Shown: positions 1 through 64,000 of the stretch, in pieces | How the letters are laid out: each line of letters starts with the position of its first letter | How positions within the stretch are numbered: the stretch's first letter is position 1 | Source: Hymenobacter metallicola | GTDB taxonomy: Bacteria; Bacteroidota; Bacteroidia; Cytophagales; Hymenobacteraceae | Assembly: GCF_004745645.1 (NCBI RefSeq) | Contig: NZ_SRMB01000005.1 | Location: 372,001-436,000, forward strand | DNA length: 64,000 nucleotides | Reading direction: 5' to 3' | Made by a program: the position numbers and the translations under genes | Notes under the pieces: model-generated | Seen by the model: only the letters and a program-made list of their open reading frames with translations | Told to the model about the DNA's origin: nothing | Databases searched by the model: none

Positions 1-714
1 GGGCAAGGTCAGGTTCAGCGTAGGCTCCCCGTTCTGGTAGCCGTAGTGGGCCTCGTTGTAGAGCATGAGCTTGCGGCCGCGCCGGTTCAGGGGCAGGGCC
101 CGGGAGCCGGTGCCGTAGAGGTGCTCTTCGGGCGTGAGCTGAAACGAGACGCCCAGGCCCGCTGGCCCGCCGCCGGTAGTCAGCAGCTGAAAGCCGCTGC
201 TGGCCTCGGTCGTCAGGGCTACCGGGCAGCGCTGATAGCCGATGCGTAAGGGGCTTTTCTGAATCACGACTTCGCCCGGACAATCGAGGTACCAGTGCAA
301 GGCCGCTGGACTGTTGCGGAGGCGGGCCCCCACGTAGGGCTGGCCTTGCACGGGGCCGCCGTCCCAGCCTTCCCCTTTGCAGGAAGGGGCCAAGGACTGC
401 GGCTTCTGCACCACACTCACGGAGGGAATGTCCTCCACCGGCTGCCCCGCCGGAAACTGCTCTACCCGCACCACGCCCTCGGCCCAGGGGCGGATGCGCA
501 GCGTACCGCCGGTAGTAGTGCGGATACGGAGCGTGTGGGTGCTGTCGTCGTAGGTATGACTGCGGTAGTTGCCCAGGCCCCGGGTCGGGGCCTGGGCTTC
601 GCGCCGCGGAAACGGGTCTTGCTCAGGAGCGCTGCTCACGCGCTGGGCCAGGGTCGATACACTCAGCAGAAACAGGCTCAGCAGGAGGCCGGCGCGGCAA
701 AAAAGTGGAAGCAT
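1..714 (-). CDS. GH31 alpha-glucosidase, N-terminal part (runs off the left edge)
   Basis: The reverse strand is open from an ATG at 714 to base 1, giving the first 238 residues of a longer protein. It opens with a signal peptide (MLPLFCRAGLLLSLFLLSVS, then a likely cut after TLAQ), so the enzyme is exported. Residues of about 40-110 look like the N-terminal beta-sandwich of GH31 enzymes, and near residues 195-235 there is the family block EEHLYGTG, LNRRG, YNEAHYGY and NGEP that forms the sugar-binding loop before the catalytic barrel. The catalytic aspartates lie beyond the window. GH31 enzymes release glucose, or xylose in some members, from alpha-linked oligosaccharides. A second, cytoplasmic GH31 gene lies at 8138-10582, so one may act in the periplasm and one inside. 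Exact substrate is unknown. Confidence 0.8.
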   Translation of the reverse strand, partial: MLPLFCRAGLLLSLFLLSVSTLAQRVSSAPEQDPFPRREAQAPTRGLGNYRSHTYDDSTHTLRIRTTTGGTLRIRPWAEGVVRVEQFPAGQPVEDIPSVSVVQKPQSLAPSCKGEGWDGGPVQGQPYVGARLRNSPAALHWYLDCPGEVVIQKSPLRIGYQRCPVALTTEASSGFQLLTTGGGPAGLGVSFQLTPEEHLYGTGSRALPLNRRGRKLMLYNEAHYGYQNGEPTLNLTLP

Positions 715-823
715 ATAGCAGGGCAAGTGGGGGGCCGCAAGATACGGCCTCCGCTACCGGCTCTAGCAACGACCCGCGCACCCAGCCCGTAGAGAGTAGC
801 TCAACCCCTCAATTCCTACGACC

Positions 824-1213
824 ATGGCCCTTTCCTCCGACAACCTCAACGACCACCTCTATTCGACCAATCTGGCGCTGAGCGACCTGTTCAACAACCG
901 CACCTTCGCCCACGACCCCAGCGGCCTGATTCCGATTTTGGACAGCTGGGGCCCACAGCTGCAGAACTCCACTAGCCCCGTGCTCCACACCGCCGCCACC
1001 GACCTGGGCCAGCTGAAAAGCTACCTGCAAAACGGCGACCGGGCCGGCGCCAGCACCCTGATGCAACATTTGGGCGAGCAGGCCTCCCGCGCCGCCAGCA
1101 ACACCCACGACTGGGCCGGCCCCCACCTGCACAATGGCATCGGTGACCAGCTGCGCCACCTGGGCCAGCTGCTGATTATGGCCGCCGGCAACCTCAAATC
1201 CATGGTAGCCTAA
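824..1213 (+). CDS. Small all-helical protein, first of a tandem paralogous pair
   Basis: A 129-residue soluble protein of no family I recognise, with no signal peptide or membrane segment. The sequence is rich in Ala, Leu, Asn, His and Gln and looks entirely helical. Its C-terminal half (QLKSYLQNGD, HLGEQASRAAS, LRHLGQLL, AAGNLK) lines up with the C-terminal half of the next gene (LQQHIQNND, LGEQVTGAADS, LNLLGQAL, NAARQLK), so the two are tandem duplicates 39 bases apart and probably one operon. A 363-residue reverse ORF (809-1900) covers both genes but has no coherent domain and runs through a repeat, so it is taken as the shadow. Function unknown. Confidence 0.65.
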   Translation: MALSSDNLNDHLYSTNLALSDLFNNRTFAHDPSGLIPILDSWGPQLQNSTSPVLHTAATDLGQLKSYLQNGDRAGASTLMQHLGEQASRAASNTHDWAGPHLHNGIGDQLRHLGQLLIMAAGNLKSMVA

Positions 1214-1252
1214 GAGCTGCTTCCGTCTTGCTTTCCACCAAACCCCTACCTC

Positions 1253-1606
1253 ATGGCCACGCCAACCGATAACCCCGAAAACCACCTCAATGCCGCCATC
1301 AACGTGTTGAATGGCAATATTCAGCAAGCCAGCACCGAAGGCCTGAGCAATATTCAGGACTGGATTCGCACCCTGAGCCAGAGCGGCGAAGCCGTGCACG
1401 CGGAAATCCTGCAGGAACTGCGCAGCCTGCAGCAGCATATTCAGAACAACGACGTCGACAGCATCGGCAGCTCCTTGTTTACCCTGGGCGAGCAGGTCAC
1501 CGGCGCCGCCGACTCCCAGACCGAATCCATTGCTACCCGGCTCAACCTGCTGGGCCAGGCCCTGGCCAACGCCGCCCGCCAGCTTAAGCCCGCAGATCAG
1601 GCGTAG
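1253..1606 (+). CDS. Small all-helical protein, second of the tandem pair
   Basis: A 117-residue soluble helical protein, paralogous to the gene just upstream. The best matched stretch is residues of about 55-113, where LGEQ and a LGQ-x-L-x-x-A-A-x-x-L-K ending recur. Both start with a short polar N-terminus containing DN-x-x-[ND]HL. The amphipathic heptad-like spacing of Leu and Ile suggests a helical bundle or oligomer. The gene ends just before an extragenic repeat (1676-1878) that carries a terminator-like hairpin. Function unknown. Confidence 0.65.
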   Translation: MATPTDNPENHLNAAINVLNGNIQQASTEGLSNIQDWIRTLSQSGEAVHAEILQELRSLQQHIQNNDVDSIGSSLFTLGEQVTGAADSQTESIATRLNLLGQALANAARQLKPADQA

Positions 1607-1675
1607 ATTTCTTTTCGCCTTTCCGCCTGCAGCTGGCCCACGCGCAGCCGCGCGGAAGACCTTTCTCACCTGCGT

Positions 1676-1878
1676 AAAAAGCCCTTTCTCGTAGCATACG
1701 GGAAGGGGCTTTCTGGTACAAGGGCGGGGCGTACTTCGCAGAGGACGGATGGCTCCGGCTACCGCCTCGCAAGGACAGGTGAAAAAGGAGCTTCGCGGGT
1801 AAAGGGCGTAACTACCTGCGCAGCGGATGGGTTGACGCCGCTTGATGCGCGGAATGTCGTGCCGCCTCGCAAGGACAG
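1676..1878. repeat. Extragenic palindromic repeat, copy A, with terminator-like hairpin
   Basis: Fills the space between two convergent genes. It holds an inner hairpin at about 1677-1714 (AAAGCCCTTTC paired with GGAAGGGGCTTT), then a right arm at 1735-1777 (GCAGAGGACGGATGGCT, then CCTCGCAAGGACAG), then a degenerate second right arm at 1806-1878 that again ends in CCTCGCAAGGACAG. The same parts recur at 35202-35351 and 37076-37323. It probably terminates transcription from both sides. Confidence 0.8.
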
Positions 1879-1900
1879 AACAGCAAACGCACCACTTCAC

Positions 1901-3622
1901 CTAATACCCCAGGGCTGAGTCGTCGCCGCGGGGGTCGGCGCCGCCTTCGAGGCGGCCGTCGGGCAGTACCCGGATGGCATCTACCCGGCCCCAGGCGTTG
2001 CGCGGGTTGATGCTGTAGCCGCGGCGTTGCAAGGAGTCCGTAACGGCCGGCGTCAGGGCTTCCGTTTCGGCGTCGATGCGGTCGGGTAGCCACTGGTGGT
2101 GCAGGCGGGGCGCGGCCACGGCCTGCTGCATAGTCATGTCGTAGTCGAGCACGTGCAGAATGGCTTGCAGCACGCTGGTGATGATGGTGCTGCCGCCGGG
2201 CGTGCCCACTACCATGTGCAGCTTGCCGCCCCGGGTCAGGATGGCCGGCGTCATGGAGGAGAGCATCCGCTTGCCGGGGGCAATGGCGTTGGCCGTACCG
2301 CCTACCAGCCCGTAGGCGTTGGGCACCCCGGCTTTGGCGGAAAAGTCGTCCATTTCGTTGTTGAGCAGAAAGCCCGCCCCGGCCACCACGACCTTGCTGC
2401 CGTAGGCCCCGTTGAGCGTGGTCGTGCAGCTCACCGCGTTGCCCTGGGCGTCCACAATGCTGTAGTGCGTGGTTTGGTCACTCTCGTAGGCGGGCAGCCC
2501 GGGGCCGGCCGTCACGGCTTTGCTGGGCGTGGCCCGGTGGGGCTGGGTGGTGGCCATGCGCTGCTGGTTGTAGTTCTTATCGAGCAGCTGGGCCACGGGC
2601 ACCCGACCAAAATCCGGGTCGCCGAGGTAGGTGGCGCGGTCGGCGTACACGCGCCGCTCGGCTTCGGTAATCAGGTGCACCCCCGTGGGCGAGTGCCAGC
2701 CGGCCTGCCGCAGGTTGAAGGGTTCCAGCATCTGCAGCATTTGCAGCAGGGCCACGCCGCCGCTGCTGGGGGGCGGGAAGGTCGTTACTTCGTAGCCCCG
2801 GTACTGGCCGTGGAGCGGGCTGCGCCACTTGGGCTGGTAGGCTTTTAAGTCCTGCTTGGTAATGAGTCCTTTGCCGCGCTGCATTTCGGCGGTGAGCAAA
2901 TCCGCGGTGCGGCCCTCGTAAAACCCGGCCCGGCCCTGGTCCCGGATGCGGGCCAGCGTCTGGGCCAGCTCGGCGTAGCGAATCGTGTCGCCGGGCTGCC
3001 AGGTGCCGTTGTCGGCGGCCAGGTAGGCCAGGGCTTTTTTAGGGTTGTACTTGAGAAAAATGGCCCGGTTGGCGTTCAGGCCAGTGGCTTCCTTGGCCGT
3101 GAGGGGCAGGCCGTGGGCGGCCAGGTCCACGGCGGGCTGCACCACTTCGGCCCAGGTCAGCTTGCCCAGCTTTTGGTGCAGGACTTCCATGCCCGCCACG
3201 GTACCGGGCACGCCCACGGCCAGGTGGCCGGCCGTGCTTTGGTCGGGCACCACGTTGCCCTGGGCGTCGAGGTACATGTCGCGGGTGGCGGCGGCCGGGG
3301 CGGTTTCCCGGAAATCCAGGGCGCCTTCCTGCCCGTCGGCCCCGCGGTAGAGCAAAAAGCCGCCCCCGCCAATGTTGCCGGCTACGGGCAAGGCCACGGC
3401 CAGGGCAAACTGCACCGCCACGGCCGCATCGTAGGCATTGCCGCCCCGGCGCAGGATGTCAAGCCCAATGCGCGAGGCGGCCGGGTGGGCCGAAACTACC
3501 ATGGCTTTGGCGGCCGTGACGCCCAGCGCGGCGGGTACCGTAGCGGTGGGCGACGATGGGGTGGAAGCCCGGGAGCAGGAGAGCAGGGCCGCCAGGGCCA
3601 CCACAGGAAGGCGAGTATTCAT
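1901..3622 (-). CDS. ggt: Gamma-glutamyltransferase (glutathione hydrolase)
   Basis: Transfers or hydrolyses the gamma-glutamyl group of glutathione and similar peptides in the periplasm. The protein is 573 residues, the usual length. I chose the ATG at 3622, which gives MNTRLPVVALAALLSC, a signal peptide with a possible lipobox, rather than the upstream ATG at 3655. The sequence follows the E. coli enzyme closely: AMVVSAHP, the GGNAYDAAVA block, GNIGGGGFL, the self-cleavage and catalytic Thr384 in DQTTHYSIVD, then LLNNEMDDFS, SSMTPAI, GTPGGS and HHQWLPD near the C-terminus. Autoprocessing before Thr384 would yield large and small subunits. It stands alone, with the branching-enzyme gene diverging from it. 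Confidence is high. Confidence 0.96.
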   Translation of the reverse strand: MNTRLPVVALAALLSCSRASTPSSPTATVPAALGVTAAKAMVVSAHPAASRIGLDILRRGGNAYDAAVAVQFALAVALPVAGNIGGGGFLLYRGADGQEGALDFRETAPAAATRDMYLDAQGNVVPDQSTAGHLAVGVPGTVAGMEVLHQKLGKLTWAEVVQPAVDLAAHGLPLTAKEATGLNANRAIFLKYNPKKALAYLAADNGTWQPGDTIRYAELAQTLARIRDQGRAGFYEGRTADLLTAEMQRGKGLITKQDLKAYQPKWRSPLHGQYRGYEVTTFPPPSSGGVALLQMLQMLEPFNLRQAGWHSPTGVHLITEAERRVYADRATYLGDPDFGRVPVAQLLDKNYNQQRMATTQPHRATPSKAVTAGPGLPAYESDQTTHYSIVDAQGNAVSCTTTLNGAYGSKVVVAGAGFLLNNEMDDFSAKAGVPNAYGLVGGTANAIAPGKRMLSSMTPAILTRGGKLHMVVGTPGGSTIITSVLQAILHVLDYDMTMQQAVAAPRLHHQWLPDRIDAETEALTPAVTDSLQRRGYSINPRNAWGRVDAIRVLPDGRLEGGADPRGDDSALGY

Positions 3623-3871
3623 CCGGTGAAGATAGGAAAGCGGGCAAGGCCGCACACGGCCGGAACTAAAAAAGCCTGCTGCTCACGGCTTCCTTCGGGC
3701 TGTTGTATATTTTTATAATAGGTTAAAATCTACAACAAACCATGTTGTACGTTTTGCGAAATATGAAAAATAAACAACAGCGAGTTTGTCTTTTGGCCCC
3801 TCGCCCGCCAGGCGCCGCCCTCGGCCAGTTGAATCCTTGAAACCATTGCGGCGTACCGTTACCTTGCGCCG

Positions 3872-3905
3872 TCTGGCGGTAGCTCCGCCGGGAATCGTAG
3901 ATTTG
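3872..3905 (+). promoter_or_regulatory. Bacteroidota-type promoter of the branching-enzyme gene
   Basis: A perfect -7 element TAGATTTG lies at 3898-3905 and a TCTG resembling the -33 TTTG lies 22 bases upstream at 3872-3875. Transcription would start about base 3912, only 15 bases before the ATG at 3927, which rules out the longer upstream ORF start at 3786. Confidence 0.6.
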
Positions 3906-3926
3906 GCCCAAACCTCTCCCGTTGCT

Positions 3927-5969
3927 ATGGAACCTTCCGCCCTGACTGCCGCCCCCGAGCCGCAACTGCCCCTGGTGCAAAATGACCCCTGGCTGGCGCC
4001 CTACGAACCCGTATTGCAGGCCCGGCAGCAGCGCCTGGAGCGGCGCCTGGCCGAAATAACGGCGCAGTGCGGCTCCCTGAGCAAGTTTGCCACCGCCCAC
4101 CAGCGCCTGGGCCTCGTCTACGACGGGCGCCGCCGCGGCTACTGGTTCCGGGAGTGGGCCCCGGCCGCCACCTACTTATCCCTCACCGGCGACTTTAACA
4201 ACTGGGACCGGGGCGCCAACCCGCTGCAACCGGGCTCCGACGGCGTTTGGGAAACCTTTCTGCCCGACAAGGACTACGCCGGCCGCCTGACCCACGGTAG
4301 CCGCTTCAAGGTGCACGTGGGCGCGGCCAACGGGGGCAAGGACCGGCTGCCGGCCACCCTGCGCCGGGCCGTGCAGGACGAGGACACCAAGGACTTCGCC
4401 GGCCAGGTGTGGCGCCCCGAAGCCCCGTTTGCCTGGACCGACCAGAAATTCCGCATGCAGAACTACGTCCGGGAGCCGTTCATCTACGAGGCCCACGTGG
4501 GCATGGCTACCGAGGAGCACCGCCTGGGCACCTACCGGGAGTTTGCCGAAAAGGTACTGCCCCGGGTGCAGGCGCTGGGCTACAACTGCATTCAGCTGAT
4601 GGCCGTGATGGAGCACCCGTACTACGGCTCCTTCGGCTACCACGTCGCCAATTTCTTTGCCGCGTCTTCCCGCTTCGGCACGCCCGAGGACCTTAAGCAC
4701 CTGATCAACGAGGCCCACAACCGCGGCATTGCGGTACTGCTCGATGTGGTGCATTCCCACGCCGTGAAAAACGAAGCCGAGGGTCTGGCCAACTTCGACG
4801 GCTCGGGCGGGCAGTATTTCCACGAAGGGGCCCGCGGCAACCACCCCGGCTGGGACTCCAAGCTCTTCGACTATAGCAAGCCCGAAGTGCAGCAGTTTCT
4901 GCTTTCGAACCTGCGCTACTGGCTCGAGGAGTTTCACTTCGACGGCTTCCGCTTCGACGGCGTGACCAGCATGCTCTACCACCACCACGGCGAGGGCGTG
5001 GCTTTCGGAAGCTACGACCAGTACTTCGGGCCCGACGTAGATGAAGATGCCGTGCTCTACCTGCAACTGGCTACCACGCTGGTGCACGAGCTCAAAAAAG
5101 GCGCCCTGCTCATTGCCGAAGACATGAGCGGCATGCCCGGCCTCTGCCGCCCCATTCAGGAAGGCGGCATCGGCTTCGACTACCGCCTGGGCATGGGCAT
5201 TCCCGATTACTGGATCAAGCTGCTCAAGCACAAGCGCGACGAGGACTGGAACCTGGGCGAGCTGTGGTACACGCTCACCAACCGCCGCCTGGGCGAGAAA
5301 ACCGTGGCCTACGCCGAAAGCCACGACCAGGCCCTGGTCGGCGACAAAACCCTCGCGCACTGGCTCATGGACGCGGCCGTGTACCATAACATGCACCGCG
5401 ACGACCCCAGCGACATCGTGGCCCGGGGCCTGGCGTTGCACAAGATGATCCGGCTGCTGACCCTGGCTTTGGGCGGCGAAGCCTACCTCAACTTTATCGG
5501 CAACGAGTTTGGTCACCCCGAGTGGGTTGACTTCCCCCGCGAGGGCAACAACTGGAGCTACCAGCACGCCCGCCGCCAGTGGTCGTTGGCCGACAACCCC
5601 GACCTGAAGTACCAGTACTTCCAGGCCTTCGACCAGGCCATGATAACCACGGCCCGGCAACGCCGCCTGCTCTCGGCCCCGCCAGCCAAGGAGCTGAATC
5701 AGGACAACACCAACCAGGTCCTGATTTTCGAGCGGGCCGGCCTGATCTTTATCTTCAACTTCCACGTGAGCAGCAGCATTTTCGATTACCGCTTCTTCGT
5801 GCCCCAGCCCGGCCGCTACCGCATCATCCTCACCTCCGACGCAGCTCAGTTCGGCGGCTTCCAGCGCGTGGATGACTCCTTGACCTACGAGACCTTCCGG
5901 GAAGATGAAGTCAACAAGCTGAGCTTGTACGTGACCAACCGCACGGCTTTGGTGCTGGCCCGGGTATAA
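3927..5969 (+). CDS. glgB: 1,4-alpha-glucan branching enzyme, eukaryote-like GH13 type
   Basis: Makes alpha-1,6 branches in glycogen-like glucan. The protein is 680 residues from the ATG at 3927, chosen because a -7 promoter element sits just upstream and the translation before it is not protein-like. Residues of about 60-150 form the CBM48 sandwich (REWAPAA, GDFNNWDR), followed by the GH13 barrel with conserved regions DVVHSHA, FRFDGVTSM (nucleophile Asp344), EDMSGMP (acid/base Glu398) and YAESHDQALVGDKT (Asp467). The text around these motifs (SMLYHHHG, GIGFDYRLGM, KMIRLLTLALGGEAYLNF, GNEFGHPEWVDFP) matches plant and animal starch-branching enzymes rather than classical bacterial GlgB. Family assignment is secure; the eukaryote-like placement is by eye. 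Confidence 0.93.
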   Translation: MEPSALTAAPEPQLPLVQNDPWLAPYEPVLQARQQRLERRLAEITAQCGSLSKFATAHQRLGLVYDGRRRGYWFREWAPAATYLSLTGDFNNWDRGANPLQPGSDGVWETFLPDKDYAGRLTHGSRFKVHVGAANGGKDRLPATLRRAVQDEDTKDFAGQVWRPEAPFAWTDQKFRMQNYVREPFIYEAHVGMATEEHRLGTYREFAEKVLPRVQALGYNCIQLMAVMEHPYYGSFGYHVANFFAASSRFGTPEDLKHLINEAHNRGIAVLLDVVHSHAVKNEAEGLANFDGSGGQYFHEGARGNHPGWDSKLFDYSKPEVQQFLLSNLRYWLEEFHFDGFRFDGVTSMLYHHHGEGVAFGSYDQYFGPDVDEDAVLYLQLATTLVHELKKGALLIAEDMSGMPGLCRPIQEGGIGFDYRLGMGIPDYWIKLLKHKRDEDWNLGELWYTLTNRRLGEKTVAYAESHDQALVGDKTLAHWLMDAAVYHNMHRDDPSDIVARGLALHKMIRLLTLALGGEAYLNFIGNEFGHPEWVDFPREGNNWSYQHARRQWSLADNPDLKYQYFQAFDQAMITTARQRRLLSAPPAKELNQDNTNQVLIFERAGLIFIFNFHVSSSIFDYRFFVPQPGRYRIILTSDAAQFGGFQRVDDSLTYETFREDEVNKLSLYVTNRTALVLARV

Positions 5970-5989
5970 CAGGGTGTTAAAGCAGTCCG

Positions 5990-6349
5990 ATGAAAGATAT
6001 GCTACTGAGTGCTGTGCTGCTAGTAGCAGGATGTTGCTGCCTCTTTATTCTGGTGAAGGTAGCAGTTGCAAAAGCGCGGTTTGTTCAAGCATTACAGAAA
6101 GCAAACAGTCAGATGGAGGCTAACGAGCAAGTGGCAGATAGCTGTGGTGTTACTAGCTCTTTATACGAGCTGGAGGTAAATTTTCTGCGTGATGAAAAAG
6201 TGCTGATACTAGAAGCTTACCGAAGCACCGCAGCATACGATTCACTTATAGAATCCTATCATCTGCTGCTAGTCAAATGGTTGATTTGCTTTGCGGCCTC
6301 GGGTATGGTTATGATGGTCGCCTTACTGGCAGTAGTTGACCTCTCGTAG
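5990..6349 (+). CDS. Small AT-rich membrane protein with two membrane segments
   Basis: A 119-residue protein with a hydrophobic N-terminus (residues 4-26, LLSAVLLVAGCCCLFILVKV) and a second membrane segment near residues 92-116 (LVKWLICFAASGMVMMVALL), with a polar, partly helical middle containing one more Cys. No family recognised. Codon use is clearly richer in A and T than the neighbours (many CTA, GTA, AAA, GAA and AGT codons), which hints at transfer or a fast-evolving gene. It begins 21 bases after the branching enzyme, with no terminator between, and ends before a strong bidirectional terminator, so it may be co-transcribed with the branching enzyme. Confidence 0.65.
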   Translation: MKDMLLSAVLLVAGCCCLFILVKVAVAKARFVQALQKANSQMEANEQVADSCGVTSSLYELEVNFLRDEKVLILEAYRSTAAYDSLIESYHLLLVKWLICFAASGMVMMVALLAVVDLS

Positions 6350-6377
6350 CCTTCTTGGCCCCGGATACTTTTGCAGC

Positions 6378-6409
6378 AAAAAAGGCCGTCGGTACCGACG
6401 GCCTTTTTT
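6378..6409. terminator. Perfect palindromic bidirectional terminator
   Basis: AAAAAAGGCCGTCGG followed directly by its complement ending in TTTTTT, a 32-base palindrome between convergent genes 5990-6349 and 6418-6891. The A and T runs at both ends let it work in both directions. Confidence 0.9.
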
Positions 6410-6417
6410 GTTGCTCC

Positions 6418-6891
6418 TTAGCTCAGCTTTTTGCCCGCGCTAATCAGTTCAATGGACTCCTTGATGCGGCGCAGGCGGGTGTCGGGCTTTTTGGCCCGCT
6501 CTATCCACTGCACGTACTCGCGGCGGTAGGGGTAGGGCAGCTGGTCGAACTTGGTCCGCCAGCCCGACTGCGCCAGGGCCCGCTCCAGATCCTGTGGTAA
6601 TTCAAACGAGGCTTCCTCCGTGTCGAGCTGCACTACCACGTCGACCTCGTGGCCCCAGGTTTTGTCGATGGCCCGGCGGATCTGCTTGCCCACGGGCAGC
6701 ATGTACTCGCCGTCGGCGTTCTGCACCAAGGTCAGGCGGAAGGGAAACCCGTCGATGGTGCCGCGCACGTGAAACGGGGGCTTCTGCTGGAAGGTCTCGC
6801 CGGGCGCGAAGGGAATCAGAATCTGCACGCCACCGTCGGTGTCATCCAGCTCCAGGGCGGCGGTAAAGCGTTGTTCGAAAGAATCGGACAT
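6418..6891 (-). CDS. DUF1905 / YdeI (OmpD-associated) family protein
   Basis: A 157-residue soluble protein. Residues of about 5-95 match the DUF1905 beta-barrel-like domain (FTAALELDD, PFHVRGTIDGFPFR, LPVGKQIRRAI, GHEVDVVVQLD) and residues 97-155 match the YdeI/OmpD-associated helical tail (ELPQDLERAL, FDQLPYPYRREYVQWIE, AKKPDTRLRRI). Proteins of this family are widespread in Bacteroidota; some are annotated as bacteriocin protection proteins, but no biochemical role is firmly known. The gene is 29 bases downstream of the half-glycosyltransferase gene and probably shares its transcript. Confidence 0.85.
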   Translation of the reverse strand: MSDSFEQRFTAALELDDTDGGVQILIPFAPGETFQQKPPFHVRGTIDGFPFRLTLVQNADGEYMLPVGKQIRRAIDKTWGHEVDVVVQLDTEEASFELPQDLERALAQSGWRTKFDQLPYPYRREYVQWIERAKKPDTRLRRIKESIELISAGKKLS

Positions 6892-6920
6892 GAAAAAGGG
6901 AATGCTGTGGGGCGCGCCGA

Positions 6921-7943
6921 TTAGGTGCGGGGAGTCACATGGGTCAATGCGTCGTTGATGGCGGCCGTGTCGTCGGCATCAACTACCCGAATTCGGGTCG
7001 CGGGAAGATTGTAGAAGGAAGCCAGGCGCTGGGCCACGGCTTCCGTGTGGGCCAGCACCAGGTCGGCCCGGCGCAAAGTTAGGCGTTCCAGCTCCAGAAT
7101 CCAGCCCCGGTCGGCGGGCGAGTCGCGGTCGGCGGCCAGGGACTGCACGTGCACGACCAGGGGGCGCCCCGTGGCCTGGCGAATTTCCAGCGCCGCCAGC
7201 CAAGCCGGCCAGGCCGCGGCATAAATCACCCCGAACGGCTGACTCACGGCCAAGGGCGTGGCAAACCGGGCGTACTGAATTACGCGGAAGTTTAAGTCTG
7301 CGTCCTCGCCCGAGCTGTCCAACGATTGCAGGGCTTGCACCAGCGAAACCTGGGCCGCGGCTTGTTCGGTAGCTGGCGTGGCGGCTACCGGCTGGCTGCT
7401 CGGGGCCGGGGCGGCCTCCGAATCGGCGAGAGTCAGGTTGTCTGCGGTCTGGTGGGTAGCGGCGGCCTCGTCCGGACCGATTTCGGCCGTGGCTTCGGCA
7501 AACTCGTCCTCATGCAGCAAACCTGGGCTGGCTGTTGCAGTATTGGCCGGCGCCAGATCGGTGGGAGGGGGCGTGCCCGGCGTCGCGGGAGCGGCCAGGG
7601 CCACGGCGGTGCCGGGCAGCGTAGCGGCAGCAGGCTGCCAGCTGTTTGGGGGCGGCATGCTAGCGCCGGCGTAGGGGGCGGCCGGGGCCTGCCACGAGCT
7701 GGCGGAGGCCGCTGGGCGGGTAGTGGCCGCTTGGGCCAGCCGGGCCGCACTCAGCAGGTTGAGGCGAATAATTTGGTCGGCCGACGTCAGCGCGGCCGAA
7801 TCGGGTAGGCGGGGTACAATGGCCGACACGGGCGTGTGTTCGGCCAGCTGCCGCGAAAATTCCAGGGCCGGCGTGACGGAGGCGGCCGCCTGCGCCGCTT
7901 CATCCCAGCCCAGCAGTAACACGTTGAGAGGAGGATGTTCCAT
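6921..7943 (-). CDS. Glycosyltransferase GT-B N-terminal-half protein with long Ala/Pro/Thr linker
   Basis: A 340-residue protein whose ends resemble the acceptor-side Rossmann half of GT4/GT5 glycosyltransferases. Residues 6-70 begin with a beta-strand and turn (NVLLLGWDEAAQ) and contain a second strand (VSAIVPRLP). Residues 70-215 are an unstructured stretch rich in Ala, Pro, Thr and Glu. Residues 220-330 give the recognisable core: FRVIQYARF, FGVIYAAAWPAWLAAL, RPLVVHVQSL, LERLTLRRADLVLAHTEAVA and YNLPATRIRVV. The protein stops where the second, nucleotide-sugar-binding half should begin, and no remnant follows before the next gene 29 bases on. It may be a degenerate or regulatory relative of glycogen synthase, fitting its place between branching enzyme and glucosidase. 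Catalysis alone is unlikely. Confidence 0.65.
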   Translation of the reverse strand: MEHPPLNVLLLGWDEAAQAAASVTPALEFSRQLAEHTPVSAIVPRLPDSAALTSADQIIRLNLLSAARLAQAATTRPAASASSWQAPAAPYAGASMPPPNSWQPAAATLPGTAVALAAPATPGTPPPTDLAPANTATASPGLLHEDEFAEATAEIGPDEAAATHQTADNLTLADSEAAPAPSSQPVAATPATEQAAAQVSLVQALQSLDSSGEDADLNFRVIQYARFATPLAVSQPFGVIYAAAWPAWLAALEIRQATGRPLVVHVQSLAADRDSPADRGWILELERLTLRRADLVLAHTEAVAQRLASFYNLPATRIRVVDADDTAAINDALTHVTPRT

Positions 7944-8079
7944 GAGAATCAGGCGGGTAGCGCGGAAATAGAAGCGAAAGAAAAAGGGCTTGCAAGGGCC
8001 CCTAGCAGGTTTTCAGGCGTTGGAACGCTAATGTTAGGCAAATTTCGCGGGAATCGTTTTTACATTGCAGGCTTAATTG

Positions 8080-8110
8080 TTGGGCTTCCGGCTGGGCCGG
8101 AGCTATTTTG
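8080..8110 (+). promoter_or_regulatory. Probable promoter of the GH31 glucosidase gene
   Basis: TATTTTG at 8104-8110 resembles the -7 element TAnnTTTG and TTG at 8080-8082 lies 21 bases upstream as a -33 element. The predicted start is 20 or so bases before the chosen ATG at 8138. Confidence 0.45.
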
Positions 8111-8137
8111 CCTACCTCTCCCCACACGACACACCCA

Positions 8138-10582
8138 ATGGCCGACTCCGTTCAGGAAAATAATTACATGATTAATGACCTGGCCGCCCGGGGGAAGCAG
8201 GAGTTCTTCCCCGGCCAGGTGCTTTCCTGCTCGCAGCAGGGCAGCGACTTCCTCTTTACCTGCGACAATGGCGTGCAACTTAGCGTGCAGGTCATTACCG
8301 ACAAAATTCTGCGCTTCCGCTACGCCACCGAAGTGGGCTTTGCCGCCGACTTCAGCTACGCCGTGCCCGCCGACCAGCCCCGGGCTGCCCTGGAGTTTCT
8401 GGAGTTTCGCGAGAAGCCCGACCACTACCGCATCACCACCGAGCGTCTGATCTGCACGATCAGCAAGCTCAACACCGCCGCCCGCATCCTGGACCGCTCC
8501 GGGACGCTTTTGTCGGCCGACGAGAAGGGCTTCCACTGGGAGTACGACTACGAAACCGGCAACGACATCGTTAAGATGAGCAAGCAGGTGCAGAGCGGGG
8601 TGCACTACTACGGCCTGGGCGACAAGCCCGACAACATGAACCTGCGCGGCAAGCGCTTCACCAACTGGGGCACCGACACCTACGGCTATACCAAGGGCTC
8701 GGACCCGCTCTACAAGAACATTCCGTTCTACCTGGAGCTGCAGCAGAAGATTGCCCACGGCATTTTCTTCGATAACACCTTCAAGGCCTCCTTCGACTTT
8801 GCCGCCGAGCGGGCCGACGTGACCAGCTTCTGGGCCATGGGCGGGGAGATGAACTACTACTTCATCTACGGCCCCACCCTCACCGAAGTCACCCAGGAGT
8901 ACACCCGCCTGACCTGCCCGCCCGAGCTGCCGCCGCTGTGGGCCCTGGGCTACCACCAGTGCAAGTGGAGCTACTTCCCCGAAAGCAACTTCCGCAGCAT
9001 CGCCAAGGGCTTCCGGGAACGGAAAATCCCCTGCGACGCGCTGTATCTGGACATCGACTACATGGACGGCTACCGGTGCTTTACCTGGAGCCCTACGCAC
9101 TTCCCCGAACCTAAGAAAATGGTCAGGGAGCTGGCCGAGGATGGCTTCAAAACCATCGTCATCATCGACCCCGGCATCAAGATTGACCCCAACTACAGCG
9201 TGTATAAGGAAGGGCTGGAAAATGACTACTTCTGCCGCCGCGCCGACGGGCCCCTGATGAAAGGCTCGGTGTGGCCCGGCCTGTGCAACTTCCCCGACTA
9301 CACCCGCCCCGACGTGCGCGAGTGGTGGGCGGGCCTGTTCAAGGGCCTGATTCAGGAGGATGGCGTGCGGGGCGTGTGGAACGACATGAACGAGCCGGCC
9401 GTGTTCGAGAAGGGCACCTTCCCCGACGACGTGCGCTTTCATTACGATGGGCACTCGGCGTCCCACAAAAAGGCCCACAACATCTACGGCATGCAGATGG
9501 CCCGGGCCACGGCGGCGGGTGTGAAGCAGTTTAGCTACCCCAACCGGCCCTTTACCATCACCCGCAGCACCTACGCCGGCGGGCAGCGCTACTCCTCGGC
9601 CTGGACCGGCGACAACATCGCCAGCTGGGAGCACCTGTGGCTGGCCAACATCCAGTGCCAGCGCCTGAGCATCTCGGGCTTCAGCTTCGTGGGCTCCGAC
9701 GTGGGCGGCTTCATCGACACCCCCGACGGGGAGCTGTACGTGCGCTGGGTAGCCCTGGCGGCCTTCCACCCGTTCTTCCGCACCCACAGCTCTGGTGACC
9801 ACGGCGACCAGGAGCCCTGGAGCTTCGGTGAGCAGTACCTCGACCTGGCCCGCGGCTTCATCGAGTTGCGCTACCGCCTGCTGCCCTATATGTACACCAC
9901 CTTCTGGCAGTACGTGCAGGATGGTACGCCCGTGCTGCGGCCCCTCACGTTTCTCGACCAGAACGACACGGAAACCTACCTGCGCATGGCCGAGTTCAGC
10001 CTCGGCGACCACCTGCTGGTGTGCCCCATCACCCAGGCCGGCGCCGACGGCCGCTGGATGTACCTGCCCCGCGGCGACTGGTTCTACTACTGGACCGACG
10101 AAGCCAAAACTGGTGGCGCCGAAGTGTGGGCCAGTGCCCCCCTCGACCGGATTCCGCTGTTCGTGAAAGCCGGCGCCGTGATTCCGATGTACCCGCTGAT
10201 GCAGTACGTGGGCGAGAAAAAAGTGGAAGAGCTTACCCTGCACGTGTACTACAAGCAGGGCTCGGAAACCAGCGTGGTGTACGAGGACGGGGGCGAAGGC
10301 TACGGCTACCAGCAGGGCCAGAGCACCACCCGCCGTTTTACCGTAACCGGCACCGCCGCCAGCCTGACGCTTACCCAAACCATTGAAGGAGACTATCAGC
10401 CCAGCTTTACCACCTACCGAGTGGTGTTTCACGGGTTTGGAGTAGGACAGGCCACTGCCGATGGCCAGGAAACCGCCGTAGCGGAAACATCGGAGCAGGG
10501 ACTGGTTCTGCCACAGGTGCTGGTGGCCAGCAACTTTACGCAGATAGTGGCTACCCCTTTAAAAGAGGAAAAAGCTAGCTAG
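8138..10582 (+). CDS. GH31 alpha-glucosidase, cytoplasmic
   Basis: An 814-residue member of glycoside hydrolase family 31, which cleaves terminal alpha-linked glucose from maltose-like or related oligosaccharides. There is no signal peptide, so it should act in the cytoplasm. The N-terminal sandwich carries YYGLGDKP and NLRGKRFTNWGTDTYGY; the barrel carries GYHQCKWSYF, LDIDYMDGYRCFTW, the nucleophile Asp416 in VWNDMNEPAVF, the acid/base Asp492 in WTGDNIASW, and SGFSFVGSDVGGF; the C-terminal sandwiches follow (PITQAGADGRWMYLP). I chose the ATG at 8138 because a promoter ends at 8110, although 8108 and 8168 are in frame too. A terminator follows at 10607. Related to the partial exported GH31 at the left edge. 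Confidence 0.95.
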   Translation: MADSVQENNYMINDLAARGKQEFFPGQVLSCSQQGSDFLFTCDNGVQLSVQVITDKILRFRYATEVGFAADFSYAVPADQPRAALEFLEFREKPDHYRITTERLICTISKLNTAARILDRSGTLLSADEKGFHWEYDYETGNDIVKMSKQVQSGVHYYGLGDKPDNMNLRGKRFTNWGTDTYGYTKGSDPLYKNIPFYLELQQKIAHGIFFDNTFKASFDFAAERADVTSFWAMGGEMNYYFIYGPTLTEVTQEYTRLTCPPELPPLWALGYHQCKWSYFPESNFRSIAKGFRERKIPCDALYLDIDYMDGYRCFTWSPTHFPEPKKMVRELAEDGFKTIVIIDPGIKIDPNYSVYKEGLENDYFCRRADGPLMKGSVWPGLCNFPDYTRPDVREWWAGLFKGLIQEDGVRGVWNDMNEPAVFEKGTFPDDVRFHYDGHSASHKKAHNIYGMQMARATAAGVKQFSYPNRPFTITRSTYAGGQRYSSAWTGDNIASWEHLWLANIQCQRLSISGFSFVGSDVGGFIDTPDGELYVRWVALAAFHPFFRTHSSGDHGDQEPWSFGEQYLDLARGFIELRYRLLPYMYTTFWQYVQDGTPVLRPLTFLDQNDTETYLRMAEFSLGDHLLVCPITQAGADGRWMYLPRGDWFYYWTDEAKTGGAEVWASAPLDRIPLFVKAGAVIPMYPLMQYVGEKKVEELTLHVYYKQGSETSVVYEDGGEGYGYQQGQSTTRRFTVTGTAASLTLTQTIEGDYQPSFTTYRVVFHGFGVGQATADGQETAVAETSEQGLVLPQVLVASNFTQIVATPLKEEKAS

Positions 10583-10606
10583 CCACTTTGTATTCGAGTC
10601 CGGTAG

Positions 10607-10640
10607 CCCCTTTGTCAGACTTCTGGCAAAGGGGTTTTTT
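10607..10640 (+). terminator. Rho-independent terminator of the GH31 gene
   Basis: CCCCTTTGTCAGA pairs with TCTGGCAAAGGGG across a two-base turn (one G-T pair) and is followed by six T. It lies 25 bases after the stop codon. Confidence 0.88.
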
Positions 10641-10713
10641 ATTTGACCAAGCACCGCGACAAAAGGATGAGTTTACGCTGCTTGGCACCGGGTTGATACT
10701 GCCAAAAGCAGGA

Positions 10714-10758
10714 TTGGTGTAATAAATTTCAAGGGCCGCTGCGCCGTCACTACGTTTG
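10714..10758 (+). promoter_or_regulatory. Promoter of small-RNA unit 1, with conserved upstream box
   Basis: TTTC at 10727-10730 and TACGTTTG at 10751-10758 form -33 and -7 elements 20 bases apart, the canonical Bacteroidota spacing. A box TTGGTGTAAT at 10714-10723 lies just upstream. The same three parts recur in the same order at 11200-11244, with the distance from TTGG to TTTG exactly 41 bases in both. Confidence 0.7.
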
Positions 10759-10764
10759 TATCAT

Positions 10765-10982
10765 CCTACTACAAGATAGTATTTGTGATATAGATAGAAG
10801 GGTTTATTTATAGAGTGATTCAATAAAATACAGGTTGCTATTTTAATTATAATAGGTAGTCTGATGCTGCCGGTATTATGTGATAGTTAGGTATTTATTT
10901 TTAGTTGATTAATTATTAGTTTATTGTATTTGTTATTTTATTGAAAGCCAACTCAGGTTATCTGAGTTGGCTTTCTCTTTTT
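10765..10982 (+). ncRNA. Putative small RNA 1 of a tandem pair (about 218 nt)
   Basis: The stretch from the predicted start near 10765 to the terminator at 10943-10982 is very AT-rich in a GC-rich genome and has no ORF longer than a few codons. It follows a canonical promoter and ends with a 14-base-pair hairpin and T tail, so it is read as an RNA gene. The next unit (11251-11428) has the same promoter and a similar 3' sequence (GTATTTGTTATTTTATT here, GTATTCGTTATTTTATT there) before its own terminator. The bodies between are only weakly alike. No known RNA family was recognised; a 6S-like RNA, a trans-acting regulator or a peptide too short to judge are all possible. Confidence 0.5.
10943..10982 (+). 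terminator. Terminator of small-RNA unit 1
   Basis: GAAAGCCAACTCAG, five-base loop, then CTGAGTTGGCTTTC and TCTTTTT: a perfect 14-base-pair stem with a T-rich tail. Confidence 0.9.
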
Positions 10983-11199
10983 AGGGCACTTGCAAACGAG
11001 AAGTGAACCCTCCTACGGTGAACTCGGATACATCTCCCGGATCCGAAACCTCGAATCGGGAGGCGTATAGGTGATGCTAGTGGCTTATAGATAGCGCAGC
11101 AGCCTTTCGGCAGGCCAGGCTGCGTCTTTGGGGCAGCTACCACAACTACTGCTACAGCTGGTCAGTAGCATCATCGGATTGGTCCTGACAAAGTACGGG
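10983..11199. other. Spacer between the two small-RNA units
   Basis: No protein gene seen. It is GC-richer than the flanking RNA units and holds small inverted repeats near 11058-11064 (CGGGAGG region) and a GCAGCAGCCT / AGGCTGCG stem at about 11096-11124. It may be an upstream regulatory region of unit 2 or part of a longer unit 1 transcript. Confidence 0.4.
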
Positions 11200-11244
11200 T
11201 TGGTGTAATTTATTTTCGTTCGAGGAGGAGCTATTCTATGTTTG
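11200..11244 (+). promoter_or_regulatory. Promoter of small-RNA unit 2, with conserved upstream box
   Basis: TTGGTGTAAT at 11200-11209, TTTC at 11214-11217 and TATGTTTG at 11237-11244 (19 bases between -33 and -7) repeat the arrangement seen at 10714-10758. Both are followed directly by TATCATC. Upstream, GACAAAGTACGGG here parallels GCCAAAAGCAGGA there. Confidence 0.7.
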
Positions 11245-11250
11245 TATCAT

Positions 11251-11428
11251 CAGAACGGCGAAATAAACCGGTGCTGTTAAAACAGGGTTTTTAAAAGGAT
11301 AGGTTAAGCGTCGATTACTTATATTTTATATTATTGCGAGTTTATATTTATTAGCTGTATTCGTTATTTTATTTTTATTGTTATTTAAAAAAAAGAACCC
11401 GACACTGGCAGGTCGGGTTCTTTTTTTT
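11251..11428 (+). ncRNA. Putative small RNA 2 of a tandem pair (about 178 nt)
   Basis: Runs from the predicted transcription start to the end of a strong terminator. It is AT-rich, has no ATG-started ORF of note, and shares promoter architecture and its 3' body (the GTATTCGTTATTTTATT stretch) with unit 1. The AT-rich body contains TTAAAACAGGGTTTTTAA, a small stem. The lipase-like gene converges on it from the right, so a read-through or antisense role toward that gene cannot be excluded. Confidence 0.5.
11387..11428. terminator. Terminator of small-RNA unit 2, also for the convergent hydrolase gene
   Basis: AAAAAAAAGAACCCGAC, eight-base loop, then GTCGGGTTC and eight T. A-rich and T-rich flanks allow use from both strands; the hydrolase gene on the other strand ends at 11456. 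Confidence 0.92.
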
Positions 11429-11455
11429 GTCCTGGTTGGTTCAATGGCCGCCTGT

Positions 11456-12532
11456 TTACAGATGCTTCCGGATGTAGGCATACACTTCCGGATTAGAAAG
11501 CAGACCGGCGTGGCTTTGCTGCGCAAATACGCGGGTGTGAATCTGGGTGTCGGGCGGCGGGGCGGGGTCGCCGAAAATGCGGCCGACGGCACTCCCAGCG
11601 CCCACCAGACCATCCCCAAAATAGTGGTGCAGGGCCGAGCTCGCCGTTTTGAGCAGCGACCCCACCAGCACGTGATACGGAACGCCGGGCAGGGGCGGCA
11701 CTACGGTGCGGGGTGGCATCAATACGTCGTCGGCGTGCGGGCTTTGCCAGTCCTGGTCGACCAGCCAGGCGTGGCGCAGGTCCTTGATGCCGTTGCTGCG
11801 CTGGTCCATGGCTTTGCTCAAAAAGCGCGTGGGGGCCACATTTATTTTGCGCAGCATTACGGAGGTCAGGTGGCTGTTCTGCTCCAGAAACGAACCGTCG
11901 TTGGGCACGCCCAGCAAAAAGACCGACCGTAGCCGGGCTACCCACGGGGCCGGGGCCGTCGGGCCGTGGGTGCCGTAGTAGCCCGCGCTGCGAATGACGA
12001 GTCCTCCCATCGAATGGCCCACCAAGACCAACTGCTCCACGGCGTCAGGGTGGGTCGTTAGCAGGTCGGTGAGCAGGTGGGAAAGCAGCTGGCCGTTTTG
12101 GGAAATGTGCAGGCCGCTGTTGTAGCGCACGTACAGGCAGCGCACCCCGGCCTCGCGCTGCAGCAGCGGTCCGTAGCGGGGCGTGTCGGGGGTGCCAGTC
12201 TGCCAGATCATTTCGTCGCCCATCAGGCCGTGCAGAAACACCACCGTCGTCAGGGCCGGGCCCGGCAGGTGCAGGTCGGCCACGGCCACGTCGGCGCCGA
12301 GCTGGCGGAAGCTCATTTGGATAGCCTTGGGGTCCTGACGCGCCGCCAGCTGGTCGCCAATAGCCCCGTTTAGAATAGGCAGGGTAAAATGGCGGTAAGC
12401 CTGCCCGGCCTGGTAGAGGTAGTCGAGGCCCTGGACCGGAAGCGAAGCCGCCCTTCGCGCGGCGGCCGAAAAACGGCGCCAGCGCGAAGGGCGGTCAGCA
12501 GAGTCACCAGCGGGGGTGGATGGTTCGGTCAC
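11456..12532 (-). CDS. PGAP1/lipase-like alpha/beta hydrolase
   Basis: A 358-residue serine hydrolase of the alpha/beta fold, probably a lipase or esterase. After a basic amphipathic N-terminus (to about residue 50) the fold shows the first core strand and oxyanion turn TTVVFLHGLMGDEMIW (about 93-108), the nucleophile elbow VGHSMGGLV, LLGVPNDGS and a C-terminal FAQQSHAGL that should hold the catalytic His. No signal peptide is clear. The start codon is GTG at 12532; its first bases overlap the TGA of the upstream T9SS gene (GTGA), so translation is probably coupled. The natural substrate is unknown. Confidence 0.85.
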   Translation of the reverse strand: MTEPSTPAGDSADRPSRWRRFSAAARRAASLPVQGLDYLYQAGQAYRHFTLPILNGAIGDQLAARQDPKAIQMSFRQLGADVAVADLHLPGPALTTVVFLHGLMGDEMIWQTGTPDTPRYGPLLQREAGVRCLYVRYNSGLHISQNGQLLSHLLTDLLTTHPDAVEQLVLVGHSMGGLVIRSAGYYGTHGPTAPAPWVARLRSVFLLGVPNDGSFLEQNSHLTSVMLRKINVAPTRFLSKAMDQRSNGIKDLRHAWLVDQDWQSPHADDVLMPPRTVVPPLPGVPYHVLVGSLLKTASSALHHYFGDGLVGAGSAVGRIFGDPAPPPDTQIHTRVFAQQSHAGLLSNPEVYAYIRKHL

Positions 12533-13455
12533 GGAATCAGAAGTTTGTGCACTACGGGGCCTTCGGGCGTATTAAGACGAAGTGTGTACACGCCGGCCCG
12601 CTGCCCCCGCAAATCTACGGTGCGCGGTCCAGTTGCGTTGGCCGGCGCTGCGGGCTGCTGCAGAACGGTGCGGCCCGTCACGTCCGAAACGGTGTAGGCC
12701 GCGCCAGTCCAGCTGGCTTCCCGCGTGGTGCTGAGCGTAAACAGGCCGTCGGCGCTAGGGTTCGGATACACCGTTACGGCTGCGTTGCGGGCCGCATCCA
12801 CCGTCGGCGTTGCCGTGCCGGTCATTACCACGTCGTCGATGAACAATACTGTGCCGGCCGTGGGCGTCGACTGGGTGCCGGTCACGAACAGAATCCGGAT
12901 AGAGTCGGGAGCAACGGACGACTGATATTGTAGGGGCACCGTGCTCAGAGTGTAAGAGGAAGTTGGGGCCAGCTGAATTACTCCACCTGCTACAACGTTG
13001 GACCGGGCGCCGTCCCATTTGGTGAGCACCACCTGGGCCCCGGCGGCATCGGCGCTAGTGGCCGGAACCGTGAGCTTGTAGTAGAACTGCATGCTGGCCG
13101 GCCGGCTTGTGAAGGGGATGCCACCCGGAAAATCAGCGTCAATATTGGGGCTGGTGCCTAGACCCAATACGCCGGGGAAGGTGACGTCCAGCAGCGTGTT
13201 GGTTTTGCTTTCCAGCCGCGCTGCGTAGGTGCCGGCGTGCTTGTCGGTGGAGCGGGTGGTAGTACCGGCCGCCAGGGGGAAACCCGAGGAAGCCAGCACA
13301 TCATCAAAGGTAAACCAACCGGCCGGCGCCAGGCTGATTGCCCGGGTTTCCCAGGTTTCCAGTGTGCCATTGGGAAGAGCCTGCGCCTGGGCGGCCGACA
13401 AGGCCAGCAGGCTGCTGAGGGCCGTGAGGCCAATTCGTACAAATTGCTGTTTCAT
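12529..13455 (-). CDS. Secreted protein with T9SS C-terminal sorting domain
   Basis: A 308-residue exported protein. The start at 13455 gives MKQQFVRIGLTALSSLLALS and a signal peptidase site near AQAQ; the longer upstream start lacks sense. Residues of about 22-215 are a beta-rich domain that begins with the pattern LPNGTLETWET and later TDKHAGTYAARLESK, resembling the PCMD-like or carbohydrate-binding sandwiches of Bacteroidota secreted proteins, but I could not name it with certainty. The last 75 residues are a T9SS type A sorting domain (VYPNPSADGLFTL, VSDVTGRTVL, RAGVYTLRL). It overlaps the lipase-like gene by four bases, so the two are made together and may act on one substrate. Confidence 0.85.
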   Translation of the reverse strand: MKQQFVRIGLTALSSLLALSAAQAQALPNGTLETWETRAISLAPAGWFTFDDVLASSGFPLAAGTTTRSTDKHAGTYAARLESKTNTLLDVTFPGVLGLGTSPNIDADFPGGIPFTSRPASMQFYYKLTVPATSADAAGAQVVLTKWDGARSNVVAGGVIQLAPTSSYTLSTVPLQYQSSVAPDSIRILFVTGTQSTPTAGTVLFIDDVVMTGTATPTVDAARNAAVTVYPNPSADGLFTLSTTREASWTGAAYTVSDVTGRTVLQQPAAPANATGPRTVDLRGQRAGVYTLRLNTPEGPVVHKLLIP

Positions 13456-13551
13456 AGCGTAGTGTGAAAAAGGGTTCGGATACAAGGATGTGTAAACGAG
13501 CAACATAGTTGCCAGCGGGGCAAAGGTAGGAGGCCCGCACCGACGACACTA

Positions 13552-14412
13552 TCACATATTCGGGGGAGGTGAGACGGGCACTTTGGGCCGGATGATGCCA
13601 TAGAGCAAGCCCAGCAGCAGGCCCGTGAGCAAGCCGCCCAGGTGAGCTGCATTATCCGTAGTGCCAGTGCCGCGCAGCCCCGCCTCCAGCTGGCTGGGTA
13701 CCAGCAGCAGAATCAGCCAGAGCAGGCCGTAGCGCTGCTGCCGGCTCAGGGGCACGGCTCCGGTAACGGCCAGGGCCAGCAACAGGCCATACAAGCCGAA
13801 AATAGCCCCCGAAGCGCCCACCGAGTTTACGCCCGCCGCGTGCCACCACAGGCTGGCCAGGCTGCCACCGACCCCGCAGAGCAGGTAGAGTAGCAGCAGG
13901 CGGCCCGGGCCTACCAACGACTCGGTAAGCCGGCCCAGAAACAGCAGAGCCAGGGAATTGAGCAGCAAATGCGCCAGCCCGCCGTGCAGAAAGCAACTGG
14001 TCAGCAGGCGCCAGGGCTGGCCGTGCAGGGTCAGGGGCGAAAAGTTGGAACCCCAGGCCACGAGTATACTGGCCTGGGGCTGAAACAAATCGGCCCCGCC
14101 CCCGACCATGGCCCCAAACACGAGCAGGTTGAGCAGCAGCAGCAGCGGCGTGACATAGTAAGTAGCTGTAGGCCCGAAAAGCCGTTTCACAGAGTCGGCG
14201 GCCAGCCGATACCAGGGCTCATCGGCGGGGCTGGGCGCGGGCGGTGGGGGCGGGGGGCTAAGCTCGGTCGGGACCAGGCCCCGGTGCTGTAGCTCCCGCA
14301 CGGCGGCTTCGCCCAGCGCGGGCGGGTAGCGGCGGGCATTCTGGGCAAAATACAGCAGCTCGGCGTCCGTTTTCTGGGCAAAAAGCTCGCTTAGGGTAGG
14401 ACTGGCAGCCAT
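13552..14412 (-). CDS. Rhomboid intramembrane serine protease with N-terminal helical module
   Basis: A 286-residue protease that cleaves substrates within membranes. Residues 8-48 form a helical module (QKTDAELLYFAQN, AAVRELQHRGL) shared with the next gene; 49-70 is Pro-rich. The membrane part has six segments with the rhomboid signatures: WRLLTSCFLHGGLAHLLLN (the second transmembrane HxxxN), GASGAIFG with the nucleophile Ser201, and NAAHLGG with the catalytic His257. It is complete at both ends. The neighbour at 14485-15351 shares only the N-terminal module and lies 72 bases upstream on the same strand, suggesting one operon. Confidence 0.93.
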   Translation of the reverse strand: MAASPTLSELFAQKTDAELLYFAQNARRYPPALGEAAVRELQHRGLVPTELSPPPPPPAPSPADEPWYRLAADSVKRLFGPTATYYVTPLLLLLNLLVFGAMVGGGADLFQPQASILVAWGSNFSPLTLHGQPWRLLTSCFLHGGLAHLLLNSLALLFLGRLTESLVGPGRLLLLYLLCGVGGSLASLWWHAAGVNSVGASGAIFGLYGLLLALAVTGAVPLSRQQRYGLLWLILLLVPSQLEAGLRGTGTTDNAAHLGGLLTGLLLGLLYGIIRPKVPVSPPPNM

Positions 14413-14484
14413 AATGGAGAGAAAGCAGACAGGAAACAGATACTAAACCCGCAAGCCGCCCAAAAGTGAGTCCGGGCCGGAACG

Positions 14485-15351
14485 CTACACCTGGGGCATG
14501 GCTTTGCGGGCCACTTCGGCGTCCACGCGCTTCTGCAGTTCCTCCATCGGCCGAATCCGGTTCTGGGGTGGCACGCCCAGCAGGGTCTGGCGCATCACCG
14601 TCACCGAATCGTTGAAATACCGCAGGCCCTGGTCGAGCGGCGGCTGGCCGTAGATGTAGAAGTTTTTCATGGTCGTCAGCGTTTCGCGCCGTAGCAGGGC
14701 CGCGCGGTGCATCAGCTCTAGCTGCTCACTCATGGTAGGTTGCAGCTTGTGGTTGTACACCAGCACGCTGGTCAGGCGCTTCCACTTGTCGAGGGTAAGC
14801 TCTACCTGACCGGGAAAGGTGGAGTCGATGCGGGCCGCCTCGGCTTCCTGAAACAGGTAGGCCGACTGATTCTCGGCTTCCCAGAAACGGCCGGCCAGTA
14901 GCAGAAACTTGCGCTGGGCGGTGGTATCCTGCCGCTCGGCCGCGGGCAGCAAGGCGGGCATTTGCCGCACCTGGGCTTTGGTTAGGGAGTCGAACGACGG
15001 CATCAGGTGGGTTTGCACCGCCACCAGTTCGCGGCTGGGCACGGGGCCGTTCTTGTTTTTCCAGCTTTTGTTGCCGGTAGGCCACCAGTATAGCACGGCG
15101 GCTAGCACCACCAGGCCCAGCCCCAGCGCCGGTAGCAGCCAGGGCCGCTCCGAATCCTCATTTATTTCCGGCGGGGCGGCCTCCACCGACGCCGGGGGCA
15201 GCGCCCAGGCTACGCCGCGCCGCTGTAGTTCCTGGCGGGCAGTAGCCACCAAATCAGCGTGGTAGAAGCCCGGGTTCTGAACCAGGAACAGCAGCTCCGC
15301 ATCGGTTTTGGCAAGCAGGAAATCGGGGGCCGAGGAAAAGGGGGCAGACAT
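14485..15351 (-). CDS. Single-pass membrane protein with N-terminal TDAELL module
   Basis: A 288-residue protein with three parts. Residues 12-50 repeat the helical module of the rhomboid protein next door (AKTDAELLFLVQN, ARQELQRRG). A single membrane segment follows at about 72-90 (WLLPALGLGLVVLAAVLYWW). Residues 95-288 are a polar, helical domain with no family I recognise; it contains RKFLLLAGRFWEAE, LDKWKRL and VMRQTLLGVPPQNR. The membrane placement suggests the module in the cytoplasm and the helical domain outside, or the reverse. The shared module and adjacent position suggest a link to the rhomboid protease, perhaps as partner or substrate; this is inference. Confidence 0.7.
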   Translation of the reverse strand: MSAPFSSAPDFLLAKTDAELLFLVQNPGFYHADLVATARQELQRRGVAWALPPASVEAAPPEINEDSERPWLLPALGLGLVVLAAVLYWWPTGNKSWKNKNGPVPSRELVAVQTHLMPSFDSLTKAQVRQMPALLPAAERQDTTAQRKFLLLAGRFWEAENQSAYLFQEAEAARIDSTFPGQVELTLDKWKRLTSVLVYNHKLQPTMSEQLELMHRAALLRRETLTTMKNFYIYGQPPLDQGLRYFNDSVTVMRQTLLGVPPQNRIRPMEELQKRVDAEVARKAMPQV

Positions 15352-15505
15352 GGATAAAGCTCAACTATATGGCCGGTAATCAACCCGTAAGTTGGGAAAA
15401 ACCGCGGGCAAAACCACGGGCTATTTCTAAACCAGCCCGGCGCAGCGGCGTATAGCATAGTCCCGGGCCGGGTGCCCGGGCTTCCCAACCTAGCACCTTC
15501 TTCCC

Positions 15506-15814
15506 ATGCAAGATCCTCAGCAAATCCCTACCGATAGCCGCGACATTCAGCAGGCTTCCGGTTCGCAGTCGGAGCAGCGGCAGCCCGAGGGGCGGCAGGC
15601 ACCCGGCACCGACGCCCTGCGCGGCCTCAACGCCGACGACAACTCCGGTAGCGGCGGCACGGAAGGCGGCCACGAAATCAAGGGCAAGCGCGTCAGCACC
15701 GGCCCCAACTACGACCAGCCCGGCAACGCCGCCGACGGCGACGTAGGCGGCAGCTCTACCTCGGCCGGTACTGGCGTTTCGGGCGGCGAAACCGGCCAGG
15801 TTCCGCAGCTCTAG
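15506..15814 (+). CDS. Small disordered hydrophilic protein, first of two
   Basis: A 102-residue protein with no hydrophobic core, rich in Gly, Ser, Gln, Asp and Pro, so probably unfolded. No signal peptide. Residues 56-70 include IKGKRVSTGPNYDQ, echoed by ARRVSTTNHGQD in the next gene. Such hydrophilin-like proteins are common near stress genes in Cytophagales, but no function is known. The next gene begins 70 bases downstream in the same direction. A 160-residue reverse ORF over this stretch is thought to be a shadow. Confidence 0.6.
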   Translation: MQDPQQIPTDSRDIQQASGSQSEQRQPEGRQAPGTDALRGLNADDNSGSGGTEGGHEIKGKRVSTGPNYDQPGNAADGDVGGSSTSAGTGVSGGETGQVPQL

Positions 15815-15883
15815 CCTTCTTTTTCCTCGGGAAAGCTGCCCTGCTCTCCCCATTCCATCCATCCCACCTTACCTATTCTCATC

Positions 15884-16183
15884 ATGTCGAATAAACCCAA
15901 TAACCCCGGCAATACTTCCGAAGACAGCGGCGCCCGTCGCGTGAGCACCACCAACCACGGCCAGGACGGCACCTCGAAAAACGAGGCCTTCGCCGCCGCC
16001 CAGAAAGCTCAGCAGGAAGAGCAAGCCCAGCAGAACGATGCCACCACCAGCACCCAGAGCAACATGGGCAACGGCGACGGTATCCGCGGTGAATATGGCG
16101 ACGCCAGCCAGACCAATGGTATGGAAGGCGGCAGCAACGCGGGCAACAAGGACCAGAACGACACCCGCAAAAACCACAACTAG
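15884..16183 (+). CDS. Small disordered hydrophilic protein, second of two
   Basis: A 99-residue protein rich in Asn, Gln, Gly, Ser and Asp, with one Ala/Gln/Glu helix (AFAAAQKAQQEEQAQQ, about residues 46-61). It shares the RVST motif and overall make-up with the gene upstream. A strong terminator follows 17 bases after the stop, which supports a real transcript reading rightward. Possibly a desiccation or stress protectant (hydrophilin-like), by composition only. Confidence 0.6.
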   Translation: MSNKPNNPGNTSEDSGARRVSTTNHGQDGTSKNEAFAAAQKAQQEEQAQQNDATTSTQSNMGNGDGIRGEYGDASQTNGMEGGSNAGNKDQNDTRKNHN

Positions 16184-16200
16184 GTTGTTGCCAGGTATGT

Positions 16201-16237
16201 AAAAGCCGCTCTGCCAGACAGCAGAGCGGCTTTTTTG
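16201..16237 (+). terminator. Terminator of the disordered-protein pair
   Basis: AAAAGCCGCTCTGC, short loop, then GCAGAGCGGC and TTTTTT. Confidence 0.92.
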
Positions 16238-16329
16238 TGGGTAGTGAGTGGCCGGTTGGAGCGGAGTGACTAGCGGGCGCGCTACAGTTCCGCTGTTATC
16301 TTCACCGCCGAACCCAACCTGGAAAGACC

Positions 16330-17091
16330 ATGCCTACCCTGGAGCCCCGCTGGCAGCGCTACCTCGACCGAATACAGTACGCCGGCCCTCTAGCGACGTC
16401 GTTGCCGGTGCTGCGGGCACTGCAGGCCGCGCATCTGTTCCACGTGCCATTCGAGAATCTGGATATTCATCGGGGCCAGCCCATCCACCTGACACACAGC
16501 TACGAGAAGGTGGTGGAGGCTGGCCGGGGCGGCTTTTGCTACGAGCTGAACGGGGTGTTTTACGAGTTGCTCACGGCCCTGGGCTTTACGGCCCGCCTGA
16601 TTTCAGCCCGCGTTTTCAGTTCGGCTACCACCTTCGGCCCCGAATTCGACCACATGGCCATTCTGGTGACCTTGCCCGAAGGAGAATACCTGGTGGACGT
16701 TGGCTTCGGCGAGTTCACCCAGGGGCCGTTGGCAAACCAGCTGGGCCTGGTGCAAACCGATCCGCGGGGCCACTTCGTGCTGGAGCAGTACGACGCCACC
16801 TACCGGGTCGTGAGCAAGCTCAGCGGCGAGGGCCAGGTGCCGGAGTACCTGTTCACCACCACGGCCCGCACCCTGCCCGACTTCGCGGCCATGTGCCGCT
16901 ACCACCAAACCAGCCCAGCTTCCCATTTCACGCAGAAGCGCCTTTGCTCCCTGGCTACCGAAACGGGCCGAGTTACTATTTCGGGTACTACCCTGAAAAT
17001 AACGCAGGGCGAGCTGGTAGAGGAAAGAATCCTGCCTGACGAAGCCGAGTTTAACGAGGCGCTGGCACGGTATTTCAACGTGCGGCTCTAA
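16330..17091 (+). CDS. nat: Arylamine N-acetyltransferase
   Basis: A 253-residue cytoplasmic enzyme that moves acetyl groups from acetyl-CoA to aromatic amines and hydrazines; the physiological substrate in bacteria is often unknown. The catalytic triad is complete: Cys70 in GRGGFCYELN, His108 in EFDHMAILV and Asp123 in VDVGFG. The N-terminal HVPFENLDIH motif is also typical. The residue numbers match the family almost exactly (Cys69, His107, Asp122 in Salmonella). The gene stands alone between two terminators. Confidence 0.96.
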   Translation: MPTLEPRWQRYLDRIQYAGPLATSLPVLRALQAAHLFHVPFENLDIHRGQPIHLTHSYEKVVEAGRGGFCYELNGVFYELLTALGFTARLISARVFSSATTFGPEFDHMAILVTLPEGEYLVDVGFGEFTQGPLANQLGLVQTDPRGHFVLEQYDATYRVVSKLSGEGQVPEYLFTTTARTLPDFAAMCRYHQTSPASHFTQKRLCSLATETGRVTISGTTLKITQGELVEERILPDEAEFNEALARYFNVRL

Positions 17092-17220
17092 CTGCCCGGT
17101 AGCCGAATCGGTCCTGAATTATACCAGGAAACGGGTGAGCGGGCCGGATTTTGCACCCAGGGCAGCGGATGCCGCCGCCGGGCTGCGTAATTTGCAACAG
17201 TTTTCTTCGTTTCTGTGCTG

Positions 17221-18987
17221 ATGTTTCGATTGTCTTTGGCGGCTAGCCTGCGTTGGGTTTGGATTTTTTCATTCTTTCTGGTTGGACTCAATCCCGCGGC
17301 GCGGGCCCAGGACGGCCCGCCGAAACGGGAGCTGCGCGGCGTCTGGATTGCCACCGTCGAAAACATTGACTGGCCCAGCAGCCGCACCCTGACGCCCGAG
17401 CAGCAGCGCCGCGAGTACCGCCGCATCCTGGATGTGCAGCAGCTCAACGGCATCAACGCGGTGTTTGTGCAGGTGCGGCCCGCCGCCGACGCCTTCTACC
17501 AGAGCGAGCTGGAACCCTGGAGCAAGTGGCTCACCGGCCAGCAGGGCAAGGCCCCCAGCCCGGCCTACGACCCGCTGCCCTTCCTGATTGAGGAAGCTCA
17601 CGCCCGGGGCATGGAGTTTCACGCCTGGTTTAACCCCTACCGGGCCAGCATGGACTCGGTGACGCGCCGCCTAGCGCCCAATCACCCCTTTAAGCAGCAC
17701 CCCGAGTGGTTTCTGCGCTTCGGCGGCAAGCTACTCTTCAACCCCGGCCTGCCCGAGGTGCGCCAGTACATTACCCGGGTAATTCTGGACGTGGTGCGCC
17801 GCTACGACATCGACGGCGTCCACTTCGACGACTACTTTTACCCGTACCCCGAGCCCGGCCTGAAAATTCACGACGAGGCCGCCTTTCAGCAGTTCAACCC
17901 CGACAGCCTGAAGTTGGCCGACTGGCGGCGGCAGAACGTGAACAAGCTCATCCAGGGCCTCCACGACACGATTCAGGACACCAAGCGCTGGGTGAAATTC
18001 GGCATTTCGCCCTTCGGTGTGTGGATGAATAAATCGGCCCACCCCGAGGGCTCCGACACCCGCGCCGGGCAGCCCAGCTACGCCAACCTCTACGCCGACT
18101 CCCGCCTGTGGCTGCAGGAAGGCTGGATCGACTACATTGTGCCCCAGCTCTACTGGAGCACTAACTTCAAGCTCGTGCCCTACGCCACGCTGCTCGAATG
18201 GTGGACGCGCAACCACTTCGGCCGCCACCTCTACGTCGGGCAGGGCGCCTACCGCATGCTGGAAAACACCCGTTCGGATACCACCTGGCGCAACCCGCGC
18301 GAATTGCCCCGGCAGGTGCGCCTGAACCGTTCATACCCGACCGACGTGAGCGGCAGCGTGTTTTTCAGCGCCCGCTCCCTGATGGCCAACCCGCTGCACA
18401 CCCGCGACTCGCTGCGCCAGAACCTGTTTCGCTACCCGGCCCTGGTGCCCACCATGCCCTGGCTCGACGCCGTGCCGCCCCGCCCGGCCCAAAACCTGGT
18501 ACTCACCCGCGCCACGCCCGTCGTCACGCTTACCTGGCAGCCCGGCCCCGTGGCGGCCGACGGCGACCTGGCCCGCTACTTCGTCGTCTACCGCTTCACC
18601 AAAGACCAGACGCCCACCCCCGACGACCCGCGCAATATCCTGGCCCTGGTGCAGAACCGGCCCGGTACCTCGCCCGTGCTAATCGATACCAGCGCCGCGC
18701 CCGGCACCGACTATGCCTACTACATTACGGCCGTGGATAGGCTGCATAACGAAAGTACGCCCGTGCGGGTAACCACCCAGGGCAAGGCCGCTGAGGTGAT
18801 TGTCGCCCAGCAAACTCCACCAACCAAACCCGCTGCACCCGCTGCCCCGGGACCAGCGGCCACCCCCGCTAAGCCAGGGCCCACCACTCGCCCGGCCATC
18901 GGCAAGCCCGAAACGGCCGCCGTTACCAAGGAGAAAGTCAAGCCCAAAAAGCGTGGTTTCTTCGCCCGCCTCTTCGGGAAGAAATAG
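17221..18987 (+). CDS. Exported GHL10-type (DUF187) glycoside hydrolase with Fn3 domain and basic tail
   Basis: A 588-residue protein of the family 10-like glycosylhydrolases (YngK type), thought to act on glycans or peptidoglycan-related polymers, though few have been tested. The ATG at 17221 follows an in-frame GTG at 17215 and leads a signal peptide (MFRLSLAASLRW to RAQ). The barrel runs about residues 33-390: ELRGVWIATVENIDWP, GINAVFVQVRPAADAFY, GMEFHAWFNPYR, YDIDGVHFDDYFYPYP, KFGISPFGVW and YIVPQLYW. Residues of about 420-520 are a fibronectin-III-like domain (PAQNLVL, TLTWQPG, YFVVYRF). A Pro/Ala linker leads to a strongly basic end, KPKKRGFFARLFGKK, that may hold it to a membrane or wall. 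Confidence 0.88.
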   Translation: MFRLSLAASLRWVWIFSFFLVGLNPAARAQDGPPKRELRGVWIATVENIDWPSSRTLTPEQQRREYRRILDVQQLNGINAVFVQVRPAADAFYQSELEPWSKWLTGQQGKAPSPAYDPLPFLIEEAHARGMEFHAWFNPYRASMDSVTRRLAPNHPFKQHPEWFLRFGGKLLFNPGLPEVRQYITRVILDVVRRYDIDGVHFDDYFYPYPEPGLKIHDEAAFQQFNPDSLKLADWRRQNVNKLIQGLHDTIQDTKRWVKFGISPFGVWMNKSAHPEGSDTRAGQPSYANLYADSRLWLQEGWIDYIVPQLYWSTNFKLVPYATLLEWWTRNHFGRHLYVGQGAYRMLENTRSDTTWRNPRELPRQVRLNRSYPTDVSGSVFFSARSLMANPLHTRDSLRQNLFRYPALVPTMPWLDAVPPRPAQNLVLTRATPVVTLTWQPGPVAADGDLARYFVVYRFTKDQTPTPDDPRNILALVQNRPGTSPVLIDTSAAPGTDYAYYITAVDRLHNESTPVRVTTQGKAAEVIVAQQTPPTKPAAPAAPGPAATPAKPGPTTRPAIGKPETAAVTKEKVKPKKRGFFARLFGKK

Positions 18988-19003
18988 GCTTGTGCCAGTA
19001 ACC

Positions 19004-19035
19004 AAAAAAGCCCGACCAACTGGTCGGGCTTTTTT
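19004..19035. terminator. Bidirectional terminator between convergent genes
   Basis: AAAAAAGCCCGACCA, short turn, TGGTCGGGC and TTTTTT, serving the GHL10 gene and the convergent SusCD operon end. Confidence 0.93.
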
Positions 19036-19059
19036 GGTGCAACTAGCTGCGGCAGCGTT

Positions 19060-20346
19060 CTACAGCGCCTTCACGTCCAACGTCAGCGTCACGCCCGCTG
19101 TGGTGCGGCTGATGCCGGTAATGGTGAAGATGGCATACTGGTCGGCGGCCCGCAGGCGGGCAATGACCACGTCGCCCACGGCCACGTTGTCGAGCTGGGC
19201 TACCTGGTTCGTAGCGGCGGCCGTTTGGTAGGTTTGCCGGATGCTGTTCAGGGTAGCCGCGCTGTAGACAGCCGCCGTGGTGCGCACAAATTTTGTAGTG
19301 TTTAGGGCTTTGAGCTGCACGGCGTTGGTGGCAATGCTGCTGATGGCCACGTCCTTGGCTTCCGGGGCCCCGGAAGCTGCTACAGTCGTAAAGGTCGTCA
19401 GGTCGTACGCGGCCTGGTCGCCGCCGGCAGTACCGGTGAAGACAAGCGTGGCGGAGCGGGCCGCGGCCAGGGCCGTGGGGGTAGTAGGCGTAATGGCCGG
19501 GGCCGTAACCGAGGCCGAACGAATGCTGGGGGCTCCGGCCGGGGCGGGCAGGGTGGGCTTGTCCTGGAAGCGCGACTTGGCCTCGAAGCGGTACACCACG
19601 CTTTGCCCGCTCGAGCCCGTGGGCAGCGTCACGTCTACGTTCACCAGCGTGGCCGCCCCCGACTGCGCCCCGGAGCCGACCGGTACCCGCTGCCGCGCCG
19701 CGCGCCGCTCGGGCTGGGTGCCCACGCGCACGAAGGTTATCAGGCTGTCGATGTCCTTGTAGAGGGTGCCGGCGGTGGTAATGGCGGCGGCCGTATTGAT
19801 GCCGCCGGTATTGAGCCGGACCGGGAAGCGCACCACGTCGCCGGGCACGCGGGCCGCGTTGGAAGGTGCCGTCACGTTGGTCGAGGCATCCAGGGAAATG
19901 GTCGGGGTGGGCTCGGCCAGGCGGAAGTTGAAGCTGCGCACCTTGCTCTGGCCGTTGTCGGCCACCACCACGGCATCGACGCGCACGTTGGCCTTGTTGG
20001 CCCCGGCCGGTACCACGTAGTTGACAATCAGCGTGTCGGCCCGGTTGATGCGCGAGTAGGCGGGCTTGTAGGGAATGGTTTGCACCAGCGTGGAGTCGCG
20101 GCCGGGCTCCACTTTCTGCAGAATGCGGATTTCCCGGATAGGGGAAGTCTGCTGGGCAAAGCGCAGCTCAAAGCTCACCGTTTCACCCGTGGCGTACTTG
20201 GTGGTCGTGTTCAGACCATTGGCCAGGAAGGTTGGAATCTGGCCGCCTACTTCCTGGTAGGGTTCTTCCAGTTCTTTGTCGCAGGCGGCCAGGGCCGGGG
20301 CGAGCAGCGCCAGCAGCAGGGTGCGGCGCACAGGGGTATATAACAT
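19060..20346 (-). CDS. Surface lipoprotein of a SusCD operon
   Basis: A 428-residue protein with a lipoprotein signal (MLYTPVRRTLLLALLAPALA then lipobox AAC), followed by acidic residues (CDKELEEPYQE) that fit export to the cell surface. The rest is beta-rich, Thr- and Ala-rich, and looks like two or three Ig-like domains (for example VSFELRFAQQTSPIREI, VRVDAVVVADNGQ, VVYRFEAKS). No named family recognised; by position, third in a SusC-SusD operon, it takes the place of SusE/F-type glycan-binding or accessory proteins. 50 bases separate it from SusD. Confidence 0.75.
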   Translation of the reverse strand: MLYTPVRRTLLLALLAPALAACDKELEEPYQEVGGQIPTFLANGLNTTTKYATGETVSFELRFAQQTSPIREIRILQKVEPGRDSTLVQTIPYKPAYSRINRADTLIVNYVVPAGANKANVRVDAVVVADNGQSKVRSFNFRLAEPTPTISLDASTNVTAPSNAARVPGDVVRFPVRLNTGGINTAAAITTAGTLYKDIDSLITFVRVGTQPERRAARQRVPVGSGAQSGAATLVNVDVTLPTGSSGQSVVYRFEAKSRFQDKPTLPAPAGAPSIRSASVTAPAITPTTPTALAAARSATLVFTGTAGGDQAAYDLTTFTTVAASGAPEAKDVAISSIATNAVQLKALNTTKFVRTTAAVYSAATLNSIRQTYQTAAATNQVAQLDNVAVGDVVIARLRAADQYAIFTITGISRTTAGVTLTLDVKAL

Positions 20347-20395
20347 GAGATGAAGCCTTAGAATGAATACTGAGCGAAGCGGCAGTGGGCCGCCC

Positions 20396-21925
20396 TTAGG
20401 GCATGTCCCACCACAGGGGCTTGGTGATGTAGTCGGGGGCGCTGGCGCCGAGGGCCGCCACGGCCTGCGGGTTATACATCACCTCGGTAGCGCCGGGCAG
20501 CATCCGCCGGGGCCACTGTCCGCCCAGGCCGTTGGGGGCACCCACTGGGTACTTCAGGTTGGGGTAGATAGCCGGGTCGAAGTCGTAGCGGCGCAGGTCC
20601 GACCACGACTCCGGGTTCAGGAACATGGCTATGTACTTCTGCTCCATGATATGTTTGAGGGTCAACTCGGCCTCGGTCTGGGCTACGGCGGCGCTGGCCA
20701 GGTAGGCATCAATCTGGGCGGGCGTAATGGTGGGGAAGGTCACGTTGGGATTGGCAAAGGTGCCGCCCACTCCGATTTTGGTCATGTGGGCCCGGATACC
20801 GGCCTTGTAGGCCGTCAGGGCCCGGCCCTTCTCCCCAGCCTTAAAGGCGGCTTCGGCCTCAATAAACTTCAGTTCGTGGAAGGTAATAACCTCGAAAATA
20901 CCCAGGTCGCGGGCGTACCAGCCATTGTAGAAGTCGGCCACGTTGTTGATCAGATTGCTGGTCGCCGGAATGCCCACCCCGGGGTCGGCGCCGTTGCTGC
21001 TGCCGGCCAGCATAATAGGCAGGCGCGGGTCCGTTACGCCGGGAAAGGCGGCCCCGGTCACACTGCCATTCAGGTAGCGCACGATGTTGTTGGAAAACGT
21101 GGCCGCCCCGAAGTTGGCCCGCGTCACGCCGTAGATGTTGGTCGTGCCCGAGAGCGGGGCCACGGCCACCTGATACTGCAACTGGGCGTCGTCGGCCGCG
21201 TTGCGGAAGCTGGCACTGACGAGCTGCAGAATCTGCTGGGGGTTGTAGGCGGCCTTCTTGCTCAGGTGGTTGAGCTGCCGGGCCTTCAGGGCATTGGCAA
21301 AACGAATCCACTTGTCCGTGTCGCCGCGGTAGAGGATGTCGCCGCTGATGCTGGGCGAGCTGATGTACAGGGGCAGCAGGTTTTCGGCGGCCGGGGTTCT
21401 CATCAGCGCTATGCCCTCGTCGAGCAAAGTCTGCACGGTGGCGTAAATCTGCTCCTGCGGGTCGTACTTGGGCGTGTAGTTCTCGGCGCCTTTAAAGGCT
21501 TCGGAGTAGGGAATGTCGCCCAGCATGTCGGTGGCGTGGGCCAGGTCCATGGCCGTAATGATCTTGCCGGCCCCGATGTAGTAGGGCGCCTTGGCTTTTT
21601 CGGCGGCCTCTATCATAGTCGGCACGTTGCCGGCCGAGTAGAAATAGGCGTAGTTGAAGGTATTGGTGCTGTTGCCGTTGGTCAGCACAAACTGGTCGGT
21701 GCTGCTGGCCGGGGTTTTGCGCACCGCGTACTGGGTGATGTAGGCCGTAGTGAGCGAAGTAAACATCTGCTGCTGAATGCCCTGGGAAATGATGCCGGGC
21801 AGCAGGAAGTTCGGCGACGAGGTAATGGGGTTATTGGGGTCGGTGTTCACGTCGAGAAAACTCTCGCACGAGGTCAGGGCCGCGCCGCTGAGGGCTACAC
21901 CCAGACAGAGGATATATTTTTTCAT
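20396..21925 (-). CDS. SusD/RagB-family lipoprotein (SusD-like type 2)
   Basis: A 509-residue outer-membrane lipoprotein that would cap the partner SusC channel and bind the incoming substrate. The lipobox is TSC (MKKYILCLGVALSG to ALTSC), followed by ESFLDVNTDPNNP, the opening typical of the SusD-like_2 branch. TPR-like helices follow (IGAGKIITAMDLAHATDMLGDIPYSEA is such a stretch, given here only as the DMLGDIPYSEAF motif) and near the C-terminus MEQKYIAMFLNPESWSD and the final QWPRRMLP. It lies 48 bases after the SusC gene. The substrate cannot be told from sequence; the first susC leader suggests sulfur or cysteine control. Confidence 0.9.
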   Translation of the reverse strand: MKKYILCLGVALSGAALTSCESFLDVNTDPNNPITSSPNFLLPGIISQGIQQQMFTSLTTAYITQYAVRKTPASSTDQFVLTNGNSTNTFNYAYFYSAGNVPTMIEAAEKAKAPYYIGAGKIITAMDLAHATDMLGDIPYSEAFKGAENYTPKYDPQEQIYATVQTLLDEGIALMRTPAAENLLPLYISSPSISGDILYRGDTDKWIRFANALKARQLNHLSKKAAYNPQQILQLVSASFRNAADDAQLQYQVAVAPLSGTTNIYGVTRANFGAATFSNNIVRYLNGSVTGAAFPGVTDPRLPIMLAGSSNGADPGVGIPATSNLINNVADFYNGWYARDLGIFEVITFHELKFIEAEAAFKAGEKGRALTAYKAGIRAHMTKIGVGGTFANPNVTFPTITPAQIDAYLASAAVAQTEAELTLKHIMEQKYIAMFLNPESWSDLRRYDFDPAIYPNLKYPVGAPNGLGGQWPRRMLPGATEVMYNPQAVAALGASAPDYITKPLWWDMP

Positions 21926-21973
21926 TGCTGGAAAGTCCGGTAAGGTTGCTGACTGCTGAGCGGTCAGCAGCAG

Positions 21974-24900
21974 TTAAAAGTTCACGCGCAGGCCCATGTC
22001 CACGCCGCGGGTGGCGGGCACGCTGCCGTAGTCGAAGCCCGAGGAGCCGCCCCCGCGCACCCCGGCCCCGGCCGAAGCCGTTTCGGGGTCGACGCCGGAG
22101 TAGTTGGTCAGCAGCACCAGGTTGCGGCCCGTCACGCTCAGCTCCACGCCGCGCACGAAGGACGAGCCCAGCCAGGCGGCGGGCAGCGCGTAGCTCAGCG
22201 TCACGTAGCGCAGGCGCGTCCAGGAGGCATCTTCCACGAAGGAGGCGGCCGTGCCGGTCAGCACGTTCTGGTAGTAGCCCTGGGTCAGCTCCGTGGGCCG
22301 GGTGTTTTTCACGTAGCCGCCGTCAGAGTTGAGCAGGGGGCCCGTGTTGTTGGCGTTGGCCAGCACCCCGTCGAAGACTACCTGCTTGTAGCGGTCCAGG
22401 GTGCGGGTGCTCATGCCGGTTTTGGTAGCCAGCCAGTCGTTGCCGTTCACCACGTCGCCGCCCTGGCGGAAATCAACCAGGAAGCTTAGGTTCAGCCCCT
22501 GATAGGTGAAGGAGTTGGTGACTTGCACCGTGTAGTCGGGTGCGCGGTTGCCGGCGTACTCAAACACGCCGGTATTAACGATGGGGTAGCCCGAGGCATC
22601 GATGAGCAGCTGGCCGTCGGGGGTACGCTTAAAGTCTACGGCGCTGATGGAGGAAATCGGCTTGCCGGGAAAGGCCCCGCCCCGGGCCCAGTCGATGACA
22701 AAGGCGTCGGACTGGTACACCTCGGTCAGGAAGCTGGGCAGCTGGGTGGCGCGGTTGCGGTTCAGGGTGAAGTTGGCAATAACGTCCCAGCTCAGGCCCT
22801 GGGTCGACTTCAGCGGGGCGCCGGTCAGGGCCAGCTCCAGGCCCTTGTTTTCCACGGTGCCCCCGTTGATGTACTGCAGAATAAAGGCCGTGGCCTGGCT
22901 CACGCGGGGCGCAATGAGCTGGTCGCGGGTTTCCTGGTAGTAAGCGGCCACGTCCAGGGTCAGGCGGTTCTGCAGGAATTGCAGGTCCAGGCCGGCTTCC
23001 ACCGAGCGGGTTTGCTCGGGCTTAAGCAGGCGGTTGGAGCCGAAGAAGCCGTTGCGGAAGCCGCCCCCGATGTAGGTGCTCTGGGCCAGCGGCGAGTCGA
23101 CGCGGTAGGGGCCTGTGTCTTTACCCACCACGGCCACCGAGCCGCGCAGCTTGCCGTAGTTCAGAATCGGGTTTTGGTCCAGGCCCAAGGTGCGGGTGAA
23201 TTCCCAGCCCAGGGCCGCCGAACCGTAGCCGAAGGCCCGGCCGAAGTTCTTGTTTTTCTCGGGCCGGGGCAGCGTCGACGACATATCGAGGCGGCCGTTC
23301 AGCTCCAGGGTTATCTGCTGCAGAAAGTCCAGGTTGAGGCGGGCAAAGTTGCCGATCAGGCGCCGCTCCTTGTTGGTAATAAGCGTGTTGCGGTTTACCG
23401 TGTTGTTGATGCTGACAAAGTCCGGGTTCTGGAAGATGCGGCCGTAGTTGTCCGTCGTTTCGTTGCGGCTCACTTCCACCGTATTGCCCAGCACCAGCGA
23501 GGAGCCCAGGTTTTCACTGAACTTGTGGTTGAGCGTCACCAGGAAGTTGGAGGTCAGCAGGCGGTTGATGATGGTGGTTTCCGCAATGCCCCCGTCCTGG
23601 TTATCGGGCTGGGAAGTGCCCACGGCCCGCACCGAGCGGTCTTTCTGGGAGTAAAAGTCGGTGCCGATGTTGTAGCTCACCGAGGCCCACTTGGCGGCCT
23701 CAAACGTGACCTGCGCGTTGCCGATCATGCGGTTGGTGCGCGTGGTCTGGGGGTTGCGGTAGATGGTGAAGTAGGGGTTGTCCGGGTCGCCGGCCGAGGT
23801 GGCCGCGCCCAGCAGGCGGCGGCGGGTGCCGTCGGGGTTGAGGTAGTTGCGGGCGTCGTCGTTGCGGGGCCAGTTCAGCAGGCTGGTGAAAAAGCCGCTG
23901 GGATTCAGGCCGGTACCAAACAGGCCCCCGCCCTGGAACGGCGACTGGCCGCCGCTGTTCAGGTACTGGGTCGAGGCCGAGCCGCTGAACTTGGGCGAAA
24001 ACTGCACCGTGCCCGAGGCCCGCACCGTCGACTTGTCGTAGAGCGTGTTGGGCACCACCCCCTTCTGGTCGAGGCGGGAAGCCGACACGAGGAAGGTGGC
24101 CTTGTCGCCGCCGCCCGACATGGTCAGGTAGTGCTGCCAGGCCGTGCCTTTCTGGAACAGGTTGCCCAGGTTGTCATATATCGGCTCGCCCTCGCCAAAG
24201 CGCGGCCCCCAGGAAGCGCGGGTTGTCGCGTCGAAGATGCCGTTGGAACCCTGCTTGTACTGGTCCTGCAGCGTGGGCAGGCGGTTCACCTCGTCCACCG
24301 AAAACTGGGTGCGGTAGTTGATGTTGGTGCGGCCTGCCGTGCCTTTTTTGGTCGTGATAATCACGGCTCCGTTGGCGGCGCGCAGGCCGTAGAGCGCTGC
24401 TGCTGCCGGACCCTTGAGCACCGTCATACTGGCAATATCCTCGGGGTTCAGGTCGCCGGCCCGGTTCTGACTCACGGCGCTGCGGCCCAGCTGCCCGTTG
24501 AAGGCCGAGCCCCCGCCGGGGGAAGTCGACTCCACAAAGGAGGAGTTGTCCATGATGATGCCGTCGATAACAAACAGGGGCTGGTTGTCGCCGTCGAGCG
24601 AGTTGCCGCCCCGGATGACAATGGCCGAGCCTTCGCCGGGGGCGCCCCCGGCGCTGGTAATCTGCACGCCGGCCACCTTGCCCTGCAGGGCATTGACGAT
24701 GTTGGTCTGCCGCGACTCGATGATGTCCTTGGACTTCACTTCCTGGGCCGCGTAGTTGATCTGCCGCCGTTCCTGCTTGATGCCGTAGGCCGTGACGACC
24801 ACGTCGTTCAGATTGGTCGTGTTTTCGGCCAGGCTGATGTTGATGCTGGCGTCGGTGCCCACCACGCGTTCCTGCGTCGTGAAGCCGATAAAGCTGAACG

Positions 24901-25120
24901 TAAGCGTACTGCCCGGGGCGGCCTGCACCGAGTAGCGGCCGTCGGCGCCGGTGCTGGCCCCGGTGCTGGTGCCCTTCACCAGCACGGTTACGCCGGGCAA
25001 GGGGCTGCCTTTGGTATCAGACACTACGCCCGAAACGGCGCGGGGCTGGCCGGTTTGGGCGTAGGAGCCGGGCCCCAGCAGCACTCCGAGCGCCAACAGA
25101 AGCCATAAAAGTTTTTTCAT
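21974..25120 (-). CDS. SusC/RagA-family TonB-linked outer-membrane transporter
   Basis: A 1,048-residue transporter that imports oligomers or nutrients bound by its SusD partner using TonB energy. The start at 25120 gives a signal peptide (MKKLLWLLLALGVLLGPGSY). Residues of about 20-105 form the carboxypeptidase-regulatory-like domain (VSGVVSDTKGSPLPGVTV), then the plug (VVVTAYGIKQERR, NALQGKVAGVQI, VIRGGNSL, MTVLKGPAAAALYG, GAVIITTKKG), and about 800 residues of barrel ending in MGLRVNF. It is the first gene of a leftward operon with SusD and a lipoprotein. A leader ORF and terminator hairpin lie between its promoter and start. Confidence 0.95.
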   Translation of the reverse strand: MKKLLWLLLALGVLLGPGSYAQTGQPRAVSGVVSDTKGSPLPGVTVLVKGTSTGASTGADGRYSVQAAPGSTLTFSFIGFTTQERVVGTDASINISLAENTTNLNDVVVTAYGIKQERRQINYAAQEVKSKDIIESRQTNIVNALQGKVAGVQITSAGGAPGEGSAIVIRGGNSLDGDNQPLFVIDGIIMDNSSFVESTSPGGGSAFNGQLGRSAVSQNRAGDLNPEDIASMTVLKGPAAAALYGLRAANGAVIITTKKGTAGRTNINYRTQFSVDEVNRLPTLQDQYKQGSNGIFDATTRASWGPRFGEGEPIYDNLGNLFQKGTAWQHYLTMSGGGDKATFLVSASRLDQKGVVPNTLYDKSTVRASGTVQFSPKFSGSASTQYLNSGGQSPFQGGGLFGTGLNPSGFFTSLLNWPRNDDARNYLNPDGTRRRLLGAATSAGDPDNPYFTIYRNPQTTRTNRMIGNAQVTFEAAKWASVSYNIGTDFYSQKDRSVRAVGTSQPDNQDGGIAETTIINRLLTSNFLVTLNHKFSENLGSSLVLGNTVEVSRNETTDNYGRIFQNPDFVSINNTVNRNTLITNKERRLIGNFARLNLDFLQQITLELNGRLDMSSTLPRPEKNKNFGRAFGYGSAALGWEFTRTLGLDQNPILNYGKLRGSVAVVGKDTGPYRVDSPLAQSTYIGGGFRNGFFGSNRLLKPEQTRSVEAGLDLQFLQNRLTLDVAAYYQETRDQLIAPRVSQATAFILQYINGGTVENKGLELALTGAPLKSTQGLSWDVIANFTLNRNRATQLPSFLTEVYQSDAFVIDWARGGAFPGKPISSISAVDFKRTPDGQLLIDASGYPIVNTGVFEYAGNRAPDYTVQVTNSFTYQGLNLSFLVDFRQGGDVVNGNDWLATKTGMSTRTLDRYKQVVFDGVLANANNTGPLLNSDGGYVKNTRPTELTQGYYQNVLTGTAASFVEDASWTRLRYVTLSYALPAAWLGSSFVRGVELSVTGRNLVLLTNYSGVDPETASAGAGVRGGGSSGFDYGSVPATRGVDMGLRVNF

Positions 25121-25160
25121 AGGAGAGAGAGGAATTGGGTGGAAGGATAGGGAAAAGGGC

Positions 25161-25208
25161 AAAAGCAAAACCGGAGCCCCGCTACACTTGGGCAGCAGGA
25201 CTCCGGTT
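25161..25208 (-). terminator. Terminator hairpin in the susC leader (putative attenuator)
   Basis: On the minus strand AACCGGAGTCC pairs with GGGCTCCGGTT over 11 base pairs (one wobble), with further pairing inside the loop (GCT with AGC), followed by TTTTGCTTTT. It lies 40 bases before the susC ATG and 14 bases after the stop of a 13-codon leader ORF. A terminator at this place would prevent susC transcription unless overridden, which is the layout of attenuation. Confidence 0.75.
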
Positions 25209-25222
25209 GGAGAAAAGCAAGG

Positions 25223-25264
25223 CTAGGAGGGTAGGGCCAGACACCGACACAGGACGATTTTCAT
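25223..25264 (-). CDS. Putative 13-residue leader peptide (Cys-Arg-Cys)
   Basis: An ATG at 25264 starts a 14-codon ORF encoding MKIVLCRCLALPS and stopping at 25223, just before the terminator hairpin at 25161-25208. Two Cys codons (TGT) flank an Arg in the middle, the right kind of signal for ribosome stalling when charged Cys-tRNA is scarce. A -7-like promoter element (TATCTTCTG) lies 45 bases upstream. Its size, position and composition are like amino-acid attenuation leaders; no similar peptide was compared because no search could be run. Confidence 0.5.
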   Translation of the reverse strand: MKIVLCRCLALPS

Positions 25265-25309
25265 GGGAGAATTCGGCGCTGAAAAGTTGAGAGGAAACGG
25301 CAATACGGA

Positions 25310-25337
25310 CAGAAGATAAAGCTTTTATTCAAAAAAC
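25310..25337 (-). promoter_or_regulatory. Possible promoter of the leader and SusCD operon
   Basis: On the minus strand TATCTTCTG (25310-25318) resembles TAnnTTTG, with a T-run TTTTTTG at about 25331-25337 upstream. The spacing is shorter than the usual 19-21 bases, so this is tentative. The predicted transcript starts near 25302. Confidence 0.35.
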
Positions 25338-25482
25338 TCCTGTTCAGGCTTGAAGAAATGCCAAATGCGGCTACCGTCAAACTATATAGGAGATTTTAGG
25401 TATTTTGAAGCCCGGTACCTTCCCCTCACCGAGGCCCGCCAGAAGCTTGGCTACGCCCGGCCTCTTCCACCAGCGCCCACCC

Positions 25483-27396
25483 ATGATGCCCGCTACGCCT
25501 CCGCCCGCCTTGTCCGTTACTATCCACCCCGACTCCGAAACGGCTTCGGCGGCCGTGGCCCGCTCCATTGCCGAGCTGATCTGGCTGCGGCAGAAGGAAG
25601 GGCGTACCGTGGTGCTGGGGCTGGCCACGGGCTCGTCGCCCACCCGCGTGTATGAGGAGCTGGTGCGCCTGCACCGCGAAGAGGGCCTGAGCTTTCAGAA
25701 CGTCATCAGCTTCAACCTCGACGAGTACTACCCCATGCCGCCCGACTCGCTGCAGAGCTACGTGCGCTTCATGCATGAGTACTTGTTCGACCACGTCGAC
25801 ATCCGGCCCGAAAACGTGCACATCCCCGACGGTACCCTGCCCCAGGAGCAGGTAGCCGAGTTCTGCGCCCAGTACGAAGCGCAGATCCGGGCCGCCGGGG
25901 GCATCGATTTGCAGCTGCTCGGCATTGGCCGCACCGGCCACATCGGCTTCAACGAGCCCGGCTCCGGGCCCGACTCGCGCACCCGCCTGATAACGCTCGA
26001 CCACATCACCCGCACCGACGCCGCCTCCGACTTTTACGGGGAGGAAAACGTGCCCCGCCGGGCCCTGACGATGGGCGTGGGCACGATTCTGGAAGCCCGC
26101 CACATTGTGCTGCTGGCCTGGGGCGAGGGTAAAGCTGCCGTCATCAAGCGCATGGTGGAAGGGGAGCCCAGCGACTCGGTGCCGGCCACCTACCTGCAGA
26201 AGCATCCGTGGGTGGACGTCGTGCTCGATGAGGCCGCCGGGGCCGAGCTGCCCGAGCGCAAAACGCCCTGGCTGGCCGGGGTGCCCTGCCGCTGGCAAGA
26301 CGAAGCCCTGGTGCGCAAGGCCGTAACCTGGCTGGCGCGCCGCCTCGAAAAGCCCATTCTCAAGCTCACCGACGAGGAATACAACGAAAACGGCCTGTCG
26401 GCGCTGCTGGCCGAGTCGGGCCGGGCCTACAGCATCAACATCCGGGTCTTCAACCAACTCCAGCACACTATTACGGGCTGGCCCGGCGGCAAACCCGACG
26501 CCGACGATACCCACCGCCCCGAGCGGGCCGAGCCCTTTCCCAAGCGGGTGCTTATCTTCTCGCCCCACCCCGACGACGACGTAATCAGCATGGGCGGCAC
26601 GCTGCTGCGCCTCGTGGAGCAGGGCCACGAGGTGCACGTGGCCTACCAGACCTCGGGTAATATTGCCGTCTTCGATGACGAAACCCTGCGCTTCGCCGAG
26701 TTTGTGGCCGACTACGACGCGGCTTTTCGCCTGGACGAGCAGCCGGCCGAAAACCTCTACCAGCGCGTGGCCGAGTTTCTGCGCAACAAAGCGCCCGGCC
26801 AGGTCGACTCGCCCGAGGTGCAGCAGATCAAGGGCCTGATCCGGCGGGGCGAGGCCAAGGCCGCCTGCCGCTACGCCGGCATCCCCGACGACCAGGCCCA
26901 CTTCATGGACCTGCCGTTTTACGAAACCGGGCGGGTGCGCAAAAAGCCTATCGGGGAGGAGGATATCCGCCTGACGATGGAGATGCTCAACCAGATCCGG
27001 CCCCAGCAGATTTACGCCGCCGGCGACTTGTCGGACCCCCACGGCACCCATCGGGTGTGCCTGGCCGCCATTTTCGAGGCCGTGCGCCGCCTCAAGCAAA
27101 CCCACACCGACTGGCTGGCCGACTGCTGGGTGTGGCTCTACCGCGGGGCCTGGCAGGAGTGGGATATCGACCAGATTGAAATGGCCGTACCCCTGAGCCC
27201 CGAGGAACTCACCCGCAAGCGCCGGGCCATCTTCAAGCACCAGTCGCAGAAGGACCGGCCGCTGTTTCCCGGGGCCGACCAGCGCGAATTCTGGCAGCGC
27301 TCCGAAGCCCGCAACCGTACCACGGCCAAAATCTACGACCAGCTGGGCCTGCCTGAGTACGAGGGCATCGAGGCGTTTGTGCGCTGGGTGTTCTAA
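25483..27396 (+). CDS. nagB: Glucosamine-6-phosphate deaminase (NagB) fused to a PIG-L/LmbE deacetylase-like domain
   Basis: A 637-residue two-domain cytoplasmic protein. Residues 10-270 are NagB, which turns glucosamine-6-phosphate into fructose-6-phosphate and ammonia: LATGSSP, Asp80 in FNLDEYY, GRTGHIGFNEPGSG with His153 and Glu158, and ARHIVLLAWGEGKA. At the place of the usual E. coli Asp141 there is Thr151, a change I recall as common in this Bacteroidota two-domain group. Residues of about 350-637 are a PIG-L domain with metal site HPDDDVISMGG (His362), which removes N-acetyl groups in related enzymes. Together they could deacetylate and deaminate one amino sugar. Start at 25483 (the second of two adjacent ATG options is 25486) because the upstream translation is unlikely. 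A hairpin follows. Confidence 0.92.
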   Translation: MMPATPPPALSVTIHPDSETASAAVARSIAELIWLRQKEGRTVVLGLATGSSPTRVYEELVRLHREEGLSFQNVISFNLDEYYPMPPDSLQSYVRFMHEYLFDHVDIRPENVHIPDGTLPQEQVAEFCAQYEAQIRAAGGIDLQLLGIGRTGHIGFNEPGSGPDSRTRLITLDHITRTDAASDFYGEENVPRRALTMGVGTILEARHIVLLAWGEGKAAVIKRMVEGEPSDSVPATYLQKHPWVDVVLDEAAGAELPERKTPWLAGVPCRWQDEALVRKAVTWLARRLEKPILKLTDEEYNENGLSALLAESGRAYSINIRVFNQLQHTITGWPGGKPDADDTHRPERAEPFPKRVLIFSPHPDDDVISMGGTLLRLVEQGHEVHVAYQTSGNIAVFDDETLRFAEFVADYDAAFRLDEQPAENLYQRVAEFLRNKAPGQVDSPEVQQIKGLIRRGEAKAACRYAGIPDDQAHFMDLPFYETGRVRKKPIGEEDIRLTMEMLNQIRPQQIYAAGDLSDPHGTHRVCLAAIFEAVRRLKQTHTDWLADCWVWLYRGAWQEWDIDQIEMAVPLSPEELTRKRRAIFKHQSQKDRPLFPGADQREFWQRSEARNRTTAKIYDQLGLPEYEGIEAFVRWVF

Positions 27397-27447
27397 GGCA
27401 CGCGGCCTAGGCTTGGGCCGGAGCTTTAGGCTAACCAGGATGGGGTT

Positions 27448-27514
27448 AACCAGAACCGGAGCCCGGTAGCGTAGGTCGTTGAACACGACTGGCGCTGCCG
27501 GGCTCCGGCTGGTT
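27448..27514. repeat. 67-base long imperfect palindrome after nagB
   Basis: AACCAG, CCGGAGCCCGG and AGCG on the left pair with CGCT, CCGGGCTCCGG and CTGGTT on the right, with an inner GTCGT/ACGAC stem. No T tail follows on either strand, so it is not a plain terminator. It may stabilise the nagB mRNA 3' end or be a small mobile-type hairpin. Confidence 0.7.
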
Positions 27515-27744
27515 GTTAGGTCCTGTAGAGTAGGAAGTAGGCAGGGAGCTACGGGTGCGTTGCGTTGGCAAGGGTAGGGGTTTGAAGCCGGGAGGCCCGC
27601 CGGTTTATTTACATAGTGCAATTATTATATAGCCTGAAGCCTACTTGGGCAAGAAGGTTGGCAAGCCCTAAACCCGGGGTAGGAAGTGAGTAATTACTTA
27701 TAGTGGGGTAAGTGGGCACTTCCTGGCAACGTTCCCGACAACGA

Positions 27745-27772
27745 TTGCATAAAATTATCTGGGCTACTTCTG
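27745..27772 (+). promoter_or_regulatory. Probable promoter of the second SusCD operon
   Basis: TTG at 27745-27747 and TACTTCTG at 27765-27772, 17 bases apart, resemble -33 and -7 elements. The transcript would have a leader of nearly 95 bases before the ATG at 27873. The rest of the 27515-27872 gap shows no gene; a leader ORF with hairpin as in the first operon is not seen here. Confidence 0.45.
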
Positions 27773-27872
27773 TCCTTTCTATCTGAAACCCGCAACCTTA
27801 TGAGGAAGCAAGGTGCTGGCATTTTGCAGGCTGTTCTTCGGCAAATCAAATTTCCACCATACTTCCCACCTC

Positions 27873-30851
27873 ATGAAAAACTGGTTACTTCTGATTGGGC
27901 TGCTGCTCGGCCTGGCCGGGCACGCCCGCGCCCAACAAGCCCGCCAACTCTCCGGGCAGGTGCTCGATGAAGCCTCGGGTCAGGGGCTGCCGGGCGTAAC
28001 GGTGGTCGTGAAAAACACCACTATCGGAGCCAGCACCGACGGCAGCGGCAACTTCAGCCTGGCGGTGCCCGCCGGAACCGAGCCCACGCTGGTGCTGAGC
28101 TACGTGGGCTATCTGGCCCAGACCGTGACGGTCGACAATACCAACAGCATCACGGTAAAGCTCAAAACCGACCAGAAAGCCCTGGATGAAGTGGTGGTTA
28201 TCGGCTACGGGGAAGTAAAGAAAAGCGACGTGACCGGCTCCATTGTGTCGGTAAAAGAGGAAGACCTCAAGAAGGTGCCCGCCGCTAACGTGATGGAAAC
28301 CCTGCAGGGCCGCCTGCCCGGCGTAGACATCACCAGTGCCGGGGGCTCGGCCGGGGCCGCCGTGAACATTACCGTGCGCGGCAACCGCTCGATTCTGGCC
28401 AGCAACGGCCCATTGTTTATCGTCGACGGGGTGCAGTACAACTCCATTCAGGATATCAACCCCAACGATATTCAGAACATGGAGGTGCTCAAGGATGCCG
28501 CTTCCACGGCCATCTACGGGGCCCGGGGCGCCAACGGGGTTATCATCGTGACGACCAAAAAAGGCAGCGCTGGCAAAACCCGCGTGACGCTGAACTCCTA
28601 CTACGGCCAGACCGACGCGGTTTTCTACCCCGAGGTCAACAACGGGGAGCAGTACGTGGCCCAGAAGCGCGAAGCCAACCGCGCCAGTGGCACTTGGACC
28701 AGCCCCGCCGACGACGCGAAGATCTTCACGCCCCTGGAGCTGCAGGCCATTGCCAACGGCACGTCCACCAACTGGGCCGATTTGCTCCTGCGCAACGGCG
28801 TGCAGCAGGAACACCAGGTGGGCGTAGCGGGCGGCTCGGAAAAAACCAAGTTTTACCTCTCGGCCGACTTCTACAACGAGCAGGGCCTGTTCCGCAACGA
28901 CGACCTGAACCGCTACTCCTTCCGGGCCAACATCGACCAGGCCATCAACGACAAAATCCGGGTGGGCCTGCAAAACCAGCTGACTTACTACAACCTGGAT
29001 GCCCGGCGCGACCCGACCAATATGGCCAACAAGATTAACCCCTTGAGCACGCCCTACGACGCCAGCGGGAACTTTGTGAACTACCCCAACAACCAGGCCT
29101 TCCTCAACCCGCTCACCGACGAGCGGGCCGATACCTACGTCAACAACACCCGCCGGACGCGTACCTTCTCGACGGCCTACCTGAGCTACCAGATTCTGCC
29201 CAGCCTGAACTTCCGCTCCAACCTGGGCCTGACGCTGTCGAATGACCGCACCGGCATCTTCCAGGGGCAGTACTCCATCGACCGGAACGGGCAGATCAAC
29301 CAGGCTTCCTATGGCACTGGCTTTGAAACCAACTGGAGCTGGGAAAACATCCTGAACTTCAACAAGACCTTCGGCGACCATTCCGTGAACGTCACCGGCG
29401 TTACCTCGCTGCTGACCTTCAACAACGAGGCTTCCCTGGCCCAGGGCCGGGGCGTGCCGGTATCGTACCAGCAGTTCTACGCCCTGGCCAACTCCGGGCA
29501 GGTAGTAACCTCTTACACCGACCTCAAGCGCAGTGAGCTACGCTCCCTCACGGCCCGGGTGCAGTATGGCTTCAAGAGCCGCTACCTGCTCACGCTGACC
29601 GGGCGGCAGGACCGCTCCTCGAAGCTGGCCAAAGACAACCAGGTGGCCTTTTTCCCCTCGGCCGCCGTGGCCTGGCGCGTGGTCGACGAAAGCTTCATGA
29701 AGGACTTCACCGCCGTTACCGACCTCAAGCTGCGCGCCAGCTACGGCCGGGCCGGCAACTACGACGTGGCACCCTACTCCTCGCAAAGCCTGCTGACGCG
29801 CATTCCCTTCAGCTTCGGCGAAACCAGCGCCGCCGGCTACGGCTTCGACAAGCGCGTGGGCAACACCAACCTGGGCTGGGAAATTTCCTGGACCAAAAAC
29901 GCGGGCCTCGACTTTGGTTTGTTCCGCAACCGCCTCACCGGTTCCATTGATGTGTACGAAACCCTGACCAGTGACCTGCTGCTCGACAACAACCTGCCCT
30001 CGACTACGGGCCGGGGCAACATCATCGAAAACATCGGCAAAACCCGCAACCGCGGGGTAGAAGTGGGCCTGAATGCCCTGGCCCTGGAAACGCCCGACTT
30101 TCGCTGGAATGTAGGCGCCACCTGGTTCAAGAACAACGAGGAAATCCTGGAGCTGGGCGGAGCCGACGACCTGCTCAACAACCGCTTCGTGGGCTACCCC
30201 GTGCGCGTGTTCTACGACTACGAGAAAATCGGCATCTGGCAGACCGACGAAGCCGATGCCGCCAAAGCCTTTGGCCAGAAGCCCGGCCAGATCAAGGTGA
30301 AGGATATTTCGGGGCCCAACGGCGTGCCCGACGGCAAGATTACGGCTACCTACGACCGGCGGGTGCTGGGCGCGGCCGTGCCCAAGTGGAGCGGCAGCTT
30401 CAACAGCGACATGAGCTACAAGGGCTTCGACTTGTCTTTCCAGGTCTTTGCCCGCATCGGCCAGATGATCAACTACGAGTACGCCCAGATCTTCGACCCC
30501 CAGGGCATCGAAAACAGCGGCGTGCACAACTACTGGACCCCCGAGAACCCCAGCAACGACTACCCCCGGCCCGACGCGGCCCTGTCGAAGTCGACGATGC
30601 AGAACAGCCTCTTTGGTACCACGCTGCAATACAGGGATGGCTCCTTTGCCAAGCTGCGCGGCGTAACGCTGGGCTACAACCTGCCCAAGGGCTTCCTGGA
30701 AAAATTCGGCATGGGCTCGGCCCGCCTCTACGTGCAGGGCAAAAACCTGGTGACCGTCAGCAAAATCGACAACTACGACCCCGAGCGGGGCGGCCCCATC
30801 ACCACGCCCATTCCGCGGGTGGTGCTGGCCGGCATCAACCTGGGCTTTTAA
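27873..30851 (+). CDS. SusC/RagA-family TonB-linked outer-membrane transporter (second)
   Basis: A 992-residue transporter. The ATG at 27873 gives a signal peptide (MKNWLLLIGLLLGLAGHARA). Residues 22-105 are the carboxypeptidase-regulatory-like domain (LSGQVLDEASGQGLPGV, DGSGNFSLAVP), the plug follows (EVVVIGYGEVKKSDVTGS, ETLQGRLPGVDI, GPLFIVDGVQYNS, MEVLKDAASTAIYGARGANG), then the barrel to the final IPRVVLAGINLGF. The clear TonB box-like stretch is EVVVIGYG. Its SusD partner follows 42 bases on. Next to the NagB/PIG-L gene it may import N-acetylated amino sugar oligomers such as chitin or peptidoglycan fragments; this is inference from neighbours. Confidence 0.95.
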   Translation: MKNWLLLIGLLLGLAGHARAQQARQLSGQVLDEASGQGLPGVTVVVKNTTIGASTDGSGNFSLAVPAGTEPTLVLSYVGYLAQTVTVDNTNSITVKLKTDQKALDEVVVIGYGEVKKSDVTGSIVSVKEEDLKKVPAANVMETLQGRLPGVDITSAGGSAGAAVNITVRGNRSILASNGPLFIVDGVQYNSIQDINPNDIQNMEVLKDAASTAIYGARGANGVIIVTTKKGSAGKTRVTLNSYYGQTDAVFYPEVNNGEQYVAQKREANRASGTWTSPADDAKIFTPLELQAIANGTSTNWADLLLRNGVQQEHQVGVAGGSEKTKFYLSADFYNEQGLFRNDDLNRYSFRANIDQAINDKIRVGLQNQLTYYNLDARRDPTNMANKINPLSTPYDASGNFVNYPNNQAFLNPLTDERADTYVNNTRRTRTFSTAYLSYQILPSLNFRSNLGLTLSNDRTGIFQGQYSIDRNGQINQASYGTGFETNWSWENILNFNKTFGDHSVNVTGVTSLLTFNNEASLAQGRGVPVSYQQFYALANSGQVVTSYTDLKRSELRSLTARVQYGFKSRYLLTLTGRQDRSSKLAKDNQVAFFPSAAVAWRVVDESFMKDFTAVTDLKLRASYGRAGNYDVAPYSSQSLLTRIPFSFGETSAAGYGFDKRVGNTNLGWEISWTKNAGLDFGLFRNRLTGSIDVYETLTSDLLLDNNLPSTTGRGNIIENIGKTRNRGVEVGLNALALETPDFRWNVGATWFKNNEEILELGGADDLLNNRFVGYPVRVFYDYEKIGIWQTDEADAAKAFGQKPGQIKVKDISGPNGVPDGKITATYDRRVLGAAVPKWSGSFNSDMSYKGFDLSFQVFARIGQMINYEYAQIFDPQGIENSGVHNYWTPENPSNDYPRPDAALSKSTMQNSLFGTTLQYRDGSFAKLRGVTLGYNLPKGFLEKFGMGSARLYVQGKNLVTVSKIDNYDPERGGPITTPIPRVVLAGINLGF

Positions 30852-30893
30852 GCCCGGGGCGCGCGAGTTGCTCACCGTTTAAAGACTATTCCC

Positions 30894-32561
30894 ATGAAAT
30901 TTTCGAAGAAGATCTATAGCATCGTTGCGGCCTGCGCCCTGGTTGGGCTTTCCACGTCCTGCAGCAAGGAGCTAGAAGAATACAACCCCTCGGGCCTCAC
31001 CCCCGACGCGGTATACACCACCCCGGGCGGATTTGAAAACCTGGTGAATGCCGCCTACTCCTACACCCGCTGGTGGTACGGCAAGGAAGACGGCTTCAGC
31101 ATGTCGGAAATGGGCACCGACCTGTGGCTGCGCGGGGCCGGCGACGTAAACCCCGACCTGACCGACTACACCACGCTGCAGTCCAGCTCCCGGGCCGTGG
31201 AGTCGCTCTGGAGCAAGCTCTACATCGGCATCAACGTCTGCAATGCCGGCATCAGCCGCGTGGGGCAGTCGGGCATGAGCGACGCGCTGAAAAAGACCCG
31301 GGAAGGCGAGCTGCGCTTTTTGCGGGCCTTCTACTACTGGCACATTGTGGAAAGCTGGGGCGGGGTGCACTTCACCACCGAGGAAACCCAGGGCGCCGTG
31401 AAAACGGCCAACCGCACTCCCGTGGACGAGTTCTACAAGCAGATTTTTGCCGACCTCGACATTGCCGTGGCCAACCTGCCCGCCACCCTGGCCGTGGCCA
31501 CCGAGTACGGCCGCGTGACCAAGCCCGTAGCCGAGGCGTTTCTGGCCAAGATGTATCTGACCCGTGGCGAAAACCAGAAGGCCGCCGACCTGGCCCAGAA
31601 AGTCATTACCAGCTACGGCTTCTCGCTGCAGCCCCGCTACGCGGATCTGTGGTCGATGACCAACCTGGAGAACAAGGAAATCGTGTGGGCCGTGAACTAC
31701 TCCCGCGACCTGACCCTGAACGACCGGGTCGACGCGGGCCTGTACCCCGACGGCCACTCGCGCGGGGGCAACAACGGCCACCTGCTCTGGCTCATGAAGT
31801 ACGACGACCAGCCCGGCATGACCCGCGACGTGGCCAACGGCCGGCCCTTCAACCGCTTCATGCCCACCAAGTTTCTGCTCAACCTGTTCGACGAAACCAA
31901 GGATGCGCGCTACGCGGCTTCTTTCCGCACGGTGTGGCTGGCCAACACGGCCGTCACGACGGGCACCAAACCCCTGGCCGTGGGCGACACGGCTATTCTG
32001 GCCACCAAGAAGGTGGTATCCACGGCCGTGCGGAACGCCAAAAAGTACCGCGTCTACGATGTCAACGACATTTACAACGCCAACGGTACGGGCAAAAACC
32101 GCTTACAGTACGTGTGCCTGCGCAAGTTTGAGGACCCCACCCGGCCCACCATTCAGGAGGAGCAGAGTGCCCGCGACGCCTACGTAATCCGGCTGGCCGA
32201 CGTGTACCTGCTGGCCGCCGAAGCCAACTTCAAGCTGGGCAAGCTTGATGATGCCGTCAAGCAAATCAACGCGGTGCGGGAGCGGGCGGCCCTGCCCGGC
32301 AAAGTAGCCGACATGCGCATCAGCGCCGCCAACCTCAGCCTGGACTTTATCCTGGATGAGCGGGCCCGGGAGCTGGCCGGCGAGCAGCACCGCTGGTTTG
32401 ATTTGAAGCGCACGAACAAGCTGGTTGACCGGGTGAAGGCCAACAACCCCGAGGCCGGAGCCAGTATTCAGCCTTTTCACCTGGTGCGCCCCATTCCCCA
32501 GCGCCAGCTCGATGCCGTGACCAACAAGAGTGAGTTTATTCAGAACCCCAACTACCGGTAA
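30894..32561 (+). CDS. SusD/RagB-family lipoprotein (second)
   Basis: A 555-residue outer-membrane lipoprotein partner of the SusC just upstream. Lipobox LSTSC (residues 19-23), then SKELEEYNPSGLTPDAVY. Helical repeats of the SusD fold follow (ELRFLRAFYYWHIVESWGGV is the hallmark, AEAFLAKMYLTRGE, RLADVYLLAAEANFKLG), and the C-terminus has LDFILDERARELAGEQHRWFDL, here given in part as DERARELAGE, before RTNKLVDRV and the final IPQRQLDAV. It is followed at once by a terminator, so the operon is a simple SusC-SusD pair. Confidence 0.94.
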   Translation: MKFSKKIYSIVAACALVGLSTSCSKELEEYNPSGLTPDAVYTTPGGFENLVNAAYSYTRWWYGKEDGFSMSEMGTDLWLRGAGDVNPDLTDYTTLQSSSRAVESLWSKLYIGINVCNAGISRVGQSGMSDALKKTREGELRFLRAFYYWHIVESWGGVHFTTEETQGAVKTANRTPVDEFYKQIFADLDIAVANLPATLAVATEYGRVTKPVAEAFLAKMYLTRGENQKAADLAQKVITSYGFSLQPRYADLWSMTNLENKEIVWAVNYSRDLTLNDRVDAGLYPDGHSRGGNNGHLLWLMKYDDQPGMTRDVANGRPFNRFMPTKFLLNLFDETKDARYAASFRTVWLANTAVTTGTKPLAVGDTAILATKKVVSTAVRNAKKYRVYDVNDIYNANGTGKNRLQYVCLRKFEDPTRPTIQEEQSARDAYVIRLADVYLLAAEANFKLGKLDDAVKQINAVRERAALPGKVADMRISAANLSLDFILDERARELAGEQHRWFDLKRTNKLVDRVKANNPEAGASIQPFHLVRPIPQRQLDAVTNKSEFIQNPNYR

Positions 32562-32580
32562 TCGTTGTTAAGCATTAAGA

Positions 32581-32623
32581 CTGAAAAAGCCCGCCTGAAT
32601 AATTTCAGGCGGGCTTTTTTCAG
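32581..32623 (+). terminator. Terminator of the second SusCD operon
   Basis: CTGAAAAAGCCCGCCTGAA, four-base loop, TTCAGGCGGGC, TTTTTTCAG: a long perfect stem. The remaining bases to 32827 show no gene. Confidence 0.94.
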
Positions 32624-32827
32624 TCTATGCGTATTGCTTGAAAGCCAGACCAGATGGGTTGGTCCGTTTCTTTGAGCGTAAGGGTCTCGTTCTCCTCTCC
32701 ACAACCCAAGCAACCTTTTCCACCCCATCTGGCGCCGGGCAGCTTGCCGGAACACAAACCGCAGGCATAGTGAGCTTTCAGAACATAGAAGCAGCAAAGT
32801 GCCCAAGGGTTGCACCCCGACCAGGAA

Positions 32828-33256
32828 TCAGGTGGCGTGGCACTGCTGGCACACCCCAGACATGAGGTAGTCGCGGTGCACGGCCTGAAACCCGCCGGGC
32901 AGCTGCACGGCCGGAATGGCTACCTGGTTGAGGCAGTAGGTATGCTGGCACACCGAGCACTTGAAGTGCACATGGTCGTCGGCGTGGGCCTGCTCGGTGC
33001 AGGTGGCTGAGCAGGCGGCAAAGCGAATCACGTCGGAGCTGTCGAGCACCCGGTGAATCACGCCCTTCTGCTCGAAGGTGCGCAGGGTGCGGTAGAGCGT
33101 AATCCGGTCGGTGCCTTCCTCCAGGGCCTGCTCGATGTCGTTGCTCGACAAGGCAAACGACTTGCTGAAAAGCACGCTCAGCACGGCCCGGCGCATGGGC
33201 GTCTGCCGGAGCCCGTGGCGGGCGAGAGTCAGCGAAATGTGGTCGGGAGTTGCCAT
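32828..33256 (-). CDS. Fur-family metal-responsive transcriptional repressor
   Basis: A 142-residue DNA-binding regulator. The winged helix is residues 10-75 (RHGLRQTPMRRAVLSVL, ITLYRTLRTFEQKGVIH). The C-terminal half carries the structural zinc pairs CSVC (near residue 100) and CQQC (near 137) and the His-rich stretch HADDHVHFKC that forms the regulatory metal site. Which metal it senses (iron, zinc or peroxide type) is not clear; the HVHFKC form and short length resemble Zur-like and Fur-like proteins of Bacteroidota. It diverges from the NagX-like gene at 33419 and could control it, but no operator was identified. Confidence 0.92.
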   Translation of the reverse strand: MATPDHISLTLARHGLRQTPMRRAVLSVLFSKSFALSSNDIEQALEEGTDRITLYRTLRTFEQKGVIHRVLDSSDVIRFAACSATCTEQAHADDHVHFKCSVCQHTYCLNQVAIPAVQLPGGFQAVHRDYLMSGVCQQCHAT

Positions 33257-33418
33257 CAGGATTCCAAAAGTACGAGGTTGGCACCGAAGCGCCTACTGCG
33301 GGGCGCCTTCTGGCTGCTAGGGGGTAACAGCGAAAGGGCCAAAAAGTGTCGGGGGCTGGCGGTGTGCCGAATTTTATCATCTTAGGTCCTCCGTAACGAC
33401 TCCCTTATCTGCTGGCCC

Positions 33419-34597
33419 ATGTCTTCCTCTTCGCCTGCTGTTCACCCACCGGCCGCGCCCGCGCTGCCCCCCACCGGCACGCCGCCCAGCCGCCTGGTGG
33501 CCTTGGATGTATTCCGCGGCTTGACCGTCATGGCCATGATTCTGGTCAACAACCCCGGCGACTGGGGCCACATCTACGCCCCGCTGGCACACGCCCAGTG
33601 GCACGGCTGCACGCCCACCGACCTGATTTTTCCCTTTTTCCTGTTCATTGTGGGCGTTTCCATCGTCTACGCCCTGGATTCGGCCCGGCGCACGGCCCCG
33701 CACGGGCCTTTGCTGCGGCGCATTGCGCGGCGGGCGGCGGTGCTGTTTGGCCTGGGCTTGTTTGGCTCCCTGTTTCTGGACTGGGACCTGAGCACGGTGC
33801 GCATTCCCGGGGTGCTGGCCCGCATTGCGCTGGTATTTCTGGGGTGCGGAGTCTTGTTCGTAAAAACCACCTGGCGGCAGCAGGCGATTCTGCTGGCCGT
33901 TCTGCTGGTGGGCTACAACGTGCTGCTGCAGCTAGTGCCCGTGCCGGGCTTCGGGCCCGCCAATCTGGAGCCGGCCACCAACCTGGGCGCCTGGCTCGAC
34001 CGGCTGCTGCTGGGGGAGGCCCACCTCTGGAAAGAAAGCAAAACCTGGGACCCGGAAGGGGTGCTCGGCACGTTGCCCGCCGTGGGTACCGGCATCATGG
34101 GGCTGCTGGTGGGGCAGGGGCTGCGCCGCACAAGCCTGGAGGCCGCCGGCCGGGTAGCCTGGCTGTTTGTGGCCGGGGGCGCGGCCCTGCTGCTGGGGTT
34201 GGTTTGGAATAGCTGGTTTCCCATCAATAAAAGCCTGTGGACCAGCTCCTACGTGCTCTATACCGGCGGTATTGCCACGATGAGCCTGGCGGCCCTTTAC
34301 TGGCTCTGCGACGTGCAGGGCTACCGCCGCGGCATCAAGCCCTTTGTCGTGTTCGGGGTCAATGCCATTACCGTGTTTTTCCTTTCGGGCCTCATTGCCC
34401 GCGGGCTCAATCGGTGGCAGGTAACGGGCGCCGGCGGCTCCCCGACGGGCCTGAAGCAGTGGCTCTACGAGACGCTGTTTGTGCCCGTCTTCCCCGACCC
34501 CTACCTGGCCTCCCTGGCCGGGGCCCTGGCCTGCGTGCTGATATGGCTGGGTGTGCTGTGGGTGATGTATGAGCGGCGCATTATTATCAAGGTGTAG
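33419..34597 (+). CDS. NagX/HGSNAT-like multipass membrane acyltransferase family protein
   Basis: A 392-residue integral membrane protein related to heparan-alpha-glucosaminide N-acetyltransferase and bacterial NagX (DUF5009). These are thought to acetylate glucosamine residues across the membrane. The family opening is clear: RLVALDVFRGLTVMAMILVNNPG (quoted here as DVFRGLTVMAMILVNNPG), with HAQWHGCTPTDLIFPFFLF and GVSIVYALDSAR, then about ten membrane helices and near the end INAITVFFLSG-like and PYLASLAGAL segments. In the amino-sugar setting of NagB/PIG-L and the GH3 enzyme it may help feed on chitin or wall fragments. A proline-rich cytoplasmic N-terminus of 25 residues precedes it. Confidence 0.88.
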   Translation: MSSSSPAVHPPAAPALPPTGTPPSRLVALDVFRGLTVMAMILVNNPGDWGHIYAPLAHAQWHGCTPTDLIFPFFLFIVGVSIVYALDSARRTAPHGPLLRRIARRAAVLFGLGLFGSLFLDWDLSTVRIPGVLARIALVFLGCGVLFVKTTWRQQAILLAVLLVGYNVLLQLVPVPGFGPANLEPATNLGAWLDRLLLGEAHLWKESKTWDPEGVLGTLPAVGTGIMGLLVGQGLRRTSLEAAGRVAWLFVAGGAALLLGLVWNSWFPINKSLWTSSYVLYTGGIATMSLAALYWLCDVQGYRRGIKPFVVFGVNAITVFFLSGLIARGLNRWQVTGAGGSPTGLKQWLYETLFVPVFPDPYLASLAGALACVLIWLGVLWVMYERRIIIKV

Positions 34598-34658
34598 GCG
34601 CCGGGGACGCCATGCTGAAAAAGGCCGCCACTTTCCGGTGAGTTGCGTACCTGCTTGT

Positions 34659-35159
34659 ATGAAGCAGCTCCTGACCCTGGTAACCGTACTGACTTTTGCG
34701 CTGCCCCTGGCCGCCCAAACCACTTCTGCCCCGACCACCGCCGCCCCGGTTGCGGCCATCTCCCCGAAGCAGCGGCAGGCGGCCGAGGAGCTGTTGCAGA
34801 TGATGAAGATGGAAGAAAACATGAACAAGAGCATCGACCAGATGGTCAGCATGCAGGTGCAGCAGCGCCCCGACATGAAGCAGGTGGAGCCCGAGCTGCG
34901 CACCTTCATGACCAAGCACATGAGCTGGGCCACGCTCAAGGACGATATGGTACAGCTCTACGCCGCCGAGTTCACCGAGAAAGACCTGCGCAACCTGACG
35001 GCCTTCTACAAGTCGCCGACGGGGCAGAAACTGCTCGACAAGCAGCCTGAACTGATGCGCGCCACCATGCAAATGGGCCAGCAGCGCCTCCAGCAGAATA
35101 TTCCCGAGCTTCAGCAGCTCATCGAAAAGAAGATGCAAACCCAGGATACCAAGCAGTAG
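34659..35159 (+). CDS. Exported DUF2059-domain protein
   Basis: A 166-residue periplasmic protein. The start at 34659 leads a signal peptide (MKQLLTLVTVLTFALPLAAQ); the upstream 34569 start overlaps the previous gene. A Thr/Ala/Pro linker is followed by an all-helical DUF2059 domain (about residues 50-160) with AEELLQMMKMEENMN, LYAAEFTEKDLRNLTAFYKSPTGQKLL (quoted by its motif FYKSPTGQKLLD) and PELMRATMQMGQQ. Function of the family is unknown. It begins 61 bases after the NagX-like gene and ends at extragenic repeat copy B. Confidence 0.86.
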   Translation: MKQLLTLVTVLTFALPLAAQTTSAPTTAAPVAAISPKQRQAAEELLQMMKMEENMNKSIDQMVSMQVQQRPDMKQVEPELRTFMTKHMSWATLKDDMVQLYAAEFTEKDLRNLTAFYKSPTGQKLLDKQPELMRATMQMGQQRLQQNIPELQQLIEKKMQTQDTKQ

Positions 35160-35201
35160 AGGCGCAGAGTCGGGGTAGCCTAGCGGCTACCTTCGCCTGT
35201 C

Positions 35202-35351
35202 CCGACGAGCCACGCGAAGCCATCCGTCCTCTGAAGTGTGCCAAGAGCCCTTATGTGAAAAGCCCTTTCCTGTTTGTGCGGGAAAGGGCTTTGTGGTAAA
35301 AGGTCGTGACTACCTTCGCAGAGGACGGATGGCTTCCTCGCAAGGACAGGA
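35202..35351. repeat. Extragenic palindromic repeat, copy B (most complete)
   Basis: Outer arms CGCGAAGCCATCCGTCCTCT (35213-35232) and GCAGAGGACGGATGGCTTC (35318-35336) are inverted, with CTGTCC and GGACAG beyond them. The inner hairpin at 35259-35293 pairs AAAGCCCTTTCC with GGAAAGGGCTTT. The element lies between convergent DUF2059 and acyl-CoA ligase genes and likely terminates both. Confidence 0.85.
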
Positions 35352-35357
35352 ATGAGT

Positions 35358-36992
35358 CTAGTGAGCCGCCGGAAACTCGTAGCCGGCGAAGTCCTGGCGG
35401 AGCTTGGTTTTGAGCAGCTTGCCGGTGGCGGTATGGGGCAGCTGGTCCACAAACTCCACGGCGTCGGGCTTCCACCAGTGGGCTACCTTGCCCTCGAAAA
35501 AGTCGAGCAGCTCCTGTTTGCTGACTTGGATTTCGGGCTTGCGCACCACAACCAATAGCGGCCTTTCGCTCCACTTGGGATGGGGCAGGCCAATAACGGC
35601 GGCTTCGGCCACGGCGGGGTGGGCTACGGCCAGGTTTTCGAGGTCAATGGAGCTGATCCATTCCCCGCCCGACTTGATAACGTCCTTGGAACGGTCGGTG
35701 ATGTTCATGAAGCCGTCGGCATCAATCGTGGCCACGTCGCCGGTGCGGAACCAGCCGTCGGGGGTAAACTGCGCGCGGTTGTCGGACTCGTAGTAGCCGC
35801 CCGCCACGAATGGGCCGCGCACGAGCAGGTCGCCGAAGGCCGTGCCGTCGTGGGGCAGCTCCCGGCCCTCATCGTCCACTATTTTCATGTCGATGCCGAA
35901 GATAGAGCGGCCCTGCTTGGTGCGGACGGCAAACTGCTCGTCGGGGCTGAGGTTGAGCTGGTTACTCTTAGGCGTATTTACCGTACCCAAGGGCGAGGTT
36001 TCGCTCATGCCCCAGGCGTGGCGGATGGTGACGCCCAACTCCTCGTCGAAGGCCCGCAGCAAGGCCGGTGGACAGGAGGCCCCACCCACAATCATCTTGG
36101 TGAGGGTGCGGAAGCGGGCCTTTTTCTCGCGCATAAACGTCAGCAGGCCAAACCAAATGGTGGGCACCCCGGCCGAGAACGTCACGCCCTCGTTTTCGAA
36201 TAACTCAAACAAGCTGGCTGCGTCGAGGCCAGGGCCGGGTAGTACCAGCTTGCAGCCAATCATGGGAGCCAGGTACGGAATACCCCAGGCATTGACGTGA
36301 AACATGGGCACCACGGGCAGAATCACGTCCCGGGCCGAGCAATTGAAGCAGTCGGGCAGGCCGGCGGCATAGCTGTGCAGCACCGTGGAGCGGTGGGAGT
36401 AGAGCACGCCCTTGGGCTGGTCGGTGGTGCCGGACGTGTAGCAGAGGGAAGAGGCCGTATTTTCATCGAAGGAGGGCCACTCGAACTCGGCTTTGTGGGC
36501 AGCCAGCAGGTCTTCGTAGCAGCGGATATCGGGCAGGCTGCTGGTCTCGGGCATGTGGGCGCGGTCGGTCAGCAGCACCCAGCCCTCGACGGTGGGGCAG
36601 TGCGGGGCCAGCTTCTCGACCAGAGGCAGGAAGGTCAGGTCGAAGAAGATGAACCGGTTGGCGGCGTGGTTGATGATGTAGATAAGCTGCTCGGCAAACA
36701 AGCGGGGATTAATTGTGTGGCACACCGCCCCGATGCCCGACACGCCGTAGTAGAGCTCGAAGTGGCGGTGGTTGTTCCAGGCCAGCGTCCCGATTCGGTC
36801 CCCGTGCTGCACGCCCAGCTCTAGCAGGGCATTGGCCAGCTGCTTGGCCCGCTGGTGGGCGGCGTGGTAGGTGTAGCGGTGAATGCCGCCCTCGGTCAGG
36901 CGCGTCACGATTTCGGTGTCGGCGTGCCACTTGGCGGCGTGCTGCAAAAGCCCGGCAATGCGCAGGGGCTCGTTCATCATTAATCCTAGCAT
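35358..36992 (-). CDS. AMP-binding acyl-CoA synthetase (fatty-acid-CoA ligase)
   Basis: A 544-residue enzyme of the ANL family that joins fatty acids to CoA at the cost of ATP. Signatures: TWNxxP-like start [16 protein letters not shown] common to medium/long-chain ligases; the P-loop [17 protein letters not shown] (near residue 190); [54 protein letters not shown]; and the C-terminal lysine in [12 protein letters not shown]. The position after the repeat suggests its own transcription. It closely resembles AlkK-type medium- or long-chain acyl-CoA ligases. The start ATG at 36992 retains MLGLMM, which homologues share. Confidence 0.94.
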
Positions 36993-37075
36993 AGGGCGGT
37001 GGGGTTAGGTCGGCGCTTTAAGCTACGGAATTAATGTGCTGATGTGCTAATGTGGTGGATGTGCTACGGCTTTCC

Positions 37076-37323
37076 GTGTCCTTGCGAGCAACGCGAAGCC
37101 ATCCTTCCTCTATGAAAGTAGCCGCCGCCTTTACCCATTAAGCCCTTTCTCCTTACCCAGTGTAGAGACGCATACTTGCGTCTGCTCGTTAACTGTCGTT
37201 ATTATGACGCAGATGAGGCCCCGCCAACACAAAGCCCTTTCCCGTGCAGACAGGAAAGGGCTTAGCGGGTAAAGACTGTTAGTCATTGGCAGAGGACGGA
37301 TTGCTTCGTGCCTCGCACTGATA
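37076..37323. repeat. Extragenic palindromic repeat, copy C, with a second repeat inside
   Basis: Left arm at 37076-37113 (GTCCTTGCGAGCAACGCGAA, then GCCATCCTTCCTCT) and right arm at 37289-37323 (GGCAGAGGACGGATTGCTTC) are inverted forms of the family. The inner AAAGCCCTTTCC / GGAAAGGGCTT hairpin lies at 37231-37263. The middle carries an unrelated unit, GTAGAGACGCATACTTGCGT (37161-37180), a small palindrome that looks inserted. It fills the gap between two leftward genes. Confidence 0.8.
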
Positions 37324-37350
37324 GGTTTCCTCGTACGAGCCTGGTGTTTT

Positions 37351-40300
37351 CTATTCCTCCACCGTCGTTTCTACTTCTTGAGTTTGCCCCTTGCGGATGC
37401 TTTCCAGCGCCACCTGCAGAATCTGGGTGCGCACGTTCAGTTCGCCGAGCTTGTTGTTGCGCCGGGTGGGGTTCACGCGGTTGGAGAGGAAGACGTACAC
37501 CAGCTCCTGCTCCGGGTCGACCCAGAAGAAGGTACCGGTGAAGCCCGAGTGGCCGAAGCTGCTGGAGGAGGCGTCGTGGGCGGTATTGCCGGCGGGTTTG
37601 GCCGCTTGGCGGTCGAAGCCCAGGCCACGGCGGTTGCCTTGGTCGCAGAACTGGCAGCGGGTGTAGTCGGCCAGTACGTCGGCCTTGAGCAGTTGCTGCC
37701 CCCCGTAGTTGCCCCGCCAGGCATAGGCCTGCACCAGCTTGGCCAGGTCATTGGCATTGCCAAACAGGCCGGCGTGGCCCGAGAGGCCGCCGAGCAGGGC
37801 GGCCCCTTCGTCGTGCACGGTGCCGTGCAGCTGTTGCCGCCGGAAAAGCGAATCATACTCGGTGGGGGCAATGCGGCGGCGCGCAAAGCGCCGGGTGGGG
37901 TTGAAGCCCAGCGTGGTAGCACCCAGTGGTTTGTAAATTTCCTGCTGCAGAAACTGGTCGAAAGGCTGGCCGGTAATCTGCTTGACCAGCAGCGGGTAGA
38001 GGTAAAACGACAAGTCGCTGTAGACGTAGCCCGGCTTCTCGTTCAGCGGCGACTCCCCAATTTGCTTGACCAGCTGCTCGGGCAAGTCCTTACGGGCCCA
38101 GAGCTTGGTGGCTACCTGCAACGGGAAGCGGGCCGAGGAATCAGCCCGGAAGTAGCGGCGGCTGAGCTGGGCATCGGCGGCGGGCTTCTTGCTGGGGTCG
38201 GGCTTGCTGAAGCCGGCAAACAGGCGGGCAAAGAAGCCCTTGGGCTGGGTGTAGCCCTGCCAGAACGGAATCCAGGCCTTGAGCCGGGCCTGGTGGGCCA
38301 GCACGTCGCGCAACTTTAAATCCTGCTTGTTGGTGCCTTTGAACTGGGGGAAGTAGTCGCCCAGGGTCTTGTCGGGGCTGAACTTGCCTTGTTCCTGCAG
38401 TTTCATCAGGGCCGGTACGGCGGCCGAAACCTTGGTCAGGGAAGCCAGATCGTAGAGGTCGGTGTTGCGCACGGGGCGGCTGGGCTTGCCGGCCTGGGCC
38501 GGGGCATCGGCAAAGCTGTGAGTGCCGTAGCTTTTGTGCAGTACCACCGTGCCGCGCCGGGCAATGAGCACCTCGCAGCCGGGCATGGCACGGGCCGCCA
38601 GCGCTTGGTTCACGATAGAGTCGACGCGGGCTTCCAGGGTGTTGTTCATGTTCACGTCCTCCGGAAAGCCGTAGCGCAGGCGCAGGCCGCCGGTGGTGGT
38701 CAGGCCGAAGCCGCGGCTGTACTTGTCGGTCACCGTCACGGGCAGCTTGCCGGTAGCGCCAAGGCCGCCGAAAATCACCTGGGCGGTTATTTCCTGGGCA
38801 TTCTTGCTTTCCTGGTAGGCCAGCAGCACCGCGTCGGCCCGGTCCAGGTCGCGCACTTTCGCCACGGCATACGCATTGCCGAATACACTCACGACCACGC
38901 GCTGCCTGGCGCTGGTCAGCTCCCGCAGCAGCAGGTTGGTTTCGGGCGTCACGCCGAAGCTGGTGGCGGGCAAGCGGCCCAGGTTGTTGATGCCGACCAG
39001 TAACGTGTTGTAGCGCTGCAGCGTGGTCCGCATCTGGGTCAGCTCGTCCAGGCTCGCCGTGGCCGACAGCCAGTAGTGGTCGGCCGGGGCGTAGTCGGCC
39101 ACCAGGCGCTGGAAGTCGGTGGTGTCTTTGGTGCCGATGGTGAGCGTAGCCAGGCGCAGGGTATCGAGGCGTTGCAGGGGCAGAAAGCTTTTCTGGTTGC
39201 GCAGTACCGTCACGCTCAGGGCCGAGAGCTTCTGGCTTAGCGCCTGCGCGTGCACCGGGTTAAGGTCCTGGTACAGGTTGCCCAGCTCAATGGGGCGGTA
39301 CTTGTCGAGCCCGGCCCACTGTTTCAGGGCCAGCACCTTGCGGCAGCGGGCATCAATATCCTCCTGCTTGAGTTGACCCGCATTGATGGCGGCGCGCACC
39401 ATTTTCAGAGCCAGCGGAATGTTCTTCGAAAACTCCAGAATGTCATTGCCCGCCAGCAAAGCACGCAGATCGGCCTCGCCGGGCGGATACTTGCTAATCA
39501 CGCCCTTCATGTTCATGGCGTCGGTGAAAATCACGCCCTGAAAGCCCAGCTGCTGTTTTACCATACCCGTCACAATGGGTTTGGAAAGCGTGCTGGGCAT
39601 GCCCGTGCTGTCGAGGGCCGGAATGTTGAGGTGGGCAATCATAATACCGCCCAGGCCGCGGCGCATCAGGTCCCGGAACGGAAACAGCTCCAGGGTATCG
39701 AGCCGGCGCCGGTCCACGCGCACCACGGGCAGGGCCAGGTGGGAGTCGGTATCGGTGTCGCCGTGGCCGGGGAAGTGCTTGGCCACGGCCAGCACGCCCG
39801 CATCCTGCATGCCGCGCATGTAGAGGTAGCTCTTCTCGGTTACGTTTTCGCGCTGCTCGCCCCAGCTGCGGAAGCCAATGACGGGGTTGGCCGCGTTGTT
39901 GTTTACATCGACCACCGGCGCGAAGTTGACGTGCATGCCCAGGCGCTTAAACTGCCCGGCTACTTCCTGGCCCATGTCATAGAGCAGCTGGTTTTCGCGG
40001 ATGCCGCCCAGGCTCATCTGGTAGGGGAAGCGCACCACGCTATCCAGGCGCATGCCCGTGCCCCACTCGGCGTCCATGGCCACCAGCAGCGGCACTTTGC
40101 TCTGGCTCTGGTAGCGGTTCAGCAGCTTGCTCTGCCGCACCGGGCCGCCCTGGAAAAAGATGAGTCCCCCGATACCGTACTGCTGAATCAGGGTCGAAAT
40201 GGAGTCTTCGTCGATGCGCTTCCGGTTGGAATAGGCCGCTACCATAAACAGCTGGGCCACGCGCTGGTCGGGCGTGAGGGTTTTCATCACCGAGTCGACC

Positions 40301-40638
40301 CAGGGGGAAGAGCTCAGCTGGCGGGCAAAGGGCACGGGCTGAGCACCCCGGGGCCTGGCGGCTCCGGCCGCTTTGCCCGCCGGAGCCGCCGCCGGTTTGG
40401 CCGTGGCAGCCTGGCGGGCCTGGGCCCGGGCGGCGGCAGCTTTCTTAGCCGCCTGGGCTTCCCGGTAATCCAGGATTTCCTGGCGCCGTCGGGCGGCGGC
40501 ACTTTGCTGGGCGCGGCGGGCAGCGGCAGAAACCTTCTTTTGGGCAGCGGGCTTTTTACGGCGCTGGGCGGCGCTGTCGGCGGGGCTCAACAACACCAGT
40601 AGCAGCCACAGAAACGAGAGGAAGCGGGCAAAAGACAA
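37351..40638 (-). CDS. GH3 beta-N-acetylglucosaminidase fused to a class C beta-lactamase-like serine hydrolase
   Basis: A 1,095-residue exported two-domain enzyme. Start codon is TTG at 40638: in the open frame back to the upstream stop there is no ATG or GTG, and the TTG starts a signal peptide (SFARFLSFLWLLLVLLSPAD). An Ala/Lys/Arg-rich region follows to residue 105. GH3 (about 110-580) shows KHFPGHGDT with the catalytic dyad and nucleophile Asp373 in IFTDAMNMKGV, the NagZ type that frees N-acetylglucosamine from wall fragments. The beta-lactamase-like domain (about 640-1060) has SLTK with Ser733 and Lys736, YSDLSFYLY and HSGFTGTFFWVDP near the end. The fusion is common in Bacteroidota. 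A role in peptidoglycan recycling is inferred. Confidence 0.93.
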   Translation of the reverse strand: MSFARFLSFLWLLLVLLSPADSAAQRRKKPAAQKKVSAAARRAQQSAAARRRQEILDYREAQAAKKAAAARAQARQAATAKPAAAPAGKAAGAARPRGAQPVPFARQLSSSPWVDSVMKTLTPDQRVAQLFMVAAYSNRKRIDEDSISTLIQQYGIGGLIFFQGGPVRQSKLLNRYQSQSKVPLLVAMDAEWGTGMRLDSVVRFPYQMSLGGIRENQLLYDMGQEVAGQFKRLGMHVNFAPVVDVNNNAANPVIGFRSWGEQRENVTEKSYLYMRGMQDAGVLAVAKHFPGHGDTDTDSHLALPVVRVDRRRLDTLELFPFRDLMRRGLGGIMIAHLNIPALDSTGMPSTLSKPIVTGMVKQQLGFQGVIFTDAMNMKGVISKYPPGEADLRALLAGNDILEFSKNIPLALKMVRAAINAGQLKQEDIDARCRKVLALKQWAGLDKYRPIELGNLYQDLNPVHAQALSQKLSALSVTVLRNQKSFLPLQRLDTLRLATLTIGTKDTTDFQRLVADYAPADHYWLSATASLDELTQMRTTLQRYNTLLVGINNLGRLPATSFGVTPETNLLLRELTSARQRVVVSVFGNAYAVAKVRDLDRADAVLLAYQESKNAQEITAQVIFGGLGATGKLPVTVTDKYSRGFGLTTTGGLRLRYGFPEDVNMNNTLEARVDSIVNQALAARAMPGCEVLIARRGTVVLHKSYGTHSFADAPAQAGKPSRPVRNTDLYDLASLTKVSAAVPALMKLQEQGKFSPDKTLGDYFPQFKGTNKQDLKLRDVLAHQARLKAWIPFWQGYTQPKGFFARLFAGFSKPDPSKKPAADAQLSRRYFRADSSARFPLQVATKLWARKDLPEQLVKQIGESPLNEKPGYVYSDLSFYLYPLLVKQITGQPFDQFLQQEIYKPLGATTLGFNPTRRFARRRIAPTEYDSLFRRQQLHGTVHDEGAALLGGLSGHAGLFGNANDLAKLVQAYAWRGNYGGQQLLKADVLADYTRCQFCDQGNRRGLGFDRQAAKPAGNTAHDASSSSFGHSGFTGTFFWVDPEQELVYVFLSNRVNPTRRNNKLGELNVRTQILQVALESIRKGQTQEVETTVEE

Positions 40639-41249
40639 GATAGGGCGCGGATAAGTGAGACGGCGAATTTACGGGAATGCACGGCTTCCCGATTTTCGGG
40701 CCGCCAAAGGGCCGCAAGCTGCTTAATGCTCGGAGTGCTGCCAGGCAAGGATGTGCGTACGAGCAGCAAGCCAAAGCTGTGTCGGTAAGTTGAATCGTTG
40801 CTTTTTAAACAGCTGATATAAAGTAATTTATTATTGCGTTAATAGACGCAAATAGGCTAGTCTTTTTTGCAGGGCTTCCGTACATTTAGCCAGAGCAGGA
40901 TTCTGCGGGTACACTTGGCTTTTGCGGCTGAGTCGTACAGCAAGCTTCTTCCCCTTAGCCGTCGCCTGAGCAACTCCACCCTGCCACGCCCCGACCCGCA
41001 CCAGTCGGTGGCCCGCGCCCAGTGCTGCCTACTGGTGGTAAGCTGCTACTCAGCAGCACAGCACCCCACCTCACCTATTGTTACTGCCGCTTAGCGGCCC
41101 GTGTTGGGCCGCCAAGTCGGCTGCGCTATGCCTTAGCCGTTCCGGCCAGCCGCCGCCGGGTCTGACTTGGCTTGCTGCCCGCCCGAAGCAGCCCACCTAT
41201 TGCCGCCAGACGCTTTCTATTCTTTTCTCACCCTATCTATTCTTTCTCA
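40639..41249. other. Long intergenic region with possible promoter and pyrimidine-rich leader of the GH5 gene
   Basis: 611 bases with no supported gene. Base composition is AT-rich at 40795-40870, with TATTGCGTTAATAGACGCAAATA holding a TTGCGT/ACGCAA stem. TACATTTA at 40889-40896 is close to a -7 element. If this starts the GH5 transcript, its leader is over 340 bases and C-rich, with several short stems. Short forward ORFs (for example 75 codons at 40867) have no protein-like features. Confidence 0.45.
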
Positions 41250-42965
41250 ATGAAAACTTTTGAAACAACCTTCTTTGGCCGGTGCGGTGCCGGGGCTAAA
41301 ACCCTGTTGCTGGGTCTGGCTTGTGCCAGCAGCCTCGGCGCTACTGCCCAAACAACGACACCGGTGCAGCAATACGGCCTGCTGAAAGTAGCCGGCAACA
41401 AGATTGTGGATAAGAACAACCAACCCGTGAGCCTAGCCGGCAACAGCCTGTTTTGGAGCAACGACGGCTGGGGCGGCGAGAAATACTACACGGCCAACAC
41501 GGTCGGCTGGCTCAAGAATAACTGGAATGCCAAAGTGGTGCGCGTCGCTATGGGGGTGGAAGACAGCGGTGGCTACATCAGCAATCCGGCAGGCAACCGG
41601 CAGAAGGTGAAGACGGTGGTAGATGCGGCCCTGGCCCAGGGCCTGTACGTCATCATCGACTGGCATTCTCACCACGCCGAAAGCTACCAGGCGCAGGCCA
41701 TTGCCTTTTTTCAGGACATGGCCCGCACCTACGGCAGCACGCCCAACGTTATCTACGAGGTGTATAACGAGCCCCTGCAGGTTTCCTGGACCGGGGTGGT
41801 GAAGCCCTACGCCGAAGCCGTGGCCGGGGCCATCCGCGCCATCGACCCCGACAACCTGATCATCGTCGGCACGCCCACCTGGTCGCAGGATGTGGACGTG
41901 GCGGCCAGCAGCCCGATTACGCGCTACTCCAACATTGCCTACACCCTGCACTTCTACGCCGCCACCCACAAGCAAAGCCTGCGGGACAAAACCCAGGCGG
42001 CCCTCAACCGGGGCGTGGCCGTGTTTGTAACCGAATACGGTACTACCGAAGCCTCCGGCAACGGCTACGTCGATGCCGCTTCCACCCAGGAATGGATGTC
42101 GTTCCTCAAGCAAAACAGCATCAGCCACGCCAACTGGTCCTTCAACGACAAAGCTGAATCGTCCTCGGCCCTGAAGCCCGGCACCAGCCCCACGGCGGCC
42201 TGGTCGGATGCCTTTCTGACCCCATCCGGTTCCCTGGTGAAGGGCTACATTCAAAACTGGAACGGCACGACTACCGGTGGTGGGGGTGGAGGCGGCGGCA
42301 CAACTCCGCCGCCCGCCACGGGCACCGTGGTGCAGGCCGAAAGCTACCAGGCCATGGCCGGGGTGCAAACCGAAACGACCTCCGACACCGGCGGCGGCCT
42401 GAACGTGGGCTGGCTGGACCCCGGCGACTGGATGGTCTACTCCGTGAACATTCCCACGGCCGGCAGCTACCTGATTCAGTACCGCGTAGCCAGCCCCAGC
42501 GGCGGGGGGCGCATCAGCCTGGAGCAGAACTCGGGCACCACCCAGCGGGGCACCGTGAACGTGCCGGCCACGGGCGGCTGGCAAACCTGGACCACAGTTT
42601 CGCATACCGTGACCCTGGCCGCCGGCCCGCAGGATATTGCCATTGGCGTGCCCGCGGGCGGCTTCAACATCAACTGGTGGAGCTTCAGTCCCGCCCCGGC
42701 CAGCCGCACGACGACCGTAACGACGGAAGCTGTATATCCCAATCCGGCCCAGAGTCAGGTGGTGGTCAGCGTACCGGCGGCCACGGGTGCGGTGCAGCTC
42801 ACGATTCTGGATTCCGAGGGCCACGAGCTGAGCCGCCGCAGCATTCGGGGCACGGCGGCGGGCCAGCAAGTAGCCCTGCCCGTAGCCGGCCTCGAACCGG
42901 GCGTGTACCTGGTGCGCATCGTCCAGAACGGGCAGGTAGAAACCCGGCGCTTTGTGAAGGAGTAG
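41250..42965 (+). CDS. Secreted GH5 cellulase (endo-beta-1,4-glucanase) with CBM6 and T9SS domain
   Basis: A 571-residue exported enzyme. ATG at 41250 opens the signal peptide (MKTFETTFFGRCGAGAKTLL to GATAQ). Residues of about 35-345 are GH5 subfamily 2: LAGNSLFWSN, YVIIDWHSHHAE, acid/base Glu174 in VYEVYNEPL (as YNEP), LHFYAATHK and nucleophile Glu262 in FVTEYGTT. A poly-Gly linker (GGGGGGGG, about 355-367) joins a CBM6 carbohydrate-binding module (about 372-497; VVQAESYQAMAGVQTE, WLDPGDWMVYSVNIP) and a T9SS sorting domain (VYPNPAQSQVVV, LEPGVYLVRI). It would be moved across the outer membrane and cut cellulose or mixed beta-glucans. Terminator follows at 42984. Confidence 0.96.
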   Translation: MKTFETTFFGRCGAGAKTLLLGLACASSLGATAQTTTPVQQYGLLKVAGNKIVDKNNQPVSLAGNSLFWSNDGWGGEKYYTANTVGWLKNNWNAKVVRVAMGVEDSGGYISNPAGNRQKVKTVVDAALAQGLYVIIDWHSHHAESYQAQAIAFFQDMARTYGSTPNVIYEVYNEPLQVSWTGVVKPYAEAVAGAIRAIDPDNLIIVGTPTWSQDVDVAASSPITRYSNIAYTLHFYAATHKQSLRDKTQAALNRGVAVFVTEYGTTEASGNGYVDAASTQEWMSFLKQNSISHANWSFNDKAESSSALKPGTSPTAAWSDAFLTPSGSLVKGYIQNWNGTTTGGGGGGGGTTPPPATGTVVQAESYQAMAGVQTETTSDTGGGLNVGWLDPGDWMVYSVNIPTAGSYLIQYRVASPSGGGRISLEQNSGTTQRGTVNVPATGGWQTWTTVSHTVTLAAGPQDIAIGVPAGGFNINWWSFSPAPASRTTTVTTEAVYPNPAQSQVVVSVPAATGAVQLTILDSEGHELSRRSIRGTAAGQQVALPVAGLEPGVYLVRIVQNGQVETRRFVKE

Positions 42966-42983
42966 GCGCCCAGGGTACTGACC

Positions 42984-43021
42984 AAAAAAGCCCGCCGTAT
43001 GCTTTATACGGCGGGCTTTTT
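42984..43021. terminator. Bidirectional terminator between GH5 and PhoD-like genes
   Basis: AAAAAAGCCCGCCGTAT, short loop, ATACGGCGGGC and TTTTT, between convergent genes ending at 42965 and 43062. Confidence 0.93.
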
Positions 43022-43061
43022 AGCGGGCTATTACCAGAATTCAACCTTGTGGGTAAGAATA

Positions 43062-44072
43062 TTACTTCACTTCGAATTCCTCGGTGTAGAATACTTTCCC
43101 GTCTTCGCCTTTCAGCGTCGCGGTGGCCAGGAGCTTCTTGCCCTGCTGCCGGAAGCGTAGCAGCCCGTAGTGCTTCTGATTTACGAGGGGGCCCACGCGG
43201 TACTGGTTTGCCTCGCCCGTATTCTGGCTGGCCGGGTGGGTCAGGCCGCTGGAGGTGATTTCGTAAATCGGGTGCTTCTGGCCGGCCAGGGTCAGCTTGG
43301 ATACTTCACCAATGTGCCGGTCGCCGCTGATGAGCAGTACGCCCTTGGCCTTGCTCGAAATCAACAGGTCGAGCAGGCGCTGGCGGGCGGCCGGAAAGTT
43401 GGCCCACTTCTCATAGGGGTGCTGCTGGGGCAAAAACTGAATACCCGAACCCAGGATGTGCACGTCGGCATCGGAGCCCGTGAGCTGCTGCTGTAGCCAC
43501 TGCCACTGCGCTTCGCCCAGAATGTCGCCGGTGGGGTTGGGCAGGTAGGCCCGGTCGGCGCCGCGCTGCAGCTCGTCCTGAAAATACCGGTCGTCGAGCA
43601 GAATCACCTTCACTTTTTTGCTGCCGGCCTGGTAGGTGTAGGCCGCGTAGATGCCTTCCTGCTGGCGGCGGGCACTGGTTGGGGGCTCCTGCAAAAAATC
43701 CAGGGCCAGCTGCTGACTTTCCTTTTTGAAAGGGTATTCCTTGCCCGCGTCGTTGCGGCCGTAGTCGTGGTCGTCCCAGGTACCGATGATGGTAGGCACC
43801 TGCTGGCGAAACTGCTGGTAGGCCGGCAGGTTGAACTGCGTCGTATACTTGCCCTTGAGCACCTGCATATCGTCGGTGTCGCCGTAGATATTGTCGCCGA
43901 GCCAGATCCAGACGTTGGGCTGGTCGCGGGCAATATCGTCCCAGAGCGGCTGGGGCAAATCGATGCGGTTGCAAGAGCCAAAGGCCAGCGTCAGCTCCTT
44001 CTTTTTCTGGGCCCGAGCCGTGGTGCCACCCAGCAAGGCGGCGCTCAGCAGGAGCAGGAGGGATTTTTTCAT
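43062..44072 (-). CDS. PhoD-like metallophosphatase (alkaline phosphatase D family)
   Basis: A 336-residue exported phosphatase with signal peptide MKKSLLLLLSAALLGGTTARA. Metal-binding motifs of the PhoD type of calcineurin-like enzymes are in order: AFGSCN (about residue 31), IWLGDNIYGD (about 57-66), GTWDDHDYGRND (about 96-108), ILLDDRYF and SGDRHIGE (about 246-253). These enzymes hydrolyse phosphodiesters or monoesters, sometimes wall teichoic-acid or phospholipid related. It is alone on its transcript; the neighbour at 44294 diverges. The substrate cannot be told from sequence. Confidence 0.92.
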   Translation of the reverse strand: MKKSLLLLLSAALLGGTTARAQKKKELTLAFGSCNRIDLPQPLWDDIARDQPNVWIWLGDNIYGDTDDMQVLKGKYTTQFNLPAYQQFRQQVPTIIGTWDDHDYGRNDAGKEYPFKKESQQLALDFLQEPPTSARRQQEGIYAAYTYQAGSKKVKVILLDDRYFQDELQRGADRAYLPNPTGDILGEAQWQWLQQQLTGSDADVHILGSGIQFLPQQHPYEKWANFPAARQRLLDLLISSKAKGVLLISGDRHIGEVSKLTLAGQKHPIYEITSSGLTHPASQNTGEANQYRVGPLVNQKHYGLLRFRQQGKKLLATATLKGEDGKVFYTEEFEVK

Positions 44073-44176
44073 AGCGCAAAGATGCTACTTACTCGGTGCT
44101 GCCGGCATGAAGAGTATGTTAAGCCTGCGAAAGCAGGTGCGTGTTTGGCTTGGTAGTTTGAACTATCCGCGAAAAG

Positions 44177-44211
44177 TTTCCCTCTCTAAAGCCAGAGCGG
44201 TCCTACTTTTG
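44177..44211 (+). promoter_or_regulatory. Bacteroidota-type promoter of the regulatory-domain protein gene
   Basis: TACTTTTG at 44204-44211 is a perfect -7 element; TTTC at 44177-44180 is a -33-like element 23 bases upstream, slightly long. Leader of about 75 bases. Confidence 0.6.
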
Positions 44212-44293
44212 CACGGCCGCATACGCTGCCGGTGGTCCTGGCCGTTTTCAACCTCAGGATGCTTCTCCTTACCTTCTATTCTCTGCCGCTGTG

Positions 44294-45586
44294 ATGATTT
44301 CCGCTGCTTCTGCTCTACCAGCCGCCCCGTCGCGGTTTCGGCCCGTGTATCTGTTCCTCGTACTTGGGCTGTTGCTCACTCAGTTTGCCCAGGCCCAGCA
44401 ACTGCGCGGGGTCGTCATTGACCAGGAAACCAACCAGGTATTACCCTTTGCCAGCGTATCAGTGCCCGGCACCACGCTGGGCACCACCACCAATACCGAG
44501 GGCGAGTTTACCCTGCGCGTGCCCAGTCTGCCCGTAACCCTGCTGATTTCGGAGCTGGGCCACGTGCGCGACACCCTGCGCGTAACCTCGGCCGCCGAGC
44601 CCATCCGGGTGGCTTTGTCCACGGCCAATATCACGCTGCCCGAGGTAAAGATTGGCTCCTACGCCTTCCGCCTCGTCGATAGGGCCTTCCGCCAGCTACA
44701 GCGCAGCTACGGCAAGAAGTTCTACGGCAAGGCGTTCTACCGCCAAACGACCCGCATCGGCGGCGAGCCGACCGAGTTGCAGGAGGTGGTCTGGAATGTG
44801 AAGTCGACCACGGCCCGCATCGAGGGCACCGCCATTGCCCAGGGCCGCTACGCCGCCAAGCAGAGCCTGACCAGCTTCAGCAACTTCTCGCTCTACACCA
44901 AGTCCTACGGCCTCTACGACGCCAACGCCGACACGACCAAGTCGCTGGCGCTGCTGAGCCCCAATGCCGTGAAAAACTACTTGCTCGAGCTCAAAGGCAT
45001 TGTGGCCGGGCCCGACAGCACCAAGGGCGGCATTGCCGAAATCGACTTTGAAACCCGCCCCGAACTCACCAAATACAAGGCCCAGGGCACGGTCTGGATT
45101 GACGTGGACAGCTACAAAGTGGTGCGCTACCGCATGACGACCCCCAACTTCACGGCCTCGACTTCCAACATCAACCAGAAGTTCCGCAACACCAAGCTCG
45201 ACATTGAAATGTCGTTCCAGAACTCGACCGAGGAAATTGCGCCCCTGGAATACATGAAGGTAAACCTGTCCGCCGAGCTGACTTCGCCCGGTAAGCCCGC
45301 CACCCCGCTCACCGTGTCGTCGTTCACCTTTTTCTACGACACCAGCACCACGCCCACCAGCATTCCCTACGCCCGCGTGAGTGTGCAGGACCGCGACCTG
45401 GAGGCCATCAAGAGCATTAAGTACAACCCCGAGTTCTGGGCCAACAATCCGGTGGTAAAGCGCACTCCGGTGGAAGATGAGGTAATTCAGTCGTTCGAGA
45501 AGAAAGGCGCTTTCGGCACAATGGTGCCCAAAGCGGCGGCCAAGCCCGATGTACGCATCGACAGCAATGGCCGCGTTGTCAAGTAA
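44294..45586 (+). CDS. Exported carboxypeptidase-regulatory-like domain protein
   Basis: A 430-residue protein with a signal peptide (residues 1-34, the FLVLGLLLTQFAQAQ end). Residues 37-110 form a carboxypeptidase D regulatory-like sandwich (LRGVVIDQETNQVLPFASVSV, shown here in part as GVVIDQETNQVLPFASV; TTTNTEGEFTL), the same fold as the SusC N-terminus. The rest (about 115-430) is beta-rich and may be a small outer-membrane or periplasmic sandwich, as in many DUF5686-related or TonB-accessory proteins, but no named family is certain. The ATG at 44294 is preferred over GTG at 44291. A promoter and terminator flank it, so it is monocistronic. Confidence 0.75.
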   Translation: MISAASALPAAPSRFRPVYLFLVLGLLLTQFAQAQQLRGVVIDQETNQVLPFASVSVPGTTLGTTTNTEGEFTLRVPSLPVTLLISELGHVRDTLRVTSAAEPIRVALSTANITLPEVKIGSYAFRLVDRAFRQLQRSYGKKFYGKAFYRQTTRIGGEPTELQEVVWNVKSTTARIEGTAIAQGRYAAKQSLTSFSNFSLYTKSYGLYDANADTTKSLALLSPNAVKNYLLELKGIVAGPDSTKGGIAEIDFETRPELTKYKAQGTVWIDVDSYKVVRYRMTTPNFTASTSNINQKFRNTKLDIEMSFQNSTEEIAPLEYMKVNLSAELTSPGKPATPLTVSSFTFFYDTSTTPTSIPYARVSVQDRDLEAIKSIKYNPEFWANNPVVKRTPVEDEVIQSFEKKGAFGTMVPKAAAKPDVRIDSNGRVVK

Positions 45587-45606
45587 CGGAGTTCTGAACT
45601 GCCCAC

Positions 45607-45641
45607 AAAAAAGCCCCGGAAGCAACCTCCGGGGCTTTTTT
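45607..45641. terminator. Bidirectional terminator between convergent genes
   Basis: AAAAAAGCCCCGGA, loop, TCCGGGGC and TTTTTT. Serves the gene ending at 45586 and the convergent SDR gene. Confidence 0.92.
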
Positions 45642-45665
45642 GTGGGGTAATGCAAGCTTCTTGCG

Positions 45666-46382
45666 CTACGGATTAGTGCTCCACATGCCGGCTTCCTTGA
45701 TAAAGATGCGGCGGCTGAGCTTGAGCTGGGAAATAATGAACTCGGCCAGGTCCTCGGGCTGCATCACCTTTTCGGGGTTGCCGTCGGTCAGGTTGTTGCC
45801 GATGGCCAGCTCGGTGGCTACGGTGCTGGGCGTCAGGGCCGACACCCGGATATTCTGCTTGCGTACCTCCTGCATCAGCGACTCGGTGAGGCCCAGAATG
45901 GCAAATTTGGAGGCGCTGTAGGCACTGGTCGTAGCCGCCCCGCGCTGGCCGGCGGTAGAGGCAATGTTGATAATGTCGCCGGTTTCGCGGGCTATCATCT
46001 GGGGCAGCACGGCCCGGGTGGTGTAGTAGGTGCCCAGCAGGTTTACCTGAATGATATGCTCCCACTCGGCCGGCTCCATATCGACGAGCTTGGCAAAAGT
46101 GCCGATGCCGGCGTTGTTGATCAGGATGTCGATGGTGCCCAGGGCTTCCAGAGCCTGGGCCACGGCGGCTTCTACGGCGAGGCGGTCGGCTACGTCGGCC
46201 GTGACGACCACGGCTTTCACGCCCAGCGCCTCAATTTCTTGGGCTACTTCCCGCAGCTGGCTTTCGGTGCGGGCCAGCAGGGCCACATGTACGCCTTCCC
46301 GGGCCAGGGCTAGGGCTACGGCCCGGCCAATTCCTTTCCCGGCTCCCGTTACCAGGGCTGTTTTTCCGGCTATTGCTTGCAT
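45666..46382 (-). CDS. Short-chain dehydrogenase/reductase (FabG-like)
   Basis: A 238-residue NAD(P)-dependent oxidoreductase. ATG at 46382 ([13 protein letters not shown]) is the fitting start; the ORF extends 23 codons upstream without sense. Cofactor motif TGAGKGIG (about 12-19), structural NNAG (INNAGIG), and catalytic Ser, Tyr155 and Lys159 in [18 protein letters not shown] (as AYSASK). It resembles 3-ketoacyl-ACP reductases and other FabG-like classical SDRs, but the true substrate is open. Upstream of it on the same strand is the MarR/GNAT gene at a 96-base gap. Confidence 0.92.
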
Positions 46383-46478
46383 CGCAAATGAGTTGAAATG
46401 AATGATAGGGTTGTATAACCGGGAACGGGCGTTGGGGTTGTCGGCTGGCAAAAGAAAGGTAGATTTCAGCCCGCCGGG

Positions 46479-47432
46479 TCAACTGCTCAAAGGCAGTTCC
46501 ATCTGAATATTGCACCGCTCGTAGGGCGAAGGCGGGCCCGATACGGTTTTGCGAAAACCCAGCTTGTGGTACAGGTTCAGGGCGGGCCCAAGCTTGGTGT
46601 TGCTTTCCAGATACAGCCGCCGCGCTCCTAGCTCCCGGGCCCGGGCCACGGCGGCCTCTCCCAGCCGCTGCCCGATGCCCAGCCCCTGCGCCGCCGGCGA
46701 CACCGCCATTTTGGCTAGCTCAAACGTGGCGTCCGGCATCTTAATCAGGGCGCAGGTCCCTACGATCCGGCCCTGGTGCTGGGCCAGCAGAATGTGCCCG
46801 CCCGGCCGCAGGATGTAGTCGTCGGGGTGGTTCAGCGACTTCAGGTCGGTTTCCTCCAGGCGGAAGTACCGCTCTATCCACTCGGCGTTGAGGCGCTTAA
46901 AGTCGGGCTGGTGCTGGGGAGTATAGTCCAGAATCTGCACCTGAGCAGCTACCCGCTGGTCGCGGATGGTTTTGACCCGGCTGGCCAGGCTCTGGCGCGA
47001 CAAGGCATACTCCATTTCTCCGATGGCCAGCCACAGGTTGTGCCGGGTGTCGGCCAGCAGCTCTTCGGTGGCCTGGCGCACATCGGCCGCCTGCTGCTGC
47101 AGGGTAGGCCACAGGTCGGCCCCCGACGGCGTGAGCGTTACCAGGCTGCGGCGCTGATCGGCTTCCCCGCGCTGCACCTGTACCAAGCCGTGCTTAGTCA
47201 ATTCTTTTAAGACCTGACTGACGGCCGCATGCGTGTGGCCGATGCGTTCCGCAATTTCGCCCACGTGCAGATCGGGCGTAGATGCCACGGTGTAGAAAAC
47301 CGGAAACCAGCGGGGCTCGAAAGGCACGTGGTACAGGGCATAAACTGCGGCCGCCTGGGTGGTCATTTGCTCGCTGAGGCGGCGCAGGCGGCTTCCCAGG
47401 GCCGCCGGCCCGAGTTGTTCAAAAAAGTCCAT
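46479..47432 (-). CDS. MarR-family regulator fused to a GNAT acetyltransferase
   Basis: A 317-residue fusion. Residues 5-145 are a MarR winged helix (HVGEIAERIGHTHAAVSQVLKELTKHGLVQ given here by its core HTHAAVSQVLKELTKHGLV; RGEADQRRSLVTLTPSG), which usually binds palindromic operators and releases them on small-molecule or modification signals. Residues of about 165-310 are a GNAT acetyltransferase with the acetyl-CoA loop QGLGIGQRL and LYLESNTKLGPALNLYHKLGF (as NTKLGPALNLYHKLGF). Start at 47432 gives MDFFEQLGP and avoids a long, meaningless upstream stretch. A perfect palindrome sits 22 bases before the start, so self-repression is likely. The same fusion is known in other bacteria; acceptor unknown. 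Confidence 0.9.
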   Translation of the reverse strand: MDFFEQLGPAALGSRLRRLSEQMTTQAAAVYALYHVPFEPRWFPVFYTVASTPDLHVGEIAERIGHTHAAVSQVLKELTKHGLVQVQRGEADQRRSLVTLTPSGADLWPTLQQQAADVRQATEELLADTRHNLWLAIGEMEYALSRQSLASRVKTIRDQRVAAQVQILDYTPQHQPDFKRLNAEWIERYFRLEETDLKSLNHPDDYILRPGGHILLAQHQGRIVGTCALIKMPDATFELAKMAVSPAAQGLGIGQRLGEAAVARARELGARRLYLESNTKLGPALNLYHKLGFRKTVSGPPSPYERCNIQMELPLSS

Positions 47433-47453
47433 GGTGCAAGTGTAAGCATTTGT

Positions 47454-47465
47454 GTAAGTACTTAC
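47454..47465. promoter_or_regulatory. Palindromic operator, probably of the MarR/GNAT regulator
   Basis: GTAAGTACTTAC, a perfect 12-base palindrome, with flanks TTTGT and AAAAT. It lies just upstream of the MarR/GNAT start (47432) and about 150 bases before the DUF885 gene, so it could control both divergent genes. Assignment to this regulator is inference from position. Confidence 0.6.
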
Positions 47466-47615
47466 AAAATATATTGAGGCTACTACGTACACGCTCTCTT
47501 GGGGCTGATGCACCGGGGGAAAGCGCACTGCCCGGCGCAGCTTTAAAGCCGGGCCGCTGTCTTTTCGCCCCAAAGGCTTTACCTTCCCACCTCAACCTTC
47601 ACACATTCTTTTGGA

Positions 47616-49493
47616 ATGAAAAAACTTGCTCTGGGCGGCCTGCTCGCCTGTGCGCTGCTGGCTTCCTGCAACCAGCAGAAAACCACCGACCAAAACACAA
47701 CCACCGAGAGCGGGGGCGCCGAAGCCAAGGACCTGCCCAGCTTGTTCAGCAACTACTGGGAAGAGCAGTCCAAGCTGTTTCCGCTGAGCGCCACAGCCCA
47801 GGGCGACAACCGCTACAACGACCAGCTGCCCAACGACCAGACCCGGGCTTTCCGCAACGGCCTGCAGGAGTTTTACCAGCGCTACCTCACCCAGCTCCAG
47901 CAGTTTGACCGCGCCCAGCTGTCGGAAAACGACCGGGTGAGCTACGACATTTTCCAGTACGACCTGCAGATGCGCCTCGATGGGCTGAAGCAGAATATCG
48001 TGGTGGGCGGCGACTATCCTAACAGCTGGATGATACCGTTCAGTCAGTTTGGTGGCCTGCCCATTTCGTTGGGGCAGTTCGGCTCGGGAACGGGGGCGCA
48101 GCCCTTCAAAACCACCCAGGATTACGACAACTGGCTGGGCCGGGTGCATCGCTTCCCGGTGTGGGCCGATTCGGCCATCAGCAATTTTCGTCAGGGCATG
48201 AAAGCGGGAGTGGTGCTGCCCCGGGCCCTGGTGCAAAAGATGATTCCCCAGATGCGGGATTTGGTCGTGACGGATGCCGCCAAGTCCTTGTTCTACGGCC
48301 CGGTCAATGCCTTTCCCAAAGACTTCAGCGTAGCCGACCGCAAGCGAATTTCCTCGGCCTACCAGGAGGCGGTTCTGACGGAGTTGTCGCCGACGTATAA
48401 GAAGCTGGCCGATTTTCTGGAAACAGAATACTTGCCCAAATCCCGCCCCAGCACTGGTAGTAGCGCCCTGCCTAACGGCCCAGAGCAGTACCGGTTCCTG
48501 GTGAAGTTCTGGACCACGACCGACAAAACGCCCGAGGAAATCTACCAGACCGGCCTGGCGGAAGTAAAGCGGATTCGCGCGGAAATGGAGCGGGTCAAAA
48601 CCCAGGTGGGCTTCCAGGGCGACCTGCCGGCTTTCTTCCAGTACCTGAAGACCGACCAGAAATTCATGCCCTACAAAACGCCCGACCAGGTGCTCGGGGC
48701 TTTCCGTAATATTCAGGCTAAGATTGACCCCAATCTGAAGAAGATGTTTGGCCGGGTACCCAAAACCGGCTTCGAAATCCGGCAGACGGAAGCTTTCCGG
48801 GCTGCCTCGGCTTCGGCTGAGTACAACCAGGGCACGCCCGACGGCTCCCGGCCCGGTATCTTCTACGTGCCTATCCTGGACGCCAAGACCTTCAACACCA
48901 CCTCGGGCATGGAGTCGTTGTTTTTGCACGAAGCCATTCCCGGCCACCACTACCAAGTGTCGTTGCAGCAGGAAAATGAGCAGCTGCCGAAGTTTCGCCG
49001 CTTTGCCTGGTACGGGGCCATGGGCGAAGGGTGGGCGCTCTACACCGAGAGCCTGGGCAAAGAGTTGGGCCTCTACACTGACCCGTATCAATATATGGGG
49101 GCCCTGGGCGACGAAATTCACCGGGCCATTCGCCTCGTGGTCGACGTGGGCATGCACACCAAGAACATGACCCGCGAGCAGGCCATCCAGTACATGATGA
49201 CCAACGAGGCCATCAGCGAGCAGGGCGCTACGGCCGAAATTGAGCGGTATATGGCTATTCCGGGCCAGGCGTTGAGTTACAAGATCGGGCAGCTCAAGAT
49301 TCGGGAGCTGCGCGAGAAGTACCGCACTCAATTAGCCGCCGGGGCTTCGGGCAAGCTGCGCGAGAAGTATCCGCGTCAGAATGCCGAGCACTTCAGCCTA
49401 AGTGCCTTCCACGACGAACTACTCAAGGACGGGGTAATGCCGCTGTCGGTGCTGGAGCGCAAAATGGATGACTGGGCCGCTGACCAGAAGTAG
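47616..49493 (+). CDS. DUF885 lipoprotein (peptidase-like, HEAIPGHH)
   Basis: A 625-residue lipoprotein (MKKLALGGLLACALLASC, lipobox LASC) with the DUF885 fold, a putative metallopeptidase family. The core motif is FLHEAIPGHHYQ with His438, Glu439, His444 and His445, followed by GEGWALYTE, which together should bind zinc. Before it lie ARALVQKMI-like helices and FETEYLP; near the end FHDELLKDGVMPLSVLE. Length matches DUF885 proteins of Bacteroidota. It diverges from the MarR/GNAT gene, sharing its control region; a short TTnT-like promoter element TACCTTCC is near 47580. Peptide or ester substrate is unknown. Confidence 0.9.
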   Translation: MKKLALGGLLACALLASCNQQKTTDQNTTTESGGAEAKDLPSLFSNYWEEQSKLFPLSATAQGDNRYNDQLPNDQTRAFRNGLQEFYQRYLTQLQQFDRAQLSENDRVSYDIFQYDLQMRLDGLKQNIVVGGDYPNSWMIPFSQFGGLPISLGQFGSGTGAQPFKTTQDYDNWLGRVHRFPVWADSAISNFRQGMKAGVVLPRALVQKMIPQMRDLVVTDAAKSLFYGPVNAFPKDFSVADRKRISSAYQEAVLTELSPTYKKLADFLETEYLPKSRPSTGSSALPNGPEQYRFLVKFWTTTDKTPEEIYQTGLAEVKRIRAEMERVKTQVGFQGDLPAFFQYLKTDQKFMPYKTPDQVLGAFRNIQAKIDPNLKKMFGRVPKTGFEIRQTEAFRAASASAEYNQGTPDGSRPGIFYVPILDAKTFNTTSGMESLFLHEAIPGHHYQVSLQQENEQLPKFRRFAWYGAMGEGWALYTESLGKELGLYTDPYQYMGALGDEIHRAIRLVVDVGMHTKNMTREQAIQYMMTNEAISEQGATAEIERYMAIPGQALSYKIGQLKIRELREKYRTQLAAGASGKLREKYPRQNAEHFSLSAFHDELLKDGVMPLSVLERKMDDWAADQK

Positions 49494-49509
49494 GCCGATG
49501 CGCTTGAAC

Positions 49510-49540
49510 AAAAGGGGTGCCCATCGGGTGCCCCTTTTTT
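49510..49540 (+). terminator. Terminator of the DUF885 gene
   Basis: AAAAGGGGTGCCC, loop ATC, GGGTGCCCC (two wobble pairs) and TTTTTT. Confidence 0.88.
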
Positions 49541-49951
49541 AGTTGGGTAGTTTGTTCGTGTCTGAATACCTCTAATCACTAGAGTAGCTGATACTTGGGT
49601 TATAAGAATACGATTGAATAAAACCTAGAAAATAGTACGTGGTATGACGGCAGCGAAATTTTGCTGGTGAGCCTGATTCCTGCATATTTTTCACTGGAAT
49701 CAATCAGATATAAGACATTTAAGTAGTGAAAAGCCTGCCTATACTGATGTATCTACATATGTAAGTAAGGCTTTAGTAATAAGCAGCGGTCTAACTTCTG
49801 CCAACCACAATTGCAATATAGCAAGAATGCTATAAGTAGTGTGGGCTAGGGTTTAAAACCCTGAAAATCATGCAGTAGCTTTGCACTGTCGAGCTGTGGA
49901 TACTGGTGGGCACAGTCGACATTTCGCTCTGCTTGCCGCCTGACACATCTA
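49541..49951. other. AT-rich intergenic region before the large adhesin gene
   Basis: 410 bases, AT-rich, with no gene seen. A hairpin-like AAGCCT ... AGGCTT pair lies at about 49731-49772. The promoter of the next gene is at its right end (see separate entry). Confidence 0.5.
49852..49883 (+). promoter_or_regulatory. Bacteroidota-type promoter of the large adhesin gene
   Basis: TAGCTTTG at 49876-49883 is a perfect -7 element and TTTA at 49852-49855 a -33-like element 20 bases upstream. The transcript would start near 49890, giving a 60-base leader to the ATG at 49951. Confidence 0.65.
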
Positions 49952-52900
49952 TGCGCATTTTTACTTTTACTGGCGGGCTCAGTCGAGTCCTGAGCCAACG
50001 GGTTTGGCGTGACCACACAGCCCAACACTTTCTAGCCGTGCTGCTGCTATTACCCGCTTTCGGGGCCGTGGCCCAACGGGCCAGGGGGATAGACGGTAAC
50101 CGTACGGTGGCATCTGGTACGGTCGTCGTCAATGAATACGCTAAGGTTACGGCCGATGCGGCGGCCGGTACCACTGCCCTTACCGTGGCCAGCAACACGC
50201 TGAATGCCAACAGCCGCTTTCCCGGTCCCCTCACGCAGGGCGACCTGATTATGCTGATTCAGATGCAAGGGGCCAGCATCAACACCACTGATGGTGCCAG
50301 TTATGGTGCGGTAACAGCGTATAACAACGCCGGCCGCTACGAAATTCTGGAAGTAGCTGCGGTTTCCGGTACAACAGGCATCACCCTTACCTGTGGTCTG
50401 AAGTACAGCTATACGGCCGCGGGCCAGGCGCAGGTAGTGCGTCTGCCGCGTTTTAGCACGCTCACCGTCAACAGCGGGGCCACCATCAGTGCTACCGCCT
50501 GGGACCGTACCAGCGGCGTGGGTGGCGTGCTGGCCATGGAGGTAGCCAACGGCACCACCCTCAACGGGACTATCAACGCTACCGGCCTGGGTTTTCGGGG
50601 TGGCGTGCTCGACAATTCTTCTGATGCCAGCAACGTCTACGTAACGGGCTACCGAGGCTTGGCTCCCGAATACGGGGCTGAAAAAGGGGAGGGCATTGCC
50701 GGTTTTCAAGCCGACTACGACGCCCTGAACGGCCGCTACGGCCGCGGTGCTGCTGCCAACGGCGGCGGGGGCGGCAATTCCCACAACGCGGCGGGCGGCG
50801 GCGGGTCCAATGTAGGCGCTACTGCCTGGACCGGCACCGGCAACCCCGACCGGGGCGCCTCCAATGCGTATGACGCTGCCTGGAATCTGGAGAGCCCCGG
50901 CTTTGCCACCACGGTGTCATCGGGTGGGGGCCGTGGGGGCTATAGCTACGCCTCCAGCAACCAGGATGCCCTAACGGTAGCCCCCGGCAATAACAGCTGG
51001 GGTGGCAACAATCGACAAAATACCGGCGGCTTTGGCGGCCGGCCGCTCGATACCCGTGGCCGTCTGTACTTGGGCGGCGGGGGCGGCGCCGGCGACGGAA
51101 ACAATAGCGTATCAACCTCGGGCGGTAACGGCGGGGGGGTAGTATACCTGCTCACGGGCGGAGCCGTGGCCGGGTCGGGCTCTATTCAGGCCAACGGGAG
51201 TACGGGTGTGCGAGCCGGCAACATCGCCACCTCGGGAGGCACCGACGCAGCCGGCGGCGGGGGCGGCGGGGGCAGCATTGTGCTTCACGTGAGCGGTACC
51301 ATCACCGGAATTACGGCCAGCGCCCAGGGTGGCACTGGCGGCTCGCAGCGCGACGCTGGCGTCGAGTCAGAAGGCCCGGGCGGCGGCGGGGGCGGCGGAT
51401 TGATATCGTTTACCAATAGCCCCGGAACCAACTTCACGGCGCAGGTACTGGGCGGCGTGAACGGAACGACCTCCTCGACGGCCCTGACGGAGTTTGTTGC
51501 CAATGGTGCTACCCGCGGCGGCGACGGCCTAACGCAAATCATTCTCTACAACGAGCAGTGCGCCGTGGCCGACGTCAGCACGACGCTGGAGCCCCTGAGC
51601 AATCCAACTCTGGCTGGCCAGCCCGGTGGTTTCACCGCTACCTTTGCAAACGCCGGCCCGGCGGGAGCCAACGAGGTAATAGCACAAGTGCAGTTACCAG
51701 CCGGGCTGACGATGCTGTCTATTTCCAATGGGGGCAGTTACGATTTCGCGACGGGCTTGGTGACCTACCCCAACCTGAGCATGCTACCCAGCGGCCCGTC
51801 GCTCGTGTCGGTTATCCGCTTTGTGACGCCCCCAAGCGGTCCGATAACGGCCTCATCCTCTATTTCGACTACTACCGGGCAGGGTAGCAATACCAATCCG
51901 GATGCGGCTAATGCTTCCTTCAACGTGACCCCGGTGGCCGATGTCACAACCTCTATTGTGGGCTCCGGGGTACTGGGGCAGGGACAGGCTTCGGGTACTT
52001 TCGCCGTGAACTTCACCAATAACGGCCCGTCATCGGCGGCCAATGTGGCGCAGTCCGTGACGTTGCCTGTCGGTAGCACGGCAGTTTCGGCGCCGGGGGC
52101 GCAGTCGGTTGTCACAAATACTAACAACACGGTAACCATCACCTATCCGCCGGCAGCTACGCTGGGGAGTGGCTTGACCAACACGTTCCAGTTCAGCTTT
52201 ACGGCTCCTCCTACTACAGGCTCAGTTAGCCTGGTGAGCAACACCGGCACCAGCACCAACCAGGGAGCCAATGCGGCGGCCGACCAGTTTACCTTCAACG
52301 CGACAGTAACCAGCGCTACGGCCGAGCTTCAAGCTGGTATTACGGCTGCGTCCAACTCGATTCTCTCCGGACAGGAAGGCTCGTTTAACGTGGTTTTCCG
52401 CAACAACGGCGCCGACGGAGCTTTCAATGTAGTTGCCCAGGTGCAGCTGCCCGCGGGCCTGGTGCTGACCGATGCGGCGGGCGGCTCCTACGACCAAAGC
52501 ACCGGCAAGCTTACGTTCCCTGGCTTGACCACGCTGAGCAATGGGGCTACTTTCTCGCCGGTAATTAAGTTTAACGGTTCGGTTACTGGAGGCACCGTTA
52601 CGGCTACCGCTTCTATTACTTCGGGCGCTTTCGACTCGAATACAAACAACAACTCGGCTACGGCCAGCATCATGGTGACGCCCACGGCCGACGTGGTGAC
52701 GACCATCAGCGGCCCGGCTACGGCGGCCGCCGGCTCGGCCGTAACCTACGTGGCCAGGGTGCAGAACAATGGCCCTTCGGCAGCCACCAGCGTGGCGCCC
52801 ACGGTACAGTTGCCCAAAGCCCTGTTGTCGTGGACGCTGCCCTCGGGAGCCAGCTACGACGTGAACACCGGCATTGTAACCCTGCCTCCAATTAATTCCC

Positions 52901-54165
52901 TGGCTAACGGCAGCTCCCAGGACTTTTCTATCACCTTCACGTTGCCCAACAACAACCAGCCTGTAAGTGGGCAAGCCCGGAACACGGCCGGTACCAACGA
53001 CGCCGCGGCTCCCAACAACAACGGCAGCCAGCCTGTGGCCAACGTAACAACCACCGTGACCCTGCCTGCCGGCACCTGCGCCGGCACTACGTTCAACGGG
53101 CAGTCGGCGACGCGGGGACTGTATGCCGAGTACTTCAAAGGCTATTTCAACGACAACTTCTCGTACTTCAACACCACCCCGAGCCTTACCCGCAGCATAG
53201 CCAACGTGAACTACACCAACCGCAACGGCTGGGGCGACATCACGACGGCCATTAACTCGGGCACGGCCGCCGACCCCGACAACTACTCGTCGCGGATGCG
53301 GGGCTACATCACCATTACCACCGGGGGCACTTACACCTTCTCGCTCTACAGCGACGATGCTGCCTGGCTGTGGGTGGGCAACAACGCCCGGGACGCCTCC
53401 TTGCAGGCTTCCAAAGCGGTGGTAGACGCCCGCGGCGCGCACAGTGCGGCTACTTATACGGGTACCGTTACGCTGGCGCCCGGCACCTATCCGGTGCAGT
53501 TGCTCTACGGCGAAGCCGGTGGCGACAACGTGCTGACCTTCTCCTACAGTGGCCCCGACACAGGGGGGGCTACCCAGGTGGTACCCAGCTCGGTGCTGTG
53601 CTCTACGCAATTTGGCGGCCCGCTCCCCGTTGAGCTGACCCGCTTTACGGCCGTTGCCGTCGACTTAGACACCCAGCTTGACTGGACTACGGCGCAGGAA
53701 CAAAACAGCGCCTATTTTGAAGTAGAGCGCTCCGTAGCTGGCCAGCCTTTTGGTGCTATTGGTCGGGTGGCGGCCCAAGGGAATTCCACCCAGCTTCGCC
53801 GGTATAGCTACCAGGATGCTGGCGCGGCCCGGGTGGCAGCTACCGTCTACTACCGTCTCAAGCAGGTTGATCAGAATGGCACAGTGGCCTACTCGCCGGT
53901 CCGTACTGTCCAGTTTGATGCAACTCCGCAATTTTCCGTAGCTCCCAATCCAGCCACCGACCTGCTTCAGGTGCGCTATACTGATGCTACCGGGCCGGCT
54001 ACGGCCACAATCTATACGGTGCTGGGCCAGCCAGTGCTTAGCCAGGTGCTAAGCCCCAGCGGAAAGACCGATCTGGATGTGCGCAGCCTACCGGCGGGTA
54101 GCTACGTGCTCCGCCTGGTATCCGCGCAGGGCAAGGTGCGAAGTGTACGTGTTGTGAAGCACTAA
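49951..54165 (+). CDS. Large secreted adhesin-like protein: Gly-rich, four DUF11 repeats, PA14, T9SS domain
   Basis: A 1,404-residue exported protein. ATG at 49951 leads a long signal region (SQRVWRDHTAQHFLAVLLLLPAFGAVAQ, cut near AVAQ). Residues of about 60-535 are Gly-rich, beta-helix-like and low in complexity (GGGGGNSH, GGGGGGGS, GGGGAGDG). Four DUF11-type beta-sandwich repeats follow at about 535-660, 662-785, 787-908 and 910-1040. A PA14 domain, often glycan-binding, covers about 1052-1210 (GLYAEYFKGYF, FSLYSDDAAWLWVG). From about 1220 there is an Ig-like stretch (LPVELTRFTA, TTAQEQNSAYFEVERS) and a T9SS C-terminal domain (SVAPNPATDLLQV, SLPAGSYVLRLV). Likely surface adhesion or carbohydrate binding; inferred from domains. 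Confidence 0.9.
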   Translation: MRIFTFTGGLSRVLSQRVWRDHTAQHFLAVLLLLPAFGAVAQRARGIDGNRTVASGTVVVNEYAKVTADAAAGTTALTVASNTLNANSRFPGPLTQGDLIMLIQMQGASINTTDGASYGAVTAYNNAGRYEILEVAAVSGTTGITLTCGLKYSYTAAGQAQVVRLPRFSTLTVNSGATISATAWDRTSGVGGVLAMEVANGTTLNGTINATGLGFRGGVLDNSSDASNVYVTGYRGLAPEYGAEKGEGIAGFQADYDALNGRYGRGAAANGGGGGNSHNAAGGGGSNVGATAWTGTGNPDRGASNAYDAAWNLESPGFATTVSSGGGRGGYSYASSNQDALTVAPGNNSWGGNNRQNTGGFGGRPLDTRGRLYLGGGGGAGDGNNSVSTSGGNGGGVVYLLTGGAVAGSGSIQANGSTGVRAGNIATSGGTDAAGGGGGGGSIVLHVSGTITGITASAQGGTGGSQRDAGVESEGPGGGGGGGLISFTNSPGTNFTAQVLGGVNGTTSSTALTEFVANGATRGGDGLTQIILYNEQCAVADVSTTLEPLSNPTLAGQPGGFTATFANAGPAGANEVIAQVQLPAGLTMLSISNGGSYDFATGLVTYPNLSMLPSGPSLVSVIRFVTPPSGPITASSSISTTTGQGSNTNPDAANASFNVTPVADVTTSIVGSGVLGQGQASGTFAVNFTNNGPSSAANVAQSVTLPVGSTAVSAPGAQSVVTNTNNTVTITYPPAATLGSGLTNTFQFSFTAPPTTGSVSLVSNTGTSTNQGANAAADQFTFNATVTSATAELQAGITAASNSILSGQEGSFNVVFRNNGADGAFNVVAQVQLPAGLVLTDAAGGSYDQSTGKLTFPGLTTLSNGATFSPVIKFNGSVTGGTVTATASITSGAFDSNTNNNSATASIMVTPTADVVTTISGPATAAAGSAVTYVARVQNNGPSAATSVAPTVQLPKALLSWTLPSGASYDVNTGIVTLPPINSLANGSSQDFSITFTLPNNNQPVSGQARNTAGTNDAAAPNNNGSQPVANVTTTVTLPAGTCAGTTFNGQSATRGLYAEYFKGYFNDNFSYFNTTPSLTRSIANVNYTNRNGWGDITTAINSGTAADPDNYSSRMRGYITITTGGTYTFSLYSDDAAWLWVGNNARDASLQASKAVVDARGAHSAATYTGTVTLAPGTYPVQLLYGEAGGDNVLTFSYSGPDTGGATQVVPSSVLCSTQFGGPLPVELTRFTAVAVDLDTQLDWTTAQEQNSAYFEVERSVAGQPFGAIGRVAAQGNSTQLRRYSYQDAGAARVAATVYYRLKQVDQNGTVAYSPVRTVQFDATPQFSVAPNPATDLLQVRYTDATGPATATIYTVLGQPVLSQVLSPSGKTDLDVRSLPAGSYVLRLVSAQGKVRSVRVVKH

Positions 54166-54213
54166 GAAGGTAACGGCAATCAACCTGCTTTCTGGGGTTG
54201 ATGCCAGCTTAGA

Positions 54214-54257
54214 AAAAATGCCCCGTTTGCCCAGAATTTTGGGCAAACGGGGCATTT
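54214..54257. terminator. Long bidirectional terminator after the adhesin gene
   Basis: AAAATGCCCCGTTTGCCCA, five-base loop, TGGGCAAACGGGGCATTTT. A 19-base-pair stem between convergent genes. Confidence 0.93.
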
Positions 54258-54291
54258 TGTGGTTCAGACAGCTAGTCCAGGACACTCTCTA

Positions 54292-54942
54292 TCAGGTTGT
54301 CGAACCGCCGGTTGTCGAGCCGCCGGTTGTCGAGCCAGTGGTGCTGCCCGAAGTCGTACCCGAGGTAGTGCCGCCAGTTGTCGAGCCGGTCGTCGAACCG
54401 CTGGTAGAGCCAGTCGTAGAGCCCGAGGTTGTACCCGACGTTGTGCCGGTTGTAGAGCCCGAGGTAGTGCCCGAGGTAGTGCCAGTCGTGCTACCGGAAG
54501 TAGTGCCACTGGTGGTGCCCGTGGTGCTGCCGGAAGTAGTGCCACTGGTGGTGCCCGTGGTGCTGCCGGAAGTAGTGCCACTGGTGGTGCCCGTGGTGCT
54601 ACCCGAAGTAGTACCGGAGGTGGTACCCGTGGTGCTGCCGGAGGTAGTTCCCGAAGTGGTGCCGCTCGTGCTAGAGGTGGTTGAGCCGGAAGTCGTGCCG
54701 GAGGTAGTACCACTGGTACTGCTGGTGGTACTACCGGAAGTACTACTCGAAGTGGTACCGTTGGTAGAGCTAGTCGTAGAGCCCGAGGTTGTACCAGAAG
54801 TGGTACCGGAGGTTGTGCCTGATGTCGTGCCGGAAGTGGTAGAAGGCGTGTTGTCGTCATCGTCATCATCGTCGCAGGCAGTGAAGGCCAGTGACGAGCC
54901 GAGCAGAGCAGCCGTCAGAAGAGGAAGCCAAGGCTTTTTCAT
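54292..54942 (-). CDS. Ser/Thr/Gly-repeat surface lipoprotein with poly-Asp export signal
   Basis: A 216-residue lipoprotein. Signal MKKPWLPLLTAALLGSSLAF ends in lipobox FTAC, and the mature start is Cys followed by seven Asp, the kind of acidic run used as a lipoprotein export signal to the Bacteroidota cell surface. Residues 33-216 are almost only Ser, Thr and Gly ([12 protein letters not shown] type), with a 12-residue unit repeated. The DNA contains a 36-base tandem repeat at 54485-54628. Such a tail is likely a stiff or glycosylated (O-linked) stalk. Long forward ORFs on the opposite strand of Val, Pro and Glu are an effect of the repeat. Function unknown; two like proteins follow at 61869 and 62729. 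Confidence 0.75.
   Translation of the reverse strand: MKKPWLPLLTAALLGSSLAFTACDDDDDDDNTPSTTSGTTSGTTSGTTSGTTSGSTTSSTNGTTSSSTSGSTTSSTSGTTSGTTSGSTTSSTSGTTSGTTSGSTTGTTSGTTSGSTTGTTSGTTSGSTTGTTSGTTSGSTTGTTSGTTSGSTTGTTSGTTSGSTTGTTSGTTSGSTTGSTSGSTTGSTTGGTTSGTTSGSTTGSTTGGSTTGGSTT
54485..54628. repeat. 36-base tandem repeat, four copies
   Basis: Units at 54485-54520, 54521-54556, 54557-54592 and 54593-54628, each beginning with GT(C/G)GTGCT and reading CCGGAAGTAGTGCCACTGG in the first three; units 2 and 3 are identical. In frame with the reverse lipoprotein gene, each encodes 12 residues of the Ser/Thr/Gly kind. Repeat number is likely to vary. Confidence 0.85.
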
Positions 54943-55295
54943 AGCGAAAGAAAAGTGTAGTGGTGATAGAATGGTTGATTCAATGCTAGCTTATACGTCT
55001 GTAAATCATGTATTTAAGTAAAGTAAGGCGCTGAATAAACACGGATTTTACTAGTTGTAGAACGCATGCTACGTACTTGTTCCGTGTAAACTATCCGTGG
55101 TTATCAGGATTTTACCCTCATAATTCGGGCTTTGTATTGTGTGCAACTGGTTGATTTATAGATGGTACTGTTGAAATGAGCTCTTCGCGGAAGTAAAGCT
55201 GCTGCCCGCGGCCGCCCGTAAGCAGCGTCGGCTGAGCCCAATTCCTGAACAAAACGCCTTCTTACTGGTCGTTAGGCTGCACTTACTTCCCACCT
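54943..55295. other. Divergent intergenic region
   Basis: 353 bases, AT-rich near 54990-55180, holding the promoters of the leftward repeat lipoprotein and the rightward flavin reductase. No gene seen. Confidence 0.5.
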
Positions 55296-55925
55296 ATGCG
55301 CCACTTGACCACCGCCGACATCGAGCGTTTTGAGAAAGTCTACCGCCTCAACCTGATCAACTCTATCACCGGCTACAAGCCTGCCAACTTAATCGGCACG
55401 GCCTCGGGCGAAGGAGCTACCAATCTGGCTATTTTCAGTTCCGTGATTCACCTGGGCTCGGCTCCGGCCGTGCTGGGCATTGTGACGCGGCCTGCCACGG
55501 TACCGCGCCACACCTACGAGAACATCAAGGCTACCGGCTGCTACACCATCAACCACGTGCATGCTGACTTTGTGGCCGCCGCCCACTACACCTCGGCCGA
55601 GTTTGGCCGAGAGGAATCCGAGTTTGCGGCCTGTGGCTTTACCCCCGTCTACCGCGACGAATTTCCTGCGCCCTACGTGGCCGAAAGCCGCATCAGCCTG
55701 GGCCTGCGCCTGAAGGAGGAGCTGCCGGTGCACAATGGCACGGTGTTGCTGGTCGGGACGGTAGAGCATATCTACTTGCCTATCGAGGTGCTCCGGCCCG
55801 ATGGCACCCTGGATTTGCAGCTGGCCGGCGACGTATGCATTTCGGGTCTCGACGGCTACCACCAGGTCAAGCCGCTGGCCTCGTTTGCCTACGCCCGGCC
55901 CGGGCAAGGGCCACAGCCCAAGTAA
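55296..55925 (+). CDS. Flavin reductase family protein (FMN-binding split barrel)
   Basis: A 209-residue cytoplasmic protein of the flavin reductase-like split-barrel family, which binds FMN and reduces flavins or serves as an oxygenase partner. Seen: TGYKPANLIGTASGEGATNLAIFSS (quoted as IGTASGEGATNLAIFSS), GIVTRPATVPRHTYENIK, TINHVHADF, AAHYTSAEFGREESEF and SRISLGLRLKEEL. The length and order match the group of larger Bacteroidota flavin reductases that carry the DTY-type RHTYENI motif. No partner oxygenase is present here. Confidence 0.9.
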   Translation: MRHLTTADIERFEKVYRLNLINSITGYKPANLIGTASGEGATNLAIFSSVIHLGSAPAVLGIVTRPATVPRHTYENIKATGCYTINHVHADFVAAAHYTSAEFGREESEFAACGFTPVYRDEFPAPYVAESRISLGLRLKEELPVHNGTVLLVGTVEHIYLPIEVLRPDGTLDLQLAGDVCISGLDGYHQVKPLASFAYARPGQGPQPK

Positions 55926-56008
55926 GAGAATCTGCCGGGGCTGCCAACGCCCCGGCCCGATGTGCGTTTAACTAGGTTCCTGATTTTTCGCACCAGACGT
56001 TTCTTTCT

Positions 56009-56566
56009 ATGGCAACTCCACTTTGGCAAACCCTGAGCCTGGGTACTCTGGCTGGCCTGCGCAGCCTGACGCCGTTGGCTTTTCTAAGCAATTCCTTTTC
56101 CAAGCATCAGTCTGAAGCACTGAAAGCTTCGCCCTTCCGGCTGCTGCAGTCCGGAGCCGCCGCTACGGGCCTGAAAGCCTTGGCCGCCGGGGAGATGGTA
56201 GCCGATAAAGTGCCCGGCATGCCCGACCGGATTACGCCCACCGCCTTGCTCGGCCGGAGCTTGTCGGGGGCGCTGATGGGGGCGATGGTGTATACATCGA
56301 AGCGGCGTTCCTGGCTGGGCGGCGGCTTGCTCGGGGGCCTGGCCGCCGTGGCCGGCACCTACGGCAGCTTTTATTTGCGCCAGCGGCTGGGCAAGCAAAC
56401 CAAGCTGCCCGACTTGCTGTGGGCCCTGGTTGAAGATGCCACCGTATTCAGCAGCAGCAAAGCCGCCAGTCGTCTCAATCAGCCCGCCGCCCGCCGCGAC
56501 GCCTACGTACCCCGGCATTTGCCCGCCAAGCCCTCGTACCACCCCAACTATCCGTCGCTGTTTTAG
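56009..56566 (+). CDS. DUF4126 membrane protein
   Basis: A 185-residue protein with hydrophobic stretches (SLGTLAGLRSLTPLAFLS at the start, GRSLSGALMGAMVY, GGGLLGGLAAVAGTYGSFYL) and the DUF4126 signature AGLRSLTP plus DKVPGMPDRITP. The family is found in many bacteria as a likely small integral membrane protein; role unknown. Its C-terminal 45 residues are polar. It follows the flavin reductase gene by 83 bases and may share its transcript. A perfect stem-loop terminator lies 20 bases after the stop. Confidence 0.88.
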   Translation: MATPLWQTLSLGTLAGLRSLTPLAFLSNSFSKHQSEALKASPFRLLQSGAAATGLKALAAGEMVADKVPGMPDRITPTALLGRSLSGALMGAMVYTSKRRSWLGGGLLGGLAAVAGTYGSFYLRQRLGKQTKLPDLLWALVEDATVFSSSKAASRLNQPAARRDAYVPRHLPAKPSYHPNYPSLF

Positions 56567-56585
56567 CGTCCCGCCGGTACGTAAC

Positions 56586-56630
56586 TACAACAAGGCCCCG
56601 CAATCAGCTTGGTTGCGGGGCCTTGTTGTA
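56586..56630. terminator. Terminator hairpin with 18-base-pair perfect stem
   Basis: TACAACAAGGCCCCGCAA, nine-base loop, TTGCGGGGCCTTGTTGTA. It ends the DUF4126 transcript; A/T tails are weak. Confidence 0.8.
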
Positions 56631-56650
56631 AACCCAAGTCAGAAGCCGCC

Positions 56651-57091
56651 TTACTGCGTGCGGCCCGAGCCGCTGCTTTGGTTGGCCGTGCCGGTATTTT
56701 GGCCCGTGTTGGTCGTAGTCGGGGCCGAGCTGTTCTGCGAGGGCGCTTTCGAATCGTTCAGACTGTTATTGTTGCGCGCTTCACCAGCGCCGGCCGGGGT
56801 GCCCGACGGATTCTGGGGCGCGGTGCTGTTGCTGCCACCGGGGCTGGAGTTTACCGCGTTATCCGTCGACTGGCTCATGTCGGCGGCGGAGCCTTCACCT
56901 CCGGCGGGCTGCACGTTTTGCTGCGTATTCACGCTGTCCATGTTGGTTTCAATAGAGCGGGCCGGGGGAGCAGTCGAGAAGTCGTTGACGTTCTGCCGGT
57001 CTTCACCGGGGGTGCCGCCTCGGTCACAAGCTGTCAGAGAAGCTGCGGCGCCCAGCACGGCAGCCAGCACAAAGCGCTGAGTGAGTTTCAT
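56651..57091 (-). CDS. Low-complexity hydrophilic lipoprotein
   Basis: A 146-residue lipoprotein: MKLTQRFVLAAVLGAAASL with lipobox LTAC at residues 20-23, then DRGGTPGEDRQNVNDF. The remainder (about residues 40-146) is disordered, rich in Ser, Asn, Gln, Gly, Thr and Pro, with NSSPGGSNSTAPQNPSG and TNTGQNTGTANQSSG. Not periodic like the three repeat lipoproteins nearby, but alike in make-up. No known family. Confidence 0.7.
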   Translation of the reverse strand: MKLTQRFVLAAVLGAAASLTACDRGGTPGEDRQNVNDFSTAPPARSIETNMDSVNTQQNVQPAGGEGSAADMSQSTDNAVNSSPGGSNSTAPQNPSGTPAGAGEARNNNSLNDSKAPSQNSSAPTTTNTGQNTGTANQSSGSGRTQ

Positions 57092-57205
57092 AGTTTGGGT
57101 GTTTGGAGTACAGAATAGAGTTGGTGGGAGCTATACGGAAAAGCCGGGCTCTATAGCTGAAGTAGGCTGGGCATAGTGGCTGAGTACTGATGCCAAAGTT
57201 CGATG

Positions 57206-57213
57206 TAGTTTTG
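57206..57213 (+). promoter_or_regulatory. -7 promoter element directly before the Dph6-like gene
   Basis: TAGTTTTG ends four bases before the ATG at 57218. The transcription start would fall at or next to the start codon, so the mRNA would be leaderless. No clear -33 element. Confidence 0.5.
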
Positions 57214-57217
57214 CCCC

Positions 57218-57922
57218 ATGCCCATTCCAGCCCTTATGAATTGGAGCGGGGGAAAAGACTCGGCCCTGGCCCTCTACCACGCCCTGCACGACCCCCGCTA
57301 CGAGGTCCGCCACCTGCTCACCAGCGTCAACAGCCACTACCAGCGCGTCTCGATGCACGGGGTGCGGGTGGAACTGCTCGACGCGCAGGCCCGGCAAATC
57401 GGCCTACCCCTGACCAAGCTGGAGCTGCCCGAAGCCCCCGACATGGCCCAGTATGAGCAGCAGATGCGCGCCACGCTGGCACCCTTGCAGGCTCAGGGCA
57501 TGCACCACGCCATTTTCGGCGACATTTTTCTGGAAGATCTGCGCCGCTACCGCGAAGAGCAACTGGCCCGGGTGCAGATGCAGGCCGTGTTTCCGCTCTG
57601 GCAGCAAACCAGCGCCGAGATTCTGCGCCAGTACCTGAGCCTGGGCTTTCGGGCCATTATTGTGTGCGTTAATGAGCAACACCTCGCCGCCAGCTTCTGC
57701 GGCCGCCTGCTCGACGAAGAGTTCCTGCGCGACCTGCCCCCCGGCGTCGACCCCTGCGGCGAAAACGGCGAGTACCACAGCTTCGTGTTTGAGGCGCCCT
57801 ATTTCCGGGCACCCATTGCCTTCGAGCGGGGCGACTTGGTGCGGCGAACCTACCCGGCCCCGGGTGGGGGCAAGGAGGCCGGCTTCTGGTACTGCGACCT
57901 GCTGCCCGGGCCGCCCCGCTAG
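57218..57922 (+). CDS. Dph6-like PP-loop ATP pyrophosphatase (diphthine-ammonia ligase family)
   Basis: A 234-residue enzyme with the N-type ATP pyrophosphatase P-loop SGGKDSA (Ser10 to Ala16) at the very N-terminus, preceded by a short strand (IPALMNW). Further signatures: AIFGDIFLEDLRRYREEQLAR, VFPLWQQTSAEILRQYL, GFRAIIVCVN and CGENGEYHSFVFEAPYF (given in part as GENGEYHSFVFEAP). In eukaryotes Dph6 amidates diphthine on elongation factor 2; bacteria have no diphthamide, so the bacterial relatives (DUF71) have another, unknown amidation substrate. The ATG at 57218 keeps the strand before the P-loop; 57236 is an alternative start. Confidence 0.9.
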   Translation: MPIPALMNWSGGKDSALALYHALHDPRYEVRHLLTSVNSHYQRVSMHGVRVELLDAQARQIGLPLTKLELPEAPDMAQYEQQMRATLAPLQAQGMHHAIFGDIFLEDLRRYREEQLARVQMQAVFPLWQQTSAEILRQYLSLGFRAIIVCVNEQHLAASFCGRLLDEEFLRDLPPGVDPCGENGEYHSFVFEAPYFRAPIAFERGDLVRRTYPAPGGGKEAGFWYCDLLPGPPR

Positions 57923-57930
57923 CCGGTAGC

Positions 57931-58833
57931 TCAGGAGGGTTGCACCTGCCAGCGGCCGGCATCGTAGCGGCAGTCGGTAGCGGTGCCGCCCTCACGCAGC
58001 ACCCAGTTGCCGGGCCGCCCCAGCCACTGTAGCTGGCCATCGGGCAGCACCGTGTTGGCAAAGTCGTGGGAGCATACGGCAAGGCTTTCGGTTTCTACCT
58101 GATTCACCGTCAGATACTCTACGTACTGTAGCCGCAGTTTGCCCGCATCGATACAGTTGGGGTGCAAGGCCAGGTTGTGAGCCGGGCTGGGCATGGCTGC
58201 CGAGGGGTAGAGCAACCCATCGAAGGCGGTGCCCAGCTGGCAGGCCTCGGCAATGGCCACCGACAGCCGGTAGTGGTGCTGATTATCATCGTGCACCGAA
58301 CGGGTAAAGGCCTTGGTCAGGAAGTTGGCTATGGGCCGGATACCTTCCGGGAGTTGCGTTAGGGCCTCAGCTAGGGCTTTTTCCCGGTCGGAATGCGGAT
58401 CATCGGTACAGACGTCGGCGTAGCCAAAGCTGGCCAGACGAAGCGGCTGGTGGGTTTGCCAGCGGGTAATAACAATCCGGTCATTGGGCTGTACTCCGGC
58501 TTCGAAAAACGGCGGATGCCAGGTGGCGCTGCAATAAAACATGGGTACGCCCGCCCGGTTGGCCCGCTGGTCGGCCACGACCAGCTCCGGTGGTGGGTAG
58601 GAGAGGTGTTTGACGTGGGTGGGCAGCTCCTGGCAGGCCTTGCCCCGATAAAGCAAAAGGCCAGGCGCAAACTCGATGAGGCGCAACGTGTGCCCCTGCA
58701 GCAAGTCCCGAATGCGGGCGACTAACTCGTCGATGGAGTGCTTGCGCAAATCCAGATGCTGCAGCGAGGCTATTTTATGCTTGGTCTCTTCCACGGTCGA
58801 CTCGGGCCGAGTCGTGGGTTGGGATAAGGCCAT
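57931..58833 (-). CDS. RES-domain protein (putative NAD-degrading toxin-type domain), no antitoxin partner
   Basis: A 300-residue cytoplasmic protein. Residues of about 55-245 match the RES domain: LLLYRGKACQ with the conserved Arg, a FYCSATWHPPFFEA stretch with the Glu, and YPSAAMPSPAHNLAL, the Ser and end of the domain (TAFDGLLYPSAAM). RES toxins of toxin-antitoxin pairs cleave NAD+, and use Arg, Glu and Ser at these places. Here no Xre or other antitoxin gene is next to it: it converges on the Dph6-like gene with an eight-base gap, and the upstream neighbour is an MBL hydrolase. It may be a solitary housekeeping-type RES protein. The N-terminal 50 and C-terminal 55 residues are extra. Confidence 0.75.
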   Translation of the reverse strand: MALSQPTTRPESTVEETKHKIASLQHLDLRKHSIDELVARIRDLLQGHTLRLIEFAPGLLLYRGKACQELPTHVKHLSYPPPELVVADQRANRAGVPMFYCSATWHPPFFEAGVQPNDRIVITRWQTHQPLRLASFGYADVCTDDPHSDREKALAEALTQLPEGIRPIANFLTKAFTRSVHDDNQHHYRLSVAIAEACQLGTAFDGLLYPSAAMPSPAHNLALHPNCIDAGKLRLQYVEYLTVNQVETESLAVCSHDFANTVLPDGQLQWLGRPGNWVLREGGTATDCRYDAGRWQVQPS

Positions 58834-58932
58834 ATTCGTGTGGGGTGGGTGGTAAGCAATGAGGGGCAGAAAGGAAAAGAGCGGCGTGGAAGAGGGCGGG
58901 AAAGGGCAAAACTGAACGGTAGAGGGCGGCCG

Positions 58933-59047
58933 TAAAGCAGCCGAAGTATCGACCGGCCCGTGGCTGAGCTACCGGGCGCAGGTCTGGGCAAGACGTGCAG
59001 GTAGCTTCAGACCACGGATTCCAGTCGATACTTCGGGTAGGCTTTAG
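58933..59047. repeat. Long imperfect inverted repeat (about 115 bases)
   Basis: Left arm at 58942-58973 (CGAAGTATCGACCGG, CCCGTGG, GAGCTACC) and right arm at 59000-59035 (GGTAGCTTC, CCACGG, CCAGTCGATACTTCG) are inverted, and TAAAGC / GCTTTA extend it outward. The loop is 26 bases. It lies just after the MBL hydrolase stop and before the RES gene, both leftward. Resembles a small MITE-like hairpin or a structured 3' RNA. It is not the A/B/C family. Confidence 0.75.
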
Positions 59048-59059
59048 CCAGAAAGGCTG

Positions 59060-60079
59060 TTAAAACTCGTAGGTGTCGCGGTAGCGGCGGGCGTAATCCT
59101 CGGAATGCTCGTGGTGGCCGCGGGGCGCGTACTTGCGCTTGTCGCGCAGCAGCAGGTAGCCCAGGCCGCCCACTAAGGCTGCCCCAATCACCCACTTAGG
59201 CAGCGGGCTTTCCGGTGCCGGCGGCACCGATACCACGCCGGTTTCGTCGGCAATGGCCGGGTGGCCCACGTAGCGGCCCTGGCTGGGCACGGCTTTCTGC
59301 TCAAACTGCGCCGATAGTTCGTGCAGCTGCTGGCGCAGTTCGGCGCCGTGCATCGGAATCCCGTGCCCGGTGGCGGCAATCTGCGGTTCCAGAGCGGCTA
59401 GCTTGTCTACCGAGGCGCGGGCCTGCAGCCAGTCCTGGGTGAAGTAGGCCGGCGGGCCGTGCACCTCCTGGCGCTGCTGCCACACCTCCGAACCCGACTC
59501 CTGCTTCACCGTCACGAAGGCGTCGCCGGCAAGCAGAGTCCGGTCGTACTCGCGGAAAAACGAGACGTGGCCCGGCGTGTGGCCCGGCGTGTGCACCCAG
59601 CGCCACTCCGACAGGAACGGCACCGTACCGTTCAGGGGCAGAGGCTGCACGCGGGAACCCAGATCAATCGGCTTTTTGGGATACAGAAACGACATGGCCG
59701 CCATGGCCCCGCCGCCTACGGTAGGATCTGGCGGGGGATAGGAAGAGCGGCCCGTCAGGTAGGGCAGCTCCAGCGGGTGGGCGTATACGGGCACGTCCCA
59801 TTCCTCGGCCAGGGTTTTGAGGGCCCCGATATGGTCGAAGTGGCCATGGGTGAGGATGATGGCCGAGGGCGGGTTGTTGGGGCCGAAAATCTGCTCGGCA
59901 TTGTGCTTGATTTTGGTGGCCGAGCCGGGCAGGCCTGCATCTACCAGCACCCAGGGCTCCAGGGGCGAGGACGTGTCGCGCACGAAATACAGGTTCACGA
60001 ACACATTGCGCAGCCCCCATACTCCGGGAACTACCGCCTGAAGTGCAGGCGTATTGGCACGGTTTGCGGTGTTTGGCAT
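59060..60079 (-). CDS. MBL-fold metallo-hydrolase with C-terminal membrane anchor
   Basis: A 339-residue member of the metallo-beta-lactamase superfamily. ATG at 60079 (MPNTANRANTP) is preferred over the 60184 start, which would lie in the upstream intergenic space. The metal site is ILTHGHFDHIG (HxHxDH, about 81-90), the second ligand set is HTPGHTPGHVS (His near 180), LLAGDAF with the bridging Asp, and GHGIPMHG for the last His. Near the C-terminus there is a membrane segment (about 286-303, WVIGAALVGGLGYLLL), followed by a basic tail, so it is probably tethered. Substrates of such proteins are usually unknown (hydroxyacylglutathione and lactones are examples). The HTTM gene lies 105 bases upstream. 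Confidence 0.9.
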   Translation of the reverse strand: MPNTANRANTPALQAVVPGVWGLRNVFVNLYFVRDTSSPLEPWVLVDAGLPGSATKIKHNAEQIFGPNNPPSAIILTHGHFDHIGALKTLAEEWDVPVYAHPLELPYLTGRSSYPPPDPTVGGGAMAAMSFLYPKKPIDLGSRVQPLPLNGTVPFLSEWRWVHTPGHTPGHVSFFREYDRTLLAGDAFVTVKQESGSEVWQQRQEVHGPPAYFTQDWLQARASVDKLAALEPQIAATGHGIPMHGAELRQQLHELSAQFEQKAVPSQGRYVGHPAIADETGVVSVPPAPESPLPKWVIGAALVGGLGYLLLRDKRKYAPRGHHEHSEDYARRYRDTYEF

Positions 60080-60184
60080 AAGGTGAGGTGGGTTGAGTGA
60101 GGGTAGAGGCGGCCCCGGCCCAAGCCGGGAGTAACCAAACAGAAATACGCAGCCGCCGGGGTTAGGATGGCCTCCAACCGACAT

Positions 60185-61750
60185 TTACTGCGCCGAATCG
60201 GGGGCACTGTTGAGGTTGGGCTTGGCGGGCTGTTCAGGTTCGCAGATGCACAGTACTTCGCGTGTAGGCTTGGGAACCTGATAGTTAGGCAAGGAAATTT
60301 CTTTCATGTACACTACCTCCAAGCGCCGTAGCGGCGGGTGGGTCGGATTTTCGTGCCAGATGCGCAGCAGGTAGTTGCAGTAGTAGGGCCGCATGTACTC
60401 ATTGCTTACAAACAGGTAATTCTCGGAGTACTTGCGCCACCGGTCATTCTTGTGCAGGGCCATAACCGAGGCGGGCTTGGCATACGTTACCGGTTGGCCG
60501 TCGCGGTACAGGTCCAGGTGCTGGCCCGCCGTGGTTGTGCCGTCCAGGATATACCAGCCGTCGTCCTTGAAGACGGCCGGGGCAAACATGCCCCAGTGCT
60601 GGTCGACGCGAAACAGGTAGCCAAACCAGCGCAGCGGCTGCGACATGTAGAGGGAAGGATTGTTGACGCTATCCAGATTCCACCAGACCACGTAGCCCAA
60701 TACAACGGCTACTGCGGCATTGCGCACATTGCGCAGCAGAAACCGGCGGCCCTCCGTTAGGGGCAGGTTATGCTCTACGCTTAGGCGCAGCGGTAGCTGC
60801 AACCGGCGCAGGTGGGGCCGCACCCGGGCCAGCTGCTCGGTAGCCCAGGGGCGCCAGCGCTGGGCCCCCGTGTGCAGGTTTCGGTCTAGCCAGTTCATGG
60901 CCACCGGCGGCAGCAGCCCCAGCACCGAGGCCATGTTGATGAGGAAAAATAAACCTACAAACAAGGTCAGGCTAATGCCCAGATGAAAGGCGTACATCAC
61001 CCCCACAAACAGCAGGCGCCACCAGGTTACTCGGAAGGGAATAAAGAGCAGGAAGGGCAGGAGCAGCTCGGTGTAATAGGTGGCAAAGGTGAGCCCCTGC
61101 AGCAGGGAAGCGTAGGGGTACAGCAGGCGGCCGCCGGGCATCAGCACTTGGTCCAGGCTGAGGGCATAATAAATGGCGGTGCCTTCAGTACGCCATTCCG
61201 GGGCGCTTTTCAGCAGGGCCGTACACCAGTACACCAAGGCAATCTGGACGATGTAGGCCACGGTGGCCGCGCTGAAATACGTTACCTTTTCCGGTGGGCC
61301 TAGCCGGCGGGCGTCCCGGGAGTAAAAGCGGCCCCAGGGCAGAAATAAGGCCCAGAACAGCAGCATCCGCAGCAAATCGTCGCCCCCTTGACCGATGAGC
61401 GGATTACGGTTCTGCACCGAAACCAGCAGTACCCAGGTAACCAGCGTAGCCAGCCGGGTATGATACCCGACTAGCAAAGCCACGGCTCCTGCCGCCTCCA
61501 GCAGAAACAGAATTGCCTGCACCTGCCACAACCCACTGATGGCGTGCAGGGAAAGTTGGTAAGGATTCCAGCAGTACTGATACAGCACGTGCAAGGGCAA
61601 CACCCCCATGTTGGAGTAGTGGGCCTCCAAATCAGTACTGCGAATACCAATGTCCAGCAGAATCACGGCTGCCACGGCGATGCGCATCAAAGCCAAGGCG
61701 CGCAGGTCAAGGACAAACGGACGGCGGAGTAGGGTAAGAAATCCGGGCAT
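60185..61750 (-). CDS. HTTM-domain membrane protein (vitamin-K carboxylase-like)
   Basis: A 521-residue integral membrane protein with the HTTM domain, found in vitamin-K-dependent gamma-carboxylases and many bacterial relatives of unknown function. Residues of about 10-320 carry seven or so membrane helices (LRALALMRIAVAAVILLDIG, NMGVLPLHVLYQY, LLVGYHTRLATLVTWVLLVS, LIGQGGDDLLRMLLFWALFLPWG, shown as GGDDLLRMLLFWALF). The C-terminal part (about 345-510) is a soluble domain with WNLDSVNNPSLYMSQPLRWFGYLFRVDQHWGMFAP (as LFRVDQHWGMFAP), common in Bacteroidota HTTM proteins. In many genomes an HTTM gene is linked to a DCC-family protein; here one lies about 1.7 kb away at 63494. Confidence 0.92.
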   Translation of the reverse strand: MPGFLTLLRRPFVLDLRALALMRIAVAAVILLDIGIRSTDLEAHYSNMGVLPLHVLYQYCWNPYQLSLHAISGLWQVQAILFLLEAAGAVALLVGYHTRLATLVTWVLLVSVQNRNPLIGQGGDDLLRMLLFWALFLPWGRFYSRDARRLGPPEKVTYFSAATVAYIVQIALVYWCTALLKSAPEWRTEGTAIYYALSLDQVLMPGGRLLYPYASLLQGLTFATYYTELLLPFLLFIPFRVTWWRLLFVGVMYAFHLGISLTLFVGLFFLINMASVLGLLPPVAMNWLDRNLHTGAQRWRPWATEQLARVRPHLRRLQLPLRLSVEHNLPLTEGRRFLLRNVRNAAVAVVLGYVVWWNLDSVNNPSLYMSQPLRWFGYLFRVDQHWGMFAPAVFKDDGWYILDGTTTAGQHLDLYRDGQPVTYAKPASVMALHKNDRWRKYSENYLFVSNEYMRPYYCNYLLRIWHENPTHPPLRRLEVVYMKEISLPNYQVPKPTREVLCICEPEQPAKPNLNSAPDSAQ

Positions 61751-61777
61751 AAACTCCCGTGGTCGGGAATAGGGGTG

Positions 61778-61833
61778 AAAGAAAAAAGGCGAAAAAGCAC
61801 GCCATCCGGGGTGGATGGTGGGCCTTTTCGCCC
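61778..61833 (-). terminator. Terminator-like imperfect hairpin of the repeat lipoprotein gene
   Basis: On both sides of a GGGGT loop, GGCGAAAA, GC and CATCC pair with GGATG, GC and TTTTCGCC, with mismatches. It is 35 bases downstream of the stop of the leftward repeat-lipoprotein gene (61869). Confidence 0.5.
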
Positions 61834-61868
61834 TTGCGTAGCCGCGTTAGGTTAGACGCGAATAGCTC

Positions 61869-62585
61869 TTACCGGGTTGTGGAGCCCGACGTGCTGCCAC
61901 TGGTGGTGCCGGAAGTAGTGCGGCCTGAGGTAGTGCCGCTGGTAGTGCGGCCCGAAGTCGTGCTGCCACTGGTAGTGCTCCGGCGTGTGCCGGTGGTGCT
62001 GCCCGAAGTAGTGCCACTGGTGGTGCGGCCCGAAGTCGTGCCCGAGGTGGTGCCCGAAGTAGAACCGGACGTGCTACCGGAAGTAGAGCCAGAGGTGCTT
62101 CCCATGGTCGTAGCGCCGGAAGTCGAGCCCGAAGTAGTGCCACTGGTCATAGAGCCCGAGGTGGTACCGCTCGTCATTGAACCGGAAGTTGAACCAGAGG
62201 TCGAGCCACTGGTCATAGAGCCGGAAGTTGAGCCGCTGGTCATCGAGCCGGAAGTAGTAGTCGAGCCCGAAGTAGAGCCGTAGGTTCCGGAAGTAGTTCC
62301 AGAGGTGGTACCACCGGCCGTTGACCCGCCCCCCGTGCTGCCGCTGGTCGTAGTGCTGCCAGTGGTCGTGGTGCCGCTGGTCGTGCCATAGGTATCGGTG
62401 CTGGTGCCACTGGTCGAGCCACTCGTGGAGCCACTACCCATATCCGTGCTGTTCATGTTGGAAGAGCCGCTGGTCGAGCCACCAGTACCGGTTTTGCTAG
62501 CGTTGCAGCTAGTCATGGCCAAGTTGCCGCCCAGCAGGGAGGCCGCCACAAGTAGGCCCCACGGGGCAAATGTTTTCTTTTTCAT
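61869..62585 (-). CDS. Ser/Thr/Gly-repeat lipoprotein (second)
   Basis: A 238-residue lipoprotein: signal [20 protein letters not shown] with lipobox MTSC near residue 27, then [12 protein letters not shown]. Almost all of residues 30-238 are repeats of Ser, Thr and Gly ([20 protein letters not shown]), with a few Met, Asp, Tyr and Arg. The repeats are less regular than in the 54292 gene, and Arg rises at the C-terminus ([15 protein letters not shown]). Secreted or surface stalk likely. The same plan recurs in the next gene. Confidence 0.7.
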
Positions 62586-62663
62586 AGCAGGTAGAATGTG
62601 GAGGTTGGGAATGGGAAGAAAAGCACACCTTAGGGAATCATGCTCCGGTAGAAGCTTCTGGGA

Positions 62664-62712
62664 AACTGTAAAAAGGGCAATTACCTTATGGCAACCGCCC
62701 TTTTTGCAGTTT
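62664..62712 (-). terminator. Terminator of the third repeat lipoprotein gene
   Basis: AACTGTAAAAAGGGC and GCCCTTTTTGCAGTT pair across a loop of 18 bases; on the minus strand the stem begins 17 bases after the stop at 62729. Confidence 0.75.
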
Positions 62713-62728
62713 TCTAACCAGATCCGAA

Positions 62729-63493
<765 letters not shown>

Positions 63494-63907
63494 ATGACTA
63501 CTACCGCATCTACCACTATTCTCTTCGACGGCGTCTGCAACCTCTGCAGTGGCTTCGTGCAGTTTATCATTGAGCGCGATACGGCGGGCTATTTCCGCTT
63601 TGCGTCCCTGCAGTCGGCCGTGGGGCAAAAGCTGCTGGCCCAACATGGCATCACACTACGGGAGACAGGGCCAGAAACAGTAATGCTGGTAGAAAACGAC
63701 CAGGTCTATACCCATTCCACCGCCGTCCTGCGCATTGCCCGGCAACTAGGAGCCGGCTGGCCGCTGCTGTACACGTTTATCATCGTGCCCAAAGTGCTGC
63801 GCGACGCCGCCTACCGGTTTGTGGCCCGGCACCGCTACCAATGGTTTGGCCAGACCGAGGCCTGCATGCTGCCGACTCCCGAGCTGCGGCAGCGGTTTTT
63901 AGCGTAG
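63494..63907 (+). CDS. DCC-family thiol-disulfide oxidoreductase-like protein (DUF393)
   Basis: A 137-residue protein of the DCC family, named after the Asp-x-x-Cys-x-x-Cys start. ATG at 63494 gives MTTTASTTILFDGVCNLCSG, with the DGVCNLC motif holding the two Cys at residues 15 and 18; the upstream start at 63419 adds a hydrophobic stretch with no match. The rest follows the family: FRFASLQS, VMLVENDQVYTHSTAVLRI, LRDAAYRFVARHRYQWFG and the closing CMLPTPELRQRFL. Function is not known; it is thought to resemble thioredoxins. Often found close to HTTM membrane proteins, as here. Confidence 0.95.
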   Translation: MTTTASTTILFDGVCNLCSGFVQFIIERDTAGYFRFASLQSAVGQKLLAQHGITLRETGPETVMLVENDQVYTHSTAVLRIARQLGAGWPLLYTFIIVPKVLRDAAYRFVARHRYQWFGQTEACMLPTPELRQRFLA

Positions 63908-64000
63908 CGGCCCCTTCTATCTTTTGGGCCGGAGCCACTACTTTTACCGGCTCCACGACGCGCGCTACCGGCCACTTGCCGGTGAAGGCTTGCCCGCGCG
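63908..64000. other. Right-edge stretch, no supported gene
   Basis: The last 93 bases show two open reverse frames that may be the 3' end of a leftward gene, but nothing can be recognised. Confidence 0.3.

Follow-up and report, generated by a model that had tools for sequence, protein, structure and literature searches.

Two ORF-free promoter-to-terminator units in Hymenobacter metallicola share a LytTR-type promoter element with a lanthipeptide-type gene cluster

The window analyzed here is a stretch of 64,000 nucleotides from the genome of Hymenobacter metallicola (G000, contig C10:372001-436000), with a GC content of 62%. A gene named from its sequence as a GH31-type alpha-glucosidase (8138..10582, plus strand) and a convergent alpha/beta hydrolase gene (11456..12532, minus strand) form the left and right anchors of an island that comprises two promoter-to-terminator units without protein genes. 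In unit 1, a promoter core at 10727..10758 (plus strand; TTTC at -33 and TACGTTTG at -7) is followed by an AU-rich body (10765..10942, plus strand) and an intrinsic terminator (10943..10981, plus strand) made of a 15-bp stem plus TCTTTTT. Unit 2 has its promoter core at 11213..11244 (plus strand; TTTTC at -33 and TATGTTTG at -7) and an AU-rich RNA body at 11251..11387 (plus strand). Its terminator (11388..11429) is a 17-pair hairpin of an A-tract and a T-tract (-22.9 kcal/mol); being bidirectional and possibly ending the leftward hydrolase gene as well, it is weaker evidence of rightward transcription than the promoter. GC content is 24% in the unit 1 body and 28% in the unit 2 body versus 55% in the spacer between the units, and neither unit of the window contains an ORF longer than 10 codons between start and terminator. 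A search of the whole window against Rfam at the gathering score returned no match for either unit; permissive matches scored far under the cut-off and fell at or near the terminator hairpin of unit 2. A conserved fold of the unit bodies was considered and rejected, with z = 0.1 and 1.1 once the terminator is removed.

The original prediction, made from the sequence of this region, saw here a tandem small-RNA pair derived from a duplicated non-coding RNA gene. Its descriptive part is confirmed: AT-rich, ORF-free bodies in a GC-rich genome, strong terminators and no recognizable RNA family are all found as described, and the same is true of the common promoter. The box TTGGTGTAAT occurs in the window at 10714 and 11200 only, the -7 block TA(C/T)GTTTGTATCATC at 10751 and 11237 only, each unit has a -33 element, the distance from TTGG to TTTG is exactly 41 bases in both units, and both have the start block TATCATC. 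The sequence TANGTTTGTATCATC is present twice in the entire 5.9-Mb home genome, at the promoters of units 1 and 2 (genome-wide statements are based on pattern searches). The 3' parts also resemble each other as claimed, through a block TGTATT[TC]GTTATTTTATT of 18 nt with one mismatch, a likeness matched by 2 of 1000 dinucleotide-shuffled sequences. Each unit contains one of the two copies of TTATTTTATT in the window; we rejected this motif as a genome-wide family tag, as most of its 17 copies have unrelated surroundings; being the same when reversed, the motif also gives no informative reversed control. No BLAST cross-match was obtained between units 1 and 2 in the home genome.

Overlooked in the original prediction was a second half-site (TTGGTnC/TTGATnC) placed exactly 21 bp 5' of each copy of TTGGTGTAAT. 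In unit 1, half-site TTGATACTGCCAAA at 10693 and TTGGTGTAAT at 10714 form a repeat spanning 10693..10723; in unit 2, half-site TTGGTCCTGACAAA at 11179 and TTGGTGTAAT at 11200 form a repeat spanning 11179..11209, both on the plus strand. With these upstream half-sites, the full element is a direct repeat of 21-bp period before a Bacteroidota promoter.

To locate the element elsewhere, we searched 120 Hymenobacter genomes for TTGGTGTAAT followed by TANNTTTG at 22-32 bases. This pattern was found at 41 places, with a spacer of 27 in nearly all, against 2 for a reversed control pattern. Alignment of the 41 distinct promoters shows the second half-site, TT(G/T)(G/A)TnC.....AA, exactly 21 bp 5' of TTGGTGTAAT. 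Identically spaced elements are found in 20 of the 120 genomes. A box with a 25-bp spacer in genome G077 was taken as chance, because that genome has no close ortholog of the regulator presented below. A relaxed form of the element occurs at five places in the home genome (reversed control, 0): the two units, the promoter of a LanC-like gene, a unit poor in ORFs at C9:509480, and a weak site that has 3 mismatches. What units 1 and 2 have in common is mainly this promoter element, which is regulon-wide and precedes unrelated genes too.

The orthologous two-unit island is found in eight genomes: the window, H. lucidus BT178 (G082, locus L004), G067, G068, G069, G060, G090 and G001. A GH31 tree places them in a single clade with 100/99 support, although the forks inside this clade are weakly supported. 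The promoter pair has the same order in all eight. No box was detected at the other Hymenobacter GH31 loci examined, several of which have the hydrolase gene 100-200 bases downstream. Most simply, the island would have arisen once, in the ancestor of the eight-genome clade, since this one clade has it and the other GH31 loci examined have no box.

The two units differ in what their orthologs contain. In G060, G090 and G001, the unit 1 promoter drives a lipoprotein gene of 332-343 aa, followed by an AU-rich 3'UTR and a terminator. In the window, G082, G067, G068 and G069, promoter, body and terminator are present without the lipoprotein ORF, and these bodies are AU-rich except in G082 (46% GC). 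The tails of the ORF-less loci can be aligned to the 3'UTRs found where the ORF is present (TTATTnTTA...GATAGTTATTTTATT...ATTAGTTATTTTAT-AAAAGGCC-type). Furthermore, the upstream half-site of unit 1 in the window, TTGATACTGCC (TTGATnCTGC), belongs to the type seen at promoters of the lipoprotein family, such as TTGATCCTGCT in G060 and TTGATACTGCT at a paralog, and lipoprotein paralogs located elsewhere in these genomes have the box as well. Since tail, half-site type and paralogs agree, the most plausible reading of unit 1 is that its promoter, tail and terminator are those of a lipoprotein gene whose ORF is missing. A tblastn search for lipoprotein coding remnants in unit 1 found none. The unit 1 body of the window (~177 nt) is longer than the bare 3'UTR, and hence not the product of a clean deletion. 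Loss of the lipoprotein would be a simpler history than repeated gain within the clade but, given the weak forks there, not a proven one. If this reading is correct, the locus shows that the promoter and tail of a gene can outlast its coding sequence.

The box-driven lipoprotein family includes L119:3695-4690 and paralogs in L158-L165; no relatives were found in G000 and G067-G069. In a sequence search the family matches the C-terminal part of Mpf2Ba1 (PDB 8b6v, E 2e-16), and the matched part is perhaps a membrane-binding domain.

Unit 2, unlike unit 1, behaves as a standing small-RNA locus. It is present in 8/8 island genomes, with a long ORF in none. The direct repeat is conserved across the eight, as are the 5' end ATCATCAGAAnnGC(A/G), the sequence TATGTTTGTATCATCAGAAnnGC(A/G), the U-rich tail TTATTGTTATTTA and a terminator located 187-255 nt after the box. 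Body length ranges from 134 to 199 nt, with 22-30% GC where measured. In G067, G068 and G069, unit 2 contains a 24-codon ORF for MKKRYW(T/S/N)(R/K)(V/M)T(S/M)(V/I)INN(M/V)FDFILFEL, to which nothing related is found in the other five genomes. Differences within this ORF fall mostly at third positions (10/15, 12/20 and 11/17 in the pairwise comparisons), and each pair has 8 synonymous codon changes, a pattern typical of a translated 24-aa peptide. We consider it most likely that unit 2 acts at the RNA level, through an accessible, conserved 5' end and the U-rich tail. Against such a function, the body sequence is poorly conserved and structure beyond the terminator is absent (z = 1.1); conservation of unit 2 could also serve the convergent hydrolase gene via the terminator.

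Published LytTR sites are 9-bp direct repeats, about 12 bp apart, a few bases before the -35 element (PMC6193735). The unit promoters have this geometry, with direct repeats that have a period of about 21 bp and lie a few bases 5' of the -35/-33 position, and a LytTR gene linked to the same element is present in the home genome (C12:65759-66487). An ortholog of this regulator (bits above 330, the next class lying below 246) occurs in 20/20 genomes with the exactly spaced box versus 15/100 others (Fisher P = 1.1e-13), so that 15 genomes have the regulator without an exact box. At six loci in the home genome and its relatives (L125, L127, L129, L118, L131 and L124), a histidine-kinase-like gene and then a response regulator gene adjoin box promoters. 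Pfam domains Response_reg and LytTR were identified in 4/4 regulators scanned and His_kinase in 2/2 kinases scanned.

In the home genome, this locus (L125, C12 about 62900-69000) is a lanthipeptide-type cluster that contains a box promoter, a 60-aa ORF, a LanC-like gene, divergent His_kinase and LytTR genes, and LanB. The box drives the strand opposite the kinase and LytTR genes, toward the LanC-like gene, with the gene for LanB, a lantibiotic dehydratase, at the far side. Located beside LanC, the 60-aa ORF (MKNVDENPKF...) contains Ser/Thr/Cys and has no family match in Pfam or NCBIfam, and is for this reason described only as a candidate lanthipeptide precursor. In G082 (C19; locus L118, positions 8590-11745 of the locus), two box promoters 140 bp apart lie 5' of a gene for an OMP_b-brl_3 outer-membrane protein, after which comes an ORF whose leader is of the class I lanthipeptide kind (NF038153, E 3e-8).

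From the repeat geometry and the co-occurrence of regulator and box we infer, with good support, that the LytTR regulator controls both units, which are apparently co-regulated. This regulon connection is the main gain over the original prediction. We thus propose, with a probability of about 0.6, that the island produces two transcripts switched on by the LytTR regulator, unit 1 being the ORF-less lipoprotein unit and unit 2 a short AU-rich output RNA of the lanthipeptide-linked system. A lanthipeptide-like peptide signal would presumably be sensed by the histidine kinase and relayed to the LytTR regulator, which, once phosphorylated, would bind the 21-bp repeats as a dimer and activate transcription. 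Unit 1 would then give an ORF-less transcript and unit 2 a short AU-rich RNA, predicted to be non-coding in five genomes and to carry the 24-aa peptide ORF in three; speculatively, this RNA may act via its accessible 5' end, or its U-rich tail may be a site for an RNA-binding protein. What emerges is a testable Hymenobacter regulon, with a precise candidate binding element, a candidate regulator, a lanthipeptide-type cluster and small output RNAs.

A bolder version, which we hold as tentative, makes unit 2 the RNA arm of a lanthipeptide-linked, quorum-type LytTR system in Bacteroidota: a dual-function RNA, regulatory in all genomes and peptide-coding in some, that would have agr/RNAIII as its independent counterpart and would be accompanied in the home genome by one or more other box-driven transcripts poor in ORFs (C9:509322-509545). 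Both units might instead be husks, that is, the promoters, tails and terminators of genes that have lost their coding sequence, a lipoprotein gene in unit 1 and a small-peptide gene in unit 2, still transcribed and functionless. The lipoprotein ORF at unit 1 in three relatives suggests as much, and so does the 24-codon ORF of unit 2, which is constrained at the codon level in three relatives (10-12 of 15-20 changes at third positions) and absent from the window. However, in the five ORF-less genomes, which belong to more than one branch, unit 2 keeps its AU-rich composition and its length as well as its promoter, 5' end and tail motif, and TANGTTTGTATCATC is confined in the home genome to the two perfect promoters of the window; we regard this explanation as unlikely.

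Still less probable in our opinion is that unit 2 is chiefly a small-peptide gene whose RNA is the mRNA for the 24-aa peptide, lost in some lineages including that of the window: the conserved MKKRYW... peptide of G067, G068 and G069, with its 8 synonymous codon changes per pair, speaks for such a gene, but the ORF is confined to one three-genome sub-clade and has no relative in the other five genomes. As for the tandem duplication of a non-coding RNA gene, the similar promoters, the common 18-nt 3' block and the unchanged order of the promoter pair in eight genomes are what it would leave. Yet the promoter is shared by a whole regulon, the units have different upstream half-sites and no BLAST cross-match, and three orthologous unit 1 loci hold a lipoprotein gene, so that we consider a duplication very improbable and find this part of the original prediction unsupported. 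Of the tandem small-RNA pair, what stands is two ORF-free promoter-to-terminator units, with a promoter pair conserved in eight genomes; unit 1 is a lipoprotein gene locus in three relatives, which leaves unit 2 as the standing small-RNA locus.

Small RNAs of LytTR peptide systems are best known from staphylococci, and RNAIII-type effector RNAs, which are transcribed from LytTR promoters and pair with mRNAs to act on them, are long and highly structured, with conserved hairpins. The literature we searched offered no description of a small RNA tied to a LytTR peptide system in Bacteroidota. Unit 2 agrees with RNAIII-type effectors in its promoter class but, without structure beyond its terminator, not in its fold; as it is short and lacks structure, we do not class it as RNAIII, and the comparison is one of position. 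At agr P3/RNAIII of Staphylococcus aureus, a short transcript likewise lies behind a direct repeat for a LytTR response regulator, which belongs to a two-component system linked to a peptide; RNAIII is made from an AgrA-activated promoter and, like unit 2 in three species, includes an ORF for a small peptide, delta-hemolysin in its case (PMC4227749). In contrast to RNAIII, unit 2 is about 178 nt long, AU-rich and unstructured, lies away from the regulator genes and belongs to another phylum; no sequence relation is claimed.

LytTR regulatory systems such as HdrR/BrsR of Streptococcus mutans control bacteriocin genes and, like the LRS-like operons of Bacteroides, have direct repeats of about 21-22 bp period a few bases 5' of the promoter (PMC6193735). 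Hymenobacter differs from both in having a kinase and a response regulator in place of a membrane inhibitor pair, in its repeat sequence, and in outputs that include ORF-free transcripts. FopS/GibS of Bacteroides thetaiotaomicron are comparable as small RNAs from Bacteroidota that combine a single-stranded 5' region with a terminator hairpin, although the FopS family has 14 members, which share a seed and have canonical promoters (PMC11697453), and the Hymenobacter island has two units only. Neither Rfam at gathering nor the genome search, with TANGTTTGTATCATC found only twice, provided a link to FopS.

A third box-driven, ORF-poor promoter-to-terminator unit, this one GC-rich, was observed in the home genome at C9:509322-509545 (minus strand; L193), with orthologs in G082 (L194) and in G069, G068 and G067 (L195-L197). 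Ahead of its terminator is a 3' block of strong conservation, ATTGGTTTGGAAGRRAANTAAAAAAGGCACC, which a short reading frame (..NWFGRE(V/L)KKGT) overlaps in some genomes. We regard this unit as a candidate small RNA belonging to the regulon of units 1 and 2. Finally, box promoters at L087, L088 and L106 (in G067, G068 and G060) are followed by TTTGCT(C/T)ACCC or TTTGACTTACC and not by TATCATC. L087 and L106 have a similar downstream reading frame that is not clearly a gene, and the three promoters possibly belong to another RNA.

Follow-up and report, generated by a model that had tools for sequence, protein, structure and literature searches.

A candidate cysteine-codon leader-peptide attenuator upstream of a susCD operon in Hymenobacter

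For most SusCD importers the substrate is not known, and it is commonly guessed from glycoside hydrolase genes nearby. A leader whose translation reads the codons of one amino acid would name the nutrient tied to its importer, here cysteine or sulfur, and a substrate test of the SusCD pair would become direct. Ribosome-mediated transcription attenuation of amino-acid operons, as in the trp, his and ilv leaders, is classical. In Hymenobacter metallicola, a short open reading frame (ORF) with two Cys codons and a terminator-like hairpin precede a susC gene, which raises the question of whether an outer-membrane importer can be under such control, as the original prediction for this locus had proposed. 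We addressed this question in the window (the whole stretch of DNA that was analysed, 64,000 nucleotides) and in orthologous loci of the genus and family.

The predicted 13-codon ORF with twin Cys codons is present on the minus strand (Table 1), and the interval between its stop codon and the hairpin was confirmed as 14 nt; the hairpin itself, described as 11 base pairs in the original prediction, is longer, with 17 contiguous pairs. None of 200 dinucleotide shuffles matched the stability of the window hairpin, which was the top-ranked terminator-like site there, and the second Cys codon of MKIVLCRCLALPS ends 32 nt 5' of the hairpin base. For susC, the mechanical ORF list gave a TTG start at 25168; an ATG at 25120 (MKKLLWLLLALGVLLGPGSYAQ) agrees with a signal peptide and the orthologs and sits 48 nt past the hairpin end. 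A pattern describing the Cys ORF together with its stop codon had a single match in the window, where 0 were expected, a result that proves little alone because the pattern was derived from the site itself. Rfam riboswitches and amino-acid leaders gave 0 matches in the window at gathering score. Downstream, a SusC profile match with an adjacent SusD marks a SusC/SusD pair, and tblastn matches to the third gene adjoin 17 of 31 named SusD loci. The neighbouring gene on the far side of the leader is transcribed divergently, so the leader can be assigned to susC. Beyond that divergent gene lie a second susC (27813-30851) and then a susD (30894-32561).

Table 1. Positions of the leader elements, the operon and the neighbouring gene in the window.
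Feature	Position	Strand	Remarks
Third operon gene, putative lipoprotein	19060..20346	-	no Pfam match
susD, SusD-like_2 / SusD-like lipoprotein	20396..21925	-	PF12771, 166.4 bits
susC, SusC/RagA-type TonB-dependent transporter	21974..25120	-	TIGR04056, 597.6 bits (cut-off 368.25)
T-rich tail TTGCTTTTGC	25159..25168	-	directly 3' of hairpin
Terminator-like hairpin	25169..25208	-	17 contiguous pairs (G-U included), -31.9 kcal/mol
Candidate segment 2 (18 nt 5' of hairpin)	25209..25226	-	possible antiterminator with hairpin 5' arm, CUCC/GGAG
Leader ORF MKIVLCRCLALPS, 13 codons	25223..25264	-	ATG 25264-25262, stop TAG 25225-25223
Candidate segment 1 (start codon to past Cys codons)	25238..25264	-	can pair with segment 2, GAAAA/UUUUC
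Putative control codons TGT CGG TGT (Cys-Arg-Cys)	25241..25249	-	TGT at 25249-25247 and 25243-25241
Promoter-like site, weak	25381..25409	-	4 such sites in region vs 2.9 expected
Divergent gene, glucosamine-6-phosphate isomerase domain and PIG-L de-N-acetylase (deacetylase) domain	25486-27396	+	

A DNA search of 120 genus genomes with the 321-base leader gave matches in 9 genomes only. The leader is therefore too diverged for DNA similarity, and orthologous loci were sought via SusD, which was found (E <= 1e-60) in 87 of the 120 genomes. Besides the window, 86 upstream regions were sought and 85 obtained, and the SusC start was placed in 84 of these, which together with the window gave 85 loci; G093, whose contig was too short to yield a region, and L124 (G047), which yielded no SusC start, were left out. 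Conservation in orthologous operons had been set beforehand as the check on the original prediction, and it bore the prediction out: a Cys-bearing short ORF followed by a covarying hairpin occurred at 34 of the 85 Hymenobacter loci (window included) and was absent from 51, and a Cys-bearing ORF preceded a hairpin of unrelated sequence at 8 of 8 loci in a sister genus. When defined as an ATG ORF of 7-60 codons within 220 nt upstream of susC and with C.?C in codons 2-14, a Cys-pair ORF was present at 27 of 85 loci, compared to a mean of 2.1 and a maximum of 6 in 30 sets of dinucleotide shuffles. The same definition applied to control regions (n=85 each) gave 2 on the antisense strand, 2 at -440..-220, 4 at -660..-440 and 2 inside susC. 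Among doubled residues in the upstream ORFs, Cys ranked first (27), followed by Leu (15) and Ala (13).

For alignment, 34 leaders with a Cys ORF and hairpin were chosen by hand from the 85, including L120, which was taken for its aligned Tyr-Tyr form; the start of L060 is GTG, and L090 and L095 begin at an in-frame ATG further upstream. The leader peptides (for example MKIVLCRCLALPS, MEIVLLCCSSLVS, MKTSSCLCFAPH, MGTCTCLCIVPQ, MTTCCCLFFSH, MSTRCRCSFFYQ and MANTLLCCFLLVCVLFHRPEPDCA) are variable in length and in sequence outside a core, which is CC in 23, CxC in 6, a single Cys in 4 and Tyr-Tyr in 1, indicating that residues are kept and not one fixed nucleotide string. Within the first 12 codons, 75 Cys codons are in frame as compared to 31 and 12 in the other frames. 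Leader Cys codons are mostly TGT (65, TGC 18), although TGT is the rarer Cys codon in 12 hand-picked ORFs of the window (TGT 8, TGC 31). Cys codons are kept in frame, as would be expected of control codons, and we infer translation of the ORF from this sequence pattern. The distance from Cys codon to hairpin is near-constant although the ATG-to-Cys distance and the ORF length vary: in 30 of the 34 genus leaders, 28-32 nt separate the end of a Cys codon from the hairpin base, the exceptions being L074, L096 and L105 (CCC, 20-26 nt) and L120. Because this spacing holds in 36 of 42 leaders when the sister genus is included, while ORF length and hairpin sequence vary, it argues for control by ribosome position. 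Tyr replaces one or both core Cys residues in L120, L077, L083 and L099 (YY, YC), which looks like a drift of the control codon towards Tyr in certain lineages. As a separate observation, the third base of codon 3, usually C, has a pairwise identity of 0.79 in the aligned leaders vs 0.23-0.39 for its neighbours.

The hairpin of the 34 genus leaders has a consensus of 11 pairs, with two-sided changes in 9 and 96% of cells paired. None of 500 shuffles equalled it on any measure, and pairing fell to 55-60% when the hairpin was shifted by one column. A covarying hairpin with a T-rich tail, as in the intrinsic terminators of attenuators, is thus found between the ORF and susC, with weak T-tracts in part of the aligned genus leaders. 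A covariance model of the leader, run with strict filters, gave 34 strong matches in the 120 genus genomes, all at this locus and all members of its training set, and no comparably strong match elsewhere in 204 family genomes. Five weak matches (L168-L172) were considered as further copies and rejected as lone hairpins without a Cys ORF. Taken as a sequence pattern, a translated-looking ORF, Cys codons at a fixed distance and a covarying, terminator-like hairpin are conserved together and limited to this operon.

In the sister genus (Solirubrum group; 8 genomes, including Solirubrum puertoriconensis and Hymenobacter-named species), the hairpin is of unrelated sequence (type CGCGCGGCTATATAGCCGCGCG). 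It is nevertheless preceded by the Cys-bearing ORF (for example MSAVFASCCTAAPSFSEAYRRAAI and MSSTCCGCFLHYRSLAL), in which the Cys codons are separated by several codons, and 6 of 8 leaders again have a Cys codon whose end lies 28-32 nt from the hairpin. That the hairpin has been exchanged wholesale while the Cys codons and their spacing stayed is the strongest single argument for the Cys codons and ribosome position as the operative features.

Attenuation by a stalled ribosome would be expected to involve an alternative fold, and tests for an antiterminator, which the original prediction had named as a point to check, gave mixed results. A first test, based on the duplex energy of the whole 32-nt interval, gave no signal. 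When the last 18 nt before the hairpin were paired with its 5' arm, the genus set reached -6.29 kcal/mol as compared to -5.2 to -5.3 kcal/mol, with 0 of 200 shuffles as stable, and a 22-nt segment was matched by 3 of 200 shuffles; both tests are partly post hoc, as they were run after the null 32-nt test. A 30-nt segment gave no signal in the genus set (149 and 158 of 200 shuffles), and a control by swapping between lineages was weak (18 of 200). In the window itself, the pairing comprises 4 pairs at -4.4 kcal/mol, and 16 of 200 shuffles were equally stable. The test failed in the sister genus, where the same 18-nt and 22-nt segments gave no sign of an antiterminator and 281 of 300 shuffles were equally stable. 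Pairing of the ORF start with the whole interval was matched by 4 and 0 of 300 shuffles in the genus set, where two controls disagreed on pairing of the ORF start with the last 18 nt (68 and 0 of 300); in the sister genus, 88 and 13 of 300 shuffles were as stable as the pairing of segment 1 with segment 2, which gives this pairing no clear support there. Because the leader sequences are related, these shuffle counts overstate independence. Overall, an alternative pairing in the genus leaders is partly supported by the predicted folds.

These analyses indicate that a ribosome-mediated leader-peptide attenuator that reads Cys codons probably controls the susCD operon. RNA polymerase would transcribe the leader while a ribosome behind it translates the short ORF. 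When cysteine is scarce, the ribosome would stall once the conserved Cys codon reached its A site and would leave about 20 nt free before the hairpin, an estimate based on the size of the ribosome footprint; these nucleotides could then base-pair with the terminator's 5' arm, so that transcription would run on into susCD. When cysteine is plentiful, the ribosome would advance and cover this segment, the terminator would form and the importer would not be made. The original reading of translation-coupled attenuation is supported by conservation, compensatory changes in the hairpin, the Cys-to-hairpin distance and an independent leader before cysH (see below); translation, premature termination, a cysteine signal and its sign are inferred for this leader. 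A trp-like sign, in which cysteine shortage raises expression, is the more likely one.

The sign could be reversed if the stop codon lies inside the hairpin, as it does in 16 of 34 leaders from the genus and 5 of 8 from the sister genus; a ribosome that finishes there would impede termination instead of permitting it. A ribosome completing the leader would then occupy or abut the hairpin and block termination, and the importer would be made with charged tRNA-Cys and be off when it is scarce. The sister genus without an antiterminator would fit such a design, which we nevertheless regard as unlikely: in the window and 10 other genus leaders the stop lies 7-16 nt 5' of the hairpin, where a ribosome need not open it, and Cys codons would not be required at a fixed 28-32 nt. 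Moreover, the genus set has alternative pairings, and an importer that is off during shortage is harder to explain. In several leaders (L068, L073, L076, L078, L091, L092 and L118; in the sister genus L156-L159 and L161) the stop TAG is in the hairpin loop, often inside CTGC..TAGCAG or GGCTATATAGCC.

The remaining explanations are less probable still. The ribosome could be arrested by Cys residues of the nascent peptide that respond to a metal, a ligand or the redox state, and Bordetella indeed has Cys-rich leader peptides that respond to copper. Here, the core Cys residues are at codons 3-9 and would still be in the exit tunnel when read, the remaining peptide is not conserved, and the constant feature is the codon-to-hairpin distance, so that we consider nascent-peptide sensing very unlikely. 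It is more improbable still that TGTTGT, the commonest form among the leaders, is a binding site for a protein or RNA with an incidental ORF, since CRC, CLC, CTCLC and CCC variants lose the string and retain in-frame Cys codons, frame 0 holds the 75 Cys codons against 31 and 12, and sister-genus Cys codons are several codons apart. That the hairpin merely terminates some upstream or antisense (e.g. DonS-like) transcript, as an ordinary terminator without regulatory link to the ORF, is just as hard to credit, even with antisense RNAs described near susC genes in Bacteroides (in the cited part of PMC7366714) and a palindromic hairpin with weak opposite-strand covariance-model matches, given that the upstream gene is divergent and no sense transcript ends at the hairpin, that the susC strand carries the T-rich tail, and that Cys ORF enrichment is confined to this strand.

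The attenuator reading for susCD gains credibility from Cys leaders before cysH, where cysteine control is expected. In the same genome, an MMCCPCC ORF (ATG ATG TGC TGT CCG TGT TGT TAG; L207:1199-1222) precedes a cysH-like gene at L207:1396, the first sulfate-assimilation reductase gene. Among the best 30 of 81 cysH matches in the genus, 20 are preceded by an ATG ORF whose last four codons include two or more for Cys, compared to a mean of 0.33 and a maximum of 3 in shuffles. For other genera, 20 of 58 cysH matches were examined, with the sister-genus upstream regions being L239-L257. A Cys-rich ORF was found before cysH at 6 of 6 loci examined in one sister genus (MVYSSHIERMRFCCCSSCCCCC), at 6 of 7 in another (ending CCCCCCMC, as in ...NCCCCCCMC, and similar) and, with the ending RRACC, at 7 of 7 loci of the Solirubrum group. 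These poly-cysteine ORFs are likely an old cysteine attenuator of the family. No Cys leader was found at the two best cysK-type loci of the genome. The idea that the susC leader compensates for a lost cysH was not supported, as cysH is present in 20 of 34 genomes with and 36 of 51 genomes without the leader (p 0.35).

Regarding the substrate, the solved chain closest to SusC is BT_2264 (E 3.9e-88; next 1.7e-54; RagA 9.2e-37), while SusD matches several SusD homologs with none dominant. Structures of Bt2261-64, which includes BT_2264, and of RagAB have been solved with oligopeptide ligands, according to the cited part of PMC7782687. It is plausible that the SusCD pair studied here is an oligopeptide importer under cysteine control. 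A peptide or another sulfur source would be its substrate, and the operon would then be the sulfur-responsive uptake system originally envisaged. Whether susCD and the cysH operon, both preceded by Cys-codon leaders in Hymenobacter and the sister genus, make up a translation-sensed cysteine regulon is evenly poised; the importer would in that case scavenge sulfur, probably as Cys-containing peptides, when charged tRNA-Cys falls.

Like the trp, his and ilv leaders, the susC leader combines a short ORF with control codons, a terminator-like hairpin at a fixed distance and an operon. Unlike these, its target is an outer-membrane SusCD importer and not a biosynthetic pathway, its antiterminator is not clearly conserved, and its stop is often in the hairpin. 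Short ORFs with runs of Cys codons are also known from actinobacterial leaders such as those of the mycobacterial cys operons. There, the passages cited place the Cys codons close to the stop and describe no terminator that is conserved (PMC1262725), and the M. smegmatis Cys leader has been reported, in the cited part of the source, as translation attenuation (PMC13236596). In contrast, the susC leader has Cys codons near the start, a conserved terminator-like hairpin and SusCD downstream, and therefore differs from the actinobacterial arrangement, in which a run of Cys codons immediately precedes the stop and genes for cysteine biosynthesis follow; cysH leaders in this family, unlike the susC leader, do end in Cys. 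Within the same phylum and with the same general mechanism, leader-peptide attenuation has been predicted for operons of amino-acid biosynthesis in Flavobacterium psychrophilum, with no importer or cysteine case named in the sections cited (PMC9723704). DonS-type cis-antisense control likewise acts on susC at the RNA level, but through an antisense RNA and not a translated leader, as described in the cited part of PMC7366714. According to the relevant passages of a 2010 survey, leader-peptide systems were known only from Proteobacteria and Actinobacteria, apart from the survey's own case in Firmicutes and the atypical ermC leader (PMC2965389). Our literature search, which left out most subscription journals, found no leader peptide before susC. 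If the present reading is true, leader-peptide attenuation reaches outer-membrane import and, together with the cysH leaders, cysteine-codon leaders would be established in Bacteroidota.

Outside Hymenobacter and the sister genus, none of 5 Rufibacter loci has the leader. When 31 named loci were scanned automatically, with a stricter pattern that overlooks sister-genus forms such as L176 and L189, it was found at 5 loci and at none of the 16 Pedobacter and more distant loci. Among named Hymenobacter species, H. lucidus and H. duratus have the leader. In a tree of 98 SusC N-termini, built on about 100 residues and with many forks open, the 42 leader-bearing rows require 9 changes, as compared to 31.9 with shuffled labels. 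Since leader-bearing rows are found on both sides of the tree and need few changes, the leader likely has an old origin and was repeatedly lost.
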